A stretch of 64,000 bases of DNA, taken from positions 248,001 through 312,000 of the forward strand of contig NZ_SDMK01000003.1 in the NCBI RefSeq assembly GCF_004123295.1, read 5' to 3'. Positions within the stretch are counted from its first letter, which is position 1. Every line of letters begins with the position of its first letter. The notes beneath the pieces were generated by a model, which worked only from the letters and a program-made list of their open reading frames with translations, was not told the DNA's origin and made no database searches. The DNA comes from Silvibacterium dinghuense. GTDB lineage: Bacteria; Acidobacteriota; Terriglobia; Terriglobales; Acidobacteriaceae. The translations under genes were made by a program, and so were the position numbers. Below are positions 1 to 64,000 of this stretch, piece by piece.

Positions 1-386
1 GCATCGAACTCCTGCCCTGGAATCCCATCCGAGGCCCGCGATACATGGCTCTCCGCGGCAAGCGCGTGAAAGCCTGCATCGGTCACGGTCAGGTTTGCCG
101 GGCTCTCGATCTCTCCGGTTTTGAAGCGCAGCGCAAAGGGCGCCGGCAGCGTGAGGCTCGTGTGATGCAGACGATCCTCCACTGTCAGCGCCGAAAGATG
201 ATGATCGGCAACCGACCAGTGCGCGGCGATCACCTCGTTCCCGAGTGTGTAACTGTCACCGTGATGATTTGCCTCTGCCCTGCCCGCCTGCGCAAAGGCA
301 GACGAGGCAACGGCCATGGAGAAGGCCAGAGCCATTACTCCGGTTCTGGAGAGGCTACACAAGGGAAACGAGCACCGACGCACCAT
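1..386 (-). CDS. Secreted protein, N-terminal part only (cut by window edge)
   Basis: The reading frame runs leftward off the window from an ATG whose A is also the last base of the upstream stop codon (TAATG, 384-388), so it is translationally coupled to the sugar-isomerase gene. The visible 128 residues start with an Arg-containing n-region, a hydrophobic stretch and an AFAQA cleavage-like site, so a Sec signal peptide is likely. The mature part begins with beta-rich sequence (GNEVIAAHWSV, LTLPAPFALRF). This vaguely resembles N-termini of large secreted acidobacterial glycosidases of the alpha-galactosidase type, but no catalytic region is visible. The enzymatic role is a guess from the coupling to an amino-sugar isomerase. 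Confidence 0.6.
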   Translation of the reverse strand, partial: MVRRCSFPLCSLSRTGVMALAFSMAVASSAFAQAGRAEANHHGDSYTLGNEVIAAHWSVADHHLSALTVEDRLHHTSLTLPAPFALRFKTGEIESPANLTVTDAGFHALAAESHVSRASDGIPGQEFD

Positions 387-1582
387 TACCGGCTCCTGAC
401 CGCAGAGTTGTAAATCTTCACATGAGAAACAACACGGCTGATGGCCCCCGTGCTTGGCGCATCCGGCGGAATCCCGTTGCGGATCGAGAAGAAGAGTCCC
501 AGCAACTGCCCGGCCAGCACATCCACCGGAGGCCGGAAGGCATCCGGGAAACCGGCTGGGAGCTGCAGGTCGATCACATGCGGTGTCAGTGCCTCAAGCC
601 GCTCCAGGCGCTGCGGAGTCATGACCAGAATTCCGCCGCCGAGCTGCTTCTCCCGGATCTCTTCGAGCAGATCCAATTCATACTGCTGCCGCAGCTCATC
701 GCCGGAAAGAAACGCCACGACCAGCGTCTTCTCATCCACAAACGAAAGCGGTCCGTGCCTCAATCCCAGCGCCGACTGCGCAATCGTCGGGATCTTGCCC
801 GCATTCAGCTCCAGCACCTTCAGGGAAGACTCATCCGCGACCGCCTGCAGGCAGCCCGAGCCGAGGAAGCACATCCGCGAGAAGCCTTGATCTGCCAGGG
901 TCTCCGACACCGTGGCCACCTGCGGCAACACCCGCGCTCCGGCATCGGCCAGTGCTGCGACATTCCGCGCATAAAGCTCAGTATCGGTGACAAATCCCAG
1001 GAAGATGCCGGCCAGCACCATGTTCGTGAACGAGCTGGTCATAGCCAAGCCACGATCGTTGACCCGCGCATCCAGTTCCACCGTGAAGACGCCGGGGAAC
1101 TTCGCCATTGCCCCCTGCGCATTGCAGGTGATGACCAGATGCCGCACCTGGCGGCCATAGCGCTCGAGCGCCTGCGCCAGCACCGCCACGCCCTCTGAGC
1201 TCTCGCCCGAACGCGAAAACGAAACAAACAGGTACCGCCGCTCCGGCAGCACAAAATCGTCAAAATTGGTCAGCAGCTCTGTGCTCGGAACCGCCTGCAC
1301 TTCGCAGCCCCACCGCTGCCGCAGCACACGGCTCACCGCGCGCCCGATATAGTCCGAGGTTCCGGCGCCGACCAGGATCACCACCGGCGCAGCCGCTCCC
1401 AGCTCCACGCGCAGCACCTCCGTCAGGAAGGCCTCGAGTTCGGACCGGAGGCCGATCAGCCTTTCGGCCGTCTCCCTCCAGGTTTCGGGTTGCTGCGCAA
1501 TTTCTCCGGGGGTATCGCGAAGCCCACGGGCCTCGCGCTCTGCTTCAGGAAGCGCTAAGAGTGCGGAAATAGGGTCCGGCAA
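386..1582 (-). CDS. agaS: SIS-domain sugar isomerase/deaminase, AgaS-like
   Basis: A 398-residue protein with two sugar-isomerase (SIS) domains. The first starts around residue 50 and carries a VGAGTSDYIGRA phosphosugar-binding loop followed by FVSFSRSGES. This layout is that of the AgaS family, which deaminates or isomerises galactosamine-6-phosphate or tagatose-6-phosphate in cytosolic N-acetylgalactosamine catabolism, and it resembles the isomerase half of GlmS without the glutaminase domain. The stop codon overlaps the start of a secreted protein, suggesting that extracellular sugar release and intracellular amino-sugar use are coupled. The exact substrate cannot be read from the sequence; a GlcNAc-6-phosphate role is possible. 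Confidence 0.85.
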   Translation of the reverse strand: MPDPISALLALPEAEREARGLRDTPGEIAQQPETWRETAERLIGLRSELEAFLTEVLRVELGAAAPVVILVGAGTSDYIGRAVSRVLRQRWGCEVQAVPSTELLTNFDDFVLPERRYLFVSFSRSGESSEGVAVLAQALERYGRQVRHLVITCNAQGAMAKFPGVFTVELDARVNDRGLAMTSSFTNMVLAGIFLGFVTDTELYARNVAALADAGARVLPQVATVSETLADQGFSRMCFLGSGCLQAVADESSLKVLELNAGKIPTIAQSALGLRHGPLSFVDEKTLVVAFLSGDELRQQYELDLLEEIREKQLGGGILVMTPQRLERLEALTPHVIDLQLPAGFPDAFRPPVDVLAGQLLGLFFSIRNGIPPDAPSTGAISRVVSHVKIYNSAVRSR

Positions 1583-1640
1583 ATCATTGGTCCTTTCACA
1601 AGGCTTTCACCAGACCCGTTTTACACCCGCTTTCGCATCG

Positions 1641-1670
1641 TAATCAATCGAAATCAAAGGAAATCGGAAA
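1641..1670 (-). promoter_or_regulatory. Candidate DeoR/AgaR-type operator upstream of agaS-like gene
   Basis: Read on the minus strand, this AT-rich stretch contains GATTTCCTTTGATTTCGATT, a phased run of TTTC/TTTG units. DeoR-family repressors of amino-sugar operons (AgaR type) bind direct repeats of this kind. It lies 59-88 bases upstream of the isomerase start, in the only spacer between that gene and tex. No regulator gene is adjacent in the window, so the assignment is an inference from pattern and context. Confidence 0.35.
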
Positions 1671-1700
1671 ATACTTCTCCGATTTCACTAAAATTTCGCC

Positions 1701-3983
1701 TCAGCGCACCTTCCATTTGCTGGAAAGCGCTGCCAGTTTCTCGTTCATGGAGAGCGGTTTCGCCGGTTCGGCCTTCGCCGCCGGCTTGCCGCCACCTTTC
1801 TTCGGTTGCGGAGCCGAGGGCGCCAGCAGGGCTTTGATCGAAAGCGAAATGCGCTTGGTCTTTGCATCCGCGCTCATCACCTTCACCTTGACGATCTGCC
1901 CGGCTTTCACCGCCTCGGATGGCTCCTTGATGAACTTGTTCGAGAGCTCGCTGATGTGCACCAGGCCATCCTGGTGCACACCGATATCGACGAACGCGCC
2001 GAACTTGGTCACGTTGGTCACGATGCCCTCGAGCACCATGCCATCGCGCAGATCGCTGATCTCGTGCACCTCATCGTGGAAGCTGGGCGCGACGAACTTG
2101 TCGCGCGGATCGCGACCCGGCTTGCGCAGCTCTTCGAGGATGTCATTCAGCGTGAAGACGCCTGCAGTCAGCTGGCTGCGGTCGACCTTCTCCAGCAGCT
2201 CCGGCTTCTTAATGATCTCTTCCACCGAAGTTCCGAGCATGGTCGAAATCTGCTCGACCACCGGGTACGACTCCGGGTGCACCGCTGTCATATCCAGCGG
2301 CTGCTCGCCGCCGCGGATGCGCAGAAAGCCCGCGGCCTGCTCGAAGGTCTTCGGGCCGACTCCGGCTACATCGCGCAGTTGCGCACGCGAACGGAAGCGT
2401 CCGTTCAGGTCACGATACTGCACGATGTTGATGGCCGTGCGCTCGGTGACGCCGGCCACGTAGCGCAGCAGCGTCCACGAAGCAGTGTTCAGGTCGACGC
2501 CCACGCGGTTCACGCAGCTCTCGACGACTTTCTCGAGCGAGTCGTTCAACTGGCGCTGGTCCACGTCATGCTGATACTGCCCCACACCAATGGACTTCGG
2601 ATCGACCTTCACCAGCTCGGACAGCGGATCCTGCAAACGGCGAGCAATCGAGATTGCCCCGCGCACCGTGAGGTCGAGATCGGGGAACTCCTGCCGTGCG
2701 ATATCGGAAGCCGAATACACGCTCGCGCCCGATTCGCTCACCGTGACCGAGAAGATGTTCTCGAGCTGCTTCTCACGCAGGAAGCTGCGCACGAACGAGT
2801 CGGTCTCGCGCGAAGCCGTGCCGTTGCCGATGGCGATGGCCCTCACCGGGTGCTGCTGCATCAGCCGCGCCAGCTTCTCGCCTGCTTCGGCAATGCCGTG
2901 CTTCGAGGTATGCGGATAGATCACGTCATGCGCGAGCATCTTGCCTGTCTCGTCCACCACGGCGATCTTGCAGCCCGTGCGCAAGCCCGGGTCAATGCCC
3001 AGCACGGCGATGGGTCCAGCAGGCGGTGAGAGCAGCAGGTTGAAGAGGTTGTCGCGGAAGACGCCGATGGCGTCGAGGTCCGAGCGCTGCTTCAGCTCGA
3101 GGCGAATCTCCGCCTGGATCGAGGAGTTCAGCAGCCGCGTCCATGCATCTTCAATCGCAAGCTCGATCTGCCGCGTCCAGTCGCCCTGCTGCGCCTTCAG
3201 CACATGCGAGCGCATCAGGCCCAGCGGCCGCTCGGCTTCGAGCTCGATGAGGAAGTACAGCACGTTCTCGCTCTCGCCGCGCCGGATGGCGAGCATGCGG
3301 TGCGACGGAATCATCTTCGCCGCCTCGCGATACTCGTAATACATCTTGAACTTTTCCTGCTCGTCCTTGGCGTCGGGAGCCTTCTTACTCACCACCACGC
3401 CCTCGTCGAACATGAGCTGCCGCAGCGCCTTGCGCAGCTCGGCGACTTCGGTGATCCACTCGGCCACGATGTGCCGCGCGCCCTCAAGCGCCTCGTTCGC
3501 ATCCGCCACACCCAGCTCGGCGTTGATATACGCAGGCAGCTGTTCGTCGAGTGACTGCGTGCCCGGCTCCTGCGCCCACAGATACTGCGCCAGCGGCTCC
3601 AGACCCTTCTCGCGCGCTACGGTCGCCTTGGTACGGCGCTTGGGCTTGTAGGGCAGATACAGATCTTCGAGCTCGCTCTTTTCGAGCACCTTTTCGATGC
3701 GGGCCTTCAGCTCATCGGTGAGCTTGCCCTGCTCGGCAATCGAAGAAAGCACGGTCTCGCGCCGGTCTTCGAGCTCGCGGAAGTAGGCCAGCTTCTCTTC
3801 GATATTGCGAATCTGCACCTCGTCGAGATTGCCTGTCTGCTCCTTGCGATAACGCGCGATAAACGGCACTGTGCCGCCCGCATCGAGCAGTTCGATGACG
3901 GAAACAACGCTGCGCAACGGCAGCTCGAGAAGGTTCGCAATGTGTGTGAGAACTTCAGGGGAGAGATTCTTCGGGTCGCTCAT
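1701..3983 (-). CDS. tex: Tex-family transcription accessory/RNA-binding protein
   Basis: About 760 residues, the usual Tex length. In order it shows an N-terminal helical region (IARYRKEQTGNLDEVQIRNI), a YqgF/RNase H-like domain (VLGIDPGLRTGCKIAVVD, near residues 330-430), helix-hairpin-helix repeats (VAGVGPKTFEQAAGF) and a C-terminal S1 RNA-binding domain (GIVTNVTKFGAFVDIGVHQD) followed by a Lys/Pro/Ala-rich tail. Tex proteins are conserved nucleic-acid-binding factors linked to transcription and RNA metabolism. An ATG four codons upstream (3995) is possible. I prefer 3983 because MSDPKNLSPEV looks like a native N-terminus; neither has a strong Shine-Dalgarno sequence. Confidence 0.95.
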   Translation of the reverse strand: MSDPKNLSPEVLTHIANLLELPLRSVVSVIELLDAGGTVPFIARYRKEQTGNLDEVQIRNIEEKLAYFRELEDRRETVLSSIAEQGKLTDELKARIEKVLEKSELEDLYLPYKPKRRTKATVAREKGLEPLAQYLWAQEPGTQSLDEQLPAYINAELGVADANEALEGARHIVAEWITEVAELRKALRQLMFDEGVVVSKKAPDAKDEQEKFKMYYEYREAAKMIPSHRMLAIRRGESENVLYFLIELEAERPLGLMRSHVLKAQQGDWTRQIELAIEDAWTRLLNSSIQAEIRLELKQRSDLDAIGVFRDNLFNLLLSPPAGPIAVLGIDPGLRTGCKIAVVDETGKMLAHDVIYPHTSKHGIAEAGEKLARLMQQHPVRAIAIGNGTASRETDSFVRSFLREKQLENIFSVTVSESGASVYSASDIARQEFPDLDLTVRGAISIARRLQDPLSELVKVDPKSIGVGQYQHDVDQRQLNDSLEKVVESCVNRVGVDLNTASWTLLRYVAGVTERTAINIVQYRDLNGRFRSRAQLRDVAGVGPKTFEQAAGFLRIRGGEQPLDMTAVHPESYPVVEQISTMLGTSVEEIIKKPELLEKVDRSQLTAGVFTLNDILEELRKPGRDPRDKFVAPSFHDEVHEISDLRDGMVLEGIVTNVTKFGAFVDIGVHQDGLVHISELSNKFIKEPSEAVKAGQIVKVKVMSADAKTKRISLSIKALLAPSAPQPKKGGGKPAAKAEPAKPLSMNEKLAALSSKWKVR

Positions 3984-4050
3984 GAACGTCTGCATTCATG
4001 CTAAACGCGCCCCGTGAGGAAATGTAATGGAGCCGTAAATGTAAAGGTGG

Positions 4051-4079
4051 CCCACCCAAGCTGGTTTTGCTTGGGTGGG
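4051..4079. repeat. Hairpin repeat, CCCACCC family, copy 1
   Basis: A perfect 11-bp stem, CCCACCCAAGC with GCTTGGGTGGG, closes a 7-base loop. It lies 11 bases past the stop codon of the GH2 gene, in the spacer before tex. Related hairpins occur at 26584-26616 and 53444-53476, also beside 3' ends of genes. There is no clear T-run, so it may act as a non-canonical terminator or a REP-like element. Confidence 0.8.
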
Positions 4080-4090
4080 GAAGAAACAAA

Positions 4091-7000
4091 CTAGGCCTCG
4101 ACCACATTGAAACCGCTCACCACCACCTTCGCCGCCTCACCACGCGTGTCCGCGTGCTTCAGCTCGATGGTAACCGTGTGCTTCTCACCCGGCATCAGAG
4201 CGATATAGTTATCGCTGTAGATCGCCGGCAGAATACGGTCGCCGCTGCGCTCGCGCACCGCCTTGAGCCGCACCATCAGCGCCGGAATCTGCGACGTGTT
4301 CTCCAGCTCCGTCGTCAGCGTCCACACCTCGCCCTGCTGCACGGTCTTCGTGGTCGCTCGCACCTGGGCCTTCGCCAGCTGCCGGATGGCGCGGTAATCG
4401 CCTTCGTTGATTGCACGCAGATAGAAGTTGCTCGAGACTTCTTTACCGCTCTGCGTGAGCGAAAGCCGCAGGAAGTGCACCGACGTCAGCCCGTCGATCG
4501 CGGGAATCTCGATCGGTGTCTCCGTGCTGTCTTCCGCGCTCGAGAGCGATGCCGTCTTCGACCACTTCTGGGCGCCATCGAGGTTCACGATCTCGGCCTG
4601 CGCCGTCAGCCCGCTCTGGCTGCCGCCGCTGTAGTTCACCACCTCGATCTTGCCCGTCGTGCGATTCCACTGGATGTGCAGCGGCTCCGAGCCCTTCTTC
4701 GCACCGAAGTACGCGGCCGTCGGCTCGAAATAGTAGTCGTAGGTCTGCCACACAAACGACGGCCAGCAGGGATGGCTCATCCACAGCAGCACGCCCATAC
4801 GGTACTTGCTCTGCGCCTCGAACATGGCGCGATGGCCTTCGTAGTTCACGAACTGAGCCAGCTCGACCCACTGCTCGCCCGACTGCGCGCCACCGTAGCT
4901 GTCTTCAATGATGCGCAGGAACGAGCTGCCACCCTGCGCGCCGGTCTGCGAAAAATCATGCAGGCCCCAGTCGAGCCCCTGCGGCCAGATTGCCTTCTCC
5001 GGCATCATCGCGCGCACGCTCTCGATCGGCGGGATATTCGGCATGCCGATCTCGCTGTGCATGCGGCTGTCCGCCATGTCGAAATACACCGCCGTGGGCA
5101 GCGCGTTGTACGGCCCATGCCCGCTCACCACGTCGTCGGCCGAGCTGCCGATGTAGTGAATGTCCGGATGCAGTTCCGCGAGCAGCTTGCGAATGCCCGC
5201 GTCGAGCACCGGCGGCGGATAGCCCTCATTGCGTCCGCAATAGAGGCCGATCGAAGCGTGGCTGCGGATGCGCAGGATGTAGTCGCGCGCATTCTTGAGG
5301 AAGAGCGCGTTGTCGTCGGGGATCGGACCATCCCACGGATTCGCCAGCCAGAAGTCCTGCCACACTACGATGCCGTGACGATCGCATGCCTCCCAAAATG
5401 CCTTGTCGCCGATCTGCCCCACCCAGTTGCGCACCATGGTGAAGTTCATCTCGCGGTGATAGCGCAGGGCCGCGTCATACTCGCGCGCGCGATAGCGCAG
5501 CATCGATTCGCCGAAGCCCCAGTTGCCACCACGCGCAACGAACCTTCGACCATTGATCCAAAGTCTGAGTTTGCCGCCCTCTTCACTGAAGGTCATCTGA
5601 CGAATGCCGGCCTTGAACTTCTTCGAGTCGGTGACCTTGTGATCACGGCCTTCAAAATTCAGCTCGACATCGTAGAGGTGCGGCTCGCCATAGCCCGCCG
5701 GCCACCACAGCTCCGGCTTGTCGATGCGCAGCTCCGGGTGCGTCGTCGTGTCCAGGCGGATCGCTTTCCGTTCCGAGGCTGCCAGGTCCACGTGCTGGGC
5801 AAACTTCACCGCGCCGAATGTGCCCTTGAGCGTGCCGGTCACCGGTTTCGCGCTGTGATTCCACAGCTCCACTTCGATCTTCACATCCGCATGCGAAGTA
5901 TCGGGCAGCGGGAGGGTCGAAACCACTAGCGGATTCTCAACTGTCACCGATCCGGTTACAGATAGATAGACATCGCCCCAGATGCCGCTGTTGCGCCCGC
6001 GAATCGTCGGAATCCAGTCCCAGCCGATCGACGCATGATAGGTCGGATTGTCGCGCCCCAGCGCTCCACCGTTGCGGCTCGGATTCTCCCAGGTCTTCTG
6101 CTTGCAGGCGCCCGGTGTCGCGTTCTTTTCCACCTTCACTGCCAGCGCATTCGCCTGCCCCGGCTTCAGCTTGCCGGTCACATCGAACTGCCCACGCATG
6201 AAGCCGCCTTCAATCCGGCCCAGCTTCTCGCCGTTCAGGTAGACATCGGCCTTCCAGTTGATACCGTCGAAGTTCAGCCATGTCGTCTGCCCGTGCGCTA
6301 CAACCGGTGCGGTGAACTCGGTGCGATGCCAGAAGTCGGAATAGAAATATGAATCTGAAATATGTAACTGATTCTGACCGAAATTCGGATCGGGGATCGC
6401 GCCCGCATTCAGATACGAAGTCAGCACCGTACCCGGCACCGTTGCGACCACCCAGCTCTCGTCCTTATAACCGGCCGTCGCAAGCGCTTCGCCGGTTGCA
6501 GAGCCTGTCGCCGAAATGCGTTCTACGCGCCATGCTCCACCGGCCAAATTAAGACTGCCATCCGGCGTTGGCTGCTGCGCAGCCTTCGGCTTCGCCACTA
6601 AGCCGCCGCGCCCGTACACCTCGATCTCGCTCAGCAGATATCCCTGCGCCGAGGTTGGCTGCGTCATCAGCACGCGCACGTAGCGCGCACGCTCGGGCGA
6701 AGGCAGATGAATATCATCGACCTGGTTCGTACTTGCTGCCAGAGATTGCAGGTCGCGCCATGACTCTGCGTCATCCGAAAGCTGAATTTTTCCCTCAGCC
6801 GCACGCGCAACCCAGTAGAGCGCAATGCGATCGAACTCGCAGCGTGCTCCCAGGTCCACGTACACCCACTCTTCGCCCGAGCCCGCACTCATCCACGCGC
6901 TGGTAAAGCTGTAGGGGCCACCGACCTGGACGCGCTCGCTGCCATGCCAGAACTCGATCTGCCCCATCTGCCACTGCGCGCCCTCTTCGCCCTGCGCAAG

Positions 7001-7729
7001 CGAACACTTCACCTCGTAGTAGCGGCTGCGATAAGCCTGCTTCAGCGGAATCTCGGGATAAAAAAGATTTGTCCCGCGCGACATATCCGGCGGATACGGT
7101 GCGGGGGAGGCCGGGTCCGGTCCCTCCAGGCTCGCCGCTTCCGTCCAGGTACGTCCGTCGTCCGAGACAGAGATAGTCAGCCGGATGGCCGATGCCGGAA
7201 CATGCTTCGGCATCACGAGAAAGACTTTGAGCTTGTCGATCTCCGGCAGATCGTCGCCGCCCAGCATCACCTGCACCGAGGGCGATGCTCCCTTTAGTTC
7301 CTGCGGGCTCGCCTCGTAATGGTTCAGCAGCGTCTCGCGATCGGGCTTCGGCAGCTCGCCCTGGCGATTCATCGAGACCGCGACCCAGCTCGGCAGCCGC
7401 GTGTCCTTCACTCCGTCGGTCACCAGCTGTGCCGTCAGATTATAGTCATATGCGCTCGAGTGATACGCTGGCCGCCGCAGCGCCAGATTGCGATAGGTGG
7501 TCGCGTCGATCACCAGCTCCGGCGCAAAGTTCTCCTCCGCCGCGCCCGGATACAGCCCGATGCCACGCGTAAAGCCTGCTCCCGCAGGCGCAGCCGCCGC
7601 ATCAGTAAAGCCCGCAGGAGCATCCGCAACAGCAGAAGAAGTCTCGGCAGAGGCATGGGCGGCAGGCATGGCCATGCCTGCGCCCGCAATCAGGGTGCTC
7701 TTCAAAAAAACGCGTCGTGAGGTGGACAT
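4091..7729 (-). CDS. Tat-exported glycoside hydrolase family 2 enzyme with discoidin-like modules
   Basis: About 1212 residues. The start at 7729 is chosen because it is preceded by GAAAGGG and opens a twin-arginine signal (SRRVFLKS, hydrophobic core, AHASAE). Two N-terminal regions look like F5/8 type C (discoidin) carbohydrate-binding modules; the second ends YLLSEIEVYG. The GH2 sugar-binding and TIM-barrel domains follow. IGLYCGRNEG carries the likely acid/base Glu and MHSEIGMPN the likely nucleophile Glu. The arrangement is closest to exo-beta-glucosaminidase or beta-mannosidase-like GH2 enzymes, so a folded, exported exo-acting glycosidase is expected. A 33-residue upstream extension of the frame is rejected because it would bury the Tat signal. 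Confidence 0.88.
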   Translation of the reverse strand: MSTSRRVFLKSTLIAGAGMAMPAAHASAETSSAVADAPAGFTDAAAAPAGAGFTRGIGLYPGAAEENFAPELVIDATTYRNLALRRPAYHSSAYDYNLTAQLVTDGVKDTRLPSWVAVSMNRQGELPKPDRETLLNHYEASPQELKGASPSVQVMLGGDDLPEIDKLKVFLVMPKHVPASAIRLTISVSDDGRTWTEAASLEGPDPASPAPYPPDMSRGTNLFYPEIPLKQAYRSRYYEVKCSLAQGEEGAQWQMGQIEFWHGSERVQVGGPYSFTSAWMSAGSGEEWVYVDLGARCEFDRIALYWVARAAEGKIQLSDDAESWRDLQSLAASTNQVDDIHLPSPERARYVRVLMTQPTSAQGYLLSEIEVYGRGGLVAKPKAAQQPTPDGSLNLAGGAWRVERISATGSATGEALATAGYKDESWVVATVPGTVLTSYLNAGAIPDPNFGQNQLHISDSYFYSDFWHRTEFTAPVVAHGQTTWLNFDGINWKADVYLNGEKLGRIEGGFMRGQFDVTGKLKPGQANALAVKVEKNATPGACKQKTWENPSRNGGALGRDNPTYHASIGWDWIPTIRGRNSGIWGDVYLSVTGSVTVENPLVVSTLPLPDTSHADVKIEVELWNHSAKPVTGTLKGTFGAVKFAQHVDLAASERKAIRLDTTTHPELRIDKPELWWPAGYGEPHLYDVELNFEGRDHKVTDSKKFKAGIRQMTFSEEGGKLRLWINGRRFVARGGNWGFGESMLRYRAREYDAALRYHREMNFTMVRNWVGQIGDKAFWEACDRHGIVVWQDFWLANPWDGPIPDDNALFLKNARDYILRIRSHASIGLYCGRNEGYPPPVLDAGIRKLLAELHPDIHYIGSSADDVVSGHGPYNALPTAVYFDMADSRMHSEIGMPNIPPIESVRAMMPEKAIWPQGLDWGLHDFSQTGAQGGSSFLRIIEDSYGGAQSGEQWVELAQFVNYEGHRAMFEAQSKYRMGVLLWMSHPCWPSFVWQTYDYYFEPTAAYFGAKKGSEPLHIQWNRTTGKIEVVNYSGGSQSGLTAQAEIVNLDGAQKWSKTASLSSAEDSTETPIEIPAIDGLTSVHFLRLSLTQSGKEVSSNFYLRAINEGDYRAIRQLAKAQVRATTKTVQQGEVWTLTTELENTSQIPALMVRLKAVRERSGDRILPAIYSDNYIALMPGEKHTVTIELKHADTRGEAAKVVVSGFNVVEA

Positions 7730-7914
7730 CGAACCCTTTCGTCTGGCTCTATCAACTGGCCGTGCCCTCTCATGGCTGCGAGTAAATCGCATAAGCGTCA
7801 TCGCATAACCAGGGCACAGGGTCCACACTACCGCCGAACCTCACACGGCATCAAGTCAGGAAGAGCAGAAATGGTGGTTCAGCCTCACAAGTTGAGAAGC
7901 CGGACAGTAGAGCG

Positions 7915-8445
7915 CTACGGTATGCGCGTGGCCGTGACTTCGAACTCCATCTTTCCCTTGTTTTCCAGATTGTCGGACGAGAAGAGTTGCATCGGCTTAC
8001 CGAGAGGCAGAACCGCATTCGTCTCCCATTTGTTCTGGCGGACGACGGGAGTGCCTGGCGTAGCGCTGCTTCCAGATGCTTCGGCCAGGCTACTGACCTC
8101 GACACCAATCCTGATCGATACACCGGTTGGCGTCTCCTGCGTGTTTGAGCAATCGATGCTCACTCCCAGATCCAGGTACTGAATACCATTTGTGCCCGTC
8201 TGGATCGGGACTTTCGTTCCTGAGCGGACTGTGGAGTTCCGATGATCGCCGGACAAGACTACGTGATAGTTACGGCTATTGGCCACTTTCCCTTCCGCAT
8301 TGATTTCTTTCACAAGAAAATCCAGCGCATAGTCGTGAGCATCCGCCTTGACGGTGCTCTGTGCATCCTGCGCATGCGCTGTTGCGCATGCACCCCAACA
8401 CAGCATCCCCAACACCAGCACACCTGACCATCCCCACTTCCTCAT
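7915..8445 (-). CDS. Small secreted protein, unknown function, third gene of ECF sigma operon
   Basis: 176 residues with a clear signal peptide (MRKWGWSGVLVLGMLCWGAC, then a TAHAQD site). The Cys near the signal could also suggest a lipoprotein, but the context does not form a good lipobox. The mature part is beta-rich and contains VVLSGDHRNSTVRSGTKVPI and ends KGKMEFEVTATRIP; I do not recognise a family. A strong Shine-Dalgarno (AGGAGGCAGTA) precedes the ATG. It follows the anti-sigma candidate by 13 bases, so the three genes probably form one transcript, and this product may be the envelope effector or sensor of that system. Confidence 0.75.
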   Translation of the reverse strand: MRKWGWSGVLVLGMLCWGACATAHAQDAQSTVKADAHDYALDFLVKEINAEGKVANSRNYHVVLSGDHRNSTVRSGTKVPIQTGTNGIQYLDLGVSIDCSNTQETPTGVSIRIGVEVSSLAEASGSSATPGTPVVRQNKWETNAVLPLGKPMQLFSSDNLENKGKMEFEVTATRIP

Positions 8446-8458
8446 TACTGCCTCCTGT

Positions 8459-9088
8459 TTATTTATTCTCGTCCGTGTCGGACGGGTTCAATGGTGGAAT
8501 TCGAATCGCCGCAATCATCACCGGCTTAACGTTTAAAGGTTCAATCGGCTTATGCTCCGGCATGGTCATAGCCTGCTGTGCCTGCTGCGGATTGCGCTGT
8601 GCCATCGCTGCCAGCGCCTGCTCCTCTGGAGACAACGGCGTAGGTGTAGGAAATACATCCAGCTTCGGCAGCGGCTCGGAAACTGGATTCGCGATTCGCT
8701 CGGTTTGCAAACTCACGTGCCGAATCGCAGGATGCGACGCCTGCGGAAACTCCACTTGTGCCTGCATGGCGCCAGGAGAAGCAGCTCGCGTCTCGTGCCG
8801 ATCGGAAACTTTCTCCGGCGCGCTCATGGCCAGACCTTTTACATCCACACGCTGCCGCGACAGCAGCAACACCGCTGCCATGACCAGGACGGCTGCCACC
8901 GGCAGAGCCCACAGCGGCCATGCGATCCTGCGTCCGGACTTCTTTTCCAATAACACCTGCGCCCGCACCGCAGCCATGGTGCGCGATTTCACTCCAGCGA
9001 CGGCCTCATCCTCATACTCGACCAGCACATAGGTCTCGAGCGCCGCATCGAGCAGAGAATCCAGTTCGTCGTCTGCCCTATCGCGCAT
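8459..9088 (-). CDS. Single-pass membrane protein, probable anti-sigma factor
   Basis: 209 residues with an acidic cytoplasmic N-terminus (about 1-50, DRADDELDSLLDAALETYVL), one transmembrane helix at about residues 57-76 and a periplasmic Pro/Gln/Glu-rich remainder. This topology, and an 11-base overlap with the upstream ECF sigma gene, fits an anti-sigma factor holding the sigma factor at the inner membrane. The ATG has a strong Shine-Dalgarno (AGGAGGGACGCT). The N-terminus lacks a recognisable HxxxCxxC zinc anti-sigma motif, so the role is inferred mainly from position and topology. Confidence 0.7.
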   Translation of the reverse strand: MRDRADDELDSLLDAALETYVLVEYEDEAVAGVKSRTMAAVRAQVLLEKKSGRRIAWPLWALPVAAVLVMAAVLLLSRQRVDVKGLAMSAPEKVSDRHETRAASPGAMQAQVEFPQASHPAIRHVSLQTERIANPVSEPLPKLDVFPTPTPLSPEEQALAAMAQRNPQQAQQAMTMPEHKPIEPLNVKPVMIAAIRIPPLNPSDTDENK

Positions 9089-9632
9089 AGCGTCCCTCCT
9101 TTTCCCGCCCCATGGTTGCCGCCATCTTCTGTTTCAGCATCTGCCGGGCCCGCATCAGCCGCGTACGCACCGTGCCCTCCGGAACCTCCAGCACCTCGGC
9201 CATCTCACGGGAATTCATCTCCTCCACCGCAGAGAGCGCCAGAACCTGCCGAAACTCCTCCGGCAAGGCATCGATCATCCTATGCACTGCGGCCACGGCG
9301 CTTGCGTCTGCGACTCTCTGCTCGGGCGATAACTCCATCGAAACCGGCTCCCATGCTGCCTCGTCGCTGCTCAGGCTTTCCATCCGCGTTCGCGCCGGCA
9401 GCCGATCCGCCTGGAGGTGATCGAGCGCCACCCGCCACACCGTCCTGGCCAGAAACGCGCGCTCATTCTTCATGCCCTGCCACGTCCGGTTGCGATAGAG
9501 CTTGAGAAACATCTCCTGCGCCGCATCCTCGGCGTCCTGCCGATGGCGCAGCACCGCATAGGCTACGCGCACCACAAACCGCGCATGCCGCGACACCATC
9601 GCCTCGAACTCCGCCTCCTCTACCGCGTTCAA
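9078..9632 (-). CDS. ECF-family RNA polymerase sigma factor
   Basis: 184 residues. Region 2 spans about residues 12-70 (AEDAAQEMFLKLYRN) and region 4 about 117-170 (LPEEFRQVLALSAVEEMNSREM, then a helix-turn-helix VPEGTVRTRLMRAR). Both are typical of RpoE-like extracytoplasmic-function sigma factors. The longest frame starts at TTG 9632; an in-frame ATG follows at codon 12, so the start is uncertain. It is first in a three-gene operon with a membrane protein and a secreted protein, the standard layout for envelope-stress or nutrient sensing. Confidence 0.9.
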   Translation of the reverse strand: MNAVEEAEFEAMVSRHARFVVRVAYAVLRHRQDAEDAAQEMFLKLYRNRTWQGMKNERAFLARTVWRVALDHLQADRLPARTRMESLSSDEAAWEPVSMELSPEQRVADASAVAAVHRMIDALPEEFRQVLALSAVEEMNSREMAEVLEVPEGTVRTRLMRARQMLKQKMAATMGREKEGRYAR

Positions 9633-9955
9633 AGCCTCAGGCTCCCCACTCCCTGCCGCCGTGTTCCGTATCGCATGCCTTCACTCGCGAGGACGGCAGA
9701 ATGGAGCAAAGTGTTCATTTTTCTTCACACCGTTTTCTGCAATTTCTTCGGGCTTTGTGTGTTTGAGCAAAATCCCGGCCCAGACAGCCATTCTGATGAA
9801 TTCTTCATCCAATGGATAAGACTTAATTTCATTGCTTCTCGCGGCGCCACAGCAGCGTCGCCTCCACTACGGCCAGCAATCCATTCAGCAGGTGGCTGCC
9901 ACGGACGGTTCGCATCCGCGCCCTCCGGTTTGCGCGCCCCGGAAAGATAGAGAGC
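9633..9955. promoter_or_regulatory. Divergent intergenic region between sigma operon and otsA
   Basis: This 323-base spacer must hold the promoters of the leftward sigma operon and the rightward trehalose operon. Its middle part (about 9700-9830) is noticeably more AT-rich than the flanking genes, as expected for promoters. I see no convincing conserved -35/-10 pair, no strong inverted repeat and no small gene. Confidence 0.5.
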
Positions 9956-11470
9956 ATGTCCAATCGCAAGACACTGCAGCGGCTCATGCACAGGGAGCTT
10001 CAGGGGGTAAAGTTCCTCGTCGTCTCCAACCGCGAGCCCTATGTACATAGCTGGAAAGGAGAGGAGATGGTTGCCAGCCGCCCTGCTGGCGGATTGGCTC
10101 TGGCGCTCGACCCTGTGTTGCAGGCCGCGAACGGCACCTGGATCGCTCAGGGCACGGGCGATGCGGATCGTGAATCTGTCGATGAGCACGATCACGTTGC
10201 TGTCCCGCCCGACAATCCCACCTACACGCTGCGCCGCGTCTGGATCGACGAGCAGCTCCAGCGTGAGTTCTACAACGGCATGGCCAACGAAGGACTCTGG
10301 CCGCTCTGCCATGCCTCTTTTGTGCGCCCCACCTTCCGTCCGCGCGACTGGGAGAGCTATCGCCGCGCCAACCAGATCTTTGCCGACGCCATCCTCGAAG
10401 AGGCCGGTGATGAAGCTGCCTTTGTCTTCATCCAGGACTATCACTTCGCGCTGCTTCCGCGCATGCTCAAGGAGCGCAACCCCAAACTGATCGTCGCGCA
10501 GTTCTGGCATATTCCATGGCCCAATGCCGAAGCCTTCCGCGCCTTCCCCTGGAAGGAGGAGATTCTCGACGGCCTGCTGGGGAACGATCTCTTCGGTTTC
10601 CAGCTCCGCTATCACTGCACAAATTTCCTCGAGACCATTGACCGGAATATCGAAGCCATCGTCAATAACGAGCAGTCCAACGTGCAGCGCGGCGGCCACG
10701 AAACCCTGGTGCGTCCCTTCCCCATCAGCATCGACTTCGACGCGCACGTACGCACCGCTTTCGGCCCGGAAGTCCAGGCAGACATGGAGGAGTGGCGCAG
10801 GCAGCTGAACCTCGACAGCTCAGGCATAGAATTTCTCGGCATCGGCATCGACCGCATCGATTACACCAAGGGCATTCCCGATCGCCTGCATGGCTTCGAC
10901 TACTTCCTCGAACAGCACCCCGAGTACAGGGGCCGCATTCAGTTTGTGCAGATCGGCGTGCCCAGCCGCATGCAGATCGAGCAGTACCAGGCGGTCAGCG
11001 AAGAAGTGGAAAAGCTGGTCGACACCATCAACACCCGGTGGGCCACCGGCTCATGGAAGCCGGTTATCTTCCTCAAGCAATACTTCACGCCGCGCCAGCT
11101 GATCGCGCTCCATCGCCTTGCCCATTTCTGCGTCGTCACCTCGCTGCATGACGGCATGAACCTGGTCGCCAAGGAGTATGTCGCCAGCCGCTTCGATGAG
11201 GACGGGGTGCTCATTCTCAGCCGCTTTACCGGCGCCGCCCGCGAACTCTCCGACGCGCTGCTGGTCAACCCTTTCGCGATCGGCGAAATCGCCGAAGCCA
11301 TCGCCCAGGCCGTCCATATGAAGCAGGAGGAGCGGCGCAAACGCATGCGGCGCATGCGCCGCGAGGTGGAAGAAAACAATATCTACCACTGGGCCGCGAA
11401 TATCCTCTCGCAGCTGCTTCGCTTTGAGATTCCATCCACGCAATCAGAAGACGAAGAGGAAATAGAATGA
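9956..11470 (+). CDS. otsA: Trehalose-6-phosphate synthase (GT20)
   Basis: 504 residues of family GT20, which joins UDP-glucose and glucose-6-phosphate to make trehalose-6-phosphate in the cytosol. Visible landmarks are LVVSNREP (residues 21-28), the FIQDYHFALLP segment that binds the acceptor, QFWHIPWPN, the IDRIDYTKGIPDR stretch and the nucleotide-sugar region ending SLHDGMNLVAKEYVASR. The length matches bacterial OtsA. The stop overlaps the otsB start as ATGA, so synthase and phosphatase are translationally coupled. Trehalose is a compatible solute, so osmotic or desiccation protection is the likely purpose. Confidence 0.96.
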   Translation: MSNRKTLQRLMHRELQGVKFLVVSNREPYVHSWKGEEMVASRPAGGLALALDPVLQAANGTWIAQGTGDADRESVDEHDHVAVPPDNPTYTLRRVWIDEQLQREFYNGMANEGLWPLCHASFVRPTFRPRDWESYRRANQIFADAILEEAGDEAAFVFIQDYHFALLPRMLKERNPKLIVAQFWHIPWPNAEAFRAFPWKEEILDGLLGNDLFGFQLRYHCTNFLETIDRNIEAIVNNEQSNVQRGGHETLVRPFPISIDFDAHVRTAFGPEVQADMEEWRRQLNLDSSGIEFLGIGIDRIDYTKGIPDRLHGFDYFLEQHPEYRGRIQFVQIGVPSRMQIEQYQAVSEEVEKLVDTINTRWATGSWKPVIFLKQYFTPRQLIALHRLAHFCVVTSLHDGMNLVAKEYVASRFDEDGVLILSRFTGAARELSDALLVNPFAIGEIAEAIAQAVHMKQEERRKRMRRMRREVEENNIYHWAANILSQLLRFEIPSTQSEDEEEIE

Positions 11471-12255
11471 CTACGCCCCTCGCCACCTATCTCCCGCAGC
11501 TGCGCGATGCCGTCGCATCCTCATCCCGAGTGGTGTTGCTGCTCGACTTCGATGGCACGCTCGCACCGCTCGTCCAGCGGCCTGAGCTTGCTGCCCTGCC
11601 TCAGCCCACGCGTGCCGCTCTTACTGCACTCCAGAGCTCGCCGCGAGTGACGCTGGCCTTCATCAGCGGACGCGCTCTCGCGGACCTGCGCTCGCGTGTC
11701 GGTCTCAACGCCATTTATGCCGGCAATCACGGTCTCGAAATCGAAGGCCCCGGACTGGATTTTCATGGTGTGGACCTCATCCAATCCACCGAGGTGCTTC
11801 GCGCGGTCAGCGCGAAGCTTGCCGAGAAGCTGCACGCGATCCCCGGGGCGCAGGTGGAAGACAAGCAGTCGAGCCTCAGCGTTCACTATCGCAATGTCGA
11901 TCCGTCGCTCGCTCCGCGCGTCAAACAGATCACCCAATCTGTCACAGCGTCGTATACAAATTTCGTCGTCCTGCACGAAGGCAAACTGGTGATCGAAGTC
12001 CGGCCACGGGTCGACTGGCATAAGGGCAAAGCTGCCGAGTGGATACTCCAGCAGATCGCGTCCCCGGCGCCACTCATCATCGCGATGGGCGATGACCGCA
12101 CCGACGAAGACATCTTCCGCTCCGTGCCCGATTCCATTTCCATCAAGGTCGGCGAAGGTCCGACTTCCGCGCGCTTCCGGGTCGGCGATCCCGGCGAAGT
12201 CGGACGAGTGCTCGAACTCATTCGAGAAGCGGTTTCCTGCCGCGCAACAGTCTGA
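11467..12255 (+). CDS. otsB: Trehalose-6-phosphate phosphatase
   Basis: 262 residues of the HAD superfamily. Motif I is DFDGT at residues 27-31 with both catalytic aspartates. FISGRALADLR and GNHGLEIEG are typical trehalose-phosphatase segments, and motif IV is GDDRTDEDIF. It removes phosphate from the OtsA product to release trehalose. The start lies inside the otsA stop (ATGA), giving a two-gene operon. The following acylase gene is 68 bases downstream in the same direction and may share the transcript, though nothing links it functionally. Confidence 0.96.
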   Translation: MTTPLATYLPQLRDAVASSSRVVLLLDFDGTLAPLVQRPELAALPQPTRAALTALQSSPRVTLAFISGRALADLRSRVGLNAIYAGNHGLEIEGPGLDFHGVDLIQSTEVLRAVSAKLAEKLHAIPGAQVEDKQSSLSVHYRNVDPSLAPRVKQITQSVTASYTNFVVLHEGKLVIEVRPRVDWHKGKAAEWILQQIASPAPLIIAMGDDRTDEDIFRSVPDSISIKVGEGPTSARFRVGDPGEVGRVLELIREAVSCRATV

Positions 12256-12323
12256 GACTGACCCTGGGACTTCGCGATTGTTTTGCTGCTCTACCTGTGC
12301 CATCATCCGCACTAGCCCTGCAC

Positions 12324-14606
12324 ATGGAGAGCCCTTTGCACCGTAGACGATGGCGTTGTCCCCTGGCCGGAACATTTCTTCTTGTACTTCTGCCCGCATT
12401 TTCACCTGCCCAGCCTATTTCCACCCCGGAGCTCACACGTTTGCGGCACGAAGCCGCGCAGGTCACCATCCGCCGCGATGACTGGGGCATTGCTCACGTC
12501 TCCGGCCAGACTGACGCCGATGCTGTCTTCGGCATGATCTACGCACAGGCCGAAGACGACTTTCCCCGCATCGAACGCAACTACCTCGTCTCTCTCGGAC
12601 GCCTCTCCGAAGCAGAAGGCGAGAAAGCTATGTGGGAGGATCTCCGTCAGCAGCTGTTCATCGATCCCACTGAGCTTCAGCGCCTTTACACACAGAGCCC
12701 GGCATGGCTGCAGAAGCTGATGAACGCGTGGGCCGATGGCCTCAACTACTACCTCGCCACGCATCCCGATGTACACCCCGCGGTCATCCATCATTTCGAG
12801 CCATGGATGGCGCTCTCCTTCACCGAGGGCAGCATCGGCGGCGATATCGAGCGCGTGAACCTCAAAGCACTTTCGGCTTTCTACACGCAGGCCCACGAAG
12901 CCGTTTCAGCCTCCACGCAGCCTCCGCATCCACCCACGCCACGCGAGCTGGCCATGCTCGCCGATCCGGATCGCTTCGATCCCGACAAGCTCGAGACCGA
13001 GCCGCAGGGCTCAAACGGCATTGTGATCGCGGCCTCGCATACCGTCGATCATCACCCGCTGCTGCTCATCAACCCGCATACGTCCTTTTTCTTCCGTTCC
13101 GAGTTACAAATGACGAGCGGTGAAGGCCTGAATGCCTACGGCGCCGTCACCTGGGGGCAATTCTTCATCTATCAGGGCTTCAACGACCGCGCCGGATGGA
13201 TGCATACCTCGAGCGGTGTCGATGCCGTCGACGAATATGTAGAGACGGTCGCCGCTCGCAATGGGCACTGGTTCTATAAGTACGGCAACGAGTGGCGTCC
13301 CGTCACCGAGCGCACCTTCACACTGCGATACCCCAAGCCCTCCGGCATCACCACGCGCACCTTTACCGCCTATTTCACCTCGCATGGGCCCGTCATCCGC
13401 GCAGAAGGCGACCACTGGATCACCATCCAGCTCATGAATATCCCGATTGCTGCGCTCGAACAGTCGTACCTGCGCACCAAGGCCCGCACCTATGCGGAGT
13501 ATTGGAAGACCATGGAGCTGCAGGCCAACTCCTCCAACAACACGCTCTTCGTCGATGCCGACGGCGACATCGCCTACTTCCACGGCAACTTCATTCCGCG
13601 CCGCGATCCACGCTTTGACTACACGCGCCCCGTCGACGGCAGCGATCCCTCCACGGACTGGCATGGCCTGCTCTCCGTCGAAGAGACGCCGCACCTGCTC
13701 AATCCGAAGAGCGGCTATCTCTTCAACGTAAACAACTGGCCGTGGACCGGAGCAGGCGCGAGCAGCCTGCGTGCGAGCGACTACCCTGCCTACGTCGAAA
13801 TGGGTGGAGAAACCGCGCGCGGCCAGCATGCCATCCGCCTGCTCACCCACCACCCCGACTTCACGCTCGATTCCCTGCTCACACTCGCCTTCGACAGTTA
13901 CCTGCCATGGTTCGACAAGCCCATACCCGCACTCGTCAAGGCATGGGATGCTCTGCCTGACGCCGATCCGCGCAAGGCGCAGCTTGCCGAGCAGGTAAAC
14001 ACGCTGCGCAACTGGGACCATCGCTGGGGCGTGGACTCCATCGCCACCTCGCTCGCCATCTTCTGGGGCACGGAGCTGCGCAGCACGCTTTCGCCGAAGA
14101 TCAAGCCGGATGCACGCACCGCAGGCCTCGCCGTACAGGAATATGCGGCGACGCAGGCCACACCGGACGAACTGCTCAGCACACTCGCCGCAGCCTCGGC
14201 AAAACTCACCGCCAGCTTCGGCACCTGGAAGACCCCATGGGGGCAGATCAATCGCTTCCAGCGGCTCACGGGCGATATCCAGCAGCCCTTCAACGACGCA
14301 GCTCCGAGCATCCCCGTCGGCTTCACCTCGTCCGTGTGGGGCTCGCTCGCTGCCTTCGGCGCGCATGCCTATCCAGGAACCAAGAAATGGTACGGCACCG
14401 TCGGCAACAGCTTCGTCGCAGTGGTTGAATTCGGTCCCCGCATCCGCGCCCGCGCCATCACCGCCGGAGGTGAGAGCGGTCATCCATCCTCACCGCACTT
14501 CGACGACGAAGCGCAACGCTACGTCAGCGGCAATCTGCGAGAAGTCTACTTCTATCCCGATCAGCTCCAGGGCCACACGGAGCGCGTCTATCACCCGGGA
14601 GAATAA
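12324..14606 (+). CDS. Secreted penicillin-acylase-family Ntn hydrolase
   Basis: About 760 residues with a signal peptide (MESPLHRRRWRCPLAG, hydrophobic core, FSPAQP). Penicillin amidase family members are autoprocessed periplasmic N-terminal-nucleophile hydrolases that cleave amides. The expected processing site is EPQGS-N, with Ser about 230 as the new N-terminal nucleophile. Downstream INPHTSF and YQGFNDRAGWMHTSSG match family positions. Substrates range from beta-lactams to acyl-homoserine lactones and cannot be told from sequence. An upstream GTG at 12297 is possible; the ATG is preferred because it begins directly with a signal peptide. Confidence 0.88.
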   Translation: MESPLHRRRWRCPLAGTFLLVLLPAFSPAQPISTPELTRLRHEAAQVTIRRDDWGIAHVSGQTDADAVFGMIYAQAEDDFPRIERNYLVSLGRLSEAEGEKAMWEDLRQQLFIDPTELQRLYTQSPAWLQKLMNAWADGLNYYLATHPDVHPAVIHHFEPWMALSFTEGSIGGDIERVNLKALSAFYTQAHEAVSASTQPPHPPTPRELAMLADPDRFDPDKLETEPQGSNGIVIAASHTVDHHPLLLINPHTSFFFRSELQMTSGEGLNAYGAVTWGQFFIYQGFNDRAGWMHTSSGVDAVDEYVETVAARNGHWFYKYGNEWRPVTERTFTLRYPKPSGITTRTFTAYFTSHGPVIRAEGDHWITIQLMNIPIAALEQSYLRTKARTYAEYWKTMELQANSSNNTLFVDADGDIAYFHGNFIPRRDPRFDYTRPVDGSDPSTDWHGLLSVEETPHLLNPKSGYLFNVNNWPWTGAGASSLRASDYPAYVEMGGETARGQHAIRLLTHHPDFTLDSLLTLAFDSYLPWFDKPIPALVKAWDALPDADPRKAQLAEQVNTLRNWDHRWGVDSIATSLAIFWGTELRSTLSPKIKPDARTAGLAVQEYAATQATPDELLSTLAAASAKLTASFGTWKTPWGQINRFQRLTGDIQQPFNDAAPSIPVGFTSSVWGSLAAFGAHAYPGTKKWYGTVGNSFVAVVEFGPRIRARAITAGGESGHPSSPHFDDEAQRYVSGNLREVYFYPDQLQGHTERVYHPGE

Positions 14607-14615
14607 CCTTCGTAA

Positions 14616-14652
14616 AAGAGAAAGGCAACGTCCTCGGACGCTGCCTTTTACT
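14616..14652. terminator. Bidirectional intrinsic terminator between acylase gene and dapB
   Basis: AAAGGCA-a-CGTCC and GGACG-c-TGCCTTT form a hairpin with a 2-base loop, with A-rich sequence on the left and TTTTA on the right. It serves both convergent genes, whose stops lie 9 and 28 bases away. Confidence 0.85.
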
Positions 14653-14676
14653 TGTCATCGCAAGAAATTTGTCCAT

Positions 14677-15360
14677 TTATCCGAGCTGCGAAGAGATTTC
14701 GCTGAACTCCCACACGCCCTTCTTGTCGTGGATCCATTCCGCCGCGCGCACCGCGCCCTCGGCGAAGCCACGTCGCGAGAAGGCTTCGTGCTTCAGCTCG
14801 ATCACATCGTTCTCCGAGCGAGCCTCGATCACGTGCAGACCGGAAGCATCGCCTTCGCGATGCGAGGTGATCTCGACCTCGAGCCCAGGCACAGCAGACT
14901 GCAGCGCCTGCTTGAGCGAGAGAGCCGTACCCGAAGGCGCATCCTTCTTGCTCACATGGTGCGTCTCGCTGATCGAGAAGCGGTAGTGCGGCACTGCCTT
15001 CGCCAGCTCCTTCGCCAGCCGCAGCGTTGCCTGCACCCCCACCGAGTAATTCGTGCCGTAGAGCAGCCCGGCATTCTTGCGTGCCGCCAAAGCGCGCATA
15101 TCCTCGAGCTGGCTGTACCAGCCCGTGGTGCCCACCACCATGTGCGCACCGTTCGCCAGGCACGCGCGCATGTTCGGGATGACCGCCTGCGGAGTCGTGA
15201 AGTCAATCACCGCATCGAATTGTGCAAGGAATGGAGCCGTCAGCGCGCTTGCGTCGCGGTTCTCTTCCTCACCCAGCACGCGTACGCCATGGCCGCGCTC
15301 GTGCGCGATATCCGCCACCACGCGGCCCGTCTTGCCTCGCCCTAACACCAGAAACAGCAT
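14677..15360 (-). CDS. dapB: 4-hydroxy-tetrahydrodipicolinate reductase
   Basis: 227 residues, slightly shorter than many DapB proteins. It reduces the dapA product toward meso-diaminopimelate and lysine using NAD(P)H. The catalytic segment SETHHVSKKDAPSGTA, with its His pair and Lys, is intact, as is VGTTGWY. The N-terminal dinucleotide loop reads GRGKTG rather than the commoner GxxGRMG, which may alter cofactor preference. It is third in asd-lysC-dapB, 11 bases after lysC. No dapA is visible in the window. Confidence 0.93.
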   Translation of the reverse strand: MLFLVLGRGKTGRVVADIAHERGHGVRVLGEEENRDASALTAPFLAQFDAVIDFTTPQAVIPNMRACLANGAHMVVGTTGWYSQLEDMRALAARKNAGLLYGTNYSVGVQATLRLAKELAKAVPHYRFSISETHHVSKKDAPSGTALSLKQALQSAVPGLEVEITSHREGDASGLHVIEARSENDVIELKHEAFSRRGFAEGAVRAAEWIHDKKGVWEFSEISSQLG

Positions 15361-15371
15361 GTTTTCTACCT

Positions 15372-16811
15372 CTACGCCTTCACGGCCCTGGCCGCTTCCA
15401 CGTCGAAGACTTCCGGATCGGGATCCGAGAAGAACGCCTTGTGCAGTGAGCGGATGGCTTCTTCCACGTCATCTTCTTCGATCATGAAACTCATGTTGAT
15501 CTCGGATGCGCCCTGCGAAATCATGCGCACGTTCACATGCTTCACCGCGCCGAAAACCTGCGCGGCAATGCCGTTGTGTCCGCGGATATCTTCGCCCACC
15601 AGGCAGATCAGCGCCTTGCGGCCTTCATACTTCACGTCGGCCAGCTTGCTCAGATCGGCGGCGATGTCCGGCAGCTTTTCATTCGAGTCCACCGTCAGTG
15701 AGACCGAGACCTCAGAGGTCGAGACCATATCGACTGCACACTTGTGCTTGTCGAAGACATCGAAGATCGCCTTCAGATAGCCATGCGACATCAGCATGCG
15801 GCTCGCCACCACGTCGATAATTGTCAGCTTGCGCTTGGCGGCAATCGACTTGAAGGGGCTCTTGCAGTGCGGCGCGAGCGAGATGATGCGCGTGCCTTCG
15901 TTCTCCGGATTGCGCGAGTTCAGCACCAGCACCGGGATGTTCTTCTTCACCGCCGGAAGGATCGTCGCCGGATGCAGCACCTTCGCGCCGAAGTAGGCGA
16001 GTTCGGCTGCCTCTTCGAAGCTGATCGTCTTCACGCGCAGCGCCTCGGGCACAATGCGCGGATCGGTCGTCATGATGCCGTTCACATCGGTCCAGATTTC
16101 GATCGCGCCTGCGTCGATGCCGCCGCCGACGAGCGCCGCCGTAAAGTCCGAGCCGCCGCGGCCCAGCGTCGTGGTGATGATCTTGTCATCCTCGACCGCA
16201 CCCGGCGCGACATAGGAGCCGATAAAACCACCCATCACCACCGTACGGCCTTCCGTCGCATGCGGCAGCACGTGCTCCTTGAGCCGCGCCTCGATCATGG
16301 CGTCGTTTGGAATCGCCTTGCCGTGCTGGTTGTCGGTGATGATGCACTTGCGCGCGTCCACGTGCACGCCGTTCAGGCCGCGCTGCGAGAAGGCTTCCGC
16401 AATCATGCGGCTCGAAAGACGCTCGCCCATCGAGACGATCATGTCGCTGATGCGCGGTGTCAACTCGCCAACAGCAGCCAGTCCGCGCAGCACTTCATCC
16501 AGGCCATCGAATTCAGCATCGATCGATGCGCTCAGAGCAACATTCGCCGGCTGCTCGACAAGCGCACAAGCGGTTTCCTTATGCCGGCTGCGCAGGCGAG
16601 CCGTGATCGCCAGCGCACCGCTGCGATCGCCGCGTCCTGCTGCTGCAGCGGCTGCCAGCAGCTGGTCGGTGACCTTGGCCATCGCCGAAACCACCACGAT
16701 CGGCGTAAGACCCTTTTCGATGCGGCCACGGACGATGCCCGCGGTCCGGTTGATAGCGACTGCATCTTCGACGGACGTGCCGCCGAACTTCATCACGACC
16801 AGTTTGTTCAT
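15372..16811 (-). CDS. lysC: Aspartate kinase, monofunctional
   Basis: 479 residues. The amino-acid-kinase domain opens with VMKFGGTSVEDA (residues 6-17) and contains TLGRGGSDFTA, the aspartate-binding segment. Two ACT domains occupy roughly residues 315-460 and are expected to bind lysine and/or threonine for feedback control. The length and layout fit class III monofunctional kinases like E. coli LysC. The start overlaps the asd stop as ATGA, so the first two enzymes of the aspartate pathway are translationally coupled. Confidence 0.95.
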   Translation of the reverse strand: MNKLVVMKFGGTSVEDAVAINRTAGIVRGRIEKGLTPIVVVSAMAKVTDQLLAAAAAAGRGDRSGALAITARLRSRHKETACALVEQPANVALSASIDAEFDGLDEVLRGLAAVGELTPRISDMIVSMGERLSSRMIAEAFSQRGLNGVHVDARKCIITDNQHGKAIPNDAMIEARLKEHVLPHATEGRTVVMGGFIGSYVAPGAVEDDKIITTTLGRGGSDFTAALVGGGIDAGAIEIWTDVNGIMTTDPRIVPEALRVKTISFEEAAELAYFGAKVLHPATILPAVKKNIPVLVLNSRNPENEGTRIISLAPHCKSPFKSIAAKRKLTIIDVVASRMLMSHGYLKAIFDVFDKHKCAVDMVSTSEVSVSLTVDSNEKLPDIAADLSKLADVKYEGRKALICLVGEDIRGHNGIAAQVFGAVKHVNVRMISQGASEINMSFMIEEDDVEEAIRSLHKAFFSDPDPEVFDVEAARAVKA

Positions 16812-17887
16812 GCTGTGACAGCCGCCTGGTCAGAATTCTTCACGGGATCGAGCTTGCCGAGCGAAACCAGCAGCTCCGCATTCAGGAGCGCCGCACCGGC
16901 CGCGCCGCGAATCGTGTTGTGCGAGAGCACGGTGAACTTCCAGTCGAGCAGCGTGCACTCGCGCAGACGGCCCACCGTCGCCGCCATGCCGTTGCCGCGC
17001 ATCTTGTCCAGGCGCGGCTGCGGACGATCCTCAAGCCCGACGAACTCGATCGGCTGCGCAGGAGCTGTCGGCAGATCGCGGCCGGCCAGCGGCTGGAACT
17101 CACGCCACGCCGCAAGAATCTCTTCCTTCGTCGCCTTGCGCGAAAGCTTCACGCTGACAGACTCCGTGTGGCCATCTTCCACCGGCACGCGGTTGCAGTG
17201 CGCGGTCATGCCGGCCGCGAGCGGCTTCACCAGCTTGCCGTCGCGCGAACCCAGCAGGCGTAGCGTCTCGGCCTGCATCTTCTCTTCTTCGTTCTTGATG
17301 TACGGCACCACGTTGCCGAGGATGTCCATCGAAGCCACGCCGGGATAGCCCGCGCCGCTGATGGCCTGCATGGTGCTGACGAAAATCGCGTCGATACCGA
17401 AACGCTCGACCAGCGGCTTCAGCACCAGCACCAGTCCAATGGCTGAACAGTTCGGGTTGGTCACGATGTAGCCGCCCGACTCCTTGCGCCATGTCTGGTT
17501 TTCAAGGATCGGCAGGTGGTCGGCGTTGACCTCGGGGATCACCAGCGGCACATCCTCGTGCATGCGGAAGGCGCTCGAGTTCGAAATCACCGCGCAGCCT
17601 GCGGCTGCGAAGGCCGGCTCCATCTCGCGTGCGATGTCGGTATCGAGAGCAGCGAAGATAATCCTGGGGGCATGGTCAGGAACCGCCGGAGAGACGGTCA
17701 TGTTCGCGATGCGCTCGGGCAGCGCCGTGTCCAGCTTCCACTTGACTGCTTCGCCGTACTTCTTGCCACTCGAGCGATCGCTCGCCGCCAGCCACGCTAC
17801 TTCAAACCAGGGATGATTTTCGAGGAGCTGGATAAACCGCTGGCCGACCATTCCGGTCGCGCCGAGAATTCCAATCTTCTGCCGCAT
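16808..17887 (-). CDS. asd: Aspartate-semialdehyde dehydrogenase
   Basis: About 359 residues. GILGATGMVGQRF is the NADP-binding loop, and the catalytic Cys is in VTNPNCSAIGL (Cys about 147). The sequence looks like the fungal/archaeal-type branch of the family. It converts aspartyl phosphate to the semialdehyde feeding lysine, threonine and methionine. I start at ATG 17887, which lies just before the Rossmann fold; a TTG at 17917 would add 10 residues. It heads the asd-lysC-dapB operon and has an inverted-repeat leader upstream. Confidence 0.95.
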   Translation of the reverse strand: MRQKIGILGATGMVGQRFIQLLENHPWFEVAWLAASDRSSGKKYGEAVKWKLDTALPERIANMTVSPAVPDHAPRIIFAALDTDIAREMEPAFAAAGCAVISNSSAFRMHEDVPLVIPEVNADHLPILENQTWRKESGGYIVTNPNCSAIGLVLVLKPLVERFGIDAIFVSTMQAISGAGYPGVASMDILGNVVPYIKNEEEKMQAETLRLLGSRDGKLVKPLAAGMTAHCNRVPVEDGHTESVSVKLSRKATKEEILAAWREFQPLAGRDLPTAPAQPIEFVGLEDRPQPRLDKMRGNGMAATVGRLRECTLLDWKFTVLSHNTIRGAAGAALLNAELLVSLGKLDPVKNSDQAAVTA

Positions 17888-17919
17888 GTCTTTCGATCTG
17901 CCTGCCTGACTCGTCAAGA

Positions 17920-17982
17920 GTTACACTGCCCGGCTTATCAAAGCTGGAGCACCGGGACTGAATCGTGTAGCAACAGTGTAAC
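17920..17982 (-). promoter_or_regulatory. Inverted-repeat leader upstream of asd operon
   Basis: On the minus strand GTTACACTG (17982-17974) and CAGTGTAAC (17928-17920) form a perfect 9-bp outer stem. Immediately inside its 3' arm, CCGGG pairs with CCCGG across an 18-base loop, leaving a one-sided 17-base bulge. The element ends 32 bases before the asd ATG. This could be a structured RNA leader or a pair of protein-binding half-sites. It does not match the lysine or SAM riboswitch patterns I know. Confidence 0.4.
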
Positions 17983-18032
17983 GTCTTCCCGCGCGGCCAC
18001 GCACGCGCCAGATGACGCGAACGAGGCGCAGG

Positions 18033-19043
18033 CTACATCTGAGGGCTGGAATTATCCGTCGTGCCGGTGCTGCTCGAGCCTGAGCTGCTGCCTGAACCCG
18101 TACTGCTGCTGGAGCCCGAACTCGAGCTGCTGCCAAACAAGCTGCTACCCGAGCTGCTGCTGCCGAATGTTCCGGAACTCGTGGTGGATGTCCCCGTAGT
18201 GCTCAAGCCGCTCGCACTCGTCGACGCAGCGGCACCGCCATTCAGCAGCTGGTCCTCCAGCGGATCATAGACAAACTCCCACTGGTTATAGTGCTTCTGC
18301 TTCTTGTACTCCATGATCGAGGCACGCGTATCCGGAATCACCACGCCGACGATTGGACCGCCCCCGCTCAAACCGGAATCGCTGCTCGACGAGGACGACG
18401 CAAACATCGATCCGCTTGTACTACCCGTCGTTGTTCCTGTGGGAGAGCTGGAAGTAGACCCAAAGCTCGACGAGGAGCTGCCGAACGAACTGCCACTGTC
18501 CGTAGAAGAAGTGCTGCCAAACGAGCTGCCGCTGGTTGTCGAGGTGTTATTCGTCGAGCCGCTGCTGTCCGAAGAGCCGCTGCTATCCGTGCTCGACGTT
18601 GCCATCAACCCCGCGGTTGATCCGGCCATCGCGCTCACTCCTGCGGTGCCGGCCGCGCCGGCTGCCGTCAGCGGCTGCCCGAAGAGCCCTAGCGTCTGCA
18701 CATGCACCTGCCCGAAATACACCGGTTTCCAGTCATCCTTGCCGGTCATGGGGTCTTTATAACGCTTGCGCAGGTAGCGGATATCGTTGGTGTTCATCAA
18801 CTGATCGATGGACGTCGGATACGCGCCGAACTTCTTGTAGTACAGCTTGATCGCGCGCTTGTACTGCATGCCGCGATGCCACAGCTCCAGCTCCTTGTCG
18901 CGCTGGAGCTGTTTGGCCATCTTCGGCGCGGCCACGGCCAGCGCGATCAGCAGAATCGCCACCATGAAGATGACGAACAGCAGCACAATGCCTTCTTCGC
19001 CGCTGCCCTCGCGCTGTCGTCCGTGTTGGAAGGAAACTCTCAT
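18033..19043 (-). CDS. Pseudopilin-like protein with long Ser/Gly-rich low-complexity tail
   Basis: About 336 residues. Near residue 17, EEGIVLLFVIFMVAILLIAL is a prepilin-like N-terminal helix followed by an amphipathic region (WHRGMQYKRAIKLYYKKFGAYPTSIDQL) typical of type II secretion/type IV pilus minor pseudopilins. The cleavage consensus is weak (G before I rather than F/M, no GFTLxE). About 170 residues are then almost only Ser, Gly, Thr and Phe in two blocks around a structured segment (GGGPIVGVVIPDTRASIMEY). It is the last gene of the pilus/secretion cluster. TTG 19058 is an alternative start. Confidence 0.75.
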   Translation of the reverse strand: MRVSFQHGRQREGSGEEGIVLLFVIFMVAILLIALAVAAPKMAKQLQRDKELELWHRGMQYKRAIKLYYKKFGAYPTSIDQLMNTNDIRYLRKRYKDPMTGKDDWKPVYFGQVHVQTLGLFGQPLTAAGAAGTAGVSAMAGSTAGLMATSSTDSSGSSDSSGSTNNTSTTSGSSFGSTSSTDSGSSFGSSSSSFGSTSSSPTGTTTGSTSGSMFASSSSSSDSGLSGGGPIVGVVIPDTRASIMEYKKQKHYNQWEFVYDPLEDQLLNGGAAASTSASGLSTTGTSTTSSGTFGSSSSGSSLFGSSSSSGSSSSTGSGSSSGSSSTGTTDNSSPQM

Positions 19044-19075
19044 GCTGCTGTACCGCAAACCGGCGCCATCCGCCG

Positions 19076-19684
19076 CTAGTTCTGTATCCGGGGCAGGCTC
19101 TGCGTGTTGCTGTACGGGATATCCTCCACGCGCAGCGAAGTGGGCAGAATGCTCAGCACCTTGTAACGATGATCGACGACATCCCCTTCCAATGCGATGA
19201 ACACATCGTCGCCGTGGAGCAGGAATGCCCTGCGTTTGCCCGACTTCGACTCCTCGTACCCGAAGAACTTGAGATCGATCGGAGGAGGAGGCGGAGGCCC
19301 GGTGGGCACCATGGCGGCAACCGGCCGGATCGGCGCCTTCACTGCCTCAATCGCCGGCGGCTCCGCGTTCATCGAGAAGATATTGCGCCCTTTACCCGCA
19401 TATTCCAGCGACTCAGCCGCGGCCATCCATTCCGGATGGAGCGTCGGATCGAGCTTCGCCAGCGGCGACGAAAGCTTCGTAGCCTCGTGCTCACCGGAAG
19501 CCCGCCCCGTTCCTGCAGCAGCCGGCGCGCTCGTGCCCGCAGCTGGCGCCGGCGCCGGAGCAGGCGTGCTGCCGCCTACAAACGTCTGGAGAATCATGCG
19601 CACGGCCAGCACCAGCACCACCAGCCCCAGGCCCCCGGCGATGAAGACCTTCTTCCTGTCTTCCGCTCCCATCTTCAGAGCCAT
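19076..19684 (-). CDS. PilP/GspC-like inner-membrane protein
   Basis: 202 residues: a short cytoplasmic N-terminus, one transmembrane helix (about residues 13-33), an Ala/Pro linker and a C-terminal beta domain (IDLKFFGYEESKSGKRRAFL, then DDVFIALEGDVV). The C-terminal domain resembles the HR/PilP fold that links the inner-membrane platform to the secretin. Its start overlaps the pilO-like stop by one base (TAATG), fixing the start and showing translational coupling within the pilMNOP-like run. Confidence 0.72.
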   Translation of the reverse strand: MALKMGAEDRKKVFIAGGLGLVVLVLAVRMILQTFVGGSTPAPAPAPAAGTSAPAAAGTGRASGEHEATKLSSPLAKLDPTLHPEWMAAAESLEYAGKGRNIFSMNAEPPAIEAVKAPIRPVAAMVPTGPPPPPPIDLKFFGYEESKSGKRRAFLLHGDDVFIALEGDVVDHRYKVLSILPTSLRVEDIPYSNTQSLPRIQN

Positions 19685-20307
19685 TACTGGTTGCCCCCTT
19701 CTCCGCCCGCGTCATTCGCGGCCTCGCCCTCATCGGACGACTGCGGTGGCTGATCGTTCGCGTTGGCCAGGAGATAGGCCGAGGCCCGCAGGCGCAGATT
19801 CACCAGCCCCCCCTGCTGACCGCTCAGCGCCACACCAGTAATGGTGAAGAAGACATGATTCTGGTCGCGCTCAAGATCGTTGATAAAGTGCACCAGCGCG
19901 GTGTACTCGCCGCTCAGGCTGGCATCGATGCGCACCTCGCGCAGCCCCTCGATCGCCGCGGTCTGCGTATAACCGGTGCGCGAAATATGCACCTGGTTCT
20001 TGATCGCCGGCGCATAGAATTCCACGAGCAGCGTCGAGTAGTTCGGTGCGATGCGCTTGTCGTAGAACTTCTGCGCATCGTCGCTCGACTGCTTCACCTT
20101 GGCCGGCAGCCCTTCAAGATGGCCCATCTGCGCCTTCAGCTGCACATAGTGGAGCTGTTCCTGCTGAAACGCCTCGGACTGCGTCTCGCCGGACTCATGC
20201 AGCGCGATGAAGGCCTTGGTTCCCACAAAGAGCACTATGCCCAGCAGAATCACCACTCCGGCAATGTGCAGGTTCAGCAGGGTAAAGAGTTTGCGCACGT
20301 TCTTCAT
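19684..20307 (-). CDS. pilO: PilO-like inner-membrane assembly protein
   Basis: 207 residues: N-terminal transmembrane helix (about 13-33), a coiled-coil-like stretch (EAFQQEQLHYVQLKAQMGHLEG) and a C-terminal ferredoxin-like region (LREVRIDASLSGEYTALVHFINDLE). This is the PilO/GspM architecture, which pairs with PilN in the inner-membrane platform. It overlaps pilN by ATGA and is coupled to the PilP-like gene downstream. Sequence identity to known PilO is low by eye, so the call leans on topology and gene order. Confidence 0.78.
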   Translation of the reverse strand: MKNVRKLFTLLNLHIAGVVILLGIVLFVGTKAFIALHESGETQSEAFQQEQLHYVQLKAQMGHLEGLPAKVKQSSDDAQKFYDKRIAPNYSTLLVEFYAPAIKNQVHISRTGYTQTAAIEGLREVRIDASLSGEYTALVHFINDLERDQNHVFFTITGVALSGQQGGLVNLRLRASAYLLANANDQPPQSSDEGEAANDAGGEGGNQ

Positions 20308-21092
20308 CGCGCCCCCTGCTTTCCGGGCTTCGCAGCCCCGGCAATGCCCAGTGGATTCCCATGGGCATTGCTATGGACGGTCCCGTTGTGCGCCGCCGCT
20401 GCATGCGCCGGTCCGGTTTGAGAGGGCTGTCCGTTCTGAGTGGACTGCGCGGCCTTTTCCGCATCATGCTCTTCGCTCGCCGAGCCCTCGATCGGCCGAT
20501 AGGCCGCCTGAATCTCGAAGTTCACCAGCGTCGAGGCGCTCACCGGCTGCATGGCCATGGCATTGGTATTGTTCTGTCCCGGAATCTGCGCCTGCGCCTC
20601 GGCCGTAATCCTCGGCGCCACGAAGTGCCGCGACTTCTCGAGATTCCGTACCAGTTCGATGGCCCGGTCGCGCGCGCCGCTCACACGCATGTGAATCGTC
20701 ACCGAGCCGTCCTTCGCCACCTGCGGATCGATGCTCAGCACCTGCACACCCGTCGGCAGCACGGTCTCGAGATCGGTCATCGTAGCCGTCCAGGAGAAGG
20801 ATTTGCGGCGGAAAAGTCCGTTGAGAAAGTCGGACTGTTTGAGCACGGCCGCGTTCTGCGGTTGCTGCATCATCGCCTGGTAGCTCTGCTGTTCCAGCTC
20901 TAGCTGGCGAACATGACGTTCGACGGCATCGACGCGCGCTGTCGCTGCGGCGGCTTCGCCTTCTTTCGCATGCAGCAGCCACCACAGCGGCAGCACCAGC
21001 AGCGCCAAGATCAGCATGATCACACGCAGCCGCTTCAGGATCGCCCGCAGGTCGACATACGGCTGGCTGGCAAGATTGAGTGAGATGCGCAT
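20304..21092 (-). CDS. pilN: PilN-like inner-membrane assembly protein
   Basis: 262 residues. The N-terminus MRISLNLASQPYVD is the conserved PilN segment that contacts PilM. One transmembrane helix follows (about residues 24-44), then a coiled coil and a periplasmic domain (SFSWTATMTDLETVLPTGVQVL) characteristic of PilN/GspL. A Gln/Ala/Gly-rich tail after about residue 205 is unusual. The start shares one base with the pilM stop (TGATG). Confidence 0.83.
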   Translation of the reverse strand: MRISLNLASQPYVDLRAILKRLRVIMLILALLVLPLWWLLHAKEGEAAAATARVDAVERHVRQLELEQQSYQAMMQQPQNAAVLKQSDFLNGLFRRKSFSWTATMTDLETVLPTGVQVLSIDPQVAKDGSVTIHMRVSGARDRAIELVRNLEKSRHFVAPRITAEAQAQIPGQNNTNAMAMQPVSASTLVNFEIQAAYRPIEGSASEEHDAEKAAQSTQNGQPSQTGPAHAAAAHNGTVHSNAHGNPLGIAGAAKPGKQGAR

Positions 21093-22027
21093 CAGTTGGC
21101 CAACGCCCCCATGACCCCGGCTGCCAGTCCCGAGGGAATCGCCGTCAGCGCCCCATGCGGACCACGCAACAGGTCTTCAATCTGCAATCCGTACTCCTCC
21201 AGCACCTCGCTCAGATGCGGCCCCAGCGCCCGGCGGAACTCCTGCGCTCCGCCCGGCCCGGCATAGTGCAGCACCGTGGGCTTGTAGTGCAGCGTGTCTT
21301 CAAAATAGGCCAGCGAAACCGATACGGCCCGCGCCAGCTCATCGGCATGCCCTTCATCGCCCGGCGGCAGATCGAGCGAGCGATGCAGCAGCAGCTCGTC
21401 GCCATCGGTGATCACCGTGGTCAGGGTGTGGCCGTTGCGCGTCAGGATCAGCGAAGCCCCTTGCGCCGGAGCGGCCGCCACCGCGGCCAGCGTCGCCGGC
21501 AGCACCACGCCCGGCTCGTAGCCGGCCGCGCGCACCACCGCTTCGTATTCCGCGCGAATCGCCGACGGCATCACCGTCACCAGCACGCGCAACTGTCCAT
21601 TGGCGGCACCGTGCACGCGCGGCAACACCTGGTAGCTCACCGCCGCGTCATCCACCTCAAAGGGCGCCAGCTTCTTCAACCGGAAGCGCACAATCGGCAG
21701 CGCCTCGGAGAGCTTCGAGGGCAGTGTTTCAAAATCCATCAGCAGCACACGCACCGCCGCATCCGGAATCACCAGTGTCAGCGGCTTCTCGCGACCCGCA
21801 ACCTCATCCACGGCCTTGCGGATCGCCTGGGTCACACGCTGCGCGTCGGCCAGGTTCGCCTCGGCAATGCCCGGACGCACCACCTCTGCCGGCAGTGGCG
21901 CGAAGGCCGTCACCGAGCGCTCCGCGTCCACATGCCGTCCTGCGATGACGCCTTCCGGCGTAATCTCGCAGGCCAGCTGCGGCCGCTGGCTCGCCCGCGG
22001 CACAAAGAAATTGAAAGAAAAAGCCAC
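21092..22027 (-). CDS. pilM: PilM-like actin-fold cytoplasmic protein
   Basis: About 311 residues with an actin/FtsA-like fold. IPDAAVRVLLMDFETLPSKL and LARAVSVSLAYFED match PilM/GspL cytoplasmic-domain positions. PilM binds the PilN N-terminus and joins the assembly ATPase to the platform. I start at GTG 22027, which has AAGG five bases upstream; the frame also allows TTG 22060. It heads the tightly overlapped pilMNOP-like run, 91 bases downstream of the ATPase gene. Confidence 0.82.
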   Translation of the reverse strand: MAFSFNFFVPRASQRPQLACEITPEGVIAGRHVDAERSVTAFAPLPAEVVRPGIAEANLADAQRVTQAIRKAVDEVAGREKPLTLVIPDAAVRVLLMDFETLPSKLSEALPIVRFRLKKLAPFEVDDAAVSYQVLPRVHGAANGQLRVLVTVMPSAIRAEYEAVVRAAGYEPGVVLPATLAAVAAAPAQGASLILTRNGHTLTTVITDGDELLLHRSLDLPPGDEGHADELARAVSVSLAYFEDTLHYKPTVLHYAGPGGAQEFRRALGPHLSEVLEEYGLQIEDLLRGPHGALTAIPSGLAAGVMGALAN

Positions 22028-22118
22028 TACCTTGCCGCTCCTGTATGCCCGGCCCGGCAATCACCGGCTTTGCCTGGCACCGTTCTGCTCTCCCCTGCGC
22101 ACAACCCGCGAACGCGCA

Positions 22119-23747
22119 CTACCGGAAAGCCTCGATAAAGGTTACCTTGTTGATCTCTTTGAGCGTCGTCCAGCCGCGCCGCACGCGGTCGATGGCCGAT
22201 TCGCGCAGGAACTGCATGCCTTCCTGCTGGGCCATCCTGCGCACCTCGGAGGCTGGCTTCTTCTCGAGAATGATTTCGCGGATCGGATCGGTCAGGTCCA
22301 GCAGCTCGTGGATCGCTGTACGTCCGCGATACCCCGTGCCGCCGCACTCGATGCAGCCCGCACCCTCGCGGAAGTCGAAATCGCGCCACTCTTCGGGATT
22401 CAAACCGCTGTTGATCAGGATCTCATCGTCGTAGCGCACCGAACGCACGCAATCTTCGCAGATGGTACGCACCAGCCGCTGCGCCAGGATGCAGTTCAGC
22501 GCGGAGACGAAGTTGTAGGCCTCGACGCCCATATTCAGGAAGCGCCCCAGCACATCGACCACGTTGTTCGCGTGCACGGTGGTGAAGACCAGGTGACCGG
22601 TCAGAGCCGAGTTGATGGCAATCTGCGCCGTCTCCTGGTCGCGGATCTCACCGACAAGGATCTTGTCCGGGTCATGGCGCAGAATCGAACGCAGGCCGCG
22701 GGCGAAGGTCAGGCCCTTTTTCTCATTGACCGGAATCTGCGTGATGCCGCGGATCTGGTATTCGACCGGGTCTTCGATGGTGATGATCTTGTCTTCGTCG
22801 CTCTTGATCTCGTTGAGCGCGGCGTAGAGCGTCGTCGTCTTGCCCGAGCCGGTCGGCCCGGTGACCAGCACCATGCCGTAAGGCTCGCGGATATACCGCC
22901 GAAAGCGCCGCAGATCGTCTTCATGGAAGCCGACGACTTCGAGCGTAAGCTTCTTGAACTTCTCGCTCATCGACTCTTTGTCGAGCACGCGGAGCACGGC
23001 GTTTTCGCCATGCACCGTGGGCATGATCGAGACGCGGAAATCAATCAGGCGCCCCTTGTAGCGCACCCGGAAACGTCCGTCCTGCGGCACGCGGCGCTCG
23101 GCGATGTCGAGCTCGCTCATGACCTTGATACGGGAGAGGATCGTCGAATGGTGCTCGCGCGCAATCGGCGCCATGGCGAGCTGCAGCACGCCGTCGATGC
23201 GGTACTTCACGATCAGGGAGTCGTCATAGGTTTCGATATGAATATCGGAGGCGCGCCGCTCGAGCGCGGTGAAGATCGTCGTGTCGACCAGGCGGATGAT
23301 CGGGCTGATGTCCTCTTCCGAGGTCAGCTTCTCGATCGAAATGTTCTCGTCCGGGTTCTCCTCGGCCGAGATCACATCGAAGGTAAGACCCTCCGACGCC
23401 TCATCCAGTACACGCTGCGACTGCTCGGTCTTCTTGAGCAGGTCCATGATCTGGGTCAGCGTGGCTACCCGCGTCACGATGCGTTGCCCCAGCAGGCCGC
23501 TGATCTCATCGAGCATCATCAGCCGGCTTGGATCGCTCACCGCGATCATCAGCCGGTTGCCATCCTGCTCCAGCGGCACAAAGTTGTAGCGGAACATCAT
23601 GTCCACCGGCACGGTCTTGAACAGCTCGTGCTGGATCTTGAAGTTCTTCAGGTCGACGAATTCCGAGCGATAGCGCGCCGCCAGCGCCTGTGCCCGCGCT
23701 GTCTCGTCCTGCTCGGTGGGAAGCGTCAATACCGGTCCCTGTGCCAT
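22119..23747 (-). CDS. Type II secretion/type IV pilus assembly ATPase (GspE/PilB)
   Basis: About 542 residues. An N-terminal MshEN-like domain precedes the ATPase core. Walker A is GPTGSGKT (residues about 297-304), followed by an Asp box (TIEDPVEYQI), Walker B region (ILVGEIRDQETAQIA) and His box (VFTTVHANN). A four-Cys zinc motif (CEDC and CIEC) sits near residue 420, typical of GspE/PilB extension ATPases rather than PilT. The ATG at 23747 has AGGATTT upstream; an 11-residue upstream extension is rejected. Confidence 0.95.
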   Translation of the reverse strand: MAQGPVLTLPTEQDETARAQALAARYRSEFVDLKNFKIQHELFKTVPVDMMFRYNFVPLEQDGNRLMIAVSDPSRLMMLDEISGLLGQRIVTRVATLTQIMDLLKKTEQSQRVLDEASEGLTFDVISAEENPDENISIEKLTSEEDISPIIRLVDTTIFTALERRASDIHIETYDDSLIVKYRIDGVLQLAMAPIAREHHSTILSRIKVMSELDIAERRVPQDGRFRVRYKGRLIDFRVSIMPTVHGENAVLRVLDKESMSEKFKKLTLEVVGFHEDDLRRFRRYIREPYGMVLVTGPTGSGKTTTLYAALNEIKSDEDKIITIEDPVEYQIRGITQIPVNEKKGLTFARGLRSILRHDPDKILVGEIRDQETAQIAINSALTGHLVFTTVHANNVVDVLGRFLNMGVEAYNFVSALNCILAQRLVRTICEDCVRSVRYDDEILINSGLNPEEWRDFDFREGAGCIECGGTGYRGRTAIHELLDLTDPIREIILEKKPASEVRRMAQQEGMQFLRESAIDRVRRGWTTLKEINKVTFIEAFR

Positions 23748-23851
23748 AAATCCTGCCCCTTCACTCCTGCCTGCTCTCACTCCGCCGGCGCTTGCCGCTG
23801 CGCGTGTCGCGAATCGTCCGCTGCGCTCGCCTTCGTGCCGGTTGCCGCTCG

Positions 23852-25048
23852 TCAGTGCTGGAGATTCGCCGCACTCCCCAGGGAGAATATCGGCAGATAC
23901 AGCGCAATCAGAATAACGACGACCACCACACCCATCACAATCAGAATCGCCGGCTCGATCAGCGCCATCGCTGCCGTCAGCGCCGTCTGCACATCTTCTT
24001 CGAAAAATTCCGCCACCGAGTTGAGCATCTGCGGAAGCGCGCCGGTCGACTCGCCCACTTCGATCATCTCGATCGAGAGCGAGGGAAATACCCTGGTCGA
24101 CGCCAGGCTCGTAGCCAGCCCGTTGCCCTCGCGGATGCTGCCTACCGAGGAAAAGACGGCTTTCGCAATCCGTTTGCTCGCAATCGAGCGGGCCGCCGTC
24201 TCAAGCGACGGCATCAGCGGCAGACCGCCCTGCAACAGCGTCGAAAGCGTACGCGAAAACAGCGCCACCTGATATTTGATCCAGATCGATCCAAAAACCG
24301 GCATCCCGATACGGATACCGTCGATCCTGTCCGCTCCCTTATCCGTCTTGCTCCAGCGGAAGAGCAGGAAGACAATCAGCGCCAGCGCCGGAATCACGTA
24401 CAGAACATACTTCTGGGCATCGTTTCCGACCTTCAGCAGCAGCAGCGTCAGCCACGGCAGGTTCGTCCCCAGCTGGTCGTAGAGTGTCGCAAAGCGGGGC
24501 ACCACGAAGGTGATCAGGAAGACGAAAAGCCCGAAGACCAGGCAGATCAGCAGCGCCGGGTAGATCAGCGAGGCTGTCAATTTCTTGCGGAAGCTCAGCG
24601 AAATCCGCTGAAAGGAGAGAAAGCGCCCCAGAACCTCTTCGAGGTTGCCGCTTCGCTCGCCGGCCAGCAGCGTCGTCGTGTACATCAGCGGAAAGCCGCC
24701 CTGCGCCTCGAAGGCCGCCGAGATCGACTCACCCGTGCGCACCCGCGCCGCCACATTCTGCAGCTGCCCGGCAAAGGCCGAGTTCTTCTGGCTCTTCGAG
24801 AGCATCTCGAGCGAGCCGAGGATCGGCAGACCCGCCTTGATGAGCGTCAGAAACTGTTGATTGAAAATGAGAAAGGTCTCGAGCTTGGCCTTCTTGCGGC
24901 CGCCCGTCAGGCCCTTGGCCTTGACCGAATAAACGTAATAGCCTGCCTGCGTAAACCGCTGGCGCAGCTCCTCGGCCGAGGCCGCCGACTGCACCTGCTC
25001 CTGCACACGGCCACGCTCATCGGCCAGCTTGATAACAAATTCTGCCAT
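23852..25048 (-). CDS. Type II secretion/type IV pilus inner-membrane platform protein (GspF/PilC)
   Basis: 398 residues, the normal GspF/PilC length. Two T2SSF domains repeat, each with cytoplasmic helices and membrane segments (LIYPALLICLVFGLFVFLITF, and AALTAAMALIEPAILIVMGVVV at the C-terminus). The N-terminal AEELRQRFTQAGYYVYSVKA is the usual opening. It forms the polytopic base that the GspE/PilB ATPase drives. The ATPase gene follows 104 bases downstream on the same strand. Confidence 0.93.
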   Translation of the reverse strand: MAEFVIKLADERGRVQEQVQSAASAEELRQRFTQAGYYVYSVKAKGLTGGRKKAKLETFLIFNQQFLTLIKAGLPILGSLEMLSKSQKNSAFAGQLQNVAARVRTGESISAAFEAQGGFPLMYTTTLLAGERSGNLEEVLGRFLSFQRISLSFRKKLTASLIYPALLICLVFGLFVFLITFVVPRFATLYDQLGTNLPWLTLLLLKVGNDAQKYVLYVIPALALIVFLLFRWSKTDKGADRIDGIRIGMPVFGSIWIKYQVALFSRTLSTLLQGGLPLMPSLETAARSIASKRIAKAVFSSVGSIREGNGLATSLASTRVFPSLSIEMIEVGESTGALPQMLNSVAEFFEEDVQTALTAAMALIEPAILIVMGVVVVVILIALYLPIFSLGSAANLQH

Positions 25049-25225
25049 GAAGGACTATTTCAGGGTACCAGTTCCCGGATAGGGCCGGTCATGGGAATAG
25101 ACGCGCTTCCCCTCCTGCCCGTTCGGCCGCATCCATCTTCTCAGAAGCTTATCGGCGCGTCCCCTTCCCGGCGTAAATCCCCGGCAGGACACCGCAGCTC
25201 AAAAGCTGGATCGCACAAAAAGACC

Positions 25226-26320
25226 CTATGGCTTCGGCGGAAGCACCCCCAGCTTCGCCATCCTGCCCTTCGGACCGACAATCCAGGGCAGGCTCAGAGC
25301 GTTCCAGTTCCCGTCGTCGAGTTTTGCCCAGGTCTTACCACCGTCATAACTGATGTCGGAGCCGTTCGTCCCCGCCGCAATCCATGCCTTCGCGTCCGCA
25401 TCCCAGGCCACCGACGACCGGTATCCGTGCGGAGGCTTCACCGCCGCCGTCCAGGTCTTGCCGCCATCCGAGGTCCATGCCGCCGTGCCAACAGACTCAT
25501 TCGGCTTCTGATAATCGCCGCCCACGGCGACACCGTGCAGAGCATCGGCGAAGGCGAGGGAGAAGATTCCGGCCGCATCTCCTTTACCCGCTAGAGGAAC
25601 AGACAGGTGTTCAAAAGCCCCTGACGTCGCAGGCGAAGTATTTGCCGGTGCGTCCAGCACCGTACTTTCGAAATGAACCCCATGGTAGAGAACTCCACCT
25701 CCAGTGCCAAAAAGGAGCCGGTGGTTTGGCAGGATGACCAACGACGTATTGCTCGCCGCAAATGCGCCCTTGGCCTCGGGCGTAGCCTCAAGCCCCTGAG
25801 CCTTCGAGCGGCTCCAGCTCTGTCCGCCATCCACAGTCTTCATCACGACGAACCGCCCGCTCACCGGATCGCCGAGCAGAAATCCGGTCTTCCGATCCTG
25901 GAACACCAAGGCATCCCAGAACCCATCCTTATCCGGATTGGTCAGCTCCAGCGTCCAGTGCGAGCACCCATCCGTCGTCTTATAGACCCGCGACTGGTCT
26001 CCCGGTCCCGACGCCATCACCACGGCATTGTTCGCGTCCCAGGCCCAGATGCCGCGAAAATCCAGCTTCTCCGCACCCGGAGGCATGGCGCAGCTCTGCC
26101 ACATGTAACCACTGTCCTCGGTCCGCAGCACCGTGCCGCCCGTGCCGCTGGCCCAGGCCACGCCGCCGCCCACCGCGTGAATCCCCCGCAGACTCGCCGT
26201 CGTCCCGCCGTTCTGCATCACCCAAGGGCCAGACTTCACATCCTGGGCCCTCACATTCTGAGCAAGGAACGGCAAGGCAGCGAATAGCGTAAGAGCAAGC
26301 AGACGGCAGGATCGGATCAT
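25226..26320 (-). CDS. Secreted YCF48-like beta-propeller protein
   Basis: About 364 residues: a signal peptide (MIRSCRLLALTLFAALPFL, AQNVRAQ) and repeated propeller blades with BNR/Asp-box-like turns (VDGGQSWSRS, SDGGKTWTAAVK, YDGGKTWAKLDD). This is the photosystem II assembly factor YCF48/sialidase-like fold, widespread in non-photosynthetic bacteria as periplasmic or secreted scaffolds with poorly known roles. The frame extends 37 residues upstream, but that part runs into the repeat element at 26362, so ATG 26320 with AGGATG upstream is chosen. Confidence 0.8.
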   Translation of the reverse strand: MIRSCRLLALTLFAALPFLAQNVRAQDVKSGPWVMQNGGTTASLRGIHAVGGGVAWASGTGGTVLRTEDSGYMWQSCAMPPGAEKLDFRGIWAWDANNAVVMASGPGDQSRVYKTTDGCSHWTLELTNPDKDGFWDALVFQDRKTGFLLGDPVSGRFVVMKTVDGGQSWSRSKAQGLEATPEAKGAFAASNTSLVILPNHRLLFGTGGGVLYHGVHFESTVLDAPANTSPATSGAFEHLSVPLAGKGDAAGIFSLAFADALHGVAVGGDYQKPNESVGTAAWTSDGGKTWTAAVKPPHGYRSSVAWDADAKAWIAAGTNGSDISYDGGKTWAKLDDGNWNALSLPWIVGPKGRMAKLGVLPPKP

Positions 26321-26361
26321 GGCCCATCCTAACCCGCCTGCTTCCCTATCGAACGAACCCG

Positions 26362-26460
26362 GATGCCCCACGTCTCGCCTTTGAGACGAGGGAAGGCATC
26401 CCCCCAGAACAAGCACATCCTGCGAACCCACATCTCGAACAAAACGAGATATGGGGCACC
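26362..26460 (-). repeat. Twin-hairpin 99-bp repeat, copy 1 (inverted)
   Basis: Two hairpins at either end (CGTCTC/GAGACG and CATCTCG/CGAGAT) flank a spacer that on the minus strand contains GGGTTCGCAGGAT. The outer ends match GGTGCCCCA and its complement. The same layout occurs at 32664-32762 (also 99 bp) and 42741-42865. It lies in the 312-base spacer between the YCF48-like gene and lolA; the rest of the spacer up to 26580 is degenerate repeat-like sequence without a gene. Confidence 0.8.
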
Positions 26461-26583
26461 CATATCTTTTTTGCGCGCTCCGCGAAACTTGGCGGTCTTT
26501 GCGCGAACCTGGATGCTGGCAGAGGTAAAGGCTCCTCTGCGGCGAATTCTGTCCGTCGTGGCTTACTTTCGGTTTTTCGGAGA

Positions 26584-26616
26584 CCCACCCATGACCAACG
26601 GCTGGTCATGGGTGGG
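26584..26616. repeat. Hairpin repeat, CCCACCC family, copy 2
   Basis: A perfect 14-bp stem, CCCACCCATGACCA with TGGTCATGGGTGGG, around a 5-base loop. It lies 17 bases past the lolA stop codon. It has the same core as the hairpins at 4051 and 53444. Confidence 0.85.
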
Positions 26617-26632
26617 GCACCCGGTACAAAGA

Positions 26633-27322
26633 TCAGGCCGGAGGCAGCCCGGTCACGATATGCACCCCTTGCGGCGGCACAAAGACAAAATCCGAATCCT
26701 TCACCGGGACATTCGCCGCCTCACCCGAAAAGCGGAAGCCGTTCACGATGCCGTCCGTCTCTTCCACGCGCAGCGCATGAATGGTGCCATCGGCAGCCGC
26801 GGTCACGGCAAAGGACGCAACCCGCTTTTCGAGACCCTTGGGCACGCCGGTCAGCGTCCAGGTGCCGTCGTCGTTCGTCCGCAGTGCGATGCCGTTCAGC
26901 TGTTTCATCAGTTGCGTATGGCCCAGCAGCAGGCTCAGCGGCGAGCGCATGTCATCCAGTTCCTTTGCCGGAACCTTCTGCGCCTCGTTTTGCCCCGGCG
27001 AGTAGAAATAGCCATCCTTGCCGTCGAGCACAAAGAGCTTGCCGTCGGGCTGCGAATAGGTCCAGCGCATCCGCCCTGGCTTCTTGAGCAGCAGAGCGCC
27101 CTCTTCCTTCCGGTTCATACCCATCCCCTCGTAGGTCTGGACAAAATGCACCTCGAGCGAGTGCAACCGGTTGTAATGCGCGTCGATCCGGCCGGCCAGC
27201 GTCTCGGCCGTCATCGCAGCGGAAGCCTGACCCACGGGCGCGGTTCCAGCCGAAAGGTTTTCAGCCGAAAGAGCCGTGCCGCTCAGCGGCACAAGCGCCA
27301 AAAGCAAAACGGCGGACCGCAT
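26633..27322 (-). CDS. lolA: Outer-membrane lipoprotein carrier LolA-like protein
   Basis: About 229 residues with a signal peptide (MRSAVLLLALVPLSGTALSA). The mature domain has the half-barrel LolA pattern: HFVQTYEGM, GALLLKKPGRMRWTYSQPDG and KLFVLDGKDGYFYSP. LolA shuttles lipoproteins across the periplasm. The likely ATG at 27322 forms the loop of a perfect 9-bp GC hairpin followed by T-rich sequence, an oddity described separately. GTG 27352 is an alternative start. It lies 64 bases after the pilin gene, within the pilus/secretion region. Confidence 0.85.
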   Translation of the reverse strand: MRSAVLLLALVPLSGTALSAENLSAGTAPVGQASAAMTAETLAGRIDAHYNRLHSLEVHFVQTYEGMGMNRKEEGALLLKKPGRMRWTYSQPDGKLFVLDGKDGYFYSPGQNEAQKVPAKELDDMRSPLSLLLGHTQLMKQLNGIALRTNDDGTWTLTGVPKGLEKRVASFAVTAAADGTIHALRVEETDGIVNGFRFSGEAANVPVKDSDFVFVPPQGVHIVTGLPPA

Positions 27323-27331
27323 CGGTCCGCC
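27300..27331 (-). terminator. Terminator-like hairpin over the lolA start codon
   Basis: On the minus strand GGCGGACCG-ATG-CGGTCCGCC is a perfect 9-bp palindrome with the ATG as its 3-base loop, followed by GTTTTGCTTTT. It comes 55 bases after the pilin stop and has the form of an intrinsic terminator or attenuator for the pilin transcript. Confidence 0.6.
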
Positions 27332-27386
27332 GTGATTGGAAAGATTTCTCACGCTTCCAGAGTAAACCCTGGCTGCGCCGCGCTGC

Positions 27387-27932
27387 TTACTGCAGGGCGA
27401 CCGTGCAGTTCGTGCCGCCGGTCGGGTCCTTGCGCACCTCGCCCTGCTGGTCGATGCAGAAGCCGGAGTGACCGGTCTTGCCCACCGCCTGCGGCACCGC
27501 CGTCACTTCGTAGCCGGTGTACATATCCTGGTTGTTCACCGTGGTCTTGGTGGTGTTCACGATGGTGAAGGTATAGCCGCTCTTCTGCCCGCCGGTCAGA
27601 TCGCCCTGCAGCAGCTGCGCCGAGGTCGCCGTGGGCGCGCCCGACTTCGGATCGCCGCCCAGCTCCTGCAGATTGCTGGCAAAGCCATTCTGCGGATAGG
27701 TGGTCTGGTACTGGATCTGCGCCTCGTAGATGGCGCGCAGCGACTGGATGGCCGAGGTCTCATTGGCCTGCATCTTCATGCCGGCAAAGTTCGGGATCGC
27801 GATCAGCATCAGGATCAGCATGATGCTGATGACGATCAGCAGCTCCATGAGCGTAAAGCCCGCTTCGGCGTCTGGAACAATGCCACGGCGCTTGCGGCGC
27901 GAGAGAAGGCTGAGAAGAACAAGTCGTGTCAT
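27387..27932 (-). CDS. Type IV prepilin/major pseudopilin (GspG/PilA-like)
   Basis: About 181 residues. After a basic leader of about 25 residues comes the prepilin peptidase site G-FTLMELLIVISIMLILMLI with Glu at +5, followed by the pilin spine (AIPNFAGMKMQANETSAIQSL). The C-terminal domain has a likely disulfide pair (Cys in GFCIDQQ and TNCTVALQ). It is a structural subunit for the pilus or pseudopilus whose platform is encoded further along the same strand. The ATG at 27932 is preferred over TTG 27938. Confidence 0.9.
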   Translation of the reverse strand: MTRLVLLSLLSRRKRRGIVPDAEAGFTLMELLIVISIMLILMLIAIPNFAGMKMQANETSAIQSLRAIYEAQIQYQTTYPQNGFASNLQELGGDPKSGAPTATSAQLLQGDLTGGQKSGYTFTIVNTTKTTVNNQDMYTGYEVTAVPQAVGKTGHSGFCIDQQGEVRKDPTGGTNCTVALQ

Positions 27933-28042
27933 GATCAATACCCTTCGATAATCCTGCGCAGCGGGCTTCGCCCAATCGCAACTCCGGCTCCGCCAAACGC
28001 AATCCTAAAGGATAAAAGACGCCGGAGGCCAGTTCCCCGCTC

Positions 28043-28131
28043 GAACAAGGGGATGGGGTGTAGAAAAAGCCCCGGGCGTCCACATCACAGAACAAGGCAA
28101 ATATTCACTTCCCCTGTCCCCTGCACCCTCG
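28043..28131. repeat. Partial GGGGTGTAG-type repeat upstream of the pilin gene
   Basis: GGGGATGGGGTGTAGAAAAAG near 28047 resembles one terminus of the better-defined element at 47889-48000, and the other end carries CCCCTGTCCCCTGCACCC. It fills most of the 202-base spacer between the M16 peptidase stop and the pilin start. It is degenerate, so the family link is tentative. Confidence 0.4.
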
Positions 28132-28134
28132 CCG

Positions 28135-29409
28135 TCAACACACCAGCAGATCGCGCGTGAGCTTCAATCCGTCGAGACGTCCGAGCAGCGTCGCCGCTAC
28201 CCGCTCCGGCTGGAAGAGCGTCTGCGCCATCTCCATCACCTGCTCGGCCGTGACATGCTCCACCTTGTCCAGGATCTCCTGCAGCCCGAAGAAGTAGTTA
28301 AAGTACATCTGCTGGCGGGCCAGGTTCGACATCCGCGACATCGAGCTCTCGAGCGACAGCAGAAGATTGCCCTTCAACTGATCTTTCGCCCTGCGAAGCT
28401 CATCGGCGCTCAGGGGCACCTGCTTCAGCTTGCCGAACTCCTCCATCACCAGCTTCACCACCTCGATCGCCTTCGACGACGAGGTTCCGGCATAGACGCA
28501 CAGTGCGCCAGTATCGCGATACGGGCTCAAGTCGCTGTAAATCGCATAGGCCAGGCCGCGCTCCTCGCGCACCGTCTGGAAGAGGCGCGAACTCATGCCG
28601 CCGCCCAGCACCGTGTTCAGCACCAGCGTCACGTAGCGCTGCTCGTCGGCCACCGGCGGCGAAGGCACGCCGAGGCATAACTGCACCTGCTCCAGAGATT
28701 TCTTGTTGCGCAGATTGATCCGCGCCGCGGTCTTCGGCGGCTCTCCGCCGTTGACGCTCTGCCCGGCAGGCAGCGACTCAAACTTGCGTGTCACCCGCTC
28801 GACGAACTCGTCATGCTCGATGTTCCCGGCCGCCGAAAAGACCATGTTCCCACCGAGAAAGCGCGAATCGTAGTAGCCGAAGAGCGTGTCCCGCTCGAAG
28901 CTCTTTACTGTCTCCTTGGTGCCGAGGATCGGCTTGCCCAGCGGATGATCCTTCCAGAAATTCTGGGTGAAAATCTCGTGCACCAGGTAGTCCGGGTTGT
29001 CCTCGTCCATCTTGATCTCTTCGAGGATCACGCCGCGCTCGCGGTCAATCTCCTCGGGCGAGAAGACCGGGTTCAGCACCAGATCGCTCAGCACCTCGAG
29101 CGCCGTGGGCACGTGCTCGTCAAGCACCTTCATGTTGAAGCAGACCGTCTCCTTGCCGGTAAAGGCATCGAGGTTGCCGCCGATCGCGTCCACTTCGCGC
29201 GCAATCCGCTGCGCCGAGCGCGATTTGGTGCCCTTGAAGACCATGTGTTCCACAAAATGCGAAATGCCGTTTACCTCGGGCAGTTCATGCCGGGAGCCCG
29301 CGCCGATCCACACCCCCATGGCCACCGAGCGGATGTGGTTCATCTTTTCGGTCAGAATGGTGAGGCCATTGGGCAGAATCGTGCGGCGGATATTGCGTTC
29401 ATTGCTCAT
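28135..29409 (-). CDS. M16-family zinc metallopeptidase (processing-peptidase-like)
   Basis: 424 residues. The inverted zinc motif HFVEH is at residues 51-55, giving His51, catalytic Glu54 and His55, with the distal ligand expected in VILEEIKMDEDNP. The C-terminal half shows the substrate-binding GLAYAIYSDLSPYRDTG (R/Y pair) typical of active single-domain M16 subunits such as PqqF/YmxG-like peptidases. It probably degrades or processes peptides. It is divergent from rlmN with 110 bases between starts. Confidence 0.93.
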   Translation of the reverse strand: MSNERNIRRTILPNGLTILTEKMNHIRSVAMGVWIGAGSRHELPEVNGISHFVEHMVFKGTKSRSAQRIAREVDAIGGNLDAFTGKETVCFNMKVLDEHVPTALEVLSDLVLNPVFSPEEIDRERGVILEEIKMDEDNPDYLVHEIFTQNFWKDHPLGKPILGTKETVKSFERDTLFGYYDSRFLGGNMVFSAAGNIEHDEFVERVTRKFESLPAGQSVNGGEPPKTAARINLRNKKSLEQVQLCLGVPSPPVADEQRYVTLVLNTVLGGGMSSRLFQTVREERGLAYAIYSDLSPYRDTGALCVYAGTSSSKAIEVVKLVMEEFGKLKQVPLSADELRRAKDQLKGNLLLSLESSMSRMSNLARQQMYFNYFFGLQEILDKVEHVTAEQVMEMAQTLFQPERVAATLLGRLDGLKLTRDLLVC

Positions 29410-29519
29410 TCAGTCTTTCGACCTTTCCTGGGAGGCCATACGTCACGGGAATTTTGGGGGGCCGTATCTTTCGGAGTTGCGCGGGTCAATATGCAGACAG
29501 GGAGCGCGCAGAATGCGCT

Positions 29520-30716
29520 ATGCTGACACAGCGGAAACCGAAACAGCTGATGACGTCTGGCAGAAACAATCTCTATTCCATTTTAGACGCTCCGGAACCC
29601 CAGGCGATCCGACCTCTTTTTGGCCTTTCCCATCAGCAACTTACCGTCCTGTCGCAAGAGTTTTCACTGCCTGCGTACCGCGCCCGCCAGCTTTCCCAGG
29701 CCCTTTACCGCGACCGCGTGGACTCGCTCGAAGCCCTCACCACGCTGCCCCAGTCCGTCCGCGAGCAGATGCGCGCCGCCGGTTATGAAGTCGGCCGCCC
29801 GCGGATTGCCGAGACCTTCCGCTCCGTCGACGGCACCGAACGATACCTCATCGCCACCGCCGATGGCCAGACGGTCGAAACGGTCTGGATGCCCGAAGGC
29901 GATGACGGCGAAGCCGGCGACGGATCGGAAGCCGGAGAGGAAGAAGTTCTAACCATCGAGCAGGGAGGCCATCACGACGCGACCATCTGCGTCTCTTCGC
30001 AGATCGGCTGCGCGGTCAACTGCCAGTTCTGCCTGACGGCCAAGCTCGGCATCATCCGCAACCTCACGCCAGGCGAGATTGCCGGGCAGGTTGTCGCCGT
30101 CCTCGACCGCCACAAGGTCCGCATCGGCCGCGACCGTATCAATCTTGTGTTTATGGGCATGGGCGAGCCGTTTCTGAACTACGACGCCTTCATGGACGCT
30201 GTCCGCCTGCTGGTGAACGAAGTCGGCATCGCCGAATCGCGCATGACCGTCTCTACCTCCGGCATCGTCCCCGGCATCGAGCGCTTCGCCACCGAGCCGG
30301 TCCGGCCCAAGCTCGCCCTCTCGCTCAACGCCTCCAACGACGCGGTCCGCGAGCAGGTCATGCCCATCACCCGCAAATGGGATATCGCCGCACTCATGGA
30401 CGCCATCCGCAAGGTGCCGCTGCGCCCCCGCGAACGCGTGACCTTCGAATATGTGCTGCTGGGCGGCGTCAACGATCAGCCGGAGCACGCCAGCGAGGTC
30501 ATCCGCCTCGTCCGCCGCTGCGGCCTGCCGGCCAAGGTCAACCTCATTGCCTGGAACCCCGGCCCCGGCATCCCCTACACCATGCCCGCGCCCGCAAGCG
30601 TCGAACGATTCCAGCAGGCGCTCATCGCCGCCGGCATCCCCGCCTTCCTGCGCCGTCCCCGAGGACGCGACATCTACGCCGCCTGCGGCCAGCTCAAGCG
30701 CACCGTCGAAGCCTGA
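29520..30716 (+). CDS. rlmN: 23S rRNA (adenine-2503-C2) methyltransferase, radical SAM
   Basis: About 398 residues. The radical SAM cluster motif is in ICVSSQIGCAVNCQFCLTAKLG (CxxxxxxCxxxCxxC spacing with CAVNC-FC), then VFMGMGEPFLNY and the C-terminal GRDIYAACGQL Cys that forms the RNA adduct. RlmN methylates A2503 of 23S rRNA and A37 of some tRNAs. An unusual acidic insertion (GDDGEAGDGSEAGEEE) precedes the first Cys. Starts at 29520 and 29550 are both plausible without a strong Shine-Dalgarno. The stop codon overlaps the edge of a repeat element. Confidence 0.93.
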   Translation: MLTQRKPKQLMTSGRNNLYSILDAPEPQAIRPLFGLSHQQLTVLSQEFSLPAYRARQLSQALYRDRVDSLEALTTLPQSVREQMRAAGYEVGRPRIAETFRSVDGTERYLIATADGQTVETVWMPEGDDGEAGDGSEAGEEEVLTIEQGGHHDATICVSSQIGCAVNCQFCLTAKLGIIRNLTPGEIAGQVVAVLDRHKVRIGRDRINLVFMGMGEPFLNYDAFMDAVRLLVNEVGIAESRMTVSTSGIVPGIERFATEPVRPKLALSLNASNDAVREQVMPITRKWDIAALMDAIRKVPLRPRERVTFEYVLLGGVNDQPEHASEVIRLVRRCGLPAKVNLIAWNPGPGIPYTMPAPASVERFQQALIAAGIPAFLRRPRGRDIYAACGQLKRTVEA

Positions 30717-30985
30717 GAGCCTGTTATGAACTTTCCCGCAGCGGACGCTGGGCGCCAATTTTTTCGAGGTCGAGGAGCGAGTTGCGACGGATATCGGGTT
30801 ATCTCCGAGCAGCGAGCGACGAAGAGATCGGGAAAATTGGCCCCAGCCCTGAAGGGTTGCGGGGAAAATCGGCCCATACTTCGTTGTCGGCCTCGCCTAG
30901 GAATAGCCTATGTCTTCGGCCTCCGCCTCGTCTGCGCCGATTTTCCCCAGCAACGCCGCTCGCGCGAAAGTTCATAACAGGCTCT
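30716..30985. mobile_element. 270-bp MITE-like element with 20-bp perfect terminal inverted repeats
   Basis: AGAGCCTGTTATGAACTTTC at 30716-30735 is repeated in exact inverted form at 30966-30985. The interior has no credible gene and contains related blocks such as GGGGAAAATCGGCCC and its partial complement near the right end. The left terminus begins on the last base of the rlmN TGA, and the right terminus overlaps the TAG of the porin gene, so the element exactly fills the space between two convergent genes. It may be a non-autonomous transposon relic and may double as a terminator. Confidence 0.75.
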
Positions 30986-32396
30986 ATGCTCCTTTTTTCT
31001 GCAACTTGAAACGGTAGGTCAGCGCCAGGTATCCCAGCGTGATGGGCGAACCGTGGCCGTTGTTCGCCATCACCGCTCCTGGAGCAAAATGCGCCACACC
31101 AGCATTCATCACCACCGAAGAAGTCACGAGGTACTTCGCCGAGGCGTCGAATTCGCGCCCGATCCCGTCGCTCTTGAATCCACCCGTCGGCGGCTTTACC
31201 ACCGTACTCGCCGATCCGCTGTAGACGCTGTCCTTGCCCGTCGCCGTCTGCAGAAACTCCCCCTGGATCAGGAGCGTCAGCCGTGAATCCGGCCGCAGGT
31301 CGAGGTTGATCCGCTCCTGCTGGATGTTCTGCCAGCCGAAGAGGTCCACCAGGCCGAAGGCATTGTGCGAACTCGGATAGAGCTGGTCGAAGGTGCTGAC
31401 CCGCTCGGCATTGCGGTGCGTGTTGCCGGTCGCATAGTCGTATTCGAAGAGCAACCGCGGCGTCCAGGGCAGGTACTTCGCTGTCTCTCCGGCCTTGATA
31501 TACCCCGCGCCTGCGTGGATCGAGTCATTCGCATAGCTGCCGCGCTCGAGCACGCCCTCGGCTACCACCTCGAAGCCCTCCGGCGCGTTCACCAGCACGC
31601 GCATCCCCGGCGCCGCCTCGGTTTCCGTGCCGTACCTGCCCTGCTGCCCCTTCACCCACGGCATCGCCTTCACGAAGACATACGGCTCGACCGTCGCATG
31701 CGGCACCACGCGGCCCAGCGATCCATACACCCCGTGAAAATTCAGCCCGCCCGCGTGCTCGTCGAAGGCCGTCGGATAAATCTTCACCACCGAAGCGCTG
31801 AAGACCGTCACCCGGTTAGCCTCGCCATACTGCGCGCTGAAGCCGTCGAAGGTGCGGCTCACATTTGTCCAGTCCGAAATGCCCACCAGCCGCTCGCCGC
31901 CAAAGCGCAGCTCCTGCCGTCCGGCCAGGATCGAGGCGTCATGCGCATGCACGGAGACATAGCACTGGCGCAGGTCGAAGTTGTCGCGCATATTAGAGGC
32001 CACATACTTGAGCGGCAGCCCCAGCGCATGCGAATCCATCGCCTGCGCATAGATCGTCATCCACGAAGCAGGCCGCGCCTCGATCCCCGGCCACACTCGC
32101 GTCAGCTCATACACCTGCCCGTTGCCCGAGACGTTGCTCACCGTCGTCTCGCCTTCGGTCCGTCCGCGCACCTGCATGTCGAGCGAGAGCCAGCCCGGCA
32201 GCAGCTTGGTCGGCACATTCTGCACCACGCCCGCCTTCTGCGGATAGTCCTTGTACTGCGCCGAGGCCAGCAGCGGCGCCATCGCCGCAAAACAGAACAC
32301 CGCAACCGCCCGCACATTGTTTCTGAGTACATTTGCCGTCGTTCCCGGCCGGATAGCGGGCCGAACCGGAAAGACACCATGGCATGCAGAGAACAT
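30984..32396 (-). CDS. Outer-membrane alginate-export-family porin
   Basis: 470 residues with an N-terminal signal (VRAVAVFCFAAMAPLLASAQ after a somewhat long leader). The mature sequence is a beta-barrel of the Alginate_exp family: DMQVRGRTEGET near the start, the RQELRFGGERLVG segment conserved in this family, and the terminal aromatic strand LGYLALTYRFKLQKKGA. Acidobacteria often carry such porins. The substrate, likely a sugar polymer or small anion, is unknown. A downstream start is possible, since about 28 residues precede the hydrophobic core. Confidence 0.82.
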   Translation of the reverse strand: MFSACHGVFPVRPAIRPGTTANVLRNNVRAVAVFCFAAMAPLLASAQYKDYPQKAGVVQNVPTKLLPGWLSLDMQVRGRTEGETTVSNVSGNGQVYELTRVWPGIEARPASWMTIYAQAMDSHALGLPLKYVASNMRDNFDLRQCYVSVHAHDASILAGRQELRFGGERLVGISDWTNVSRTFDGFSAQYGEANRVTVFSASVVKIYPTAFDEHAGGLNFHGVYGSLGRVVPHATVEPYVFVKAMPWVKGQQGRYGTETEAAPGMRVLVNAPEGFEVVAEGVLERGSYANDSIHAGAGYIKAGETAKYLPWTPRLLFEYDYATGNTHRNAERVSTFDQLYPSSHNAFGLVDLFGWQNIQQERINLDLRPDSRLTLLIQGEFLQTATGKDSVYSGSASTVVKPPTGGFKSDGIGREFDASAKYLVTSSVVMNAGVAHFAPGAVMANNGHGSPITLGYLALTYRFKLQKKGA

Positions 32397-32569
32397 AGCA
32401 ATCCTCGAAGACTGTCATTCGCCCGCGATTCCCCAGCAGCGCAGGATCGCCGGCACTGCCTCGTTCATCGACAGCCTTGAGGAAAATCTCGATGTTACGG
32501 ATAGGAACTTCCCACGTTGGCCCATGCAAGCCCACAGTTGCTCGAGTGGAGAGGAAATCATCACCACAG

Positions 32570-32660
32570 AGGGCACAGAGGAATCCCTGCCACTGCGCTT
32601 CTTTTCAGCGCAAAGACGCAAAGAACGCAGAGCTCCGCAAAGAAGATGCAGCAAAGGAAC
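32570..32660. repeat. Degenerate ACAGAG/GCAAAGA repeat block
   Basis: CACCACAGAGGGCACAGAGG and a following AGCGCAAAGACGCAAAGAACG block resemble CACCACGGAGGACACAGAG at 42803-42821 and, on the opposite strand, sequence around 26480-26570. It lies next to the twin-hairpin element. It is probably a dispersed intergenic repeat with no coding potential. Bases 32397-32569 hold no other feature that I can support. Confidence 0.5.
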
Positions 32661-32663
32661 CAG

Positions 32664-32762
32664 GGTGCCCCACATCTCGAGCCGTTCGAGATGCGGGTTC
32701 GCAGGATTCTTGCTTCGGGAGTTCGTGCTTTCCCACATCTCAAAATCGAGATGTGGGGCACC
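32664..32762 (+). repeat. Twin-hairpin 99-bp repeat, copy 2
   Basis: The first hairpin is CATCTCGA-gccg-TTCGAGATG and the second CCCACATCTC-aaaatc-GAGATGTGGG. They are separated by GGGTTCGCAGGAT and further conserved spacer. The outer ends GGTGCCCCACATCTCG and CGAGATGTGGGGCACC are exact inverted repeats of 16 bp. It lies between the porin and chemoreceptor genes. Confidence 0.85.
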
Positions 32763-32791
32763 CATATCCGTCTCCACCGTGAATATCCCAA

Positions 32792-32900
32792 TTCGCGACC
32801 AAAGGGAGCGGAGGCTGAAGGCAAAGGGCCTGGACGGCCAGTCCCGCGACCGAAGGGAGCGGACGGCGCGCAGCGCAATCGCCTGGACAGCCAGTCCCGC
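32792..32900 (+). repeat. CTGGACGGCCAGTCCC repeat array, copy 1
   Basis: Units of GCGACCRAAGGGAGCGGA alternate with GCCTGGACGGCCAGTCCC (32828-32845) and a one-mismatch copy (32881-32898). The same 18-mer occurs inverted at 50463-50480 and 63020-63037. The array ends 15 bases from the chemoreceptor stop codon. Confidence 0.8.
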
Positions 32901-32914
32901 TCTGCGCGCAACAG

Positions 32915-34546
32915 TCAGCCCAGCGAGGGCCGTAGATGCAGTGCGCCGCTGCGCTCCGGTCCGCTCCTGGCCGGCATGGATAGCCGGGGAGGCGCGTCTG
33001 CGTCGATGCGAAAGCGGCTTACCAGCTCAAGCAGGCTCGAGGAGTGGTCGGAGAGTGTCGCGGCTGTCGCGGCCAGCTCTTCGGTCTGCGAGGAATTGGC
33101 CTGCATCACCTGGTCCATCTGCGTCATGGCGGTGCTCACCTGCTCCACGCCCACGCTCTGCTCCGAGCAGGCCACGGACATCTCGCTCACAATGCCGCAC
33201 ACCCGCTTCACCGAGGTGACAATCTGCTGCAGCGTCTCGCCCGAGCCGTTCACCAGCTCCGCGCCCCGCTCCACCTTGTGCACCGTGTCTCCAATCAGCC
33301 GCCGAATCTCCTTGGCCGCATCGGCGCTGCGCACCGCGAGGCTCCGCACCTCGGTCGCCACGACAGCAAAGCCCCGGCCCTGCTCGCCGGCACGCGCCGC
33401 CTCGACCGCCGCATTCACCGCCAGCAGGTTGGTCTGGAAGGAAATCTCGTCAATCGAGGCAATGATGCTGGCAATCTTCGCCGAGGCCGCATGAATCTCG
33501 TTCATCGCCGCCACGGCCTCCTGGACTACCTTCTGCCCAGACTCCGCCGTACCACCGGAGGTAGCCGAGAGCTGATTCGCTTCCCGCGCCTGGTCTGCGG
33601 TCTGCCGCACCGTCGCCGTGATCTCTTCGAGGCTCGCCGAGGTCTCCTCCAGGCTCGCCGCCTGCGTCTGTGCTCCGGATGCAATGGCATCGGCCGAGGC
33701 AGCCAGCTCCCGCGAGGCTGTATTCAGTCCCGAGGCCGCATCTGCGACACTGGTCAGCGTGGCGCGCAGGCTTTGCAGCGCCGCGTTCAGCTCCCGGGCC
33801 ATTGCTCCCGTCTCGTCCTGGCTCTCCGCCGCGAGGCTCTGCGTCAGGTCGCCGCGCGCCACCTCCTTGAGCAATTCCACTGTCCGTCCCAGCGGCACGG
33901 AGAACAGCCGCCCAATCCAGACGCTCAGCCCCACTCCGGTCAGCATGCACAGCACAATCGCCGTCCACAGTACGTCACGCGTATTGCGATAGGTGGCTTC
34001 ACTCTCCGCAGCAACCCGCTGTGCGCGCTGCTGCTTGGCCCGCGATGCCGCCGCCGAATCCGCATTGAGCGTCTTCGCCACTCCCTGCACCGCATCGAGC
34101 GCCGCCGTTCCGCCTGCCTGGTCTCCGGCCTGCGCCCGCGTCAGCACCAGGCGGCAGAGCTCGACATACCCAGGCAACAGCCTCGCCATCTCGGCAATCT
34201 GCGCCGAACCATCCTCTCCCCTGAAGTCCGCGTCCAGCTTGGCCAGGCTCTGGCTGGTCTGCGTGGCCAGCTCGTCGAAAGCCCGGGCATCGTCAGCTAC
34301 GCGCTTCCTGTCCTTGATAAAGATCAGCGCATCGCGCGTCAGGCGCGCCATGCCCAGCTTGGCCGCCGTCACGTTGTCCACCTGGGAGATCGCGTCCAGA
34401 TCGCGCGTATAGGCGATCGAGACACGCTGATTCGCGTCACTGAGGCGGCTGAGCGCCAGCATCCCGGTCATCGCGTTCAGGACAATCACCAGCCCAAAGC
34501 TCAGCATCAGCTTGGGAAAAGCACGTAAATTGCGGAACCATTGCAT
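32915..34546 (-). CDS. Methyl-accepting chemotaxis protein
   Basis: About 543 residues: transmembrane helix 1 (about 12-32), a four-helix-bundle periplasmic sensor (about 33-188), transmembrane helix 2 (about 190-210), a HAMP domain (IGRLFSVPLGRTVELLKEV) and a long signalling coiled coil with the conserved hairpin tip (FQTNLLAVNAAVEAARAGEQ). No C-terminal CheR-binding pentapeptide is present. No che genes lie nearby, so it probably feeds a chemosensory array encoded elsewhere. ATG 34546 has GAGGG nine bases upstream; the longer frame is rejected. Confidence 0.94.
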   Translation of the reverse strand: MQWFRNLRAFPKLMLSFGLVIVLNAMTGMLALSRLSDANQRVSIAYTRDLDAISQVDNVTAAKLGMARLTRDALIFIKDRKRVADDARAFDELATQTSQSLAKLDADFRGEDGSAQIAEMARLLPGYVELCRLVLTRAQAGDQAGGTAALDAVQGVAKTLNADSAAASRAKQQRAQRVAAESEATYRNTRDVLWTAIVLCMLTGVGLSVWIGRLFSVPLGRTVELLKEVARGDLTQSLAAESQDETGAMARELNAALQSLRATLTSVADAASGLNTASRELAASADAIASGAQTQAASLEETSASLEEITATVRQTADQAREANQLSATSGGTAESGQKVVQEAVAAMNEIHAASAKIASIIASIDEISFQTNLLAVNAAVEAARAGEQGRGFAVVATEVRSLAVRSADAAKEIRRLIGDTVHKVERGAELVNGSGETLQQIVTSVKRVCGIVSEMSVACSEQSVGVEQVSTAMTQMDQVMQANSSQTEELAATAATLSDHSSSLLELVSRFRIDADAPPRLSMPARSGPERSGALHLRPSLG

Positions 34547-34731
34547 GCGCGGCCCTCGACACTCGAAGTATTGAGCCGGCACCGAAAAGCTCTCCACGCG
34601 TATGTCCAGCTCTTCGGACTACATCGGCAAAGCCATCCACAACCTGAATTTTCGACCGAGAGATGCCACGCCAGCCGCCTCCCCTGCCCAAGAGAAACCG
34701 CTGCGCGATGAATGAAAAAGAAGCGAAGGAG

Positions 34732-35229
34732 TCAGCGGCGCTCGTCGCCGGGCACGTGCTGCTTCAGCCGCTCGATGACGAACTCCGGCACCAGGCCGTC
34801 CACCGATCCGCCCAGCTCGAAGACTTCCTTTACCAGCCGCGAACTCACGAAGGAGTACTTCGCATCCGGCATCAGGAAGATCGTCTCCAGCTCCGGCGAG
34901 AGGCGGCGGTTCATCAGGGCCATCTGCAGCTCGTATTCGTAGTCGCTGATCGCGCGGATGCCGCGCAAAACCGCGTGCGCCTGCTCCTGCCGGGCAAAAT
35001 CCACCAGCAGCCCGTCGAAAGTGGCTACTGACACGTTGCCGAAGCCGGCCACTGCCTCGGTGAGCATCTCGACACGCTCGGAGACGGTGAACAGCGGGTT
35101 CTTGTGCGAGTTCCTCAGGATGGCAACCACGAGATGATCGAAGATCTTCGATCCCCGCGCAATCAGGTCCAGATGCCCGTTCGTCACCGGATCAAAGCTG
35201 CCCGGATAGATAGCCTTAACAGTATTCAC
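34732..35229 (-). CDS. coaD: Phosphopantetheine adenylyltransferase
   Basis: 165 residues, the normal CoaD length. It carries [16 protein letters not shown] with the nucleotidyltransferase (T/H)xGH motif, [17 protein letters not shown], and the C-terminal [14 protein letters not shown]-binding segment. It makes dephospho-CoA from 4'-phosphopantetheine, the penultimate step of coenzyme A synthesis. It stands alone on the minus strand between the chemoreceptor and the PIN module. Confidence 0.96.
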
Positions 35230-35290
35230 GCCAGTTGGATTGTAGCTGCGAAAGCAGATGGCAACAAAGCCCGGTCGCTGCTGCCAGTAC

Positions 35291-35506
35291 TCAGATCGCC
35301 ATGGTCACCTGTTTGTCGCGGTCCGCACATCGGCTCGCGCAGCTCGAAGCACAACGCTTGAATTCGAGCGGGAACAGCCCCAGAGTAGCCGCAATGGTGT
35401 GTACCTGGTGCCGGTCAACGCCAACGGCCCTCTCAATACAGTCATCGCAAAATGCCTGCCCTGAGTTTTCTTTCAGAAAAACATACACTTTCTGAGGATT
35501 AGTCAT
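35291..35506 (-). CDS. Small Cys-rich protein, possible zinc-binding helix-turn-helix
   Basis: 71 residues from ATG 35506, which is preceded by GAGGGGAAG. Sequence features are [25 protein letters not shown], which reads like a helix-turn-helix with a CxxC, and a C-terminal Cys cluster ([18 protein letters not shown]). This resembles short acidobacterial and proteobacterial proteins with a CDDC-type motif and a C-terminal zinc ribbon; the family name is not certain. A longer frame overlapping the PIN gene lacks a ribosome site. Its position directly after the PIN gene suggests a possible regulator of that module. Confidence 0.55.
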
Positions 35507-35537
35507 CTTCCCCTCGATCTGCTCCTTGAAGCGCTCC

Positions 35538-35966
35538 TCAAAGCAGCCTGCCATCCATCCCGGTGATGAATTTAATCCCTTCCACCTGCAGGCCCTGCAG
35601 CTTCCGGTCGTTGGTCATGAACATGTCTACCTCCAATTCAGCGGCGCTGGCCAGATGAACCGCATCTGCAGGTAGAACCCGGTGCACAGCACGAATGGCA
35701 GCATAACTTTTCGCCGTGCGCATTGAGAAAGGGAGCACTTCCACGTCCCCGCTGTCCTCGAAATATCGCATCAGCATCCGCACCCTGCCCTCATCCTGCA
35801 GCTTCTTCGGATAGGTCAGCACTTCTCCCACGGTAAAAATGCTGGTGCAGATCCTTGCGCCTCGGCGGGCCAGGACCCCATACACCTCACGCATCCTCGG
35901 CCCATATTCCGGATGGGCTTCAAGCATGTAGGCAAACAGCATCGTGTCCCAATAGACCCGGATCAC
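35538..35966 (-). CDS. PIN-domain ribonuclease, VapC-like toxin candidate
   Basis: 142 residues. PIN acidic residues are visible: Asp7 (VYWDTML), Glu in FTVGEVLTY, Asp in LPADAVHLASA and Asp in FMTNDRKLQ. PIN domains of this size are typically toxin endoribonucleases. The start overlaps the preceding gene by ATGA, the coupling expected of antitoxin-toxin pairs. The partner is not a recognised VapB, so activity as a toxin is an inference. Confidence 0.82.
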   Translation of the reverse strand: MIRVYWDTMLFAYMLEAHPEYGPRMREVYGVLARRGARICTSIFTVGEVLTYPKKLQDEGRVRMLMRYFEDSGDVEVLPFSMRTAKSYAAIRAVHRVLPADAVHLASAAELEVDMFMTNDRKLQGLQVEGIKFITGMDGRLL

Positions 35967-36439
35967 AGGCTTTCTTCGCCTTCCGGGTCAAGCTCCGGAT
36001 CAAGATTCGGATCAGGGCGGAACGTCATCGCCGCGCGCTCTTTCCTGATCCACGCCTCCATGCCGCCCGGTTCCGGAAACATCCCGGAGAACAGCCCATA
36101 GAGATCGTCAAGCGTGACCTTCTTCTCAGCCACATCCTGACCAGCCGTACTCTCAGGCCGGGCAATGCGATAGGTAAACTCCGCCCGCGTCCCAAAGCCC
36201 GACGGTGGACCCTTTTTCTCGATCAGCTCCAGCCCCGTCTCACGCTGCAACCGCTGCGAGCCCAATGCGGTGCATACCGAGGGCACACGGTTAACCCAGC
36301 GCAGACTGCGGTGCACCTCTCCGGCATTGATTCGTACCACATCCAGCCCCTGCTCCCGCGCAGGGCGGACATATTGCGAAAGCACATATTCTCGAACCGT
36401 TTCATTCAAACCCGGCACATTCGCCTCACATACATACAT
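35963..36439 (-). CDS. Candidate antitoxin/partner of the PIN protein, unknown family
   Basis: About 158 residues from ATG 36439; GTG 36418 with GAGG five bases upstream is equally good. The core NAGEVHRSLRWVNRVPSVC, then a Gly-Pro-rich turn and FTYRIARPE, looks like a small winged-helix-like DNA-binding domain seen in other proteins. The C-terminal half has an acidic tail (DPNLDPELDPEGEE) that could wrap a PIN active site, as antitoxins do. The frame extends upstream through the recA terminator, which I reject as coding. Function is inferred from the overlap with the PIN gene. Confidence 0.6.
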   Translation of the reverse strand: MYVCEANVPGLNETVREYVLSQYVRPAREQGLDVVRINAGEVHRSLRWVNRVPSVCTALGSQRLQRETGLELIEKKGPPSGFGTRAEFTYRIARPESTAGQDVAEKKVTLDDLYGLFSGMFPEPGGMEAWIRKERAAMTFRPDPNLDPELDPEGEESL

Positions 36440-36470
36440 TACACCTAATACATATACACATATACCCAAT

Positions 36471-36505
36471 AAAAAAAGAGAAGGCCCAAAGGCCTTCCCT
36501 TTTTG
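36471..36505 (-). terminator. Intrinsic terminator of recA
   Basis: AAGGCC-caaa-GGCCTT lies 19 bases past the recA stop. Read on the minus strand the stem is followed by TCTTTTTTT. It separates recA from the PIN module, whose own promoter probably lies in the AT-rich 36440-36470. Confidence 0.9.
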
Positions 36506-36524
36506 TTCCAATCTGAAACTACTG

Positions 36525-37607
36525 CTACTGCCGACGCGCCGCCGGCCTCACTGCTTCCTGCGCTGCAGCGGCACCATTCACCGGCACCGCCGGCACCTCG
36601 GGTGCTGCACCCGGCGTCACGATGCCCAGCTTCTGGCGAAGCTGCGTGTCGATGCGGCCGAAGGTATCCTTGTTTTCCTTGAGAAAGTTGCGCACGTTCT
36701 CGCGTCCCTGGCCGATGCGCTCGCCGCTGTAGCTGTACCAGGCGCCCGACTTCTCGACAATGTTGTTGTTCACCGCGAGATCGAGCACGTCGCCTTCGCG
36801 CGAGATGCCTTCTCCGTACAGGATGTCGAACTCGGCCTCGCGGAAGGGTGCGGCGACCTTGTTCTTCACGATCTTGACCTTGGTGCGCGAACCCACCACC
36901 ACGTCGCCCTCCTTCACCGCCGCGATGCGCCGGATATCGACGCGCACCGAGGAGTAGAACTTCAGCGCGCGGCCGCCGGTCGTGGTCTCGGGATTACCAA
37001 ACATCACGCCGATCTTTTCGCGGATCTGGTTAATAAAGATCAGGCAAGTCCTTGATTTCGATACGGTTCCGGTCAACTTACGCAGCGCCTGCGACATCAG
37101 GCGGGCCTGCAGGCCGACATGCGAATCGCCCATCTCGCCATCGAGTTCCGCCTTGGGCACCAACGCCGCCACCGAGTCGACCACCAGCACGTCGATCGCA
37201 CCCGAGCGCACCAGCGCCTCGGTGATTTCGAGCGCCTGCTCGCCGTAGTCCGGCTGCGAGACCAGCAGGTTGTCCACGTCCACGCCCAGCTTCTTCGCGT
37301 AGACCGGATCGAGCGCGTGCTCGGCATCGACGAAGGCCGCCATGCCGCCCAGTTTCTGGGCCTCGGCGATGATCTGCAGCGTAATCGTCGTCTTACCCGA
37401 GGATTCCGGCCCGAAGATCTCGATCACGCGACCGCGGGGCACACCGCCCACGCCGAGCGCGGCGTCAAAGGAGATCGACCCGGTCGAGATCGTCGAAATC
37501 GGCACCACCGCCTCTTTGCTGCCCAGGCGCATGATGGAGCCCTTGCCAAACTGTTTTTCGATCTGCGAAAGCGCCAGGTCTATAGCGCGGGAACGGTCAT
37601 CTGCCAC
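36525..37607 (-). CDS. recA: Recombinase A
   Basis: 360 residues. Walker A is GPESSGKT (66-73), and [32 protein letters not shown] (loop L2 region) and [16 protein letters not shown] are diagnostic. RecA forms ATP-dependent filaments on single-stranded DNA for recombination and the SOS response. The C-terminal tail ([16 protein letters not shown]) is Ala-rich and basic rather than acidic as in E. coli. I could not identify a LexA box in the upstream spacer. Confidence 0.98.
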
Positions 37608-37759
37608 GTCAAAATCTCCAGTCGGGACACACCTTCAACACCGTTTTAGAACCTGTTTCCAAACGGGACAGTGCGACTTGAGGTCATCTTAGCATCGAAA
37701 ACGCGAGGGGCGAACAAAAAACAAAAACGATGGTAACATTTCCCGCCGGCCAGCCCGCG

Positions 37760-37939
37760 TCACCGCCCGAAATCCCGCAGCTCCGCGATCCGTTGCCGGA
37801 TCCTGTCGCACCTCGTCGGTGCAGCCCTCCGGCGGCTTTCCCTGCACAGCATCACCAAAACCCAGCATAAAAATGCGATCCCCAGCACGGACACACCTCC
37901 CAGAACGGCCAATGAGAACCAGCGAGCCAGCAAATCCAC
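37760..37939 (-). CDS. Possible small single-pass membrane protein
   Basis: A 59-residue frame in the 393-base recA upstream spacer, starting at GTG 37939 or, better spaced from a GGAGG ribosome site, TTG 37933. It has one strong hydrophobic helix (LAVLGGVSVLGIAFLCWVL) followed by a very basic tail (CRESRRRAAPTRCDRI), a common design for small membrane proteins. It follows the Pr6Pr-like gene by 61 bases on the same strand. No homolog is recognised. The rest of 37608-38000 shows nothing else that I can support. Confidence 0.4.
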   Translation of the reverse strand: MDLLARWFSLAVLGGVSVLGIAFLCWVLVMLCRESRRRAAPTRCDRIRQRIAELRDFGR

Positions 37940-38000
37940 CCTCCATCACGAGTGGAAATGTCATCCCGCAAAGCCCGTACAAGGAAGATGTAAGGAAGTC

Positions 38001-38663
38001 CTAAAGCCGGGCCCCTGAAACCCCGGCTCTGGAGCGCGCACCCCAGACCATCAGGTATCCGCAGGCCAGAAAGCATACGGCAAGCCCCGCCGCGTTTCCC
38101 GCCACGCGCAACCACCCCAGCGCCGGCACATCGAGGAAGGGATAGGCATACAGACCCTCCCAGGCGCCGCGTACCAGGGCATAACCAAGGTAGCCCAGCG
38201 GAAACAGGGCCCACAGCAGAGGATCACGCCACCGCAGGCCGCCCTTCGGCGCGAGCGCCAGCCACCAGATCACAGATCCGGCCGGAGTCACATCGTGCAG
38301 CAGCGCATTGGCCACCGCCGATCCGCCCGAAAGCTCCACCAGCCCGTGCAGCAGCAACCCGTAGACTACGCCCACCAGTGCGATCGACAGCACCGTACCG
38401 GCGAGCAGAGAAGGTTTCCGAAGACCTCCCGCAGCCAGTCCAAATACAACCACAACCAGCACGTTCGTGAGAATGGTGAAGTAGCGCAGCAGAATCCAGA
38501 GCGTCAGCCCGGCCGAGTGATTCCCGGCAAAGAGCACCGCACTCTGCACGCCAAGCCCCGCCAGCGCGGCGGCCGCGATCGAGGCCGCGACGAACCCCGA
38601 TGCCGGAGATGCAATCCTCTGGTCAGTCAATGACGCCGTGCCTCTCTCCGTGTGAGATTGCAT
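38001..38663 (-). CDS. Pr6Pr-family integral membrane protein
   Basis: 220 residues with about six transmembrane helices. Family signatures are LLRYFTILTNVL, LLHDVTPAGSVIWWLA, a GLRWRDPLLWALFPLGYLGY segment and YAYPFLDVPALGW. The Pr6Pr/AIG1-like family is widespread but has no firmly assigned function in bacteria. It is divergent from the GH79-like gene. Confidence 0.82.
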   Translation of the reverse strand: MQSHTERGTASLTDQRIASPASGFVAASIAAAALAGLGVQSAVLFAGNHSAGLTLWILLRYFTILTNVLVVVVFGLAAGGLRKPSLLAGTVLSIALVGVVYGLLLHGLVELSGGSAVANALLHDVTPAGSVIWWLALAPKGGLRWRDPLLWALFPLGYLGYALVRGAWEGLYAYPFLDVPALGWLRVAGNAAGLAVCFLACGYLMVWGARSRAGVSGARL

Positions 38664-38831
38664 GCCATCGCGGCAAGACCTGTTTCGAGCTTTGCATCGG
38701 GGAGCGCGCGCTCCTGTTGCTCGTGCTCCTGGCCGGCGAAACTATACCTCCCCAGCCGGGTTTCCTTGGCTGCGGATCTCCTGCCCGATCCGGGTAGTCA
38801 CCTCATCCATGCATTTTCCAAAGGTGTAACG

Positions 38832-40388
38832 GTGTCCAAAATCCTGCGTTCTGTTCTTGCCATAGGGCTCGTTTTCTCCAGCCGCATCCCCGCTTCCTGG
38901 GCCAGCGACAACAACCCGCCAACCGAACCCTCCCATGTTACGGCTACGGTCAAGATCGATCCGAACGCCAGGAAGCAGTCCATCGCGCCGTCCTTCCTGG
39001 GCTTGTCCATGGTCCTGAGCGAAACGAAATACGCGGTGGGAACCAGCACTGCGTCCAATCCCTATTTCAAGCGGCTTCTCCAGAACTTCCTGGTATACGG
39101 CAACGGCCCGCTTGAGCTCAGAGAACTGAACGACAAGGCATTCACCGCCAGCACGACCTCGGACGATCTTCCGGCGCTGTCGAATCTCTACAAAGAAATG
39201 CAGGCCTTAGGACAGGGTGTGAGGTATTTCGTGGGGGTGGACTTCTCGGGAAACTTCGACGCGCATGGCAACGAGAGCGGCATGGCCGCCACGGAGGCGG
39301 AGACCATCTTCCGCAGCCTGCCGCAGGGCAGTCTATTGAGCTATGAAATCGGAAACGAGCCCGATCTCTACAATCAGAGCGGTTTGCGTACCGGCTACAC
39401 CTACCCGCAGTTCAAACGCGAATACGAGAAGACCGCCGCAGCGATCGAAGCCAAAAAGACAGGCGTTCCAATGGCCGCGCCCGTTTTCTCCGGCTATCCC
39501 GGGGGTTTCATGAAGAATCTGGACGACTTCATTTCCTCTGAGAGCGCGCATCTGGGCATGCTCGATTTGCATAACTACGGAGGAAGTCACTGCAACGGCA
39601 GGGTAAACCCCGAAGACTACCTGCTGTCGGACGATGCGGTAAACATGCCCGGCTCCCCTATCCGCCCGACCCCGGCTAACGTCTCCGGTTATATTCGCGC
39701 GCTCAACCGCGCCGGACGCAGCAACTTTCGGATTGGAGAGATGAACTCGATCGCATGCGGAGGGCAGGACGGCGTCAGCAATACCTTCCAGTCCGCGCTC
39801 TGGTTCCTGGATGAAGCGATGAGCTTTGCCAGCGCAGGCGTGAGCGGGATCAACCTCTTCACCATTGAATCCTCCAACGCTTACTACACCCCGTTCCGGT
39901 TCTCCCACACCGGCAGCTTCCCCTCGCCACAATATGCCATCGCGCAGATCAACCCGATTTACTATGGCGTGCTGACCACCGCGGAGATGCTGCAATCCAG
40001 AGCAGCCCTCATCCCCGTAACGCTCTCCACCTCACGGAGGATCAAGGCGTATGCGACCGTGGACGAGCAAGGCGTGGTGCGTGTTCTGCTGATCAACAAG
40101 GAAGAGGGCAGGTCTGGCGATGGAAGTGTGGCGCTGCATCTCGCGGAGCATCGCGACGCTGTGATTTCAGCGCTGCGCGCGACGAATGACGATTACCGCG
40201 TCAGCGATTACACCCACTACACCGCCGACGACAGGATCACGCTGGCCGGACAGACCTTCAAGGTCGCCGGCGGAGCCCAGGACGGCATCCTGCATGGAGC
40301 TCCGGAACACACGACCGTGCATCCCAGGGACGGTGTGTATCTTGTCTCCCTGCCGCATTCGAGCGCGGCCATCGTGGAGATCCGCTAA
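38832..40388 (+). CDS. Secreted GH79-like glycoside hydrolase
   Basis: About 518 residues. GTG 38832, with AAGG nine bases upstream, opens a signal peptide (SKILRSVLAIGLVFS, ASWASDNN). The longer upstream frame is rejected. LLSYEIGNEPDLY carries the likely acid/base Glu, FRIGEMNSIACGG the likely nucleophile Glu, and DLHNYGG is typical of this clan A fold. The C-terminal part (IKAYATVDEQGVVRVLLINK) is the beta-sandwich found in GH79 proteins. Members act on glucuronides, such as heparanase-type or beta-glucuronidase; substrate is unknown here. Confidence 0.78.
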   Translation: MSKILRSVLAIGLVFSSRIPASWASDNNPPTEPSHVTATVKIDPNARKQSIAPSFLGLSMVLSETKYAVGTSTASNPYFKRLLQNFLVYGNGPLELRELNDKAFTASTTSDDLPALSNLYKEMQALGQGVRYFVGVDFSGNFDAHGNESGMAATEAETIFRSLPQGSLLSYEIGNEPDLYNQSGLRTGYTYPQFKREYEKTAAAIEAKKTGVPMAAPVFSGYPGGFMKNLDDFISSESAHLGMLDLHNYGGSHCNGRVNPEDYLLSDDAVNMPGSPIRPTPANVSGYIRALNRAGRSNFRIGEMNSIACGGQDGVSNTFQSALWFLDEAMSFASAGVSGINLFTIESSNAYYTPFRFSHTGSFPSPQYAIAQINPIYYGVLTTAEMLQSRAALIPVTLSTSRRIKAYATVDEQGVVRVLLINKEEGRSGDGSVALHLAEHRDAVISALRATNDDYRVSDYTHYTADDRITLAGQTFKVAGGAQDGILHGAPEHTTVHPRDGVYLVSLPHSSAAIVEIR

Positions 40389-40437
40389 GGTGTATCCACC
40401 TGTTCGCCAGCAAGCACTTTTCTCTATGTAATGAAGT

Positions 40438-40550
40438 CTTCATCCCGAGCGAAGCGGAGGGACCTGCGGTGTACGCGTGCCCGGGGAGGAAACCGCAGGG
40501 TTCTCCACTTCGCAGGACTAGAAAACAGTCCTGCTCCGGTCGAAATGACA
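40438..40550 (+). repeat. TCATTTCGACCGGAGC-family repeat, copy 1
   Basis: The right end CTGCTCCGGTCGAAATGACA (40531-40550) is the exact complement of the left end of the element at 48032. The left end is a divergent form (TCATCCCGAGCGAAGCGG). It lies between the convergent GH79-like and membrane-protein genes, ending 32 bases before the latter's stop. Confidence 0.8.
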
Positions 40551-40581
40551 TGCTCTCGATTGAGCACCAGAGTATATCGAA

Positions 40582-41295
40582 CTAATCGGCGACGATCAGT
40601 TCGCCCGGCTGGATCGGCCGCGTCCGCGGCAGCTTCCCAAACACCGAGAGCGTGCCCATCAAAATCAGCACACCGGTGTAGACAGCCAGCTTCACGATAT
40701 CCGTGGTGTGATTCTTCGGCAGCGTCTTCCATAACAGCAGCAGCGTGGTCTGCGCTGCCGTCACCGACCATACTGCGCCGTAGAAGTAGCGTCGCTCCGT
40801 GCCCTCGCCGCGTGTCGATTTGCCGACGCGCGGCAGCAGGCCAAAGGCGCCCAGCAGCAGCACGATGATGCAGATCGGTGTATAGCCCTTCCAGTAAATC
40901 TGCTGCAGGTACCACTTGCCGGTCGCCACCGCGACCGCGAGACCGATGAAGTTCAGCAGCGCGAAGTTGATGAGCGCATTCCACGCAAAGCTGTAGCAGA
41001 CCTTGCGATAGAGTGGATTCGGCCGGTCTTCGTTGAAGCGCAGGATATAGGGCGCCGGCTCGCAGCCCGGCAACTGCCCGGCCAGCAGCGCGATCCCCGT
41101 GCAGACGAGCACCACGCCCAGCCAGATCAGGTTTCCGCGGCTGCCGCCATGCGCGAAGAGACTGAAGGTCATCGGTCCGGGAGCGAGAAAGAACACCCAG
41201 ATCCAGATCGGCCAGTGCGACACGCGGTAATGCTTCTTGTTGCGCGTGCGCATCTTGCGCTCGTCGAAAATCTCCGGTCGCACTGTAAACGCCAT
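40582..41295 (-). CDS. Multi-pass membrane protein, unknown function
   Basis: 237 residues with about six hydrophobic helices (WIWVFFLAPGPMTFSLFA, LIWLGVVLVCTGIALLAG, INFALLNFIGLAVAVAT, ICIIVLLLGAFGLL and two more). No family is recognised. A good Shine-Dalgarno (GGGAGCGGC) sets the ATG. It follows the glutathione peroxidase gene by 8 bases, so the two are probably co-transcribed. Confidence 0.75.
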   Translation of the reverse strand: MAFTVRPEIFDERKMRTRNKKHYRVSHWPIWIWVFFLAPGPMTFSLFAHGGSRGNLIWLGVVLVCTGIALLAGQLPGCEPAPYILRFNEDRPNPLYRKVCYSFAWNALINFALLNFIGLAVAVATGKWYLQQIYWKGYTPICIIVLLLGAFGLLPRVGKSTRGEGTERRYFYGAVWSVTAAQTTLLLLWKTLPKNHTTDIVKLAVYTGVLILMGTLSVFGKLPRTRPIQPGELIVAD

Positions 41296-41303
41296 GCCGC
41301 TCC

Positions 41304-41867
41304 CTACTGCTTCAGTGCCGCTTCGATGGCCGAGGTCACTTCGGGCGCATCCGGCTTCACCGCCGGCTCAAAACGCGCCACCGGCTTACCGCCGCGGTCG
41401 AAGAGAAACTTGGTGAAGTTCCACTGGATATCGCCTGCGAACTGCGGATCGGTGCTCTTATCGGTAAGGAAGCGATAGAGAGGAGCCTCGTCGTCGCCTT
41501 TCACCGAGACCTTGGACATCATCGGAAACGTGACGCCATAGGTGCGCGTGCAGAAGCTGCGGATCTCGACCGCCGTACCCGGCTCCTGGCTGGCGAAATT
41601 ATTCGCCGGCACGCCCACGATCACCAGTCCCTGCGACTGGTATTTCTTGTAGAGTGACTCGAGCGCCGCATACTGCGGCGTAAAACCGCATTTGCTGGCC
41701 ACGTTCACCAGCAGCACCACCTTGCCCTTGTAGGCATGCAGGCTGGCCGGCTCGCCTTCGAGCGTCGTCAGTTTGAAGTCATAGATGCTGCGAGCGACAC
41801 CGAACGCGGCGCCCGCGCTCATCAACAGCGAAAGACAGACCAATCCCAGCAACGAAGGCTTGCGCAT
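41304..41867 (-). CDS. Exported glutathione peroxidase-family protein
   Basis: About 187 residues with a signal-like N-terminus (MRKPSLLGLVCLSLLMSAGA, AFGVA). The thioredoxin-fold core has the peroxidatic Cys in NVASKCGFTPQY (Cys about 60), the Gln in PANNFASQEPG and the Trp in WNFTKFLFD. Bacterial members are usually thioredoxin-dependent peroxidases. The export signal suggests periplasmic peroxide or lipid-hydroperoxide defence. The start at 41867 has GAGGGAACG upstream; a 19-residue longer frame is rejected. Confidence 0.9.
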   Translation of the reverse strand: MRKPSLLGLVCLSLLMSAGAAFGVARSIYDFKLTTLEGEPASLHAYKGKVVLLVNVASKCGFTPQYAALESLYKKYQSQGLVIVGVPANNFASQEPGTAVEIRSFCTRTYGVTFPMMSKVSVKGDDEAPLYRFLTDKSTDPQFAGDIQWNFTKFLFDRGGKPVARFEPAVKPDAPEVTSAIEAALKQ

Positions 41868-41951
41868 CGTTCCCTCTCGTTTCCTTGCAGAAGCAAAGGC
41901 ACAGCGATCATAGCGGATCGCCATTACGGCGAGATAGCGGCCTCTCGGCCT

Positions 41952-42635
41952 CTACGCCTTAACCGCGGCTTCGGCAACCGTACGTGGAACGGGCTCAAAC
42001 TCCAGCTCAAGACCGTCCTCGAGCACCTGGACCTTCACATCCTCGAGTGAGGTCACGATCCAGTTCGCATACTCCAGCTGCTCGACCGAGTGGGAAAACA
42101 TCGTCGCCATCACCTTGCATCCAGCGGCATGGCCTGCCTTCGCGCCTGCCGGCGCATCTTCGATCACCAGGCACTCTTCCGGCGCGAAGCCAAGCACCGC
42201 CGCACCGCGCTGGTAGGGCTCCGGATTCGGCTTGCCGTGTGTCACCATATCGGCGGAGATGAACTGCTCCGGAGGCGTGATGCCGGCATAACCCAGCCGC
42301 GCCTTCGCCAGCTTTTTCGTCGCCGAGGTCGCGATCGTCCAGCGATCCTTCGGCAACGCTGCCAGCAGCGCCTTCACGCCCGGCAGAATCTTTATATCGT
42401 CCTTGTCCGCAATCTCGATCTCTTCGACCACGTCGAGTTCTTTCTGAGCATCGAGGTCTGGCCGCAGCATTTTGATCGTGTCGATCGCCCGCTGCCCATG
42501 CGCCGTTTTGATCGCCGTCGCGCCGTCCACCCCGCGCATCTCACCCCACTTGGCCCAGCTCCGCTCCACCGAGCCGAGCGAGCTCACCAGGATGCCATCC
42601 ATATCGAAGAGAATGCCGCGTACTTGAATCTTCAT
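41952..42635 (-). CDS. HAD-superfamily phosphatase, phosphoglucomutase/glycerol-phosphatase-like
   Basis: 227 residues. Motif I is FDMDGILV (Asp11, Asp13). A cap domain follows (WAKWGEMRGVDG), then TIATSATKKLAKARL (motif II), HGKPNPEPYQ (motif III Lys) and VIEDAPAGAKAG (motif IV). This is the sugar-phosphatase/beta-phosphoglucomutase subfamily; the GHAA-type sequence resembles glycerol-3-phosphatase or 2-deoxyglucose-6-phosphatase homologs. The physiological substrate is unknown. A heptamer tandem repeat lies 25 bases upstream of the start. Confidence 0.87.
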   Translation of the reverse strand: MKIQVRGILFDMDGILVSSLGSVERSWAKWGEMRGVDGATAIKTAHGQRAIDTIKMLRPDLDAQKELDVVEEIEIADKDDIKILPGVKALLAALPKDRWTIATSATKKLAKARLGYAGITPPEQFISADMVTHGKPNPEPYQRGAAVLGFAPEECLVIEDAPAGAKAGHAAGCKVMATMFSHSVEQLEYANWIVTSLEDVKVQVLEDGLELEFEPVPRTVAEAAVKA

Positions 42636-42660
42636 GCTTCCAGCGTATCAGCCGCAGCTC

Positions 42661-42723
42661 AGGGCTCAGGGCTCAGGGCTCAGGGCTCAGGGCTCAGGGC
42701 TCAGGGCTCAGGGCTCAGGGCTC
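42661..42723. repeat. Nine-copy AGGGCTC heptamer tandem repeat
   Basis: Nine exact head-to-tail copies of AGGGCTC, with partial copies on both sides (42656-42725). It sits in the 5' region of the HAD phosphatase gene and just before a twin-hairpin element. Such short arrays vary in copy number by slippage; here it could alter promoter spacing. Confidence 0.95.
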
Positions 42724-42740
42724 AGATGAAAGCGTAAACG

Positions 42741-42865
42741 GGTGCCCCACATCTCGTTCTTTTCGAGATGTGGGTTCGCAGGATGGAGACCGAAAGACCT
42801 TTCACCACGGAGGACACAGAGAGGTTCGTGCCTTCCTACGTCTCAGAAGCAAGACGTGAGGCACC
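42741..42865 (+). repeat. Twin-hairpin repeat, copy 3 (expanded)
   Basis: It begins GGTGCCCCACATCTCG with the hairpin CACATCTCG-ttctttt-CGAGATGTG and the core GGGTTCGCAGGAT, and ends with a second hairpin (ACGTCT/AGACGT) and GGCACC. It is 26 bp longer than the 99-bp copies. The extra segment includes CACCACGGAGGACACAGAG, a block found beside copy 2. Confidence 0.8.
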
Positions 42866-42906
42866 CGGTTTTATACCCTACACCCTATTCCCCTACACCC
42901 TCGCAA

Positions 42907-43875
42907 CTACGCGGGTGCGAGGAACAGATCCTTCACACTCTCATACACGCGCCGGATGCCGTCTTCGAGCGGCGTCTTCGCCTGCCAGCCCAGCGCGTGG
43001 ATGCGGCTCACGTCCATCAGCTTGCGCGGCGTGCCATCGGGCCGCGTGGTATCGAAGATCAGCTCGCCCGCGAAGCCCACCACCTTGCACACCAGTTCCG
43101 CCAGCTCGCGGATGGTCAGGTCTTCGCCTGTGCCGATGTTGATCAGCGGCGGCTCGCCGGTGGTCAGCAGCTTGCCGAACTCCGCATCCGGCAGACTCAT
43201 CAGATAGAGGCAGGCTTCGGCCAGATCGTCCGAGTAGAGCAGCTCGCGCCGCGGTGTGCCCGTGCCCCACACCGTGATGTTCGCCTCGCCCGCAGCCTTG
43301 GCTTCTGCAGCCTTGCGGATCAGAGCTGGCAGCACATGCGAATTTTTCAGATCGAAGTTATCGTTCGGCCCGTAAAGATTGGTCGGCATCGCTGCCAGAA
43401 ACTGCGTGCCATATTGCCGGTTGTAAGCCCAGCACATCTCGATGCCCGCGATCTTCGCCAGCGCATAGGCGCGGTTGGTCGGCTCGAGCGGCCCGGTCAG
43501 CAGATACTCTTCCTTGATCGGCTGCGGGCAGAGCTTCGGATAAATACAGCTTGAGCCGAGAAACAACAGCCGCTTCACGCCGCTGCGATACGCCGCGTCG
43601 ATGACATTGGTCTGTATTTCGAGGTTTTCGCGGATAAAGTCTGCCGGATAGGTGTCATTGGCCACGATGCCGCCGACCTTCGCCGCTGCAAGAAAAACAT
43701 ATTCCGGCCGCTCCTGTTCGAAGAACGTCCGCACCGCAGCCTTATCTGTCAGGTCCAGTTCCGCGCGCGTACGCAGCAACAGGTTGGTATACCCATGCTC
43801 TTCGAGCCCGCGCCGGATCGCGCTGCCTACCAGCCCACGATGGCCCGCGATAAAGATTTTCGCTGTCTTCTCCAC
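42907..43875 (-). CDS. fcl: GDP-L-fucose synthase
   Basis: 322 residues of the extended SDR family. [14 protein letters not shown] is the NADP-binding motif, [10 protein letters not shown] holds the catalytic Ser/Cys region and YALAKIAG the YxxxK pair. It converts GDP-4-keto-6-deoxymannose to GDP-L-fucose by epimerisation and reduction. GTG 43875 has GGAG six bases upstream. It follows gmd by 16 bases, completing the two-step GDP-fucose route. Confidence 0.95.
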
Positions 43876-43891
43876 GCTCTGCTCCGTTTGG

Positions 43892-44977
43892 TTAAGACTC
43901 GTGGAAGTTGTAAGCCGTGAAGCCGTGGCTCTTTACCAGCGCATCGCGTTTAGCCGCATCGTAATCGGCCTCCACCATCTCCCGCACCAGCTCATGGAAG
44001 CTGATCTTCGGCACCCAGCCCAGCTCGCGCCTGGCCTTCGAGGGATCACCCAGCAGCGTCTCCACTTCGGTTGGGCGGAAGTAGCGTGGATCGACTGCCA
44101 CCACCAAACGGCCTTTATCGTCGTAAGCGCGCTCGTCCACACCCGAGCCGTCCCAGCGCAGCGGCATCTCCAACAGTTCAGCCGTCAGGTGAATGAAGTC
44201 ACGCACACTATGCTGCTCACCGGTGGCAATGACGTAGTCCTTCGGCTTCTGTTGCTGCAGCATCAGCCACTGCATCTCGATGTAGTCGCGGGCGTGGCCC
44301 CAGTCGCGCATAGCATCCAGGTTGCCGATCCACAGCGTCTCCTGCAGCCCTGCCTTGATCCGCGAGAGCGCGCGCGTGATCTTGCGCGTGACAAAAGTCT
44401 CCCCACGCAACGGCGATTCGTGATTGAAGAGAATACCGTTGCAGGCGTAGATGCCATACGCCTCACGATAGTTCACCGTGATCCAGTAGGCGTAGAGCTT
44501 GGCCACCGCGTAGGGTGAGCGCGGATAGAACGGTGTCGTCTCTTTCTGCGGGATCTCCTGCACCAGTCCGTAGAGCTCCGAGGTGGAAGCCTGGTAGAAG
44601 CGCGTCGTCTTCTCGAGACCCAGGATGCGGATCGCCTCCAGCAGGCGCAGCGGACCGATCGCATCCGCATTTGCCGTGTATTCCGGCTGTTCGAAGGAGA
44701 CCTTCACGTGGCTCTGCGCAGCGAGGTTGTAGATCTCGTCCGGCTGTACCTTCTGCACAATGTGGATCAGGCTGCTCGCATCCGTCAAATCCCCATAATG
44801 GAGGATGAGGTGCCGCCCCTGGATGTGAGGGTCTTCGTATAGATGATCGATGCGGTTGGTATTGAAGAGCGAGGAGCGGCGCTTGATGCCGTGCACCTCA
44901 TATCCCTTCTTCAGTAAAAGTTCCGCTAGGTACGCGCCATCCTGGCCAGTAATGCCGGTGATGAGAGCTTTCTTCAA
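43892..44977 (-). CDS. gmd: GDP-mannose 4,6-dehydratase
   Basis: About 361 residues. [19 protein letters not shown] is diagnostic for Gmd. [24 protein letters not shown], the catalytic STSELYG Ser-Thr-Glu and [10 protein letters not shown] (YxxxK) follow. It makes GDP-4-keto-6-deoxymannose for the adjacent fcl product. I choose TTG 44977, just before KKALITG and with AGGTT upstream; the longer frame adds 16 atypical residues. The following glycosyltransferase gene suggests fucose incorporation into an exopolysaccharide. Confidence 0.95.
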
Positions 44978-45073
44978 ACGAAGGAACCTCGGTTTCTGCA
45001 ATAGCCTACATTCTAAGGGGAACATTTCCAGCCTCAGGGCTTCGCCCGAAGCCGCACCCGGAAAGGGTGGTTA

Positions 45074-46342
45074 TTACTGTTGTTCGGAGACTTCCAGCGC
45101 CGGCCCGGACGCGAGCAGAACGCGCATCTCCTTTTCCAAGCGGCGCAGGACATAATCACGCCCCATATGCTCCTCCGCATAACACCGTGCAGTGCGGCCC
45201 ATTTCCAGCCGCTCTGCACGCGCGTCTGCGAGTGCGAGAATTGCCTGGGTAAAGGCCTGCACATCTCCTGGAGGCACCACCAGGCCGCATCCTTCCACCG
45301 CATCGGCCAGCTGCGTACCTGGAACCGCCGTAGTGATCACCGGCCGGCCGCTGGCCATCATGCCCGTCAGCTTCGACGGCATCACCAGGTCGGCAGCATC
45401 GGCGCGCTGCGGCAGCAGGTGAATATCCGCTGCATTCAGAAGCTCATTGAGCCGCGCCCTCGGCTGCAGGTGCAGCAGCGAGACATTCGGAAGGCTCCCC
45501 GCAAATCGCTCGAGCGGTCGCCGGTAAGCGCCATCTCCGCAAAAAACGAAGTGCAGATCCTTTCGCTCACGTAACGCCTCCGCCACCTGAGGAAGAATCT
45601 CCAGCCCCTGTTTGTGGCCCAGATTGCCGGAATAGAGCAGCACGATCTGGTCATCGCGAATTCCCAACTCGTGGCGATACGCATTGGGAAGCGCACCCGG
45701 AACGCTTGCCGTCACTTCGTCCACATTCACCCAGTTGGGAAAAAGAATCGCCTTTTCCTTCGAAACACCTTTCGAGGTCAGCCGCCGCACCATGTTCGGT
45801 GAGATCGTCGAGACCCGGTCGAAGACCTGCATGATGGCGCGCTCGTAGAACAAGGCGAACTTATGGATCGAACCGCCGGCCGGCAGCAGCTCCAGATCGA
45901 AGGCCGCGTCGATCTCGAAGTCCTGCACATGCAGCCATGCCGAAGCGCCACTCAACACAGCCATCAGCGCGGCCGTCGGCGCACAGAACAGCGCCGGCTC
46001 AATGGTCATCACGATGTCCGGCCGCCAGAGCAGCTGGCGCAACATAATCGGAAGAGAGCTGGTCGCAAACGAGCCCAGGTGGAGAAGCCGCCGCCATCCG
46101 TTCGGCCGCTTCGGCACATAGAGAGGACAGCGATAGATGCGGACTCCGGCAGACGACTGTTCAGTCCGGTATTCCCACCATCGGTAGCCCTCCCTCACCT
46201 TCCATTCCGGATAGTACGGTGGAGCTGTCACTACCCGCACCTCGTGGCCCTGTTCCACGAGCCACTCCATCATCTCTCCTGAATACTTTCCGATACCAGT
46301 CAACTCTGGAGAGTAGTTCAGACCTAGGAGAAGTATCCGCAA
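45074..46342 (-). CDS. Glycosyltransferase family 4, WcaI/WbuB-like
   Basis: 422 residues of the GT-B fold. The N-terminus ILLLGLNYSPELTGIGKYSG is typical of the WcaI colanic-acid glycosyltransferase group, as is LTAPPYYPEWK-like sequence. The C-terminal donor domain includes LLYSGNLGHKQGLEILPQVA and DLVMPSKLTGMMASGRPVI. It probably adds a fucose or related sugar in exopolysaccharide or O-antigen assembly. It lies upstream of gmd and fcl on the same strand, with 96 bases between its stop and the gmd start, so one transcript is plausible. Confidence 0.88.
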   Translation of the reverse strand: MRILLLGLNYSPELTGIGKYSGEMMEWLVEQGHEVRVVTAPPYYPEWKVREGYRWWEYRTEQSSAGVRIYRCPLYVPKRPNGWRRLLHLGSFATSSLPIMLRQLLWRPDIVMTIEPALFCAPTAALMAVLSGASAWLHVQDFEIDAAFDLELLPAGGSIHKFALFYERAIMQVFDRVSTISPNMVRRLTSKGVSKEKAILFPNWVNVDEVTASVPGALPNAYRHELGIRDDQIVLLYSGNLGHKQGLEILPQVAEALRERKDLHFVFCGDGAYRRPLERFAGSLPNVSLLHLQPRARLNELLNAADIHLLPQRADAADLVMPSKLTGMMASGRPVITTAVPGTQLADAVEGCGLVVPPGDVQAFTQAILALADARAERLEMGRTARCYAEEHMGRDYVLRRLEKEMRVLLASGPALEVSEQQ

Positions 46343-46572
46343 CGCCTCGCCCTTTCATATACGCCAACAAAGAGTCGATAGGTCCCGATCTTCGCCGGAT
46401 CGGAGACCGGGCTTTCATCTTACTTCGGTTATGCCGCTAGCTTAGATGCAAATGTTCTTGAATATGCGAAGGACTAACGGTCAAAAATTTGTAGCTCTCG
46501 CTGAAAAGATTACGGCCGTAATGGTTGATGTCTCTCCCGCCCACATCCGGAGCCTGCACTACTATGAGAGAC

Positions 46573-47421
46573 ATGAGCCGAACCCCTACTCTGCGCGTTC
46601 TGCAACAACCGCTTGCCTGGGCAGGGCTCATCATCCTGGCGGGAATGCTCCTGGTCGCGCTGCTTGCGCCTTGGATAGCACGGGAAAATCCGGCAGCCAT
46701 CGACCTGTCGCATCGGCTGGCTTCGCCCGGCGCTGCGCACTGGTTCGGCACCGATGAACTCGGCCGCGACATCTTCGCCCGCGTCGTCTACGGAGCCCGT
46801 CTCTCGCTGGGCATTGCGGTCATGGTCGTTGCCTGCTCCCTTTCGGCAGGCATCCTGCTCGGAGGTCTGGCCGGCTACTTCGGCGGGCTGATCGACATCA
46901 CCATCAATATCTTTTTGATGAATGCCTTCATGGCCATGCCCGGCATCCTGCTGGCCATCGCCTTCGTCGCCTTCCTCGGCCCGGGCATGATCAACCTCGT
47001 CCTCGCCCTCTCCATCGGCGGATGGGTCGGCTATGCGCGCCTCGTCCGTGCCCAGGTCCTCGCCGTACGCGAGCGGGAGTTCGTCGAAGCGGCACGCGCG
47101 CTCGGCGCCGGCCACCTGCGTATCTTTCTAAGACACATCCTGCCCAATATCCTGCAGCCGCTCATCGTACAGTCGGCCATCGGCATGGCTGGAGCTGTCC
47201 TTGCCGAAGCCACGCTCAGCTTCCTCGGCCTCGGCGTGCCGCCGCCTACACCCAGCTGGGGCTCCATGCTCGACGAGGCCCGGTCGCACCTCTTCGACGC
47301 ACCGCATCTCGTGCTCTTCCCTGCACTCGCCGTCATGCTCTGCGTGCTCTGCTTCAACTTCCTCGGCGACGCACTCCGTGATTATCTCGATCCCCGCACC
47401 CGCATCAGCGCCGGGCTGTAG
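46573..47421 (+). CDS. ABC transporter permease, DppC/OppC-like
   Basis: About 282 residues with a cytoplasmic N-terminus, a first helix (LAWAGLIILAGMLLVALLA), the HWFGTDELGRDIFARVVYGAR segment that is diagnostic for DppC/OppC permeases, and the EAA-type loop REFVEAARALGAGHLRIFLRHILPN contacting the ATPase. It would import oligopeptides or nickel as part of a five-gene ABC system, yet no partner permease, ATPase or binding protein is adjacent. ATG 46564 and 46573 are both possible starts. The 230-base divergent spacer from the glycosyltransferase shows no clear element. Confidence 0.9.
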   Translation: MSRTPTLRVLQQPLAWAGLIILAGMLLVALLAPWIARENPAAIDLSHRLASPGAAHWFGTDELGRDIFARVVYGARLSLGIAVMVVACSLSAGILLGGLAGYFGGLIDITINIFLMNAFMAMPGILLAIAFVAFLGPGMINLVLALSIGGWVGYARLVRAQVLAVREREFVEAARALGAGHLRIFLRHILPNILQPLIVQSAIGMAGAVLAEATLSFLGLGVPPPTPSWGSMLDEARSHLFDAPHLVLFPALAVMLCVLCFNFLGDALRDYLDPRTRISAGL

Positions 47422-47429
47422 GATCGCCT

Positions 47430-47885
47430 ATGCGCATTGGAGTCATCTCGGACACGCACGGACTGCTCCGGCCCGAAGCCGTTGCGGCTCTGCAGGGCGT
47501 GGATGCCATCCTTCACGCAGGCGATGTCGGTGATCCTGCCATCCTCGATGCCCTCGCGGCCATCGCACCTGTCACCACCATACGCGGCAATATTGACCGT
47601 AAGGGCTCCTGCGCGGAGCTGCCCGCGATTGAGCTGGTGGAGATGGGCGGCACGTCGATCTATATGCTGCATGACCGCCAAGAGCTCGACCTCGATCCGG
47701 TAGCCGCAGGCATCGCAGCCGTCATCAGCGGACACTCGCATCAACCGCTGATCGAATGGAAAAAGGATGTGCTCTACTTCAATCCCGGCAGCGCTGGACC
47801 GCGCCGCTTCTCGCTGCCCATCTCGCTCGGCATTCTTGAGATAAAAGACGGCAGGCTGGAGCCCAGGCTGATCACGCTGGGGTGA
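47430..47885 (+). CDS. Metallophosphoesterase, YfcE/MJ0936-like
   Basis: 151 residues of the calcineurin-like superfamily. Metal-binding motifs are complete: GVISDTHGLL (D-x-H), LHAGDVGD (GD), IRGNID (GN-D), and SGHSHQP (GHxH). YfcE-type enzymes are phosphodiesterases with uncertain natural substrates. It follows the permease gene by 8 bases, so they are probably co-transcribed. Confidence 0.9.
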   Translation: MRIGVISDTHGLLRPEAVAALQGVDAILHAGDVGDPAILDALAAIAPVTTIRGNIDRKGSCAELPAIELVEMGGTSIYMLHDRQELDLDPVAAGIAAVISGHSHQPLIEWKKDVLYFNPGSAGPRRFSLPISLGILEIKDGRLEPRLITLG

Positions 47886-47888
47886 AAC

Positions 47889-48000
47889 GAGGGGACAGGG
47901 TATAGAAAAACCTCCGGCGCAGATTTTGTGCCTCCCCACTCAAGCCAGCTTCAGGCTTGAATAGGCCACCGTCCCTCCGTTTTTCTACCCCTATCCCTAG
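47889..48000. repeat. GGGGACAGGG-ended inverted-repeat element
   Basis: The left end GAGGGGACAGGGTATAGAAA and the right end TTTTCTACCCCTATCCCTAG are imperfect inverted repeats over about 24 bp. An inner hairpin TCAAGCC/GGCTTGA is present near 47940-47960. Weaker relatives lie at 28043 and 42868. It follows the phosphoesterase stop immediately. Confidence 0.65.
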
Positions 48001-48031
48001 GCGGTACCCCCATAGAGCCACGAGAAAGGGA

Positions 48032-48163
48032 TGTCATTTCGACCGGAGCAGGACAGCTTTATCGTCCTGCGCAGCGGAGAAACCTGCAGTTCTGCCTGGG
48101 CCGGAGAAAACTGCAGGTTCCTCCACTCCGTTCGCCTTACGGCTCACTCCGGTCGGAATGACA
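48032..48163. repeat. TCATTTCGACCGGAGC-family repeat, copy 2 (132 bp)
   Basis: TGTCATTTCGACCGGAG at the left and CTCCGGTCGGAATGACA at the right form 17-bp terminal inverted repeats with one mismatch. The interior holds further short inverted blocks (AACCTGCAG/CTGCAGGTT). It is related to the element at 40438-40550. With the preceding repeat it fills most of the 328-base spacer up to the GH130-like stop. Confidence 0.85.
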
Positions 48164-48213
48164 ATGCGCAAGATAAATCGCTTATTTTCTGTTCGGATAT
48201 AGGGGAATACACC

Positions 48214-49362
48214 CTAACGACGATACGGCGCCGTCGCCACCGCGACCAGCGAATCGGCGCAGCCGTAGTACAGAAACCATTGTCCGTGAAAAAGCACCAG
48301 CCCTTCGCCGAAGGTCGTGCCCGCCGCATATTGCCCCGTCTTCTCCCAGGGCATCACCGGCCAGAGCACCGGTTCGTCGAATTGTGCCTCTAACTGTGAC
48401 GGATGTACCGCGTCGAAGAGCGCTTCACCCACGGCATAAGCCCCTGCACCCAGCTTTGTGTCGCCGCCATCGGCTGCATTTTTGCCGTTGTACAAGACCA
48501 CGATGCCCTGCCTCGTTACCACCGGCGGTGGTCCTGTCTCCGGAAAAAACGAGTCGAAATGACCGGCGCGCGACTTCAGCAGCTCCTGCGGTGCGCCCTT
48601 CGCATCTTCGAGCGGCGTCCAGTGGATCAGATCCTGCGATGTGGCCAGATGAATGGCTCCCTCGCCCCAGTACATCCAGAACTTGCCGTCGATCTTCGCC
48701 GCCTTCAGACGCCCATCGACGATCGCTGTCAGGATTCCGGCGGATTTGTAACGGAGGCTGTCATATTTTCCGCCTGCCGCGCCCTTGAAAGCCGGACCGG
48801 ACTTAGTCCAGTGAACTAAGTCCGGAGAGGTCGCAATGCCCACCGCATAGGTCTTGCGATTCCACTGCGTATAAGTCAGCACATAACGGTTTCTGGAATG
48901 GGCATCCGGCGACTCCACCAGACGCGGGTCCTCGACGCCGCCCGGCCACTCCAGGTCTTTCTGGCTGTCTTCGGCGGGATAGAAGACCGGGGTCGCCTCG
49001 CGGCGGAAGTGAATACCGTCCTCGCTCACCGCCAGGCCGAGCCGCGAGGTGTGCATGCCGATGGCCATCGAGCCCGAATCATCCTCGGCGCGATAGAGCA
49101 CATACACCTTGCCGTCGCGCACCACCGCCGCGGGATTGAAGGTGTGCAGCGCCTCCCAGCGCACCGGCTGGTGGGTGATGGGGTCCGTGAAGGTGGATTT
49201 CGGGTCGGGCGTGATCACCGGGTTGCCTTCGACCGGCCGGGTGAAGGGGCCGATGGCCCAATCCGGAGGCGCATCCGGCAGCGAAGCGGCCTGCGGCGAC
49301 TGCGCAAGCGCTGCCACCCACGGAAACACCATCAGCGTCACAGCGAGAACAGCAGATCGCAT
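48214..49362 (-). CDS. Secreted GH130/GH43-like beta-propeller glycosidase or phosphorylase
   Basis: 382 residues with a signal peptide (MRSAVLAVTLMVFPWVAALA-QS). The five-bladed propeller pattern includes FNPAAVVRDGKVYVLYRAED, EWPGGVEDPRLVE and FWMYWGEGAIHLATS. The family acts on beta-mannosides, often by phosphorolysis, in the cytosol; an exported form is more likely a hydrolase. Given nearby GDP-mannose-linked genes a mannan role is conceivable but unproven. Confidence 0.8.
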   Translation of the reverse strand: MRSAVLAVTLMVFPWVAALAQSPQAASLPDAPPDWAIGPFTRPVEGNPVITPDPKSTFTDPITHQPVRWEALHTFNPAAVVRDGKVYVLYRAEDDSGSMAIGMHTSRLGLAVSEDGIHFRREATPVFYPAEDSQKDLEWPGGVEDPRLVESPDAHSRNRYVLTYTQWNRKTYAVGIATSPDLVHWTKSGPAFKGAAGGKYDSLRYKSAGILTAIVDGRLKAAKIDGKFWMYWGEGAIHLATSQDLIHWTPLEDAKGAPQELLKSRAGHFDSFFPETGPPPVVTRQGIVVLYNGKNAADGGDTKLGAGAYAVGEALFDAVHPSQLEAQFDEPVLWPVMPWEKTGQYAAGTTFGEGLVLFHGQWFLYYGCADSLVAVATAPYRR

Positions 49363-49392
49363 GCCCTATCCTCTATTGGTTATTCCTGTTTC

Positions 49393-50382
49393 TTAGGCCA
49401 GAGGTTGATGTGCCCGCAGCTCGGACAGAATCTCCGCCGCCGCCTTGCGCGCTTCGTCCGAACGATCCGGAGGGAAGGAAATCGCGCCCACCCGCGCATG
49501 TCCGCCGCCGCCGTAGCGCTCGCAGATCGTCGCCAGGTTCAGCATCTTCGCCGGATCGGCCTTGGTCCACGGATTCGAGCCCACCGACACCTTGGTGCGG
49601 AAGCTCGACTTCGACAGCCCCACCGAGTACGTCGCCTGCGGATGCAGGTAGTAGGGAATGAACTTGTTGTAGCCCTCGAGCTGGTGGTCGGTAATGTCGA
49701 AGTAGATCGTGCCGTCCTTCTCTTCCGAACGCTCACGGATTAGCTTCACCGACTCCTCATGCCGCTCGAGCAGCGGCGGCAACAGCTCAGCCACGAATGG
49801 CTGCTTGAGAATCTCGCCCAGAGGCATCGAAGTGAGCAGCGGAATCAGGCGCGGAATAAACGCCGGGTCCTGCGTCGACTCGATCACCAGTGTCAGCTTC
49901 ATCGCTGGCGCAGCCATCTCGACCGCGGACTCGGGGCTCTCATAGAGCGCGCCGTCCACAATATCCGCCCACTTCACCAGATCCGCCACCGGCTGCGCGT
50001 CGAAACCGAACTTCGTCGCAGCGATGTGCGCGAGAAAGCTGGTGCAGGAGGTATACGTCGGGTCATAGAAGCGGCGCATCGCATAGCGGCCGTCTTCCAC
50101 GCCCTGCACGAAATCCTGCTGGTCAGCAGGCGTCAGAAAAGCGCTCAGATGGTGATCGAACCACCAGGTAATCTCCGGCGAAGCCGAATACTTGAAATCG
50201 ACAATCGCGTTCTCGTCTCCGATGAAGTCCGCTTCGTTGAACAACGCTCCGGCGCGGTGCACCAGCCCGTGAAACTCATACTCGGCATCCTTCGCGATGC
50301 ACTCGCGATGAAAGCGGGTAAACAGAGAAGCCGAGCAGGCCCCATCGAAACACTTGTCGTGATAGAAAACGCGAACCTTCAA
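49393..50382 (-). CDS. DHH-family phosphoesterase
   Basis: 329 residues. An N-terminal YHDKCFDGACSA metal motif, WWFDHHLS (DHH at about 76-78) and a C-terminal DHHA1-like YGGGGHARVGAISF segment define the family, which includes oligoribonuclease NrnA, c-di-AMP phosphodiesterases and pyrophosphatases. The first motif has Cys-Phe in place of the usual HxDxDG spacing, marking a divergent subgroup. The substrate cannot be assigned. It follows the GH130-like gene's upstream end by 30 bases on the same strand. Confidence 0.87.
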   Translation of the reverse strand: MKVRVFYHDKCFDGACSASLFTRFHRECIAKDAEYEFHGLVHRAGALFNEADFIGDENAIVDFKYSASPEITWWFDHHLSAFLTPADQQDFVQGVEDGRYAMRRFYDPTYTSCTSFLAHIAATKFGFDAQPVADLVKWADIVDGALYESPESAVEMAAPAMKLTLVIESTQDPAFIPRLIPLLTSMPLGEILKQPFVAELLPPLLERHEESVKLIRERSEEKDGTIYFDITDHQLEGYNKFIPYYLHPQATYSVGLSKSSFRTKVSVGSNPWTKADPAKMLNLATICERYGGGGHARVGAISFPPDRSDEARKAAAEILSELRAHQPLA

Positions 50383-50462
50383 ACCGGGCTTGCTCCACTG
50401 CCAAAATTTTTCGTGATCAGGAAATGTTTAGGATTGCCGGGACCGGCCGCATTGTCAAGGCT

Positions 50463-50567
50463 GGGACTGGCCGTCCAGGCCTTCTATCTTCGGCACCCCG
50501 CTCCCGCTGGTCGCGGCACTGGCCGTGCGAGCCTTTCGCCTTCGGCCTCCGCTCCCGCTGGTCGCGA
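50463..50567 (-). repeat. CTGGACGGCCAGTCCC repeat array, copy 2 (inverted)
   Basis: GGGACTGGCCGTCCAGGC (50463-50480) is the exact complement of the 18-mer at 32828. Two CCGCTCCCGCTGGTCGCG units follow. Downstream, ACAAGCC-tgcagtt-GGCTTGT at 50630-50650 is a separate 7-bp hairpin. Together they occupy most of the 367-base spacer before the CPBP protease; no gene is seen there. Confidence 0.8.
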
Positions 50568-50749
50568 TTCTAAAACCACGGGGACATGGGGAGCACCGAG
50601 GATGCAGGAAGATTCCCGAGTGTCCCCATACAAGCCTGCAGTTGGCTTGTGTTGGGTAGCACGGCACTCCATCGCCCAGCGCCGATCGAAAGAGCAGGCT
50701 TTTGAGAAAACTCCCCTATCCCCTCCTAGCCTCTGAGTATGATGAACGC

Positions 50750-51787
50750 GTGACCGACCCGACGCCTCCATCTCCCGAAACGCCCCAGAGCAGCTCCTTG
50801 CCCACACCCGGGCAACCCACTCCGCCCCAGTCCAGCGAGGATCACGGCATCGAATGGATTCTGTGGGGGCGTGGCGGCCTGCGCGCCGGCTGGGGTATTG
50901 CCGCCTTTGTCCTCCTGTTCATCCTCTTCGTCATCGGGATCGGCATCGCGATGCATGCGCTCTTCCACTGGAAGCCCACGCCTGGCAGCTTCACAGTCAG
51001 CTCCGGACTGATCTCCGAGGCGCTGCAACTGTCTGCCGTCTTCCTCACCACGCTCGTCCTCGCTCTGGTCGAGCGCCGCTCCCCCTTCAGCTATGGACTG
51101 CAGGGACCGTCCCGCGCGCCGCGCTTCCTCGGCGGCCTTGTCTCCGGCTTTGCCGCCATCAGCGCGCTGGTGCTGGTGCTCTGGAAGGCCGGCTACCTGG
51201 TTTTCGACGGCCAGCCGCTGCACGGCGACGCCATCCTTACCTATGGATTGGGCTGGGGTCTGGTCTTTCTCGGCACCGGCTTCTTCGAGGAGTCATTGCT
51301 GCGCGGCTACGTGCAGTTCACCATGACGCGTGGCGTCGGCTTCTGGTGGGGAGCGCTGCTCTTTTCCTTCCTCTTCGGCTTCATCCACAGCACCAACCCG
51401 GGCGAATCTCCGGTCGGGCTCTTTCAGGCCGGATTCGTCGGCCTGGTCTTCTGCCTGAGCCTCTGGTACACCGGCTCGCTGTGGTGGGCCATCGGCTTCC
51501 ATGCCGCCTGGGACTGGGGCGAGTCCTACTTCTATGGCACCTCCGACAGCGGCCTCATCGCCCACGGCCATCTCTTCGCCGAGCACCCGGTCGGCAACAT
51601 CCTGCTGAGCGGCGGGCTTACCGGCCCGGAGGGCAGCCTGTTCGGCGTGCCACTGCTCCTGCTCGTCGCCCTGCTCATGGCGCTCTGGTGGGGACGCCGC
51701 GGCCCCGCGGCCTTTGCCGGCCAGGGCTGGCAGCCTGCGTGGCTGCGCGAAAAGCGCCTCGCTCAGGCCGCCGGGCTGGAGGCCTAG
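50750..51787 (+). CDS. CPBP-family intramembrane metalloprotease
   Basis: About 345 residues: a Pro/Ser-rich cytoplasmic N-terminus and about eight transmembrane helices. The active-site motifs are EESLLRGY (EExxxR, residues about 180-186), FGFIH (FxxxH, His about 213) and HAAWDW near 257. CPBP (Abi) proteases are related to eukaryotic CAAX prenyl proteases; in bacteria they have been linked to self-immunity and membrane-protein processing. The longest frame begins at TTG 50702; GTG 50750 is chosen as the better N-terminus, with low certainty. Confidence 0.88.
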   Translation: MTDPTPPSPETPQSSSLPTPGQPTPPQSSEDHGIEWILWGRGGLRAGWGIAAFVLLFILFVIGIGIAMHALFHWKPTPGSFTVSSGLISEALQLSAVFLTTLVLALVERRSPFSYGLQGPSRAPRFLGGLVSGFAAISALVLVLWKAGYLVFDGQPLHGDAILTYGLGWGLVFLGTGFFEESLLRGYVQFTMTRGVGFWWGALLFSFLFGFIHSTNPGESPVGLFQAGFVGLVFCLSLWYTGSLWWAIGFHAAWDWGESYFYGTSDSGLIAHGHLFAEHPVGNILLSGGLTGPEGSLFGVPLLLLVALLMALWWGRRGPAAFAGQGWQPAWLREKRLAQAAGLEA

Positions 51788-51936
51788 CGGATCTGCACCA
51801 ATCCGCGCTTGCGCTGCGAGACATGCACGGCCAGCACGATCAGCGGAATCTTGTGATTGCAGCTCTTGCAATGGATGCAGTAATCCTTGCAGGTCTTCCT
51901 GGAAGACGCCTCGAAATCCGTGCCCGGCATAGCCAT
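51784..51936 (-). CDS. Small Cys-cluster (zinc-binding?) protein
   Basis: 50 residues from ATG 51936, preceded by AGAGGTGAAGGG; ATG 51930 is also well spaced. The core CKDYCIHCKSCNHKIPLIVL has four cysteines followed by a hydrophobic strand and a basic tail (VSQRKRGLVQIR), resembling tiny zinc-ribbon-like proteins. Its 3' end overlaps the CPBP protease stop by four bases in convergent orientation. No homolog is firmly recognised. The remainder of 51937-52204 shows no gene. Confidence 0.45.
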   Translation of the reverse strand: MAMPGTDFEASSRKTCKDYCIHCKSCNHKIPLIVLAVHVSQRKRGLVQIR

Positions 51937-52204
51937 CCCTTCACCTCTGGAGCCATTCTCCCGGGAGCACGGCACCCGCGTCTGTGACGGCGATCACGTC
52001 ATCTTCCCACTCGCATCCTGGCATTCCCTGCCGATAACGGGAAAAGCACGGGACGTGGCCAAAGCGGTCCGCCCGGCAAAAGAATCGTGCGCATCCCTCT
52101 CGCCCGCGGCGCCCAATCATGGCATCCTAGCTGCCTGTCGGGTTCGGCAGGCAGGATCGTGCCGATTCGCTCCGTTTTTATGAACTAATGGGAGAACATA
52201 CATC

Positions 52205-53410
52205 ATGCAGGACATCAAACGCTGGGGCATTGCGCTGGCAGGCATCCTGTTGCAGATGGCCCTGGGAGCCGTCTACGCCTGGAGCGTCTTCCGCGTTCCG
52301 CTCGCGAAGCAATTCCACTGGAGCATCTCCCAGGTCACGCTCACCTTCACCATCGCCATCTTCGTGCTCGGCTTCGCCTCTTTCTTCGGAGGACTGTGGC
52401 TGGCGCGTGTCGGACCCCGCATTGTCGCGATGACCGGCGGCGCCCTCTACGGCCTCGGCGTCTTTCTTGCCAGCTTCTCCAATCACGGACTCTACTGGCT
52501 CTACTTCAGTTATGGGGTCATCGGCGGAATCGGCCTTGGCTTCGCCTACATTGTCCCCATTTCCGTCCTGGTCAAGTGGTTTCCCGATCGCCGCGGCCTG
52601 ATGACCGGCATCGCCGTCGGCGGTTTCGGCGCCGGGGCGCTGGTCACCGCTCCGGTCGCCACCCGGCTCATCCAGAGCAGCGGCGTGCTTCACACCTTTG
52701 CCGTCCTCGGTCTCGTCTTCCTGGTTATCACCGTGGCCTCGGGCTTCTTCATGCAGAATCCGCCGGCCGGCTGGGCGCCTGCGGGATGGACACCGAAGCC
52801 GCTGCAGGCCGCGCAGCGCGCAGCACGTGACTTTACCCTCGGCCAGGCCCTCGCCACCTGGCAGTGGTGGGCGCTCTGGCTGCTGCTCTTCCTCAATACC
52901 TCGGCCGGCATCTCCATCATTTCCCAGGAAGCCCCAATGTTCCAGGAGCTGGCCAAGGTCACGGCGATCGTCGCCGCGGGCATGGTCGGCGTCGTCTCCA
53001 TCGGCAACGCAGCGGGACGCGTCTTCTGGGCCTGGGTCTCGGACTTCCTTACCCGGCGCTTCACCTTCCTGGGTATGTTCCTCATCCAGGTGATCCTCTT
53101 CTGGATGCTGCCCAGCCTCCACGGAGCCCTGGCTCTGACCGTGGTCGCCTTTACTGTGCTGCTCTGCTATGGAGGAGGATTCGGCACCATGCCCGCCTTC
53201 GCTGCCGACTACTTCGGAGCGAAGAATGTCGGCCCGATCTACGGCCTCATGCTCACGGCGTGGGGATTCGCTTCTGCCTTCGGCCCGCTGCTCATCGCCC
53301 ACCTGCGCGAAACCAGCGGCAGCTATGCCAGCGGCCTGCATGTCATCGCCGCCATCATGGCTCTCTCTGCGTTGCTGCCGCTGCTGGTGCGGCCGCCCAA
53401 GACGGCTTGA
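52205..53410 (+). CDS. MFS transporter, oxalate/formate antiporter (OFA) family
   Basis: 401 residues with twelve predicted helices. MALGAVYAWSVFRVPLAKQF and the GGIGLGFAYIVPISVLVKWFPDRRGLMTG segment (A-motif-like WFPDRRG) are hallmarks of the OFA subfamily. The second half repeats with GNAAGRVFWAWVSDFLTRR and GTMPAFAADYFGAKNVGPIYG. Members exchange small carboxylates; the substrate is unknown here. It is isolated, ending convergently with galE. Confidence 0.9.
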   Translation: MQDIKRWGIALAGILLQMALGAVYAWSVFRVPLAKQFHWSISQVTLTFTIAIFVLGFASFFGGLWLARVGPRIVAMTGGALYGLGVFLASFSNHGLYWLYFSYGVIGGIGLGFAYIVPISVLVKWFPDRRGLMTGIAVGGFGAGALVTAPVATRLIQSSGVLHTFAVLGLVFLVITVASGFFMQNPPAGWAPAGWTPKPLQAAQRAARDFTLGQALATWQWWALWLLLFLNTSAGISIISQEAPMFQELAKVTAIVAAGMVGVVSIGNAAGRVFWAWVSDFLTRRFTFLGMFLIQVILFWMLPSLHGALALTVVAFTVLLCYGGGFGTMPAFAADYFGAKNVGPIYGLMLTAWGFASAFGPLLIAHLRETSGSYASGLHVIAAIMALSALLPLLVRPPKTA

Positions 53411-53443
53411 GGTTTCCTCTTGCCCAGAAGCATCGCCGGATGC

Positions 53444-53476
53444 CCCACCCATGACGCGCCGTTCATCATGGGTGGG
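53444..53476. repeat. Hairpin repeat, CCCACCC family, copy 3
   Basis: CCCACCCATGA with TCATGGGTGGG, an 11-bp perfect stem around an 11-base loop, lies between the convergent MFS and galE stop codons. It shares its core with copies at 4051 and 26584 and is well placed to act as a bidirectional terminator. Confidence 0.85.
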
Positions 53477-53488
53477 CCGGGGACGAGA

Positions 53489-54463
53489 TTAGTTCGTCTT
53501 CGCGTACCGCTGCTGGTGCCACTTCCAGGCGGTAGCGAGGATAGCGTCCAGTTCGGTGTACTCCGGCTTCCAGCCAAGCTCCCGGATGATCTTCTCCGAG
53601 CTGGCAATCAGCACGGCCGGATCGCCCGGCCGCCGCGGCTCCTCGATCACGGGAATCGCATGCCCTGTCACCCGCCGCGCCGATTCGATCACCTCGAGCA
53701 CCGTAAAGCCCACGCCGTTGCCGATGTTGTAGATCAGGCGGCTGTGCTCCTTCAGCGCGTTGAACGCAAGCAGGTGAGCCTGCGCCAGATCCTGCACGTG
53801 AATGTAGTCACGCACGCAGGTGCCGTCCTTGGTCGGATAGTCCTTCCCGAAGATCTTGATGCTCTCGCGACGGCCCAGCGCCACGTCAAGAATCAGTGGA
53901 ATGATGTGCGACTCAGGCTCGTGCGCCTCGCCACGTCCTTCAATCGCTCCGGCCACATTGAAGTAGCGCAGGCTGGCATAGCGGAAGTCGTGGATGCGGT
54001 TGAGCCACGCGAGCATCTGCTCCACCAGCAGCTTTGACTCGCCATAGGCATTTGTCGGATGGAGCGGCGCGTCCTCGAAGATCGGCGTCGACTCAGGCTC
54101 GCCGTAAACGGCTGCGGTTGAGGAAAAAACCAGCCGTTTCACCCCGGTCGCCAGCATCGCTTCGAAGAGCGTCAGCGTGGAAGCGCTGTTGTTTCTGAAA
54201 TATAGCTCCGGTTTTTTCATACTTTCACCGGCCTCAATCAGAGCAGCAAAGTGCATGACTCCGTCTATTGAGCTATGCAAGACACGTTCGAGTTTTTCCC
54301 GGTCCGCCAGTTCGCCTTCCACGAACTCGGCTGCAGCCGGAATCATCGAACGATGACCGTGGCAGAGGTTGTCATACACAACGACCTGATGTCCGGAGTC
54401 GAGCAGCAGCTGGGCGACCGTTCCGCCGATGTAGCCGGCGCCGCCCGTAACCAAAATTCGCAA
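53489..54463 (-). CDS. galE: UDP-glucose 4-epimerase
   Basis: 324 residues. It carries ILVTGGAGYIGG (NAD-binding, residues 3-14), YDNLCHGHR, FSSTAAVYGEPE with catalytic Ser/Thr, YGESK (YxxxK) and YPTKDGTCVRDYIHVQDLA, diagnostic for GalE. It interconverts UDP-glucose and UDP-galactose (possibly the N-acetyl forms), feeding polysaccharide synthesis and galactose use. Confidence 0.96.
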   Translation of the reverse strand: MRILVTGGAGYIGGTVAQLLLDSGHQVVVYDNLCHGHRSMIPAAAEFVEGELADREKLERVLHSSIDGVMHFAALIEAGESMKKPELYFRNNSASTLTLFEAMLATGVKRLVFSSTAAVYGEPESTPIFEDAPLHPTNAYGESKLLVEQMLAWLNRIHDFRYASLRYFNVAGAIEGRGEAHEPESHIIPLILDVALGRRESIKIFGKDYPTKDGTCVRDYIHVQDLAQAHLLAFNALKEHSRLIYNIGNGVGFTVLEVIESARRVTGHAIPVIEEPRRPGDPAVLIASSEKIIRELGWKPEYTELDAILATAWKWHQQRYAKTN

Positions 54464-54700
54464 AGCGTGTCTCCTTGGTACGTGAATGCCCTCATTCTAT
54501 GTCGCATACCGGCTCTATGCCGGAATCAGGCGAAGCAAAGCGTGGAACATGGCATCCATACTCGATATGCGGGAAAAAATTACGCGAAATTTTCTCGACA
54601 CACCTCCGCAGCAGTTAGTAACCTGTGGCAAGATTACAGATTTCCCCACCTATTAATTAGAAAAGCAATATTATCGATCGGCTCAAAGCTTTCGCGCTAC

Positions 54701-54814
54701 GCTGGAAGGAACAGAATTGCAGGTGACTGCCATTCTGGACACAGGGCAGCAAGGATGACGGCAGGTAACATGCCGCAAAGCCTGGGGCAAAGGAATCGAC
54801 GACCTTTTCTCCCC
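54701..54814 (+). ncRNA. Candidate structured RNA leader upstream of the tonB-like gene
   Basis: Three consecutive hairpins are visible in the 441-base galE-tonB spacer. The first is AGAAT-t-GCAG closed by a GTGA (GNRA-type) loop with CTGC-c-ATTCT, itself enclosed by GCTG/CAGC. The second is CGGCA-ggtaaca-TGCCG followed by CAAAGCC. The third is GGGG-c-AAAGG pairing with CCTTT-tct-CCCC. The last hairpin ends 90 bases before the ATG. No known riboswitch class is matched with confidence. Bases 54464-54700 hold the divergent promoters and an AT-rich stretch (54640-54680). Confidence 0.4.
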
Positions 54815-54904
54815 GGAAAATGGCACCCCGAATGCACAGAGCTATGGTGACGACATCTCGGCCACTTTCGTCATCTAACGAGTGATTTTTTCTTCAAGGA
54901 ACCT

Positions 54905-55984
54905 ATGGTCAGCAAACCCGAGAATGATTCCCTTTTTGGACTACTGCCGGAGCAGAAATCACGATTTGGCTCCTTTGGCGTCAGCATGGTGGTCAATATC
55001 GCCATCGGCGCCCTGCTGCTGCTTTTTGCCGCAGCCAAGGTTCATGAGGTCAAAGTAGAAAAATATAATCAGACGACGCTCGTCTTTACTCCCCCGCCGC
55101 CGAAGCCCTACATTCCTCCGCCGCCGCCCAGGGTTCATGTCATTCCGCCACCGCCCAAAGTCACCCCTCAGCCGCCGAAGATCAAGGTGGAACCGCCCAA
55201 GCCGGTTGTGGAACCGCCTAAAGTCAATGTAGTCAAGGTAGAAACCAAGCTGCCCGCGGTAGCCCCTGCGCCGCCGAAGGCGGTCAAGCCTCCTCCGCAG
55301 CCCAAGGTCGGCCTCTTCCAGAGCTCGAGACCCACGACGGTCGCCAATAATCAGTCGGCGCCGACGGTCAAGACCGGCGGCTTCGGCGATCCGAATGGTG
55401 CGCATCCGGACCCGAACGCCAACCGTCCGGCAAACATTGCCGCGGTCGGCTCCTTCGCCTCGGCTCCTGGAACGCAGTCCGGTGCCGGCGCAGCCCGGCG
55501 CGGCTCCGTCCAGGGCGTGGCCTTCGGCTCCGGCGTGGCCAACGGCGTCCCCGGCGGCCGTGATCGCGGCACCGTCGCCTCGGCTGGATTCGGCTCCGGC
55601 GTAGTCGGCGGCACCGGCCGTCCCGGCGGCACTGGACAGGTCGCCCAGAGCGGCTTCGGCGGCACCGGCATCGGATCAAGCGGTCCCCGTGCGGCCGCGG
55701 CCCCGCAGCAGGCCCAGTCGACGCCGATCGTGGTCATCTCCAAGCCTCGCGCGGCTTACACTGCGGAGGCCAAGCAACTGCATATTGAAGGCGATGTCAC
55801 TCTGCAGGTACGCTTTACTGCCGATGGGCGAGTGCAGGTTCTGCAGGTCGTCAGCGGCCTTGGCCACGGTCTCGACGAGCAGGCACGCGCCGTCGCAGAA
55901 GGCATCCGGTTCAAGCCCGCTACCAAGGATGGTCACCCTGTCGATGAGGTCACGGTTATCCACGTAACATTCCAGCTGGCCTGA
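54905..55984 (+). CDS. TonB-like energy-transducing protein, proline- and glycine-rich
   Basis: 359 residues. A 25-residue cytoplasmic start precedes one transmembrane helix (VSMVVNIAIGALLLLFAAA), a Pro/Lys-rich periplasmic spacer (residues about 62-135), a Gly-rich segment with FGSGV repeats (about 160-265) and a C-terminal TonB domain (HIEGDVTLQVRFTADGRVQV, ending VTVIHVTFQLA). Such proteins couple the inner-membrane proton gradient to outer-membrane transport. No exbB/exbD lies nearby. A clear Shine-Dalgarno (AAGGAACCT) sets the start. Confidence 0.88.
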   Translation: MVSKPENDSLFGLLPEQKSRFGSFGVSMVVNIAIGALLLLFAAAKVHEVKVEKYNQTTLVFTPPPPKPYIPPPPPRVHVIPPPPKVTPQPPKIKVEPPKPVVEPPKVNVVKVETKLPAVAPAPPKAVKPPPQPKVGLFQSSRPTTVANNQSAPTVKTGGFGDPNGAHPDPNANRPANIAAVGSFASAPGTQSGAGAARRGSVQGVAFGSGVANGVPGGRDRGTVASAGFGSGVVGGTGRPGGTGQVAQSGFGGTGIGSSGPRAAAAPQQAQSTPIVVISKPRAAYTAEAKQLHIEGDVTLQVRFTADGRVQVLQVVSGLGHGLDEQARAVAEGIRFKPATKDGHPVDEVTVIHVTFQLA

Positions 55985-55990
55985 GCCTGA

Positions 55991-56023
55991 CGGCTTTCTC
56001 CTACTCCGCTCTGGAGAAAGCCG
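55991..56023. terminator. Hairpin after tonB-like gene
   Basis: CGGCTTTCTCC and GGAGAAAGCCG form a perfect 11-bp stem around an 11-base loop, six bases past the stop. There is no T-run, so termination strength is unclear; it may instead stabilise the mRNA end. Confidence 0.55.
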
Positions 56024-56182
56024 CCGCTCAGAACAGCGATACATGATCAGCAGTTGGAGATCAGCAGTTCCACAATTTGATTCAACCCTTTCCCGGGAGC
56101 AGTATTCGCAACGCACTCATGCTGCTCCCGGCCGGGGTGTTCCGGTCTCGCAGATTCGAAAGTTTTTAAGAGGAGCCTGTAA

Positions 56183-57979
56183 ATGTATTTGCGCAAGTTT
56201 TCGACCATAGGTCTGGCTTTGATGCTGGGCGTCTCCGCCGCCTATGCCAAGAAAGCCCCGAAGTATCCTCCCCCGGTGCCACTCACCCCTGAGCAGTCCG
56301 CCCTGGTGGAAAAGGCCATCGCCGACGAACGGGACACGGTCAAGCAGATCGAAAAGAGCACCCCGCTCGTCCAGACGTATATCCAGAACATGCAGCAGGA
56401 CCCGGCGCTCTACCAGGTGCCGCAGTCGGATGAGTACAGCATCGCCCGCGTGGATTTCGGCAAGAGCTTCTCGGCGAACGAGTACGGCTCGCGCAAGTCC
56501 GGAGGCAAGGGCTTCTTCAAGGGCAGCATGAGCTATCTCAGCGGCCTGACCAAGAGCTTCCACATCACCTATTCCGCCACCGGCTTCATGGACATGATGT
56601 TCATCGATCCGTCCGGCTTCGACCAGCAGCACTACATCTTCACCTACGTACGCCGTGACTTCCTGGGCACCGTGCGCACCATGGTCTTCGATGTCCGCCC
56701 CAAGCCCGATGTGAAGGGCGCCGGCCGCTTCTTCGGCCGTATCTGGGTAGAAGACCAGGATGGCCACGTCGTCCGCTTCAACGGTTCCTATACCGGCAGC
56801 AAGGATGACGAGGTCGCCCACTACTATCACTTCGACAGCTGGCGGACCAACGTTCAGCCCGGACAGTGGCTGCCCACCGCCATTTATGTCGAGGAATCGC
56901 ACACCGGCGACTCGAAGAAGAACTTCGGCTTCCGCGCCCAGACCTACTTCTGGGGCTACTCCCTCAAGCTTCCCCAGGGCGAATCGGATAACGAGTCGAT
57001 CCAGGTGGACGATGCTCAGGACCAGAGCGGCCAGTCGCAGGATATGAGCCCGTTGCAGGCCCAGCGCCAGTGGGTCTCCCAGGCGGAGCAGAATGTCCTC
57101 GACCGCCTCACCCAAGCCGGCCTGCTGGCTCCGCCCAGCGACTTCGACAAGGTGCTCGAGACCGTCACCAACAACGTCGTCATCGGCAACAAGATCGAGC
57201 TGCCCGACGATGTCCACTGCCGTGTGCTGCTCACCAACACGCTCGAGTCGCTCTCCATCGGCAACACCATCCTGGTCAGCAAGGGCCTGATCGACACCCT
57301 GCCTTCAGAAGAGGGCCTGGCGGCCGTGCTCACCTTCCAGCTCGCGCACATCGTGCTCGGCCACCACACCGATACCCGCTACGCCTTCAACGACCGGCTG
57401 CTCTTCCCGGATGAGGCAGCCTTCCAGCGCATCAATATGAACCACACCCCGGCGGATAACGCAGCTGCCGCCAAGAAGGCCGTGGAACTCTTCAACAACT
57501 CCATCTACAAGGACAAGTCGGCCTCCGTCGGCCTGTTCTTCCAGCAGCTCGCCGTGCGCCAGAAAGCTCTGACCGCGCTGCTCACCCCACGCCTCGGCGA
57601 CTCGCTCCTCAAGACAGACGGCACCCCCTGGCTTTCCGGCCTGACCCAGGGCGCGCCCAAGCTCAACCCCGACGATCTCACCCAGATCGCAGCCCTGCCG
57701 CTAAACAGCCGCCTGCGCGTCGACTCCTGGGATGACAAGATCTACGCCCTCAACGTCAAGCCTGCCGCTCTGCTCAGCAGCCGGGACAAGATGCCGTTCG
57801 AGGTCACGCCCATTTACTACCGTCTGGTCCGCTATCAGCCACCGGCAGCCCCGGCTCCGGCGCCCGCTGACAATGGAACTGCGGCTCCGGCTGCAGCACC
57901 TGCCCAGGCTCCGGCAGATAACGGAGGCAACGCTGCTCCGCCTGCCACCACCCCGGCACCGCAAACGCCTCAACCATAG
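56183..57979 (+). CDS. Exported M48-peptidase-like protein with a lost zinc motif
   Basis: 598 residues: a signal peptide (LRKFSTIGLALMLGVSAAYA-KK), an N-terminal region about 60-270 resembling outer-membrane lipoprotein-sorting-like domains (FDVRPKPDVKGAGRFFGRIW), and a C-terminal M48-like domain with LLTNTLESLSIGNTILVSKGLIDTL. Where active members carry HExxH, this has FQLAH at residues 385-389, so the first His and catalytic Glu are replaced. The C-terminus is a Pro/Ala-rich tail. It is probably a non-catalytic envelope protein. AGGAG seven bases upstream supports the start. Confidence 0.72.
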   Translation: MYLRKFSTIGLALMLGVSAAYAKKAPKYPPPVPLTPEQSALVEKAIADERDTVKQIEKSTPLVQTYIQNMQQDPALYQVPQSDEYSIARVDFGKSFSANEYGSRKSGGKGFFKGSMSYLSGLTKSFHITYSATGFMDMMFIDPSGFDQQHYIFTYVRRDFLGTVRTMVFDVRPKPDVKGAGRFFGRIWVEDQDGHVVRFNGSYTGSKDDEVAHYYHFDSWRTNVQPGQWLPTAIYVEESHTGDSKKNFGFRAQTYFWGYSLKLPQGESDNESIQVDDAQDQSGQSQDMSPLQAQRQWVSQAEQNVLDRLTQAGLLAPPSDFDKVLETVTNNVVIGNKIELPDDVHCRVLLTNTLESLSIGNTILVSKGLIDTLPSEEGLAAVLTFQLAHIVLGHHTDTRYAFNDRLLFPDEAAFQRINMNHTPADNAAAAKKAVELFNNSIYKDKSASVGLFFQQLAVRQKALTALLTPRLGDSLLKTDGTPWLSGLTQGAPKLNPDDLTQIAALPLNSRLRVDSWDDKIYALNVKPAALLSSRDKMPFEVTPIYYRLVRYQPPAAPAPAPADNGTAAPAAAPAQAPADNGGNAAPPATTPAPQTPQP

Positions 57980-58019
57980 CCTGCGTCTTCATTACCAGCC
58001 AGGCATCGCCTCAGAGGTC

Positions 58020-58078
58020 GCCGGTGCGGGCCCAGCCCGCACCGGCTTCCTGCTTCAAGGCAAGCGCGCAGCGCTTGC
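58020..58078 (+). terminator. Two tandem hairpins after the M48-like gene
   Basis: GCCGGTGCGGGC-cca-GCCCGCACCGGC (58020-58046) is a perfect 12-bp stem, followed by GCAAGCGC-gca-GCGCTTGC (58060-58078), an 8-bp stem. Only a short TTCCTGCTTC follows the first. They separate the M48-like gene from the barrel gene. Confidence 0.6.
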
Positions 58079-58126
58079 GCGTGTGGTGAGAAAATTGCAT
58101 ACCTACGGAACTGGAGTGTTTACAAC

Positions 58127-58684
58127 GTGCTGAAAAAAATTCTCTTGAGCGGCATCCTCCTGGGGGCGACAGCCGCCTGGGCCCAGGTCGCCCCCTCTGC
58201 TCGCGGTGGAAATTCCACCCTTTGGGTCGGCGGAGAGTTTTCCTCTTTCCACCCCGACTATGATGCGGCCAGAGTTCTCGGCCCTGGGGTCTTCTTCGAC
58301 TTCAACCTCACCCAGAAACTCGGCGTCGAGGGCGAAGCCCGTTTCATGGACTGGCATGGTGAAGGCGGCGAGACGCAAAAAAACTATCTCGCCGGCGTCA
58401 AATATCGCCTCTACCGCTGGAACCGTTTTTCCTTTAATGCGAAATTTCTGCTCGGCGGCGACTGGATCAACTACCCCAACAATATCGGCAACGGAAGCTA
58501 CTTTGCCTACGTGCCAGGCGGCTTCGTCGATTACCGTGTCAACCGGAAGTGGTCTGTCCGTGGCGACTATGAGTACCATTTCCTGCCCTCGGCCCCAGGC
58601 CTTCAAGACGGCTATCCTAGCCATGGCCTAACCCCGAATGGCTTCAGCATCGGCGTAGCCTACCGCCTGCTCGGCGCCCGGTAA
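58127..58684 (+). CDS. Outer-membrane beta-barrel protein (OmpA/OprF N-domain-like)
   Basis: 185 residues: a signal peptide (LKKILLSGILLGATAAWA-Q) and eight-strand-like alternation with aromatic girdles (LWVGGEFSSFHPDY, GVFFDFNLTQKLGVEGEARF, YVPGGFVDYRVNRKWSVRGDYEY) ending in a typical terminal strand (SIGVAYRLLGAR). The fold is that of small porin-like adhesin or OmpX-type barrels. The start is GTG 58127. Substrate or role is unknown. Confidence 0.8.
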   Translation: MLKKILLSGILLGATAAWAQVAPSARGGNSTLWVGGEFSSFHPDYDAARVLGPGVFFDFNLTQKLGVEGEARFMDWHGEGGETQKNYLAGVKYRLYRWNRFSFNAKFLLGGDWINYPNNIGNGSYFAYVPGGFVDYRVNRKWSVRGDYEYHFLPSAPGLQDGYPSHGLTPNGFSIGVAYRLLGAR

Positions 58685-58710
58685 CCCACCGCTCTCTTTT
58701 TCTCAACAGC

Positions 58711-58738
58711 AGAAGGCCAGGCTCTCGCCTGGCCTTCT
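58711..58738. terminator. Hairpin AGAAGGCCAGGC/GCCTGGCCTTCT
   Basis: A perfect 12-bp stem with a TCTC loop lies 27 bases after the barrel-gene stop. It has no T-run and is followed 20 bases later by a stronger terminator. Confidence 0.6.
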
Positions 58739-58757
58739 CGCTGAGGAGCGCATACAA

Positions 58758-58789
58758 CAAAAGCCGCCGGGATATCCCGGCGGCTTTTT
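58758..58789. terminator. Bidirectional intrinsic terminator
   Basis: AAAAGCCGCCGGGATATCCC continues into CGGCGGCTTTTT, an almost continuous palindrome with A and T runs on either side. It serves the two convergent outer-membrane barrel genes. Confidence 0.92.
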
Positions 58790-58810
58790 ATCAGCTACGT
58801 TGTTGCGTGC

Positions 58811-59407
58811 CTAGAAGTGGTACGCCACGCCGATAGTCGGCTCGTAGATGTTGTAGTAACGGTTCGTCCGGTAGTTGCTCAGGCCGAAGCTCGGGGTCTT
58901 CATCACCAGGCCGCGGTACTCGGCGCGGATGTCGAAGCTGGGGCTGATCTCGTACGCGATACCGCCGCCGTAGAGCGCGCCGATATTCGTGCTCTGGCTC
59001 AGGTTCTGCAGCTGCGTCTTATTGTCATCGATCGGCGAGTAGATGAAGCCGCCGATGCCGCCTTCGAGGAACGGGTTGAAGTTCCGGTAGTTGAAGCTAT
59101 ACACGTACGCGCCCGAAACTTCCTGGAACCGGTCATGGATCAGGACGTTGTTGGTCGGGTTGGTGTAGTGCTGAACCTGCTGCGCGTACTGGTAGTTCAG
59201 CTCGAGTCCGCTGCGCGGGGTCAGCAGGTAGCGATAGCTGATCAGCACACCGTAGCCAACGTTCGCGTGCAGCTGAACGGCGTTCCCGGCGATGAAAGGA
59301 GGAATCAGACCCGTGCCGCTTACGCTGATGTCCTGACGGCTCTCCTGGGCAAAGCATGCCGCCGCCATCAGCGGAAGCAGCAACAACATCAACAGACGTT
59401 TCTTCAT
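58811..59407 (-). CDS. Outer-membrane beta-barrel protein
   Basis: 198 residues: a signal peptide (MKKRLLMLLLLPLMAAACFA-QE) and alternating beta strands rich in Tyr and Asn (GYGVLISYRYLLTPRSGLEL, GAYVYSFNYRNFNPFLEGGI, ALYGGGIAYEISPSFDIRAE) ending with IGVAYHF, the classic terminal aromatic strand recognised by the Bam machinery. The role is unknown. It is convergent with another barrel gene, which suggests a shared envelope theme rather than one operon. Confidence 0.85.
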   Translation of the reverse strand: MKKRLLMLLLLPLMAAACFAQESRQDISVSGTGLIPPFIAGNAVQLHANVGYGVLISYRYLLTPRSGLELNYQYAQQVQHYTNPTNNVLIHDRFQEVSGAYVYSFNYRNFNPFLEGGIGGFIYSPIDDNKTQLQNLSQSTNIGALYGGGIAYEISPSFDIRAEYRGLVMKTPSFGLSNYRTNRYYNIYEPTIGVAYHF

Positions 59408-59578
59408 TCGTTCGTGAACCTCGGACCCGCTGCGGCGGGCCTATGCCTCTGCGGCTGGTGTGAAAGATGTGTGGCGCCGCGAGAAACTCCCCGGTCCACT
59501 CTGGCCATTGTACCTGTCCATCCGTCTTTCGACAGCAGGATGGAAGGCCTTTCCCCAATCAAACTGAAGCATTGGACT

Positions 59579-60499
59579 TCATGAGACCGCAGAGCGGTAG
59601 CAAAAAGGTGCTCCACGCTCCGCGGCAACCGACTCCAGCACCTTCAAAAAAGCCTGCGCGGCATAGGAGAGGCTCCCGTGCCGGCGCCGCGCCAGCATCA
59701 GTTGCCGCTCGATCTTCAGCTCCGGCACGGCCACCTGCACCAGCTCGCCGCGCTCCAGCTCCTGCTGCACGGTAAGCCCCGGCACGAGCGCCACGCCGTT
59801 GCCCATGGCCACAAACCGCTTGATCGCCTCCAGGCTGGGCAGCTCCACATACATGTTGAGCGGCGTCTGGTGCTGCTCGAAGAGCGCAATCACCCTGCGG
59901 CGCAGCGGCGATACGACGTTATGCGCGATAAAGCTCTCCGCTCCCAGCTGCCGGATGCCCACTTCCTTCTCCCGCGCCAGCGGATGGCGCGGATTCACCA
60001 CGAAAACCACCGGGTCGGTATAGACGCTTACCGCTTCAATCGCAGCATCCGGCGGCGTGAAGGTCACCACCCCCAGCTCGACCGAGCGGTCCAGCAGCTG
60101 GTCCGGGATACGGCTGGCGAACGCCCGCTCCACCAGGACGCTGACATGCGGACAAAGCCGCCGGAATTCGTCGAGCACCGGCAGCAGGTAGAGGCACGTA
60201 TATTCGTTGGCCGCAATGTGCAGCCTTCCCCGCTCGAGCGAACGCAGCTGCTCGAGTGCGCTGGTGGCCTCGCGCCTGAGGCCCAGCATCCGCTCGGCAT
60301 ACTCGCGCAGCAGCTCGCCGGAGGCGGTCAGCGTCCCCTCGCGGGAGCTGCGCTCAAAGAGCGGCTCGCCGATTTCATCTTCCAGACGTCGAATGGTGTG
60401 GCTCACCGCGGGCTGGGTGCGGTGCAGCCGGCTTGCGGCGCGAGAAAACCCACGTTCCTCAACGACCGCTAAAAATGTCTCCAGTTGAGCCAGGTCCAT
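59579..60499 (-). CDS. LysR-family transcriptional regulator
   Basis: 306 residues. The N-terminal winged helix (LAQLETFLAVVEERGFSRAA, then HRTQPAVSHTIRRLEDEIG) occupies about residues 1-60, and a two-lobed effector-binding domain follows (YTCLYLLPVLDEFRRLCPHV). It is divergent from leuA with 121 bases between starts, the normal layout for a LysR protein controlling its neighbour and itself. It may therefore sense a branched-chain amino acid intermediate, but the ligand is not visible from sequence. Confidence 0.93.
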   Translation of the reverse strand: MDLAQLETFLAVVEERGFSRAASRLHRTQPAVSHTIRRLEDEIGEPLFERSSREGTLTASGELLREYAERMLGLRREATSALEQLRSLERGRLHIAANEYTCLYLLPVLDEFRRLCPHVSVLVERAFASRIPDQLLDRSVELGVVTFTPPDAAIEAVSVYTDPVVFVVNPRHPLAREKEVGIRQLGAESFIAHNVVSPLRRRVIALFEQHQTPLNMYVELPSLEAIKRFVAMGNGVALVPGLTVQQELERGELVQVAVPELKIERQLMLARRRHGSLSYAAQAFLKVLESVAAERGAPFCYRSAVS

Positions 60500-60538
60500 A
60501 AAAGATCAGCGTCCCATGTTCACGATATGGACAAACTA

Positions 60539-60560
60539 TAGATTAAATTTATCGAATCAG
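60539..60560. promoter_or_regulatory. Candidate LysR-type operator
   Basis: GATT (60541-60544) and AATC (60555-60558) form a short inverted repeat across an AT-rich centre (AAATTTATCG), in the LysR-leuA divergent spacer. LysR proteins bind interrupted palindromes of the T-N11-A type. The spacer is markedly AT-rich compared with the genes. Confidence 0.45.
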
Positions 60561-60620
60561 TAGAAATTATAAATTTGAATCATGTGCCGGGATTTGGCAG
60601 AATCACTATCAAGGTAGGCG

Positions 60621-61829
60621 ATGATGTCGAAACTCCCCGATACCGTACATTTCTTCGATACAACACTGCGTGACGGCGAACAGTCGCCGGGCTGCAGCAT
60701 GACCCAGCCGGAAAAGCTCGCCATGGCCCGTTCGCTGGCCGATCTTGGCGTGGATATCCTTGAGGCCGGCTTTGCCATTGCCTCCGACGGCGATTTCGAA
60801 GCCATCGACCGGATCGCCCGCGAAATCCGCGGACCGGTGATCTGTTCGCTCGCCCGCGCCAAGGCGGAAGACATCGAGCGCGCCGCCCGTTCGCTCGAGC
60901 ACGCCCAGCGCCGCCGCATCCATATCTTCCTGGCCAGCTCCGACCTGCACCTAGAGTACAAGCTCAAGATCAGCCGGGAGCAGGCTCTCGAGCTCGCGGC
61001 AAAGTCCGTGGCCCAGGCAGTGAACTTCGCCGATGAGGTTGAGTTCTCGCCTGAAGACGCGACGCGATCGGACCGCGATTTTCTCTGCAAGATCGTCGGC
61101 GTGGCCATCGAGGCTGGAGCGACCATCATCAACATGCCGGACACCGTGGGTTACGCCACGCCGGATGAGTACCGCGCCATGTTCCGCGAGGTGCGCGAGC
61201 GCGTGCCGGGCGCCGACAAGGTGACCTTCTCTTCGCATACGCATGACGATCTCGGCCTCGCCGTCGCCAATGCGCTGGCGGCCATCGAAGGTGGAGCCCG
61301 CCAGGTGGAGTGCACCATCAACGGCATCGGCGAGCGCGCGGGCAACTCGGCGCTCGAAGAGATCGCCGCCGCTCTGCATGTCCGCTCCGACCGCTTCGGA
61401 CTGAAGAACAACATCAAGCTCGACCACCTCTACAGCGTCAGCCAGCTGCTCTCGAACACCATCAGCTTCGGCCCTTCGCCCAACAAGGCTGTCGTTGGCA
61501 GCAATGCCTTCGCGCACGAGTCCGGCATCCATCAGCACGGCGTGCTCTCGAATCCGTTGACCTACGAGATCATGACCCCTGCCTCGGTCGGCGCGCCCAC
61601 CAACCGCCTGGTCCTCGGCAAGCACTCCGGCCGTCACGCACTGCGCGCGCGCCTTGTCGAGCTCGGCTATAAGCTCTCGGCCGAAGACCTCGAAGTCGCG
61701 TATCGCGCCTTCACCGAGGTTGCCGACCGCAAGAAGAACATTTACGACCAGGACCTCATCAACCTGGTTGCGCACCACGAGCGGCATCAGGACCTGATCG
61801 CCGAAGAGCCCGCAGGCAAAGCCAGCTAA
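60621..61829 (+). CDS. leuA: 2-isopropylmalate synthase, short form lacking the regulatory domain
   Basis: 402 residues. The catalytic TIM barrel has HFFDTTLRDGEQSPG (metal Asp13), TFSSHTHDDLGLAVAN and ECTINGIGERAGNSALEE, and the linker subdomain NAFAHESGIHQHG is present. Full-length LeuA proteins are about 510-550 residues and end in a leucine-binding dimer domain. Here the frame stops right after DQDLINLVAHHERHQ, so that domain is absent. The enzyme joins acetyl-CoA to 2-oxoisovalerate at the start of leucine synthesis. Homologous homocitrate or citramalate synthases are possible, but leuB and leuC follow. Confidence 0.9.
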   Translation: MMSKLPDTVHFFDTTLRDGEQSPGCSMTQPEKLAMARSLADLGVDILEAGFAIASDGDFEAIDRIAREIRGPVICSLARAKAEDIERAARSLEHAQRRRIHIFLASSDLHLEYKLKISREQALELAAKSVAQAVNFADEVEFSPEDATRSDRDFLCKIVGVAIEAGATIINMPDTVGYATPDEYRAMFREVRERVPGADKVTFSSHTHDDLGLAVANALAAIEGGARQVECTINGIGERAGNSALEEIAAALHVRSDRFGLKNNIKLDHLYSVSQLLSNTISFGPSPNKAVVGSNAFAHESGIHQHGVLSNPLTYEIMTPASVGAPTNRLVLGKHSGRHALRARLVELGYKLSAEDLEVAYRAFTEVADRKKNIYDQDLINLVAHHERHQDLIAEEPAGKAS

Positions 61830-61915
61830 GGATATCGCGAGCTTCGGCCCGCGTATCCAAATGCTCTCCCTCATAACCTTCGGCTCTGCCGAAAGACACG
61901 ATCCTGGAGAAGACG

Positions 61916-63019
61916 ATGAAGTTGAAGGTGCTGGTTGTTGCCGGCGATGGCATTGGTCCCGAAGTGACAGCCGAAGCGGTGCGCATCCTCCGTACGGTTG
62001 CCGAACTCGGCGGTCACGATTTCGAATTCCGCAATGCCCTGATCGGCGGCGCGGCCATCAAGGCGCACGGCACCCCGCTGCCCGAATCCACGCTGGAAGC
62101 CGCGCTCGAGAGCGACGCCGTACTGCTCGGCGCTGTCGGCAGCAACGAGTTCAATGCCCTGCCCCCCGATAAACGTCCCGAGGCCGGCCTGCTCCAAATT
62201 CGCCAGGCACTCGGCGGCTACGGCAATCTGCGCCCGGCCTTCGCGTGGCCTTCGCTCGCGGTCAATTCTCCTCTGAAGCCGGAAGTCACCGACGGCGCGG
62301 ACATCATCTTTGTGCGCGAGCTGCTCGGCGGCCTCTACTTCGGCACGCCGCGCGAGTGGAACCGCGAGACCAACTCGGCCTACAACACCATGCGCTACAC
62401 GCGCGATGAGATTGTCCGCGTCGCCCGCGTGGCCTTCGAACTGGCCGCATCGCGCCGCCAGAAGGTCACCTCGGTCGATAAGGCCAACGTGCTCGAGACC
62501 TCGCAACTGTGGCGCGCGACGGTGACCGAAGTCGCTAAGGAGTACCCCGGCATTGCGCTCGATCATCAGTACGTCGACTCCTTCGCCATGCACCTGATGA
62601 ACATCCCGCGCAACTTCGACGTGGTGCTCACCGAGAACCTCTTCGGCGACATTCTTTCGGACGAAGCCGCCGTCATCACCGGCTCGCTCGGCATGCTGCC
62701 CTCGGCCACTGTTGGCGGCAAGGTGAATCTCTATGAGCCGGTCCACGGCTCGGCTCCCGATATTGCAGGCAAGGGCCTTGCGAACCCGCTCGGCGCGATC
62801 CTGACCGCGGCCATGCTGCTGCGTCACTCAGCCAAGCTCGAGCAGGATGCCCTGGCTATCGAGACGGCTGTCCGCAAGGTGCTGGAAGCCGGCTACCGCA
62901 CCGCCGATCTCGTCCGCGGCGAGAGCAAGCAGAAGCTCACCACGCAGGAGATGGGCCAGAAGGTCTTCGAGGCGCTCAACGAGATCATCGATCGCCGCCA
63001 GTCGCTGCACGCCGTCTAG
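61916..63019 (+). CDS. leuB: 3-isopropylmalate dehydrogenase
   Basis: 367 residues. The sequence shows VVAGDGIGPEVTAEAVRIL, the leuB-type FVRELLGGLYFGTPRE, LNTMRYTRDEI-like substrate loop, KANVLETSQLWR with the catalytic Lys, and GSAPDIAGKGLANPLGAI. It oxidatively decarboxylates 3-isopropylmalate with NAD. It follows leuA by 86 bases and precedes leuC by 70 bases, consistent with a leuABC operon. Confidence 0.96.
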   Translation: MKLKVLVVAGDGIGPEVTAEAVRILRTVAELGGHDFEFRNALIGGAAIKAHGTPLPESTLEAALESDAVLLGAVGSNEFNALPPDKRPEAGLLQIRQALGGYGNLRPAFAWPSLAVNSPLKPEVTDGADIIFVRELLGGLYFGTPREWNRETNSAYNTMRYTRDEIVRVARVAFELAASRRQKVTSVDKANVLETSQLWRATVTEVAKEYPGIALDHQYVDSFAMHLMNIPRNFDVVLTENLFGDILSDEAAVITGSLGMLPSATVGGKVNLYEPVHGSAPDIAGKGLANPLGAILTAAMLLRHSAKLEQDALAIETAVRKVLEAGYRTADLVRGESKQKLTTQEMGQKVFEALNEIIDRRQSLHAV

Positions 63020-63056
63020 GGGACTGGCCGTCCAGGCATACGCGCCTTCGGCGCAA
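63020..63056 (+). repeat. CTGGACGGCCAGTCCC repeat, copy 3, within the leu operon
   Basis: GGGACTGGCCGTCCAGGC at 63020-63037 starts on the base after the leuB stop codon. It is identical to 50463-50480 and complementary to 32828-32845. It is followed by a GCGCC-ttc-GGCGC hairpin. It occupies half of the leuB-leuC spacer. Confidence 0.8.
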
Positions 63057-63089
63057 AAGCAAGTTATGTAGCAGTTGGAGTTACAGATT

Positions 63090-64000
63090 ATGTCGACACC
63101 GAAAACACTCTTCGAGAAGGTCTGGGAGCAGCATCTTGTAGCTGAGCCGGCGAATGAGCCAGCGATCCTCTACATCGACCTGCATCTCGTGCACGAAGTG
63201 ACCTCGCCGCAGGCCTTCGAGGGCCTGCGCATCGCGGGCCGCAAGCTGCGCCGCCCGGACCGCACCGTGGCCACCGTCGATCACAACGTGCCCACCACGG
63301 CGAACCGCCTCATCATCGAGGACGCCATCGCCGCCAAGCAGATCGACACGCTGCGTAAGAACTGCGCCGACTTCGGCGTGGAGCTCTACGACGTGCAGTC
63401 ACCCAAGCAGGGCATCGTACACGTCATCGGGCCGGAACAGGGTTTCACCAAGCCGGGCATGACGATTGTCTGCGGTGACTCGCATACCTCGACACACGGC
63501 GCCTTCGGCGCACTGGCCTTCGGCATCGGCACCTCTGAGGTCGAGCACGTGATGGCGACGCAGACGCTGCCGCAGAACAAGGCCAAGACCTTCCGCATCT
63601 CCGTCGAAGGCGAGCTGCCCGAGGGCGTGGGCGCGAAGGATGTGGCGCTCGGCATTATCGGCCGCATCGGCACCGACGGCGCGACGGGCTACGTGCTCGA
63701 GTTCGCCGGCTCGGCCATCCGCTCGCTGAGCATGGAAGGCCGCATGACGGTCTGCAACATGAGCATCGAAGCAGGCGCACGCGCCGGCATGATCGCCCCC
63801 GACGCGACCACCTTCGCCTACCTCAAGGGCCGTCCATATGCGCCGCAGGGTGAGGCGTGGGACAAGGCCGTCGAGGAGTGGTCGAAGCTGACCACCGACG
63901 AAGGCGCAAAGTTCGACCGCGAGCTGGTAATCCCGGCCATCGAACTCGCTCCTTACGTGACCTGGGGCACCAGCCCGGGCATGGTGATCTCTGTCACCGA
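63090..64000 (+). CDS. leuC: 3-isopropylmalate dehydratase large subunit, 5' part (cut by window edge)
   Basis: The first 303 residues of Leu[60 protein letters not shown] and [19 protein letters not shown] are the aconitase-family signature segments. The iron-sulfur cysteines lie partly beyond the window. With LeuD it isomerises 2- to 3-isopropylmalate. The ATG at 63090 has GGAG nine bases upstream. Confidence 0.96.

Follow-up and report, generated by a model that had tools for sequence, protein, structure and literature searches.

A MITE is commonly regarded as a decayed copy of a single parent insertion sequence (IS). Among the bacterial MITEs whose termini carry TA, the consulted parts of PMC2229807 name ERIC/IRU, Correia/NEMIS and RUP, the ends of RUP being like those of IS630-Spn1, and describe most such TA-ended elements as one stem-loop without arms. 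The element reported here lies in a window of 64,000 nt (the whole stretch of DNA that was analysed). As far as these families are covered in those parts of the source, it resembles them in its small size, its lack of a conserved ORF, its inverted ends, the TA at its edge and its base-paired transcript, and differs from them in having IS5-family ends and, inside an outer stem, two conserved arms with a mini-hairpin. Caulobacter CIR repeats, as presented in the same parts of PMC2229807, likewise have two arms with a linker and a conserved fold, but are only partly MITE-like and lack an outer stem of transposon ends. The Tn3-derived TIMEs, according to the parts of PMC4133298 consulted, share with the element a comparable length (~262 bp), transposon ends, conserved core stretches and mobilisation in trans, as we propose it here; they differ in their Tn3-family ends, 5-6-bp duplications, usual presence as a single copy and single end family. 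The IS5 family (NF033580) includes an IS with the same 20-base end, at locus L205, and ISs with similar ends for six of the nine end types distinguished below, whereas the window element lacks a transposase, and none of the ISs examined contained its interior. Within a limited library of open-access literature no paper describing the element's family was found: the family is not described in the consulted parts of PMC5900883, PMC10969869, PMC3733652, PMC2229807 and PMC4133298, and a term search of the main text of PMC10969869 gave no mention of Acidobacteria. Our main reading, to which we assign a probability of about 0.78, is that the element is a MITE whose IS5-family ends are used in trans, whose target is TA/YTAR and whose core is separable from its ends.

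The sequence-only reading of the window had set a 270-bp element with perfect 20-bp terminal repeats between two convergent stop codons, with its left end on the last base of the rlmN TGA and its right end overlapping the TAG of a porin gene. Its limits and repeats proved exact (Table 1), both overlaps were confirmed from the ORFs, and two additional inverted repeats were found inside it, in agreement with the internal repeats reported earlier. The terminal arms (30716-30739 and 30962-30985) are 24 nt long and 96% complementary, the outer 20 positions being perfect. In the window, the 19-mer of the element end occurs at 2 sites, against 0.01 expected, and in the host genome at 46 sites with at most 2 mismatches (32 of them exact; reversed control 0). 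This enrichment in genome and window, together with the fold z of -8.4 given below, led us to reject a chance palindrome.

Table 1. Positions in the window of the element, its parts and the two adjoining genes.
Feature	Position	Strand	Remarks
Whole element	30716..30985	no strand	270 bp, probable MITE; 1 of 24 near-full copies in the genome
Left terminal inverted repeat, AGAGCCTGTTATGAACTTTC	30716..30735	+	pairing reaches 30739; ends the IS5-family IS in L205
Right terminal inverted repeat	30966..30985	-	same 20 bases as left; pairing reaches 30962
Arm A, long imperfect hairpin	30747..30847	+	model R2, 112.5 bits, partly by construction (model built from relatives of the window copy)
Mini-hairpin between arms A and B	30848..30855	+	consensus fold and alignments; longer in some copies
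Arm B, long imperfect hairpin	30856..30954	+	model R1, 112.8 bits, partly by construction (model built from relatives of the window copy)
rlmN	29454..30716	+	radical SAM; RlmN N-terminal domain just under cut-off; longest ORF, start uncertain
rlmN stop, TGA	30714..30716	+	last base (A) common to the element
Porin stop, TAG	30984..30986	-	two bases from the element
Outer-membrane porin, Alginate_exp family	30984..32396	-	ORF and Pfam

The interior had also been called non-coding, which holds in so far as no ORF is conserved, but an 83-codon ORF (30726-30977) spans the element from left end to right end and is open in the window copy. Only 7 of the 26 host-genome copies examined have 80 or more open codons from the ATG of this frame; the ORF is probably accidental, and a coding element was rejected on its lack of conservation. 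An autonomous IS5-family element was rejected as well, the 270 bp containing neither a conserved ORF nor a transposase of its own. A search of the window against Rfam at gathering score returned 0 matches, by which a known Rfam RNA was rejected.

By DNA search the host genome (5.1 Mb, 9 contigs) contains 24 near-full copies, which measure 267-312 bp, along with several partial copies. Twenty-nine distinct loci were recovered there with an arm-B covariance model, among them C1:139154 (L154), which had escaped the DNA search. Judged from its sequence, the element is one of about thirty small, gene-less, mobile copies in this genome. A mobile element with terminal-repeat pairs elsewhere had been suspected at the outset, and the 46 end sites and 24 near-full copies bear this out: the terminal repeats do occur elsewhere. 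Arm B of three copies (L020, L023 and L028) carries, at the same point, an extra stretch starting CCCACCCC, which is a nested repeat or marks a subfamily. Four host-genome loci (L084-L087, at C1:892600, C4:257252, C4:364648 and C5:145086) are solo end motifs with no partner within ~4 kb, possibly deletion remnants.

Among relatives, matches were found in 9 of 100 genomes, the host included, two of the nine being marginal (~40 bases). Of 299 genomes sampled from the class, 11 were positive with the arm-B model under strict filters: the host and 6 others of its family, and 2, 1 and 1 genomes in three further family codes, with weak matches in family codes f4 and f6 and with the sole f5 genome (G253) 80% complete, 6% contaminated and of uncertain family. 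A pattern scan of named genomes for the exact 20-base end returned 23 MAG stretches, labelled Acidobacteria/Acidobacteriaceae, Pyrinomonadaceae, Anaerolineae/Chloroflexi, Armatimonadetes and Rubrobacter; the three-arm core was present in two of the 23, both Acidobacteriaceae. The host thus probably belongs to the Acidobacteriaceae or stands close to them. No relatives of the element matched in the plasmid and phage collections, from which records near the host genome may be absent.

A search for a full IS with these ends, also proposed in the sequence-only reading, succeeded in another genome. In a Rubrobacter MAG (L205) an 863-bp IS has one end identical to that of the window element at 20/20 positions and the other at 17/20. 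The 269-aa ORF between these ends matches DUF4096 (PF13340) and DDE (PF01609) and scores 205 bits against NF033580 (cut-off 110), and its predicted product is an IS5-family transposase. In an Acidobacteria MAG (L195) a stretch of 678 bp has one exact end and one end at 18/20, and contains a shorter ORF scoring 117 bits against NF033580, with a DUF4096 score below cut-off. We take the IS5-family ISs with these ends to be IS427-like. The element is small, multicopy and bounded by inverted ends, has no transposase of its own and shares its ends with autonomous ISs of other genomes, as is typical of MITEs.

The host genome itself gave 1 match to DUF4096, with an internal stop, and 3 partial matches to DDE. 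It gave no match to the L205 protein, and no intact partner IS was found in it, only broken relatives of the L205-type transposase. Because its transposases are interrupted or partial and none matches the L205 protein, the host-genome copies of the element may no longer be mobile. The same genome holds a decayed IS5-type IS (L099, C2:638500-643500) whose outer edges both carry CTAG and whose ends are GGGCGTATCTACATATT-like. It also holds three loci (L105, L106 and L107, at C1:1463466, C2:263565 and C5:16040) in which GTATCGAC-type ends enclose a different hairpin-like interior (TGTCATTTCGACC...); these are apparently a second MITE family with end types common to the family of the window element. 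In two Acidobacteriaceae MAGs, 53-bp elements (L190, 7930-7982; L204, 2963-3015) consist of little beyond two window-type ends. At L189, L193, L194, L198, L199, L200, L206 and L207, in MAGs of Anaerolineae, Pyrinomonadaceae, Armatimonadetes and Acidobacteria, the 20-base end is paired at 169-233 bp in other MITEs that have no match to the three-arm model.

The predicted RNA fold of the element reaches -145 kcal/mol (z -8.4; 0 of 200 shuffles as good) and the DNA fold a z of -6.4. In this fold an outer stem surrounds two long arms, A and B, with a tiny hairpin between them, and the copies have the architecture of outer stem, arm A, mini-hairpin and arm B in common. In a set of 17 diverse copies, pairing holds in 95.8% of cells and both sides have changed in 50 of 89 pairs, the consensus structure being derived from the same 17-copy alignment and the relatedness of the copies inflating the covariation counts. 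None of 500 shuffles reached any of five covariation measures in these copies, and pairing fell to 37-45% when the partners were slid by 1-3 columns.

Selection on the RNA of one strand predicts G.U above A.C. In the forward fold the counts were 147 against 117 and in the reverse fold 119 against 140; in the 86 pairs shared by the forward and the reverse fold, taken over 50 copies, G.T occupied 100 cells in 39 columns and A.C 113 cells in 40 columns. One-strand RNA selection was rejected on these counts. In the same 86 pairs there were 359 double Watson-Crick changes and 362 other mispairs, the latter including misaligned distant copies. Since compensatory change is strand-symmetric, maintenance of the palindrome at the DNA level is a better fit than selection acting on an RNA. 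The palindrome would be kept either by arm-templated correction, in which one arm is repaired from the other, or by a hairpin that is needed single-stranded or for movement.

Ends and cores were compared in 50 copies (26 from the host genome and 24 others), partial copies and copies without script-found ends being left out; end-finding had failed at 10 of 34 loci and given a false pair at L123, and these were omitted except for L061, whose ends were located separately. Thirty-four of the 50 copies measure 266-271 bp and the rest are longer. Nine end types were distinguished by our own labels, six of which occur in the host genome. Clear ends were obtained at roughly ten of 27 transposase loci, and the likenesses to IS5-like elements were drawn by eye: the window end type is like the ends of L205 and L195, TTAACAC like L174, L179 and L182, TTCACAC like L172, TCATCAAA like L162, GTATCGAC like the decayed IS of the host in L099 and like L163, and TTCATAAAT, which stands on distant f4 copies, partially like L165 and L186. 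Three copies of the f4 family (L116, L124 and L130) have cores only 54-55% identical to that of the window, and their orientation is less sure, the arm-A model fitting the place found with arm B better.

Could the end types have arisen within a single line of descent? On the core tree, which has good support for 10 of its 47 inner branches, the end labels need 11 changes, against a minimum of 8 and a shuffled mean of 24.8; the end types cluster on this tree, not one-to-one, and types T5 and T6 each make up one side of a well-supported branch. Such clustering agrees with a single MITE lineage that diverged gradually along with its transposases, its two ends kept complementary by arm-templated correction and never exchanged between elements, an account that we consider possible yet rate clearly below even, in view of copies in which ends and core have parted. 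The core of L012 is identical to that of the window copy at 204 of 208 positions, the highest value of all, while its ends agree at only 23/30 and 21/30 and are still mutually complementary at 20/22 positions. L016, L019, L022 and L024 behave like L012, so that five host-genome cores 87-98% identical to that of the window carry coordinated different ends. Conversely, other copies have cores just 89-92% identical and yet ends identical at 29-30 of 30 positions; in L018 both ends are 29/30 like those of the window and the core only 185/207. Six end labels within one genome also sit poorly with that account. Compared pairwise, the 17 diverse copies show a mean identity in paired columns of 0.69 for the ends and of 0.77-0.83 for the arms.

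We therefore favour the reading as a MITE with separable parts: the core, a strand-symmetric three-arm palindrome, would be worn with several end types, from which it follows that the core and the ends recognised by transposases are evolutionarily separable. Ends would have been exchanged between elements. A bolder view, that the three-arm core is itself a DNA parasite of transposons, a constrained, strand-symmetric hairpin module which survives through changes of its transposase-recognised ends and has ridden several IS5-like lineages across one bacterial class, appears to us rather unlikely.

TA is present at both edges of 16 of the 24 near-full copies, 4 of the 16 having an extra base. The other 8, among which is the window copy with its edges GA/TA, have TA at a single edge and no clean TA duplication. 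A 4-bp CTAG duplication, which fits the 9 of 24 copies that have CTAG at both edges and not the extra-base copies, and 3-bp duplications, which fit only a few copies, were rejected by inspection. Of the 27 host-genome copies with both ends (the 24 near-full copies, two with GTATCGAC-type ends and L154), a predicted gene stop lies at an edge in 11, at 12 edges in total (10 TAG, 1 TAA and 1 TGA); edges defined by BLAST gave a lower count, a gene stop at 9 of 30 loci. Apart from rlmN and the porin gene, 9 of 10 edge-stop genes have a Pfam match, the exception being a 90-aa ORF at L003. At L004 the edge TAG follows directly on the C-terminal Phe of a TonB receptor, and the copy L061, from a relative, likewise has a short open frame terminated by the edge TAG.

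In the window, 968 of 1240 TA sites lie inside genes. Outside gene interiors, stop codons account for 33 of 272 TA sites (12%), 13 of 38 YTAR sites and 5 of 10 CTAG sites, as counted on 50 genes called by our own hexamer script. Edge stops in 11 of 27 copies, set beside 13 of 38 YTAR sites, indicate that the seat on stop codons is about as frequent as the availability of YTAR predicts; with plain TA as the target it would be in excess. Some of the edge stops could have been acquired, since the element edges carry TAG in one frame.

That insertion had created both stop codons was one suggestion of the sequence-only reading, which called for comparison with relatives; this comparison lends it no support for rlmN and gives a mixed answer for the porin. 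The rlmN gene was found in 27 of 31 genomes. At the 17 loci read (the host and 16 relatives, one locus cut by a contig end), its end falls on the same residue in three relatives without an adjoining element (G001, G006 and G016) and within ~18 residues in the others, and the C-terminal end of RlmN looks unaltered by the element. Outer-membrane barrel proteins follow a C-terminal Phe rule. Porin homologues were found in 13 of 61 genomes, the host included, and the 15 homologous loci comprise 8 with an end at Phe, 3 with a tail, 2 that are cut and 2 that the script did not align. The Phe stands at or next to residue 463 of the host porin in 8 of the 11 homologues with a readable end; past it the window porin continues for seven residues, KLQKKGA, to the edge TAG. 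Insertion may accordingly have given the porin alone its present stop and seven-residue tail, which we regard as only a little short of even odds: the fetched flanks of the 16 relatives contained no porin beside rlmN, and the junction of the two genes may be a rearrangement, but the 3 of 11 homologues with tails, which are more distant, and the native-looking edge stop of L004 count against it.

The other suggestion, that the element is retained as a bidirectional terminator, found no support: positions 30400-31300 contain 0 terminator-like sites (GC-rich hairpin followed by a T run; 0.8 expected in shuffles), and the 30 host-genome loci comprise 6 convergent, 5 divergent and 18 tandem gene pairs and 1 not classed, by which a preference for convergent genes was rejected. 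In a wider form, the element would be kept because its transcript serves at gene ends to terminate transcription in both directions, to stabilise mRNA or as a processing site, and mobility would be no more than its origin. The very stable fold with compensatory change and the 11 of 27 copies touching a gene stop are in keeping with this, but the near-equal G.T and A.C counts (100 and 113 cells) are strand-symmetric, and of the genes reading into the 30 loci 12 meet the element in sense and 18 in antisense; taken with the terminator search and the gene layout, this makes such a function very improbable in our view.

In the preferred reading, as a MITE, the ends would be recognised in trans by an IS5-family (DUF4096 plus DDE) transposase, with insertion at TA, mostly within YTAR/CTAG. 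In the GC-rich host genome such sites would be rare inside genes and common in TAG stop codons, and after insertion into the TA of a stop codon the terminal G of the element would rebuild TAG. Insertion there would be harmless because the terminal G restores the stop, and the seat at gene ends would arise because the target is common in TAG stops and insertion at them does no harm. A TA target within YTAR, together with the terminal G that rebuilds TAG, would thus provide a simple account of the precise placement on stop codons.

The element is ordinary in kind, a MITE, and unusual in having a conserved core separated from exchangeable ends. A conserved core with coordinately changed ends separates the part seen by the transposase from the part that is kept. 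Whether the core contributes to movement, for example through its hairpins, or whether arm-templated repair suffices for perfect palindromes, thereby becomes testable.
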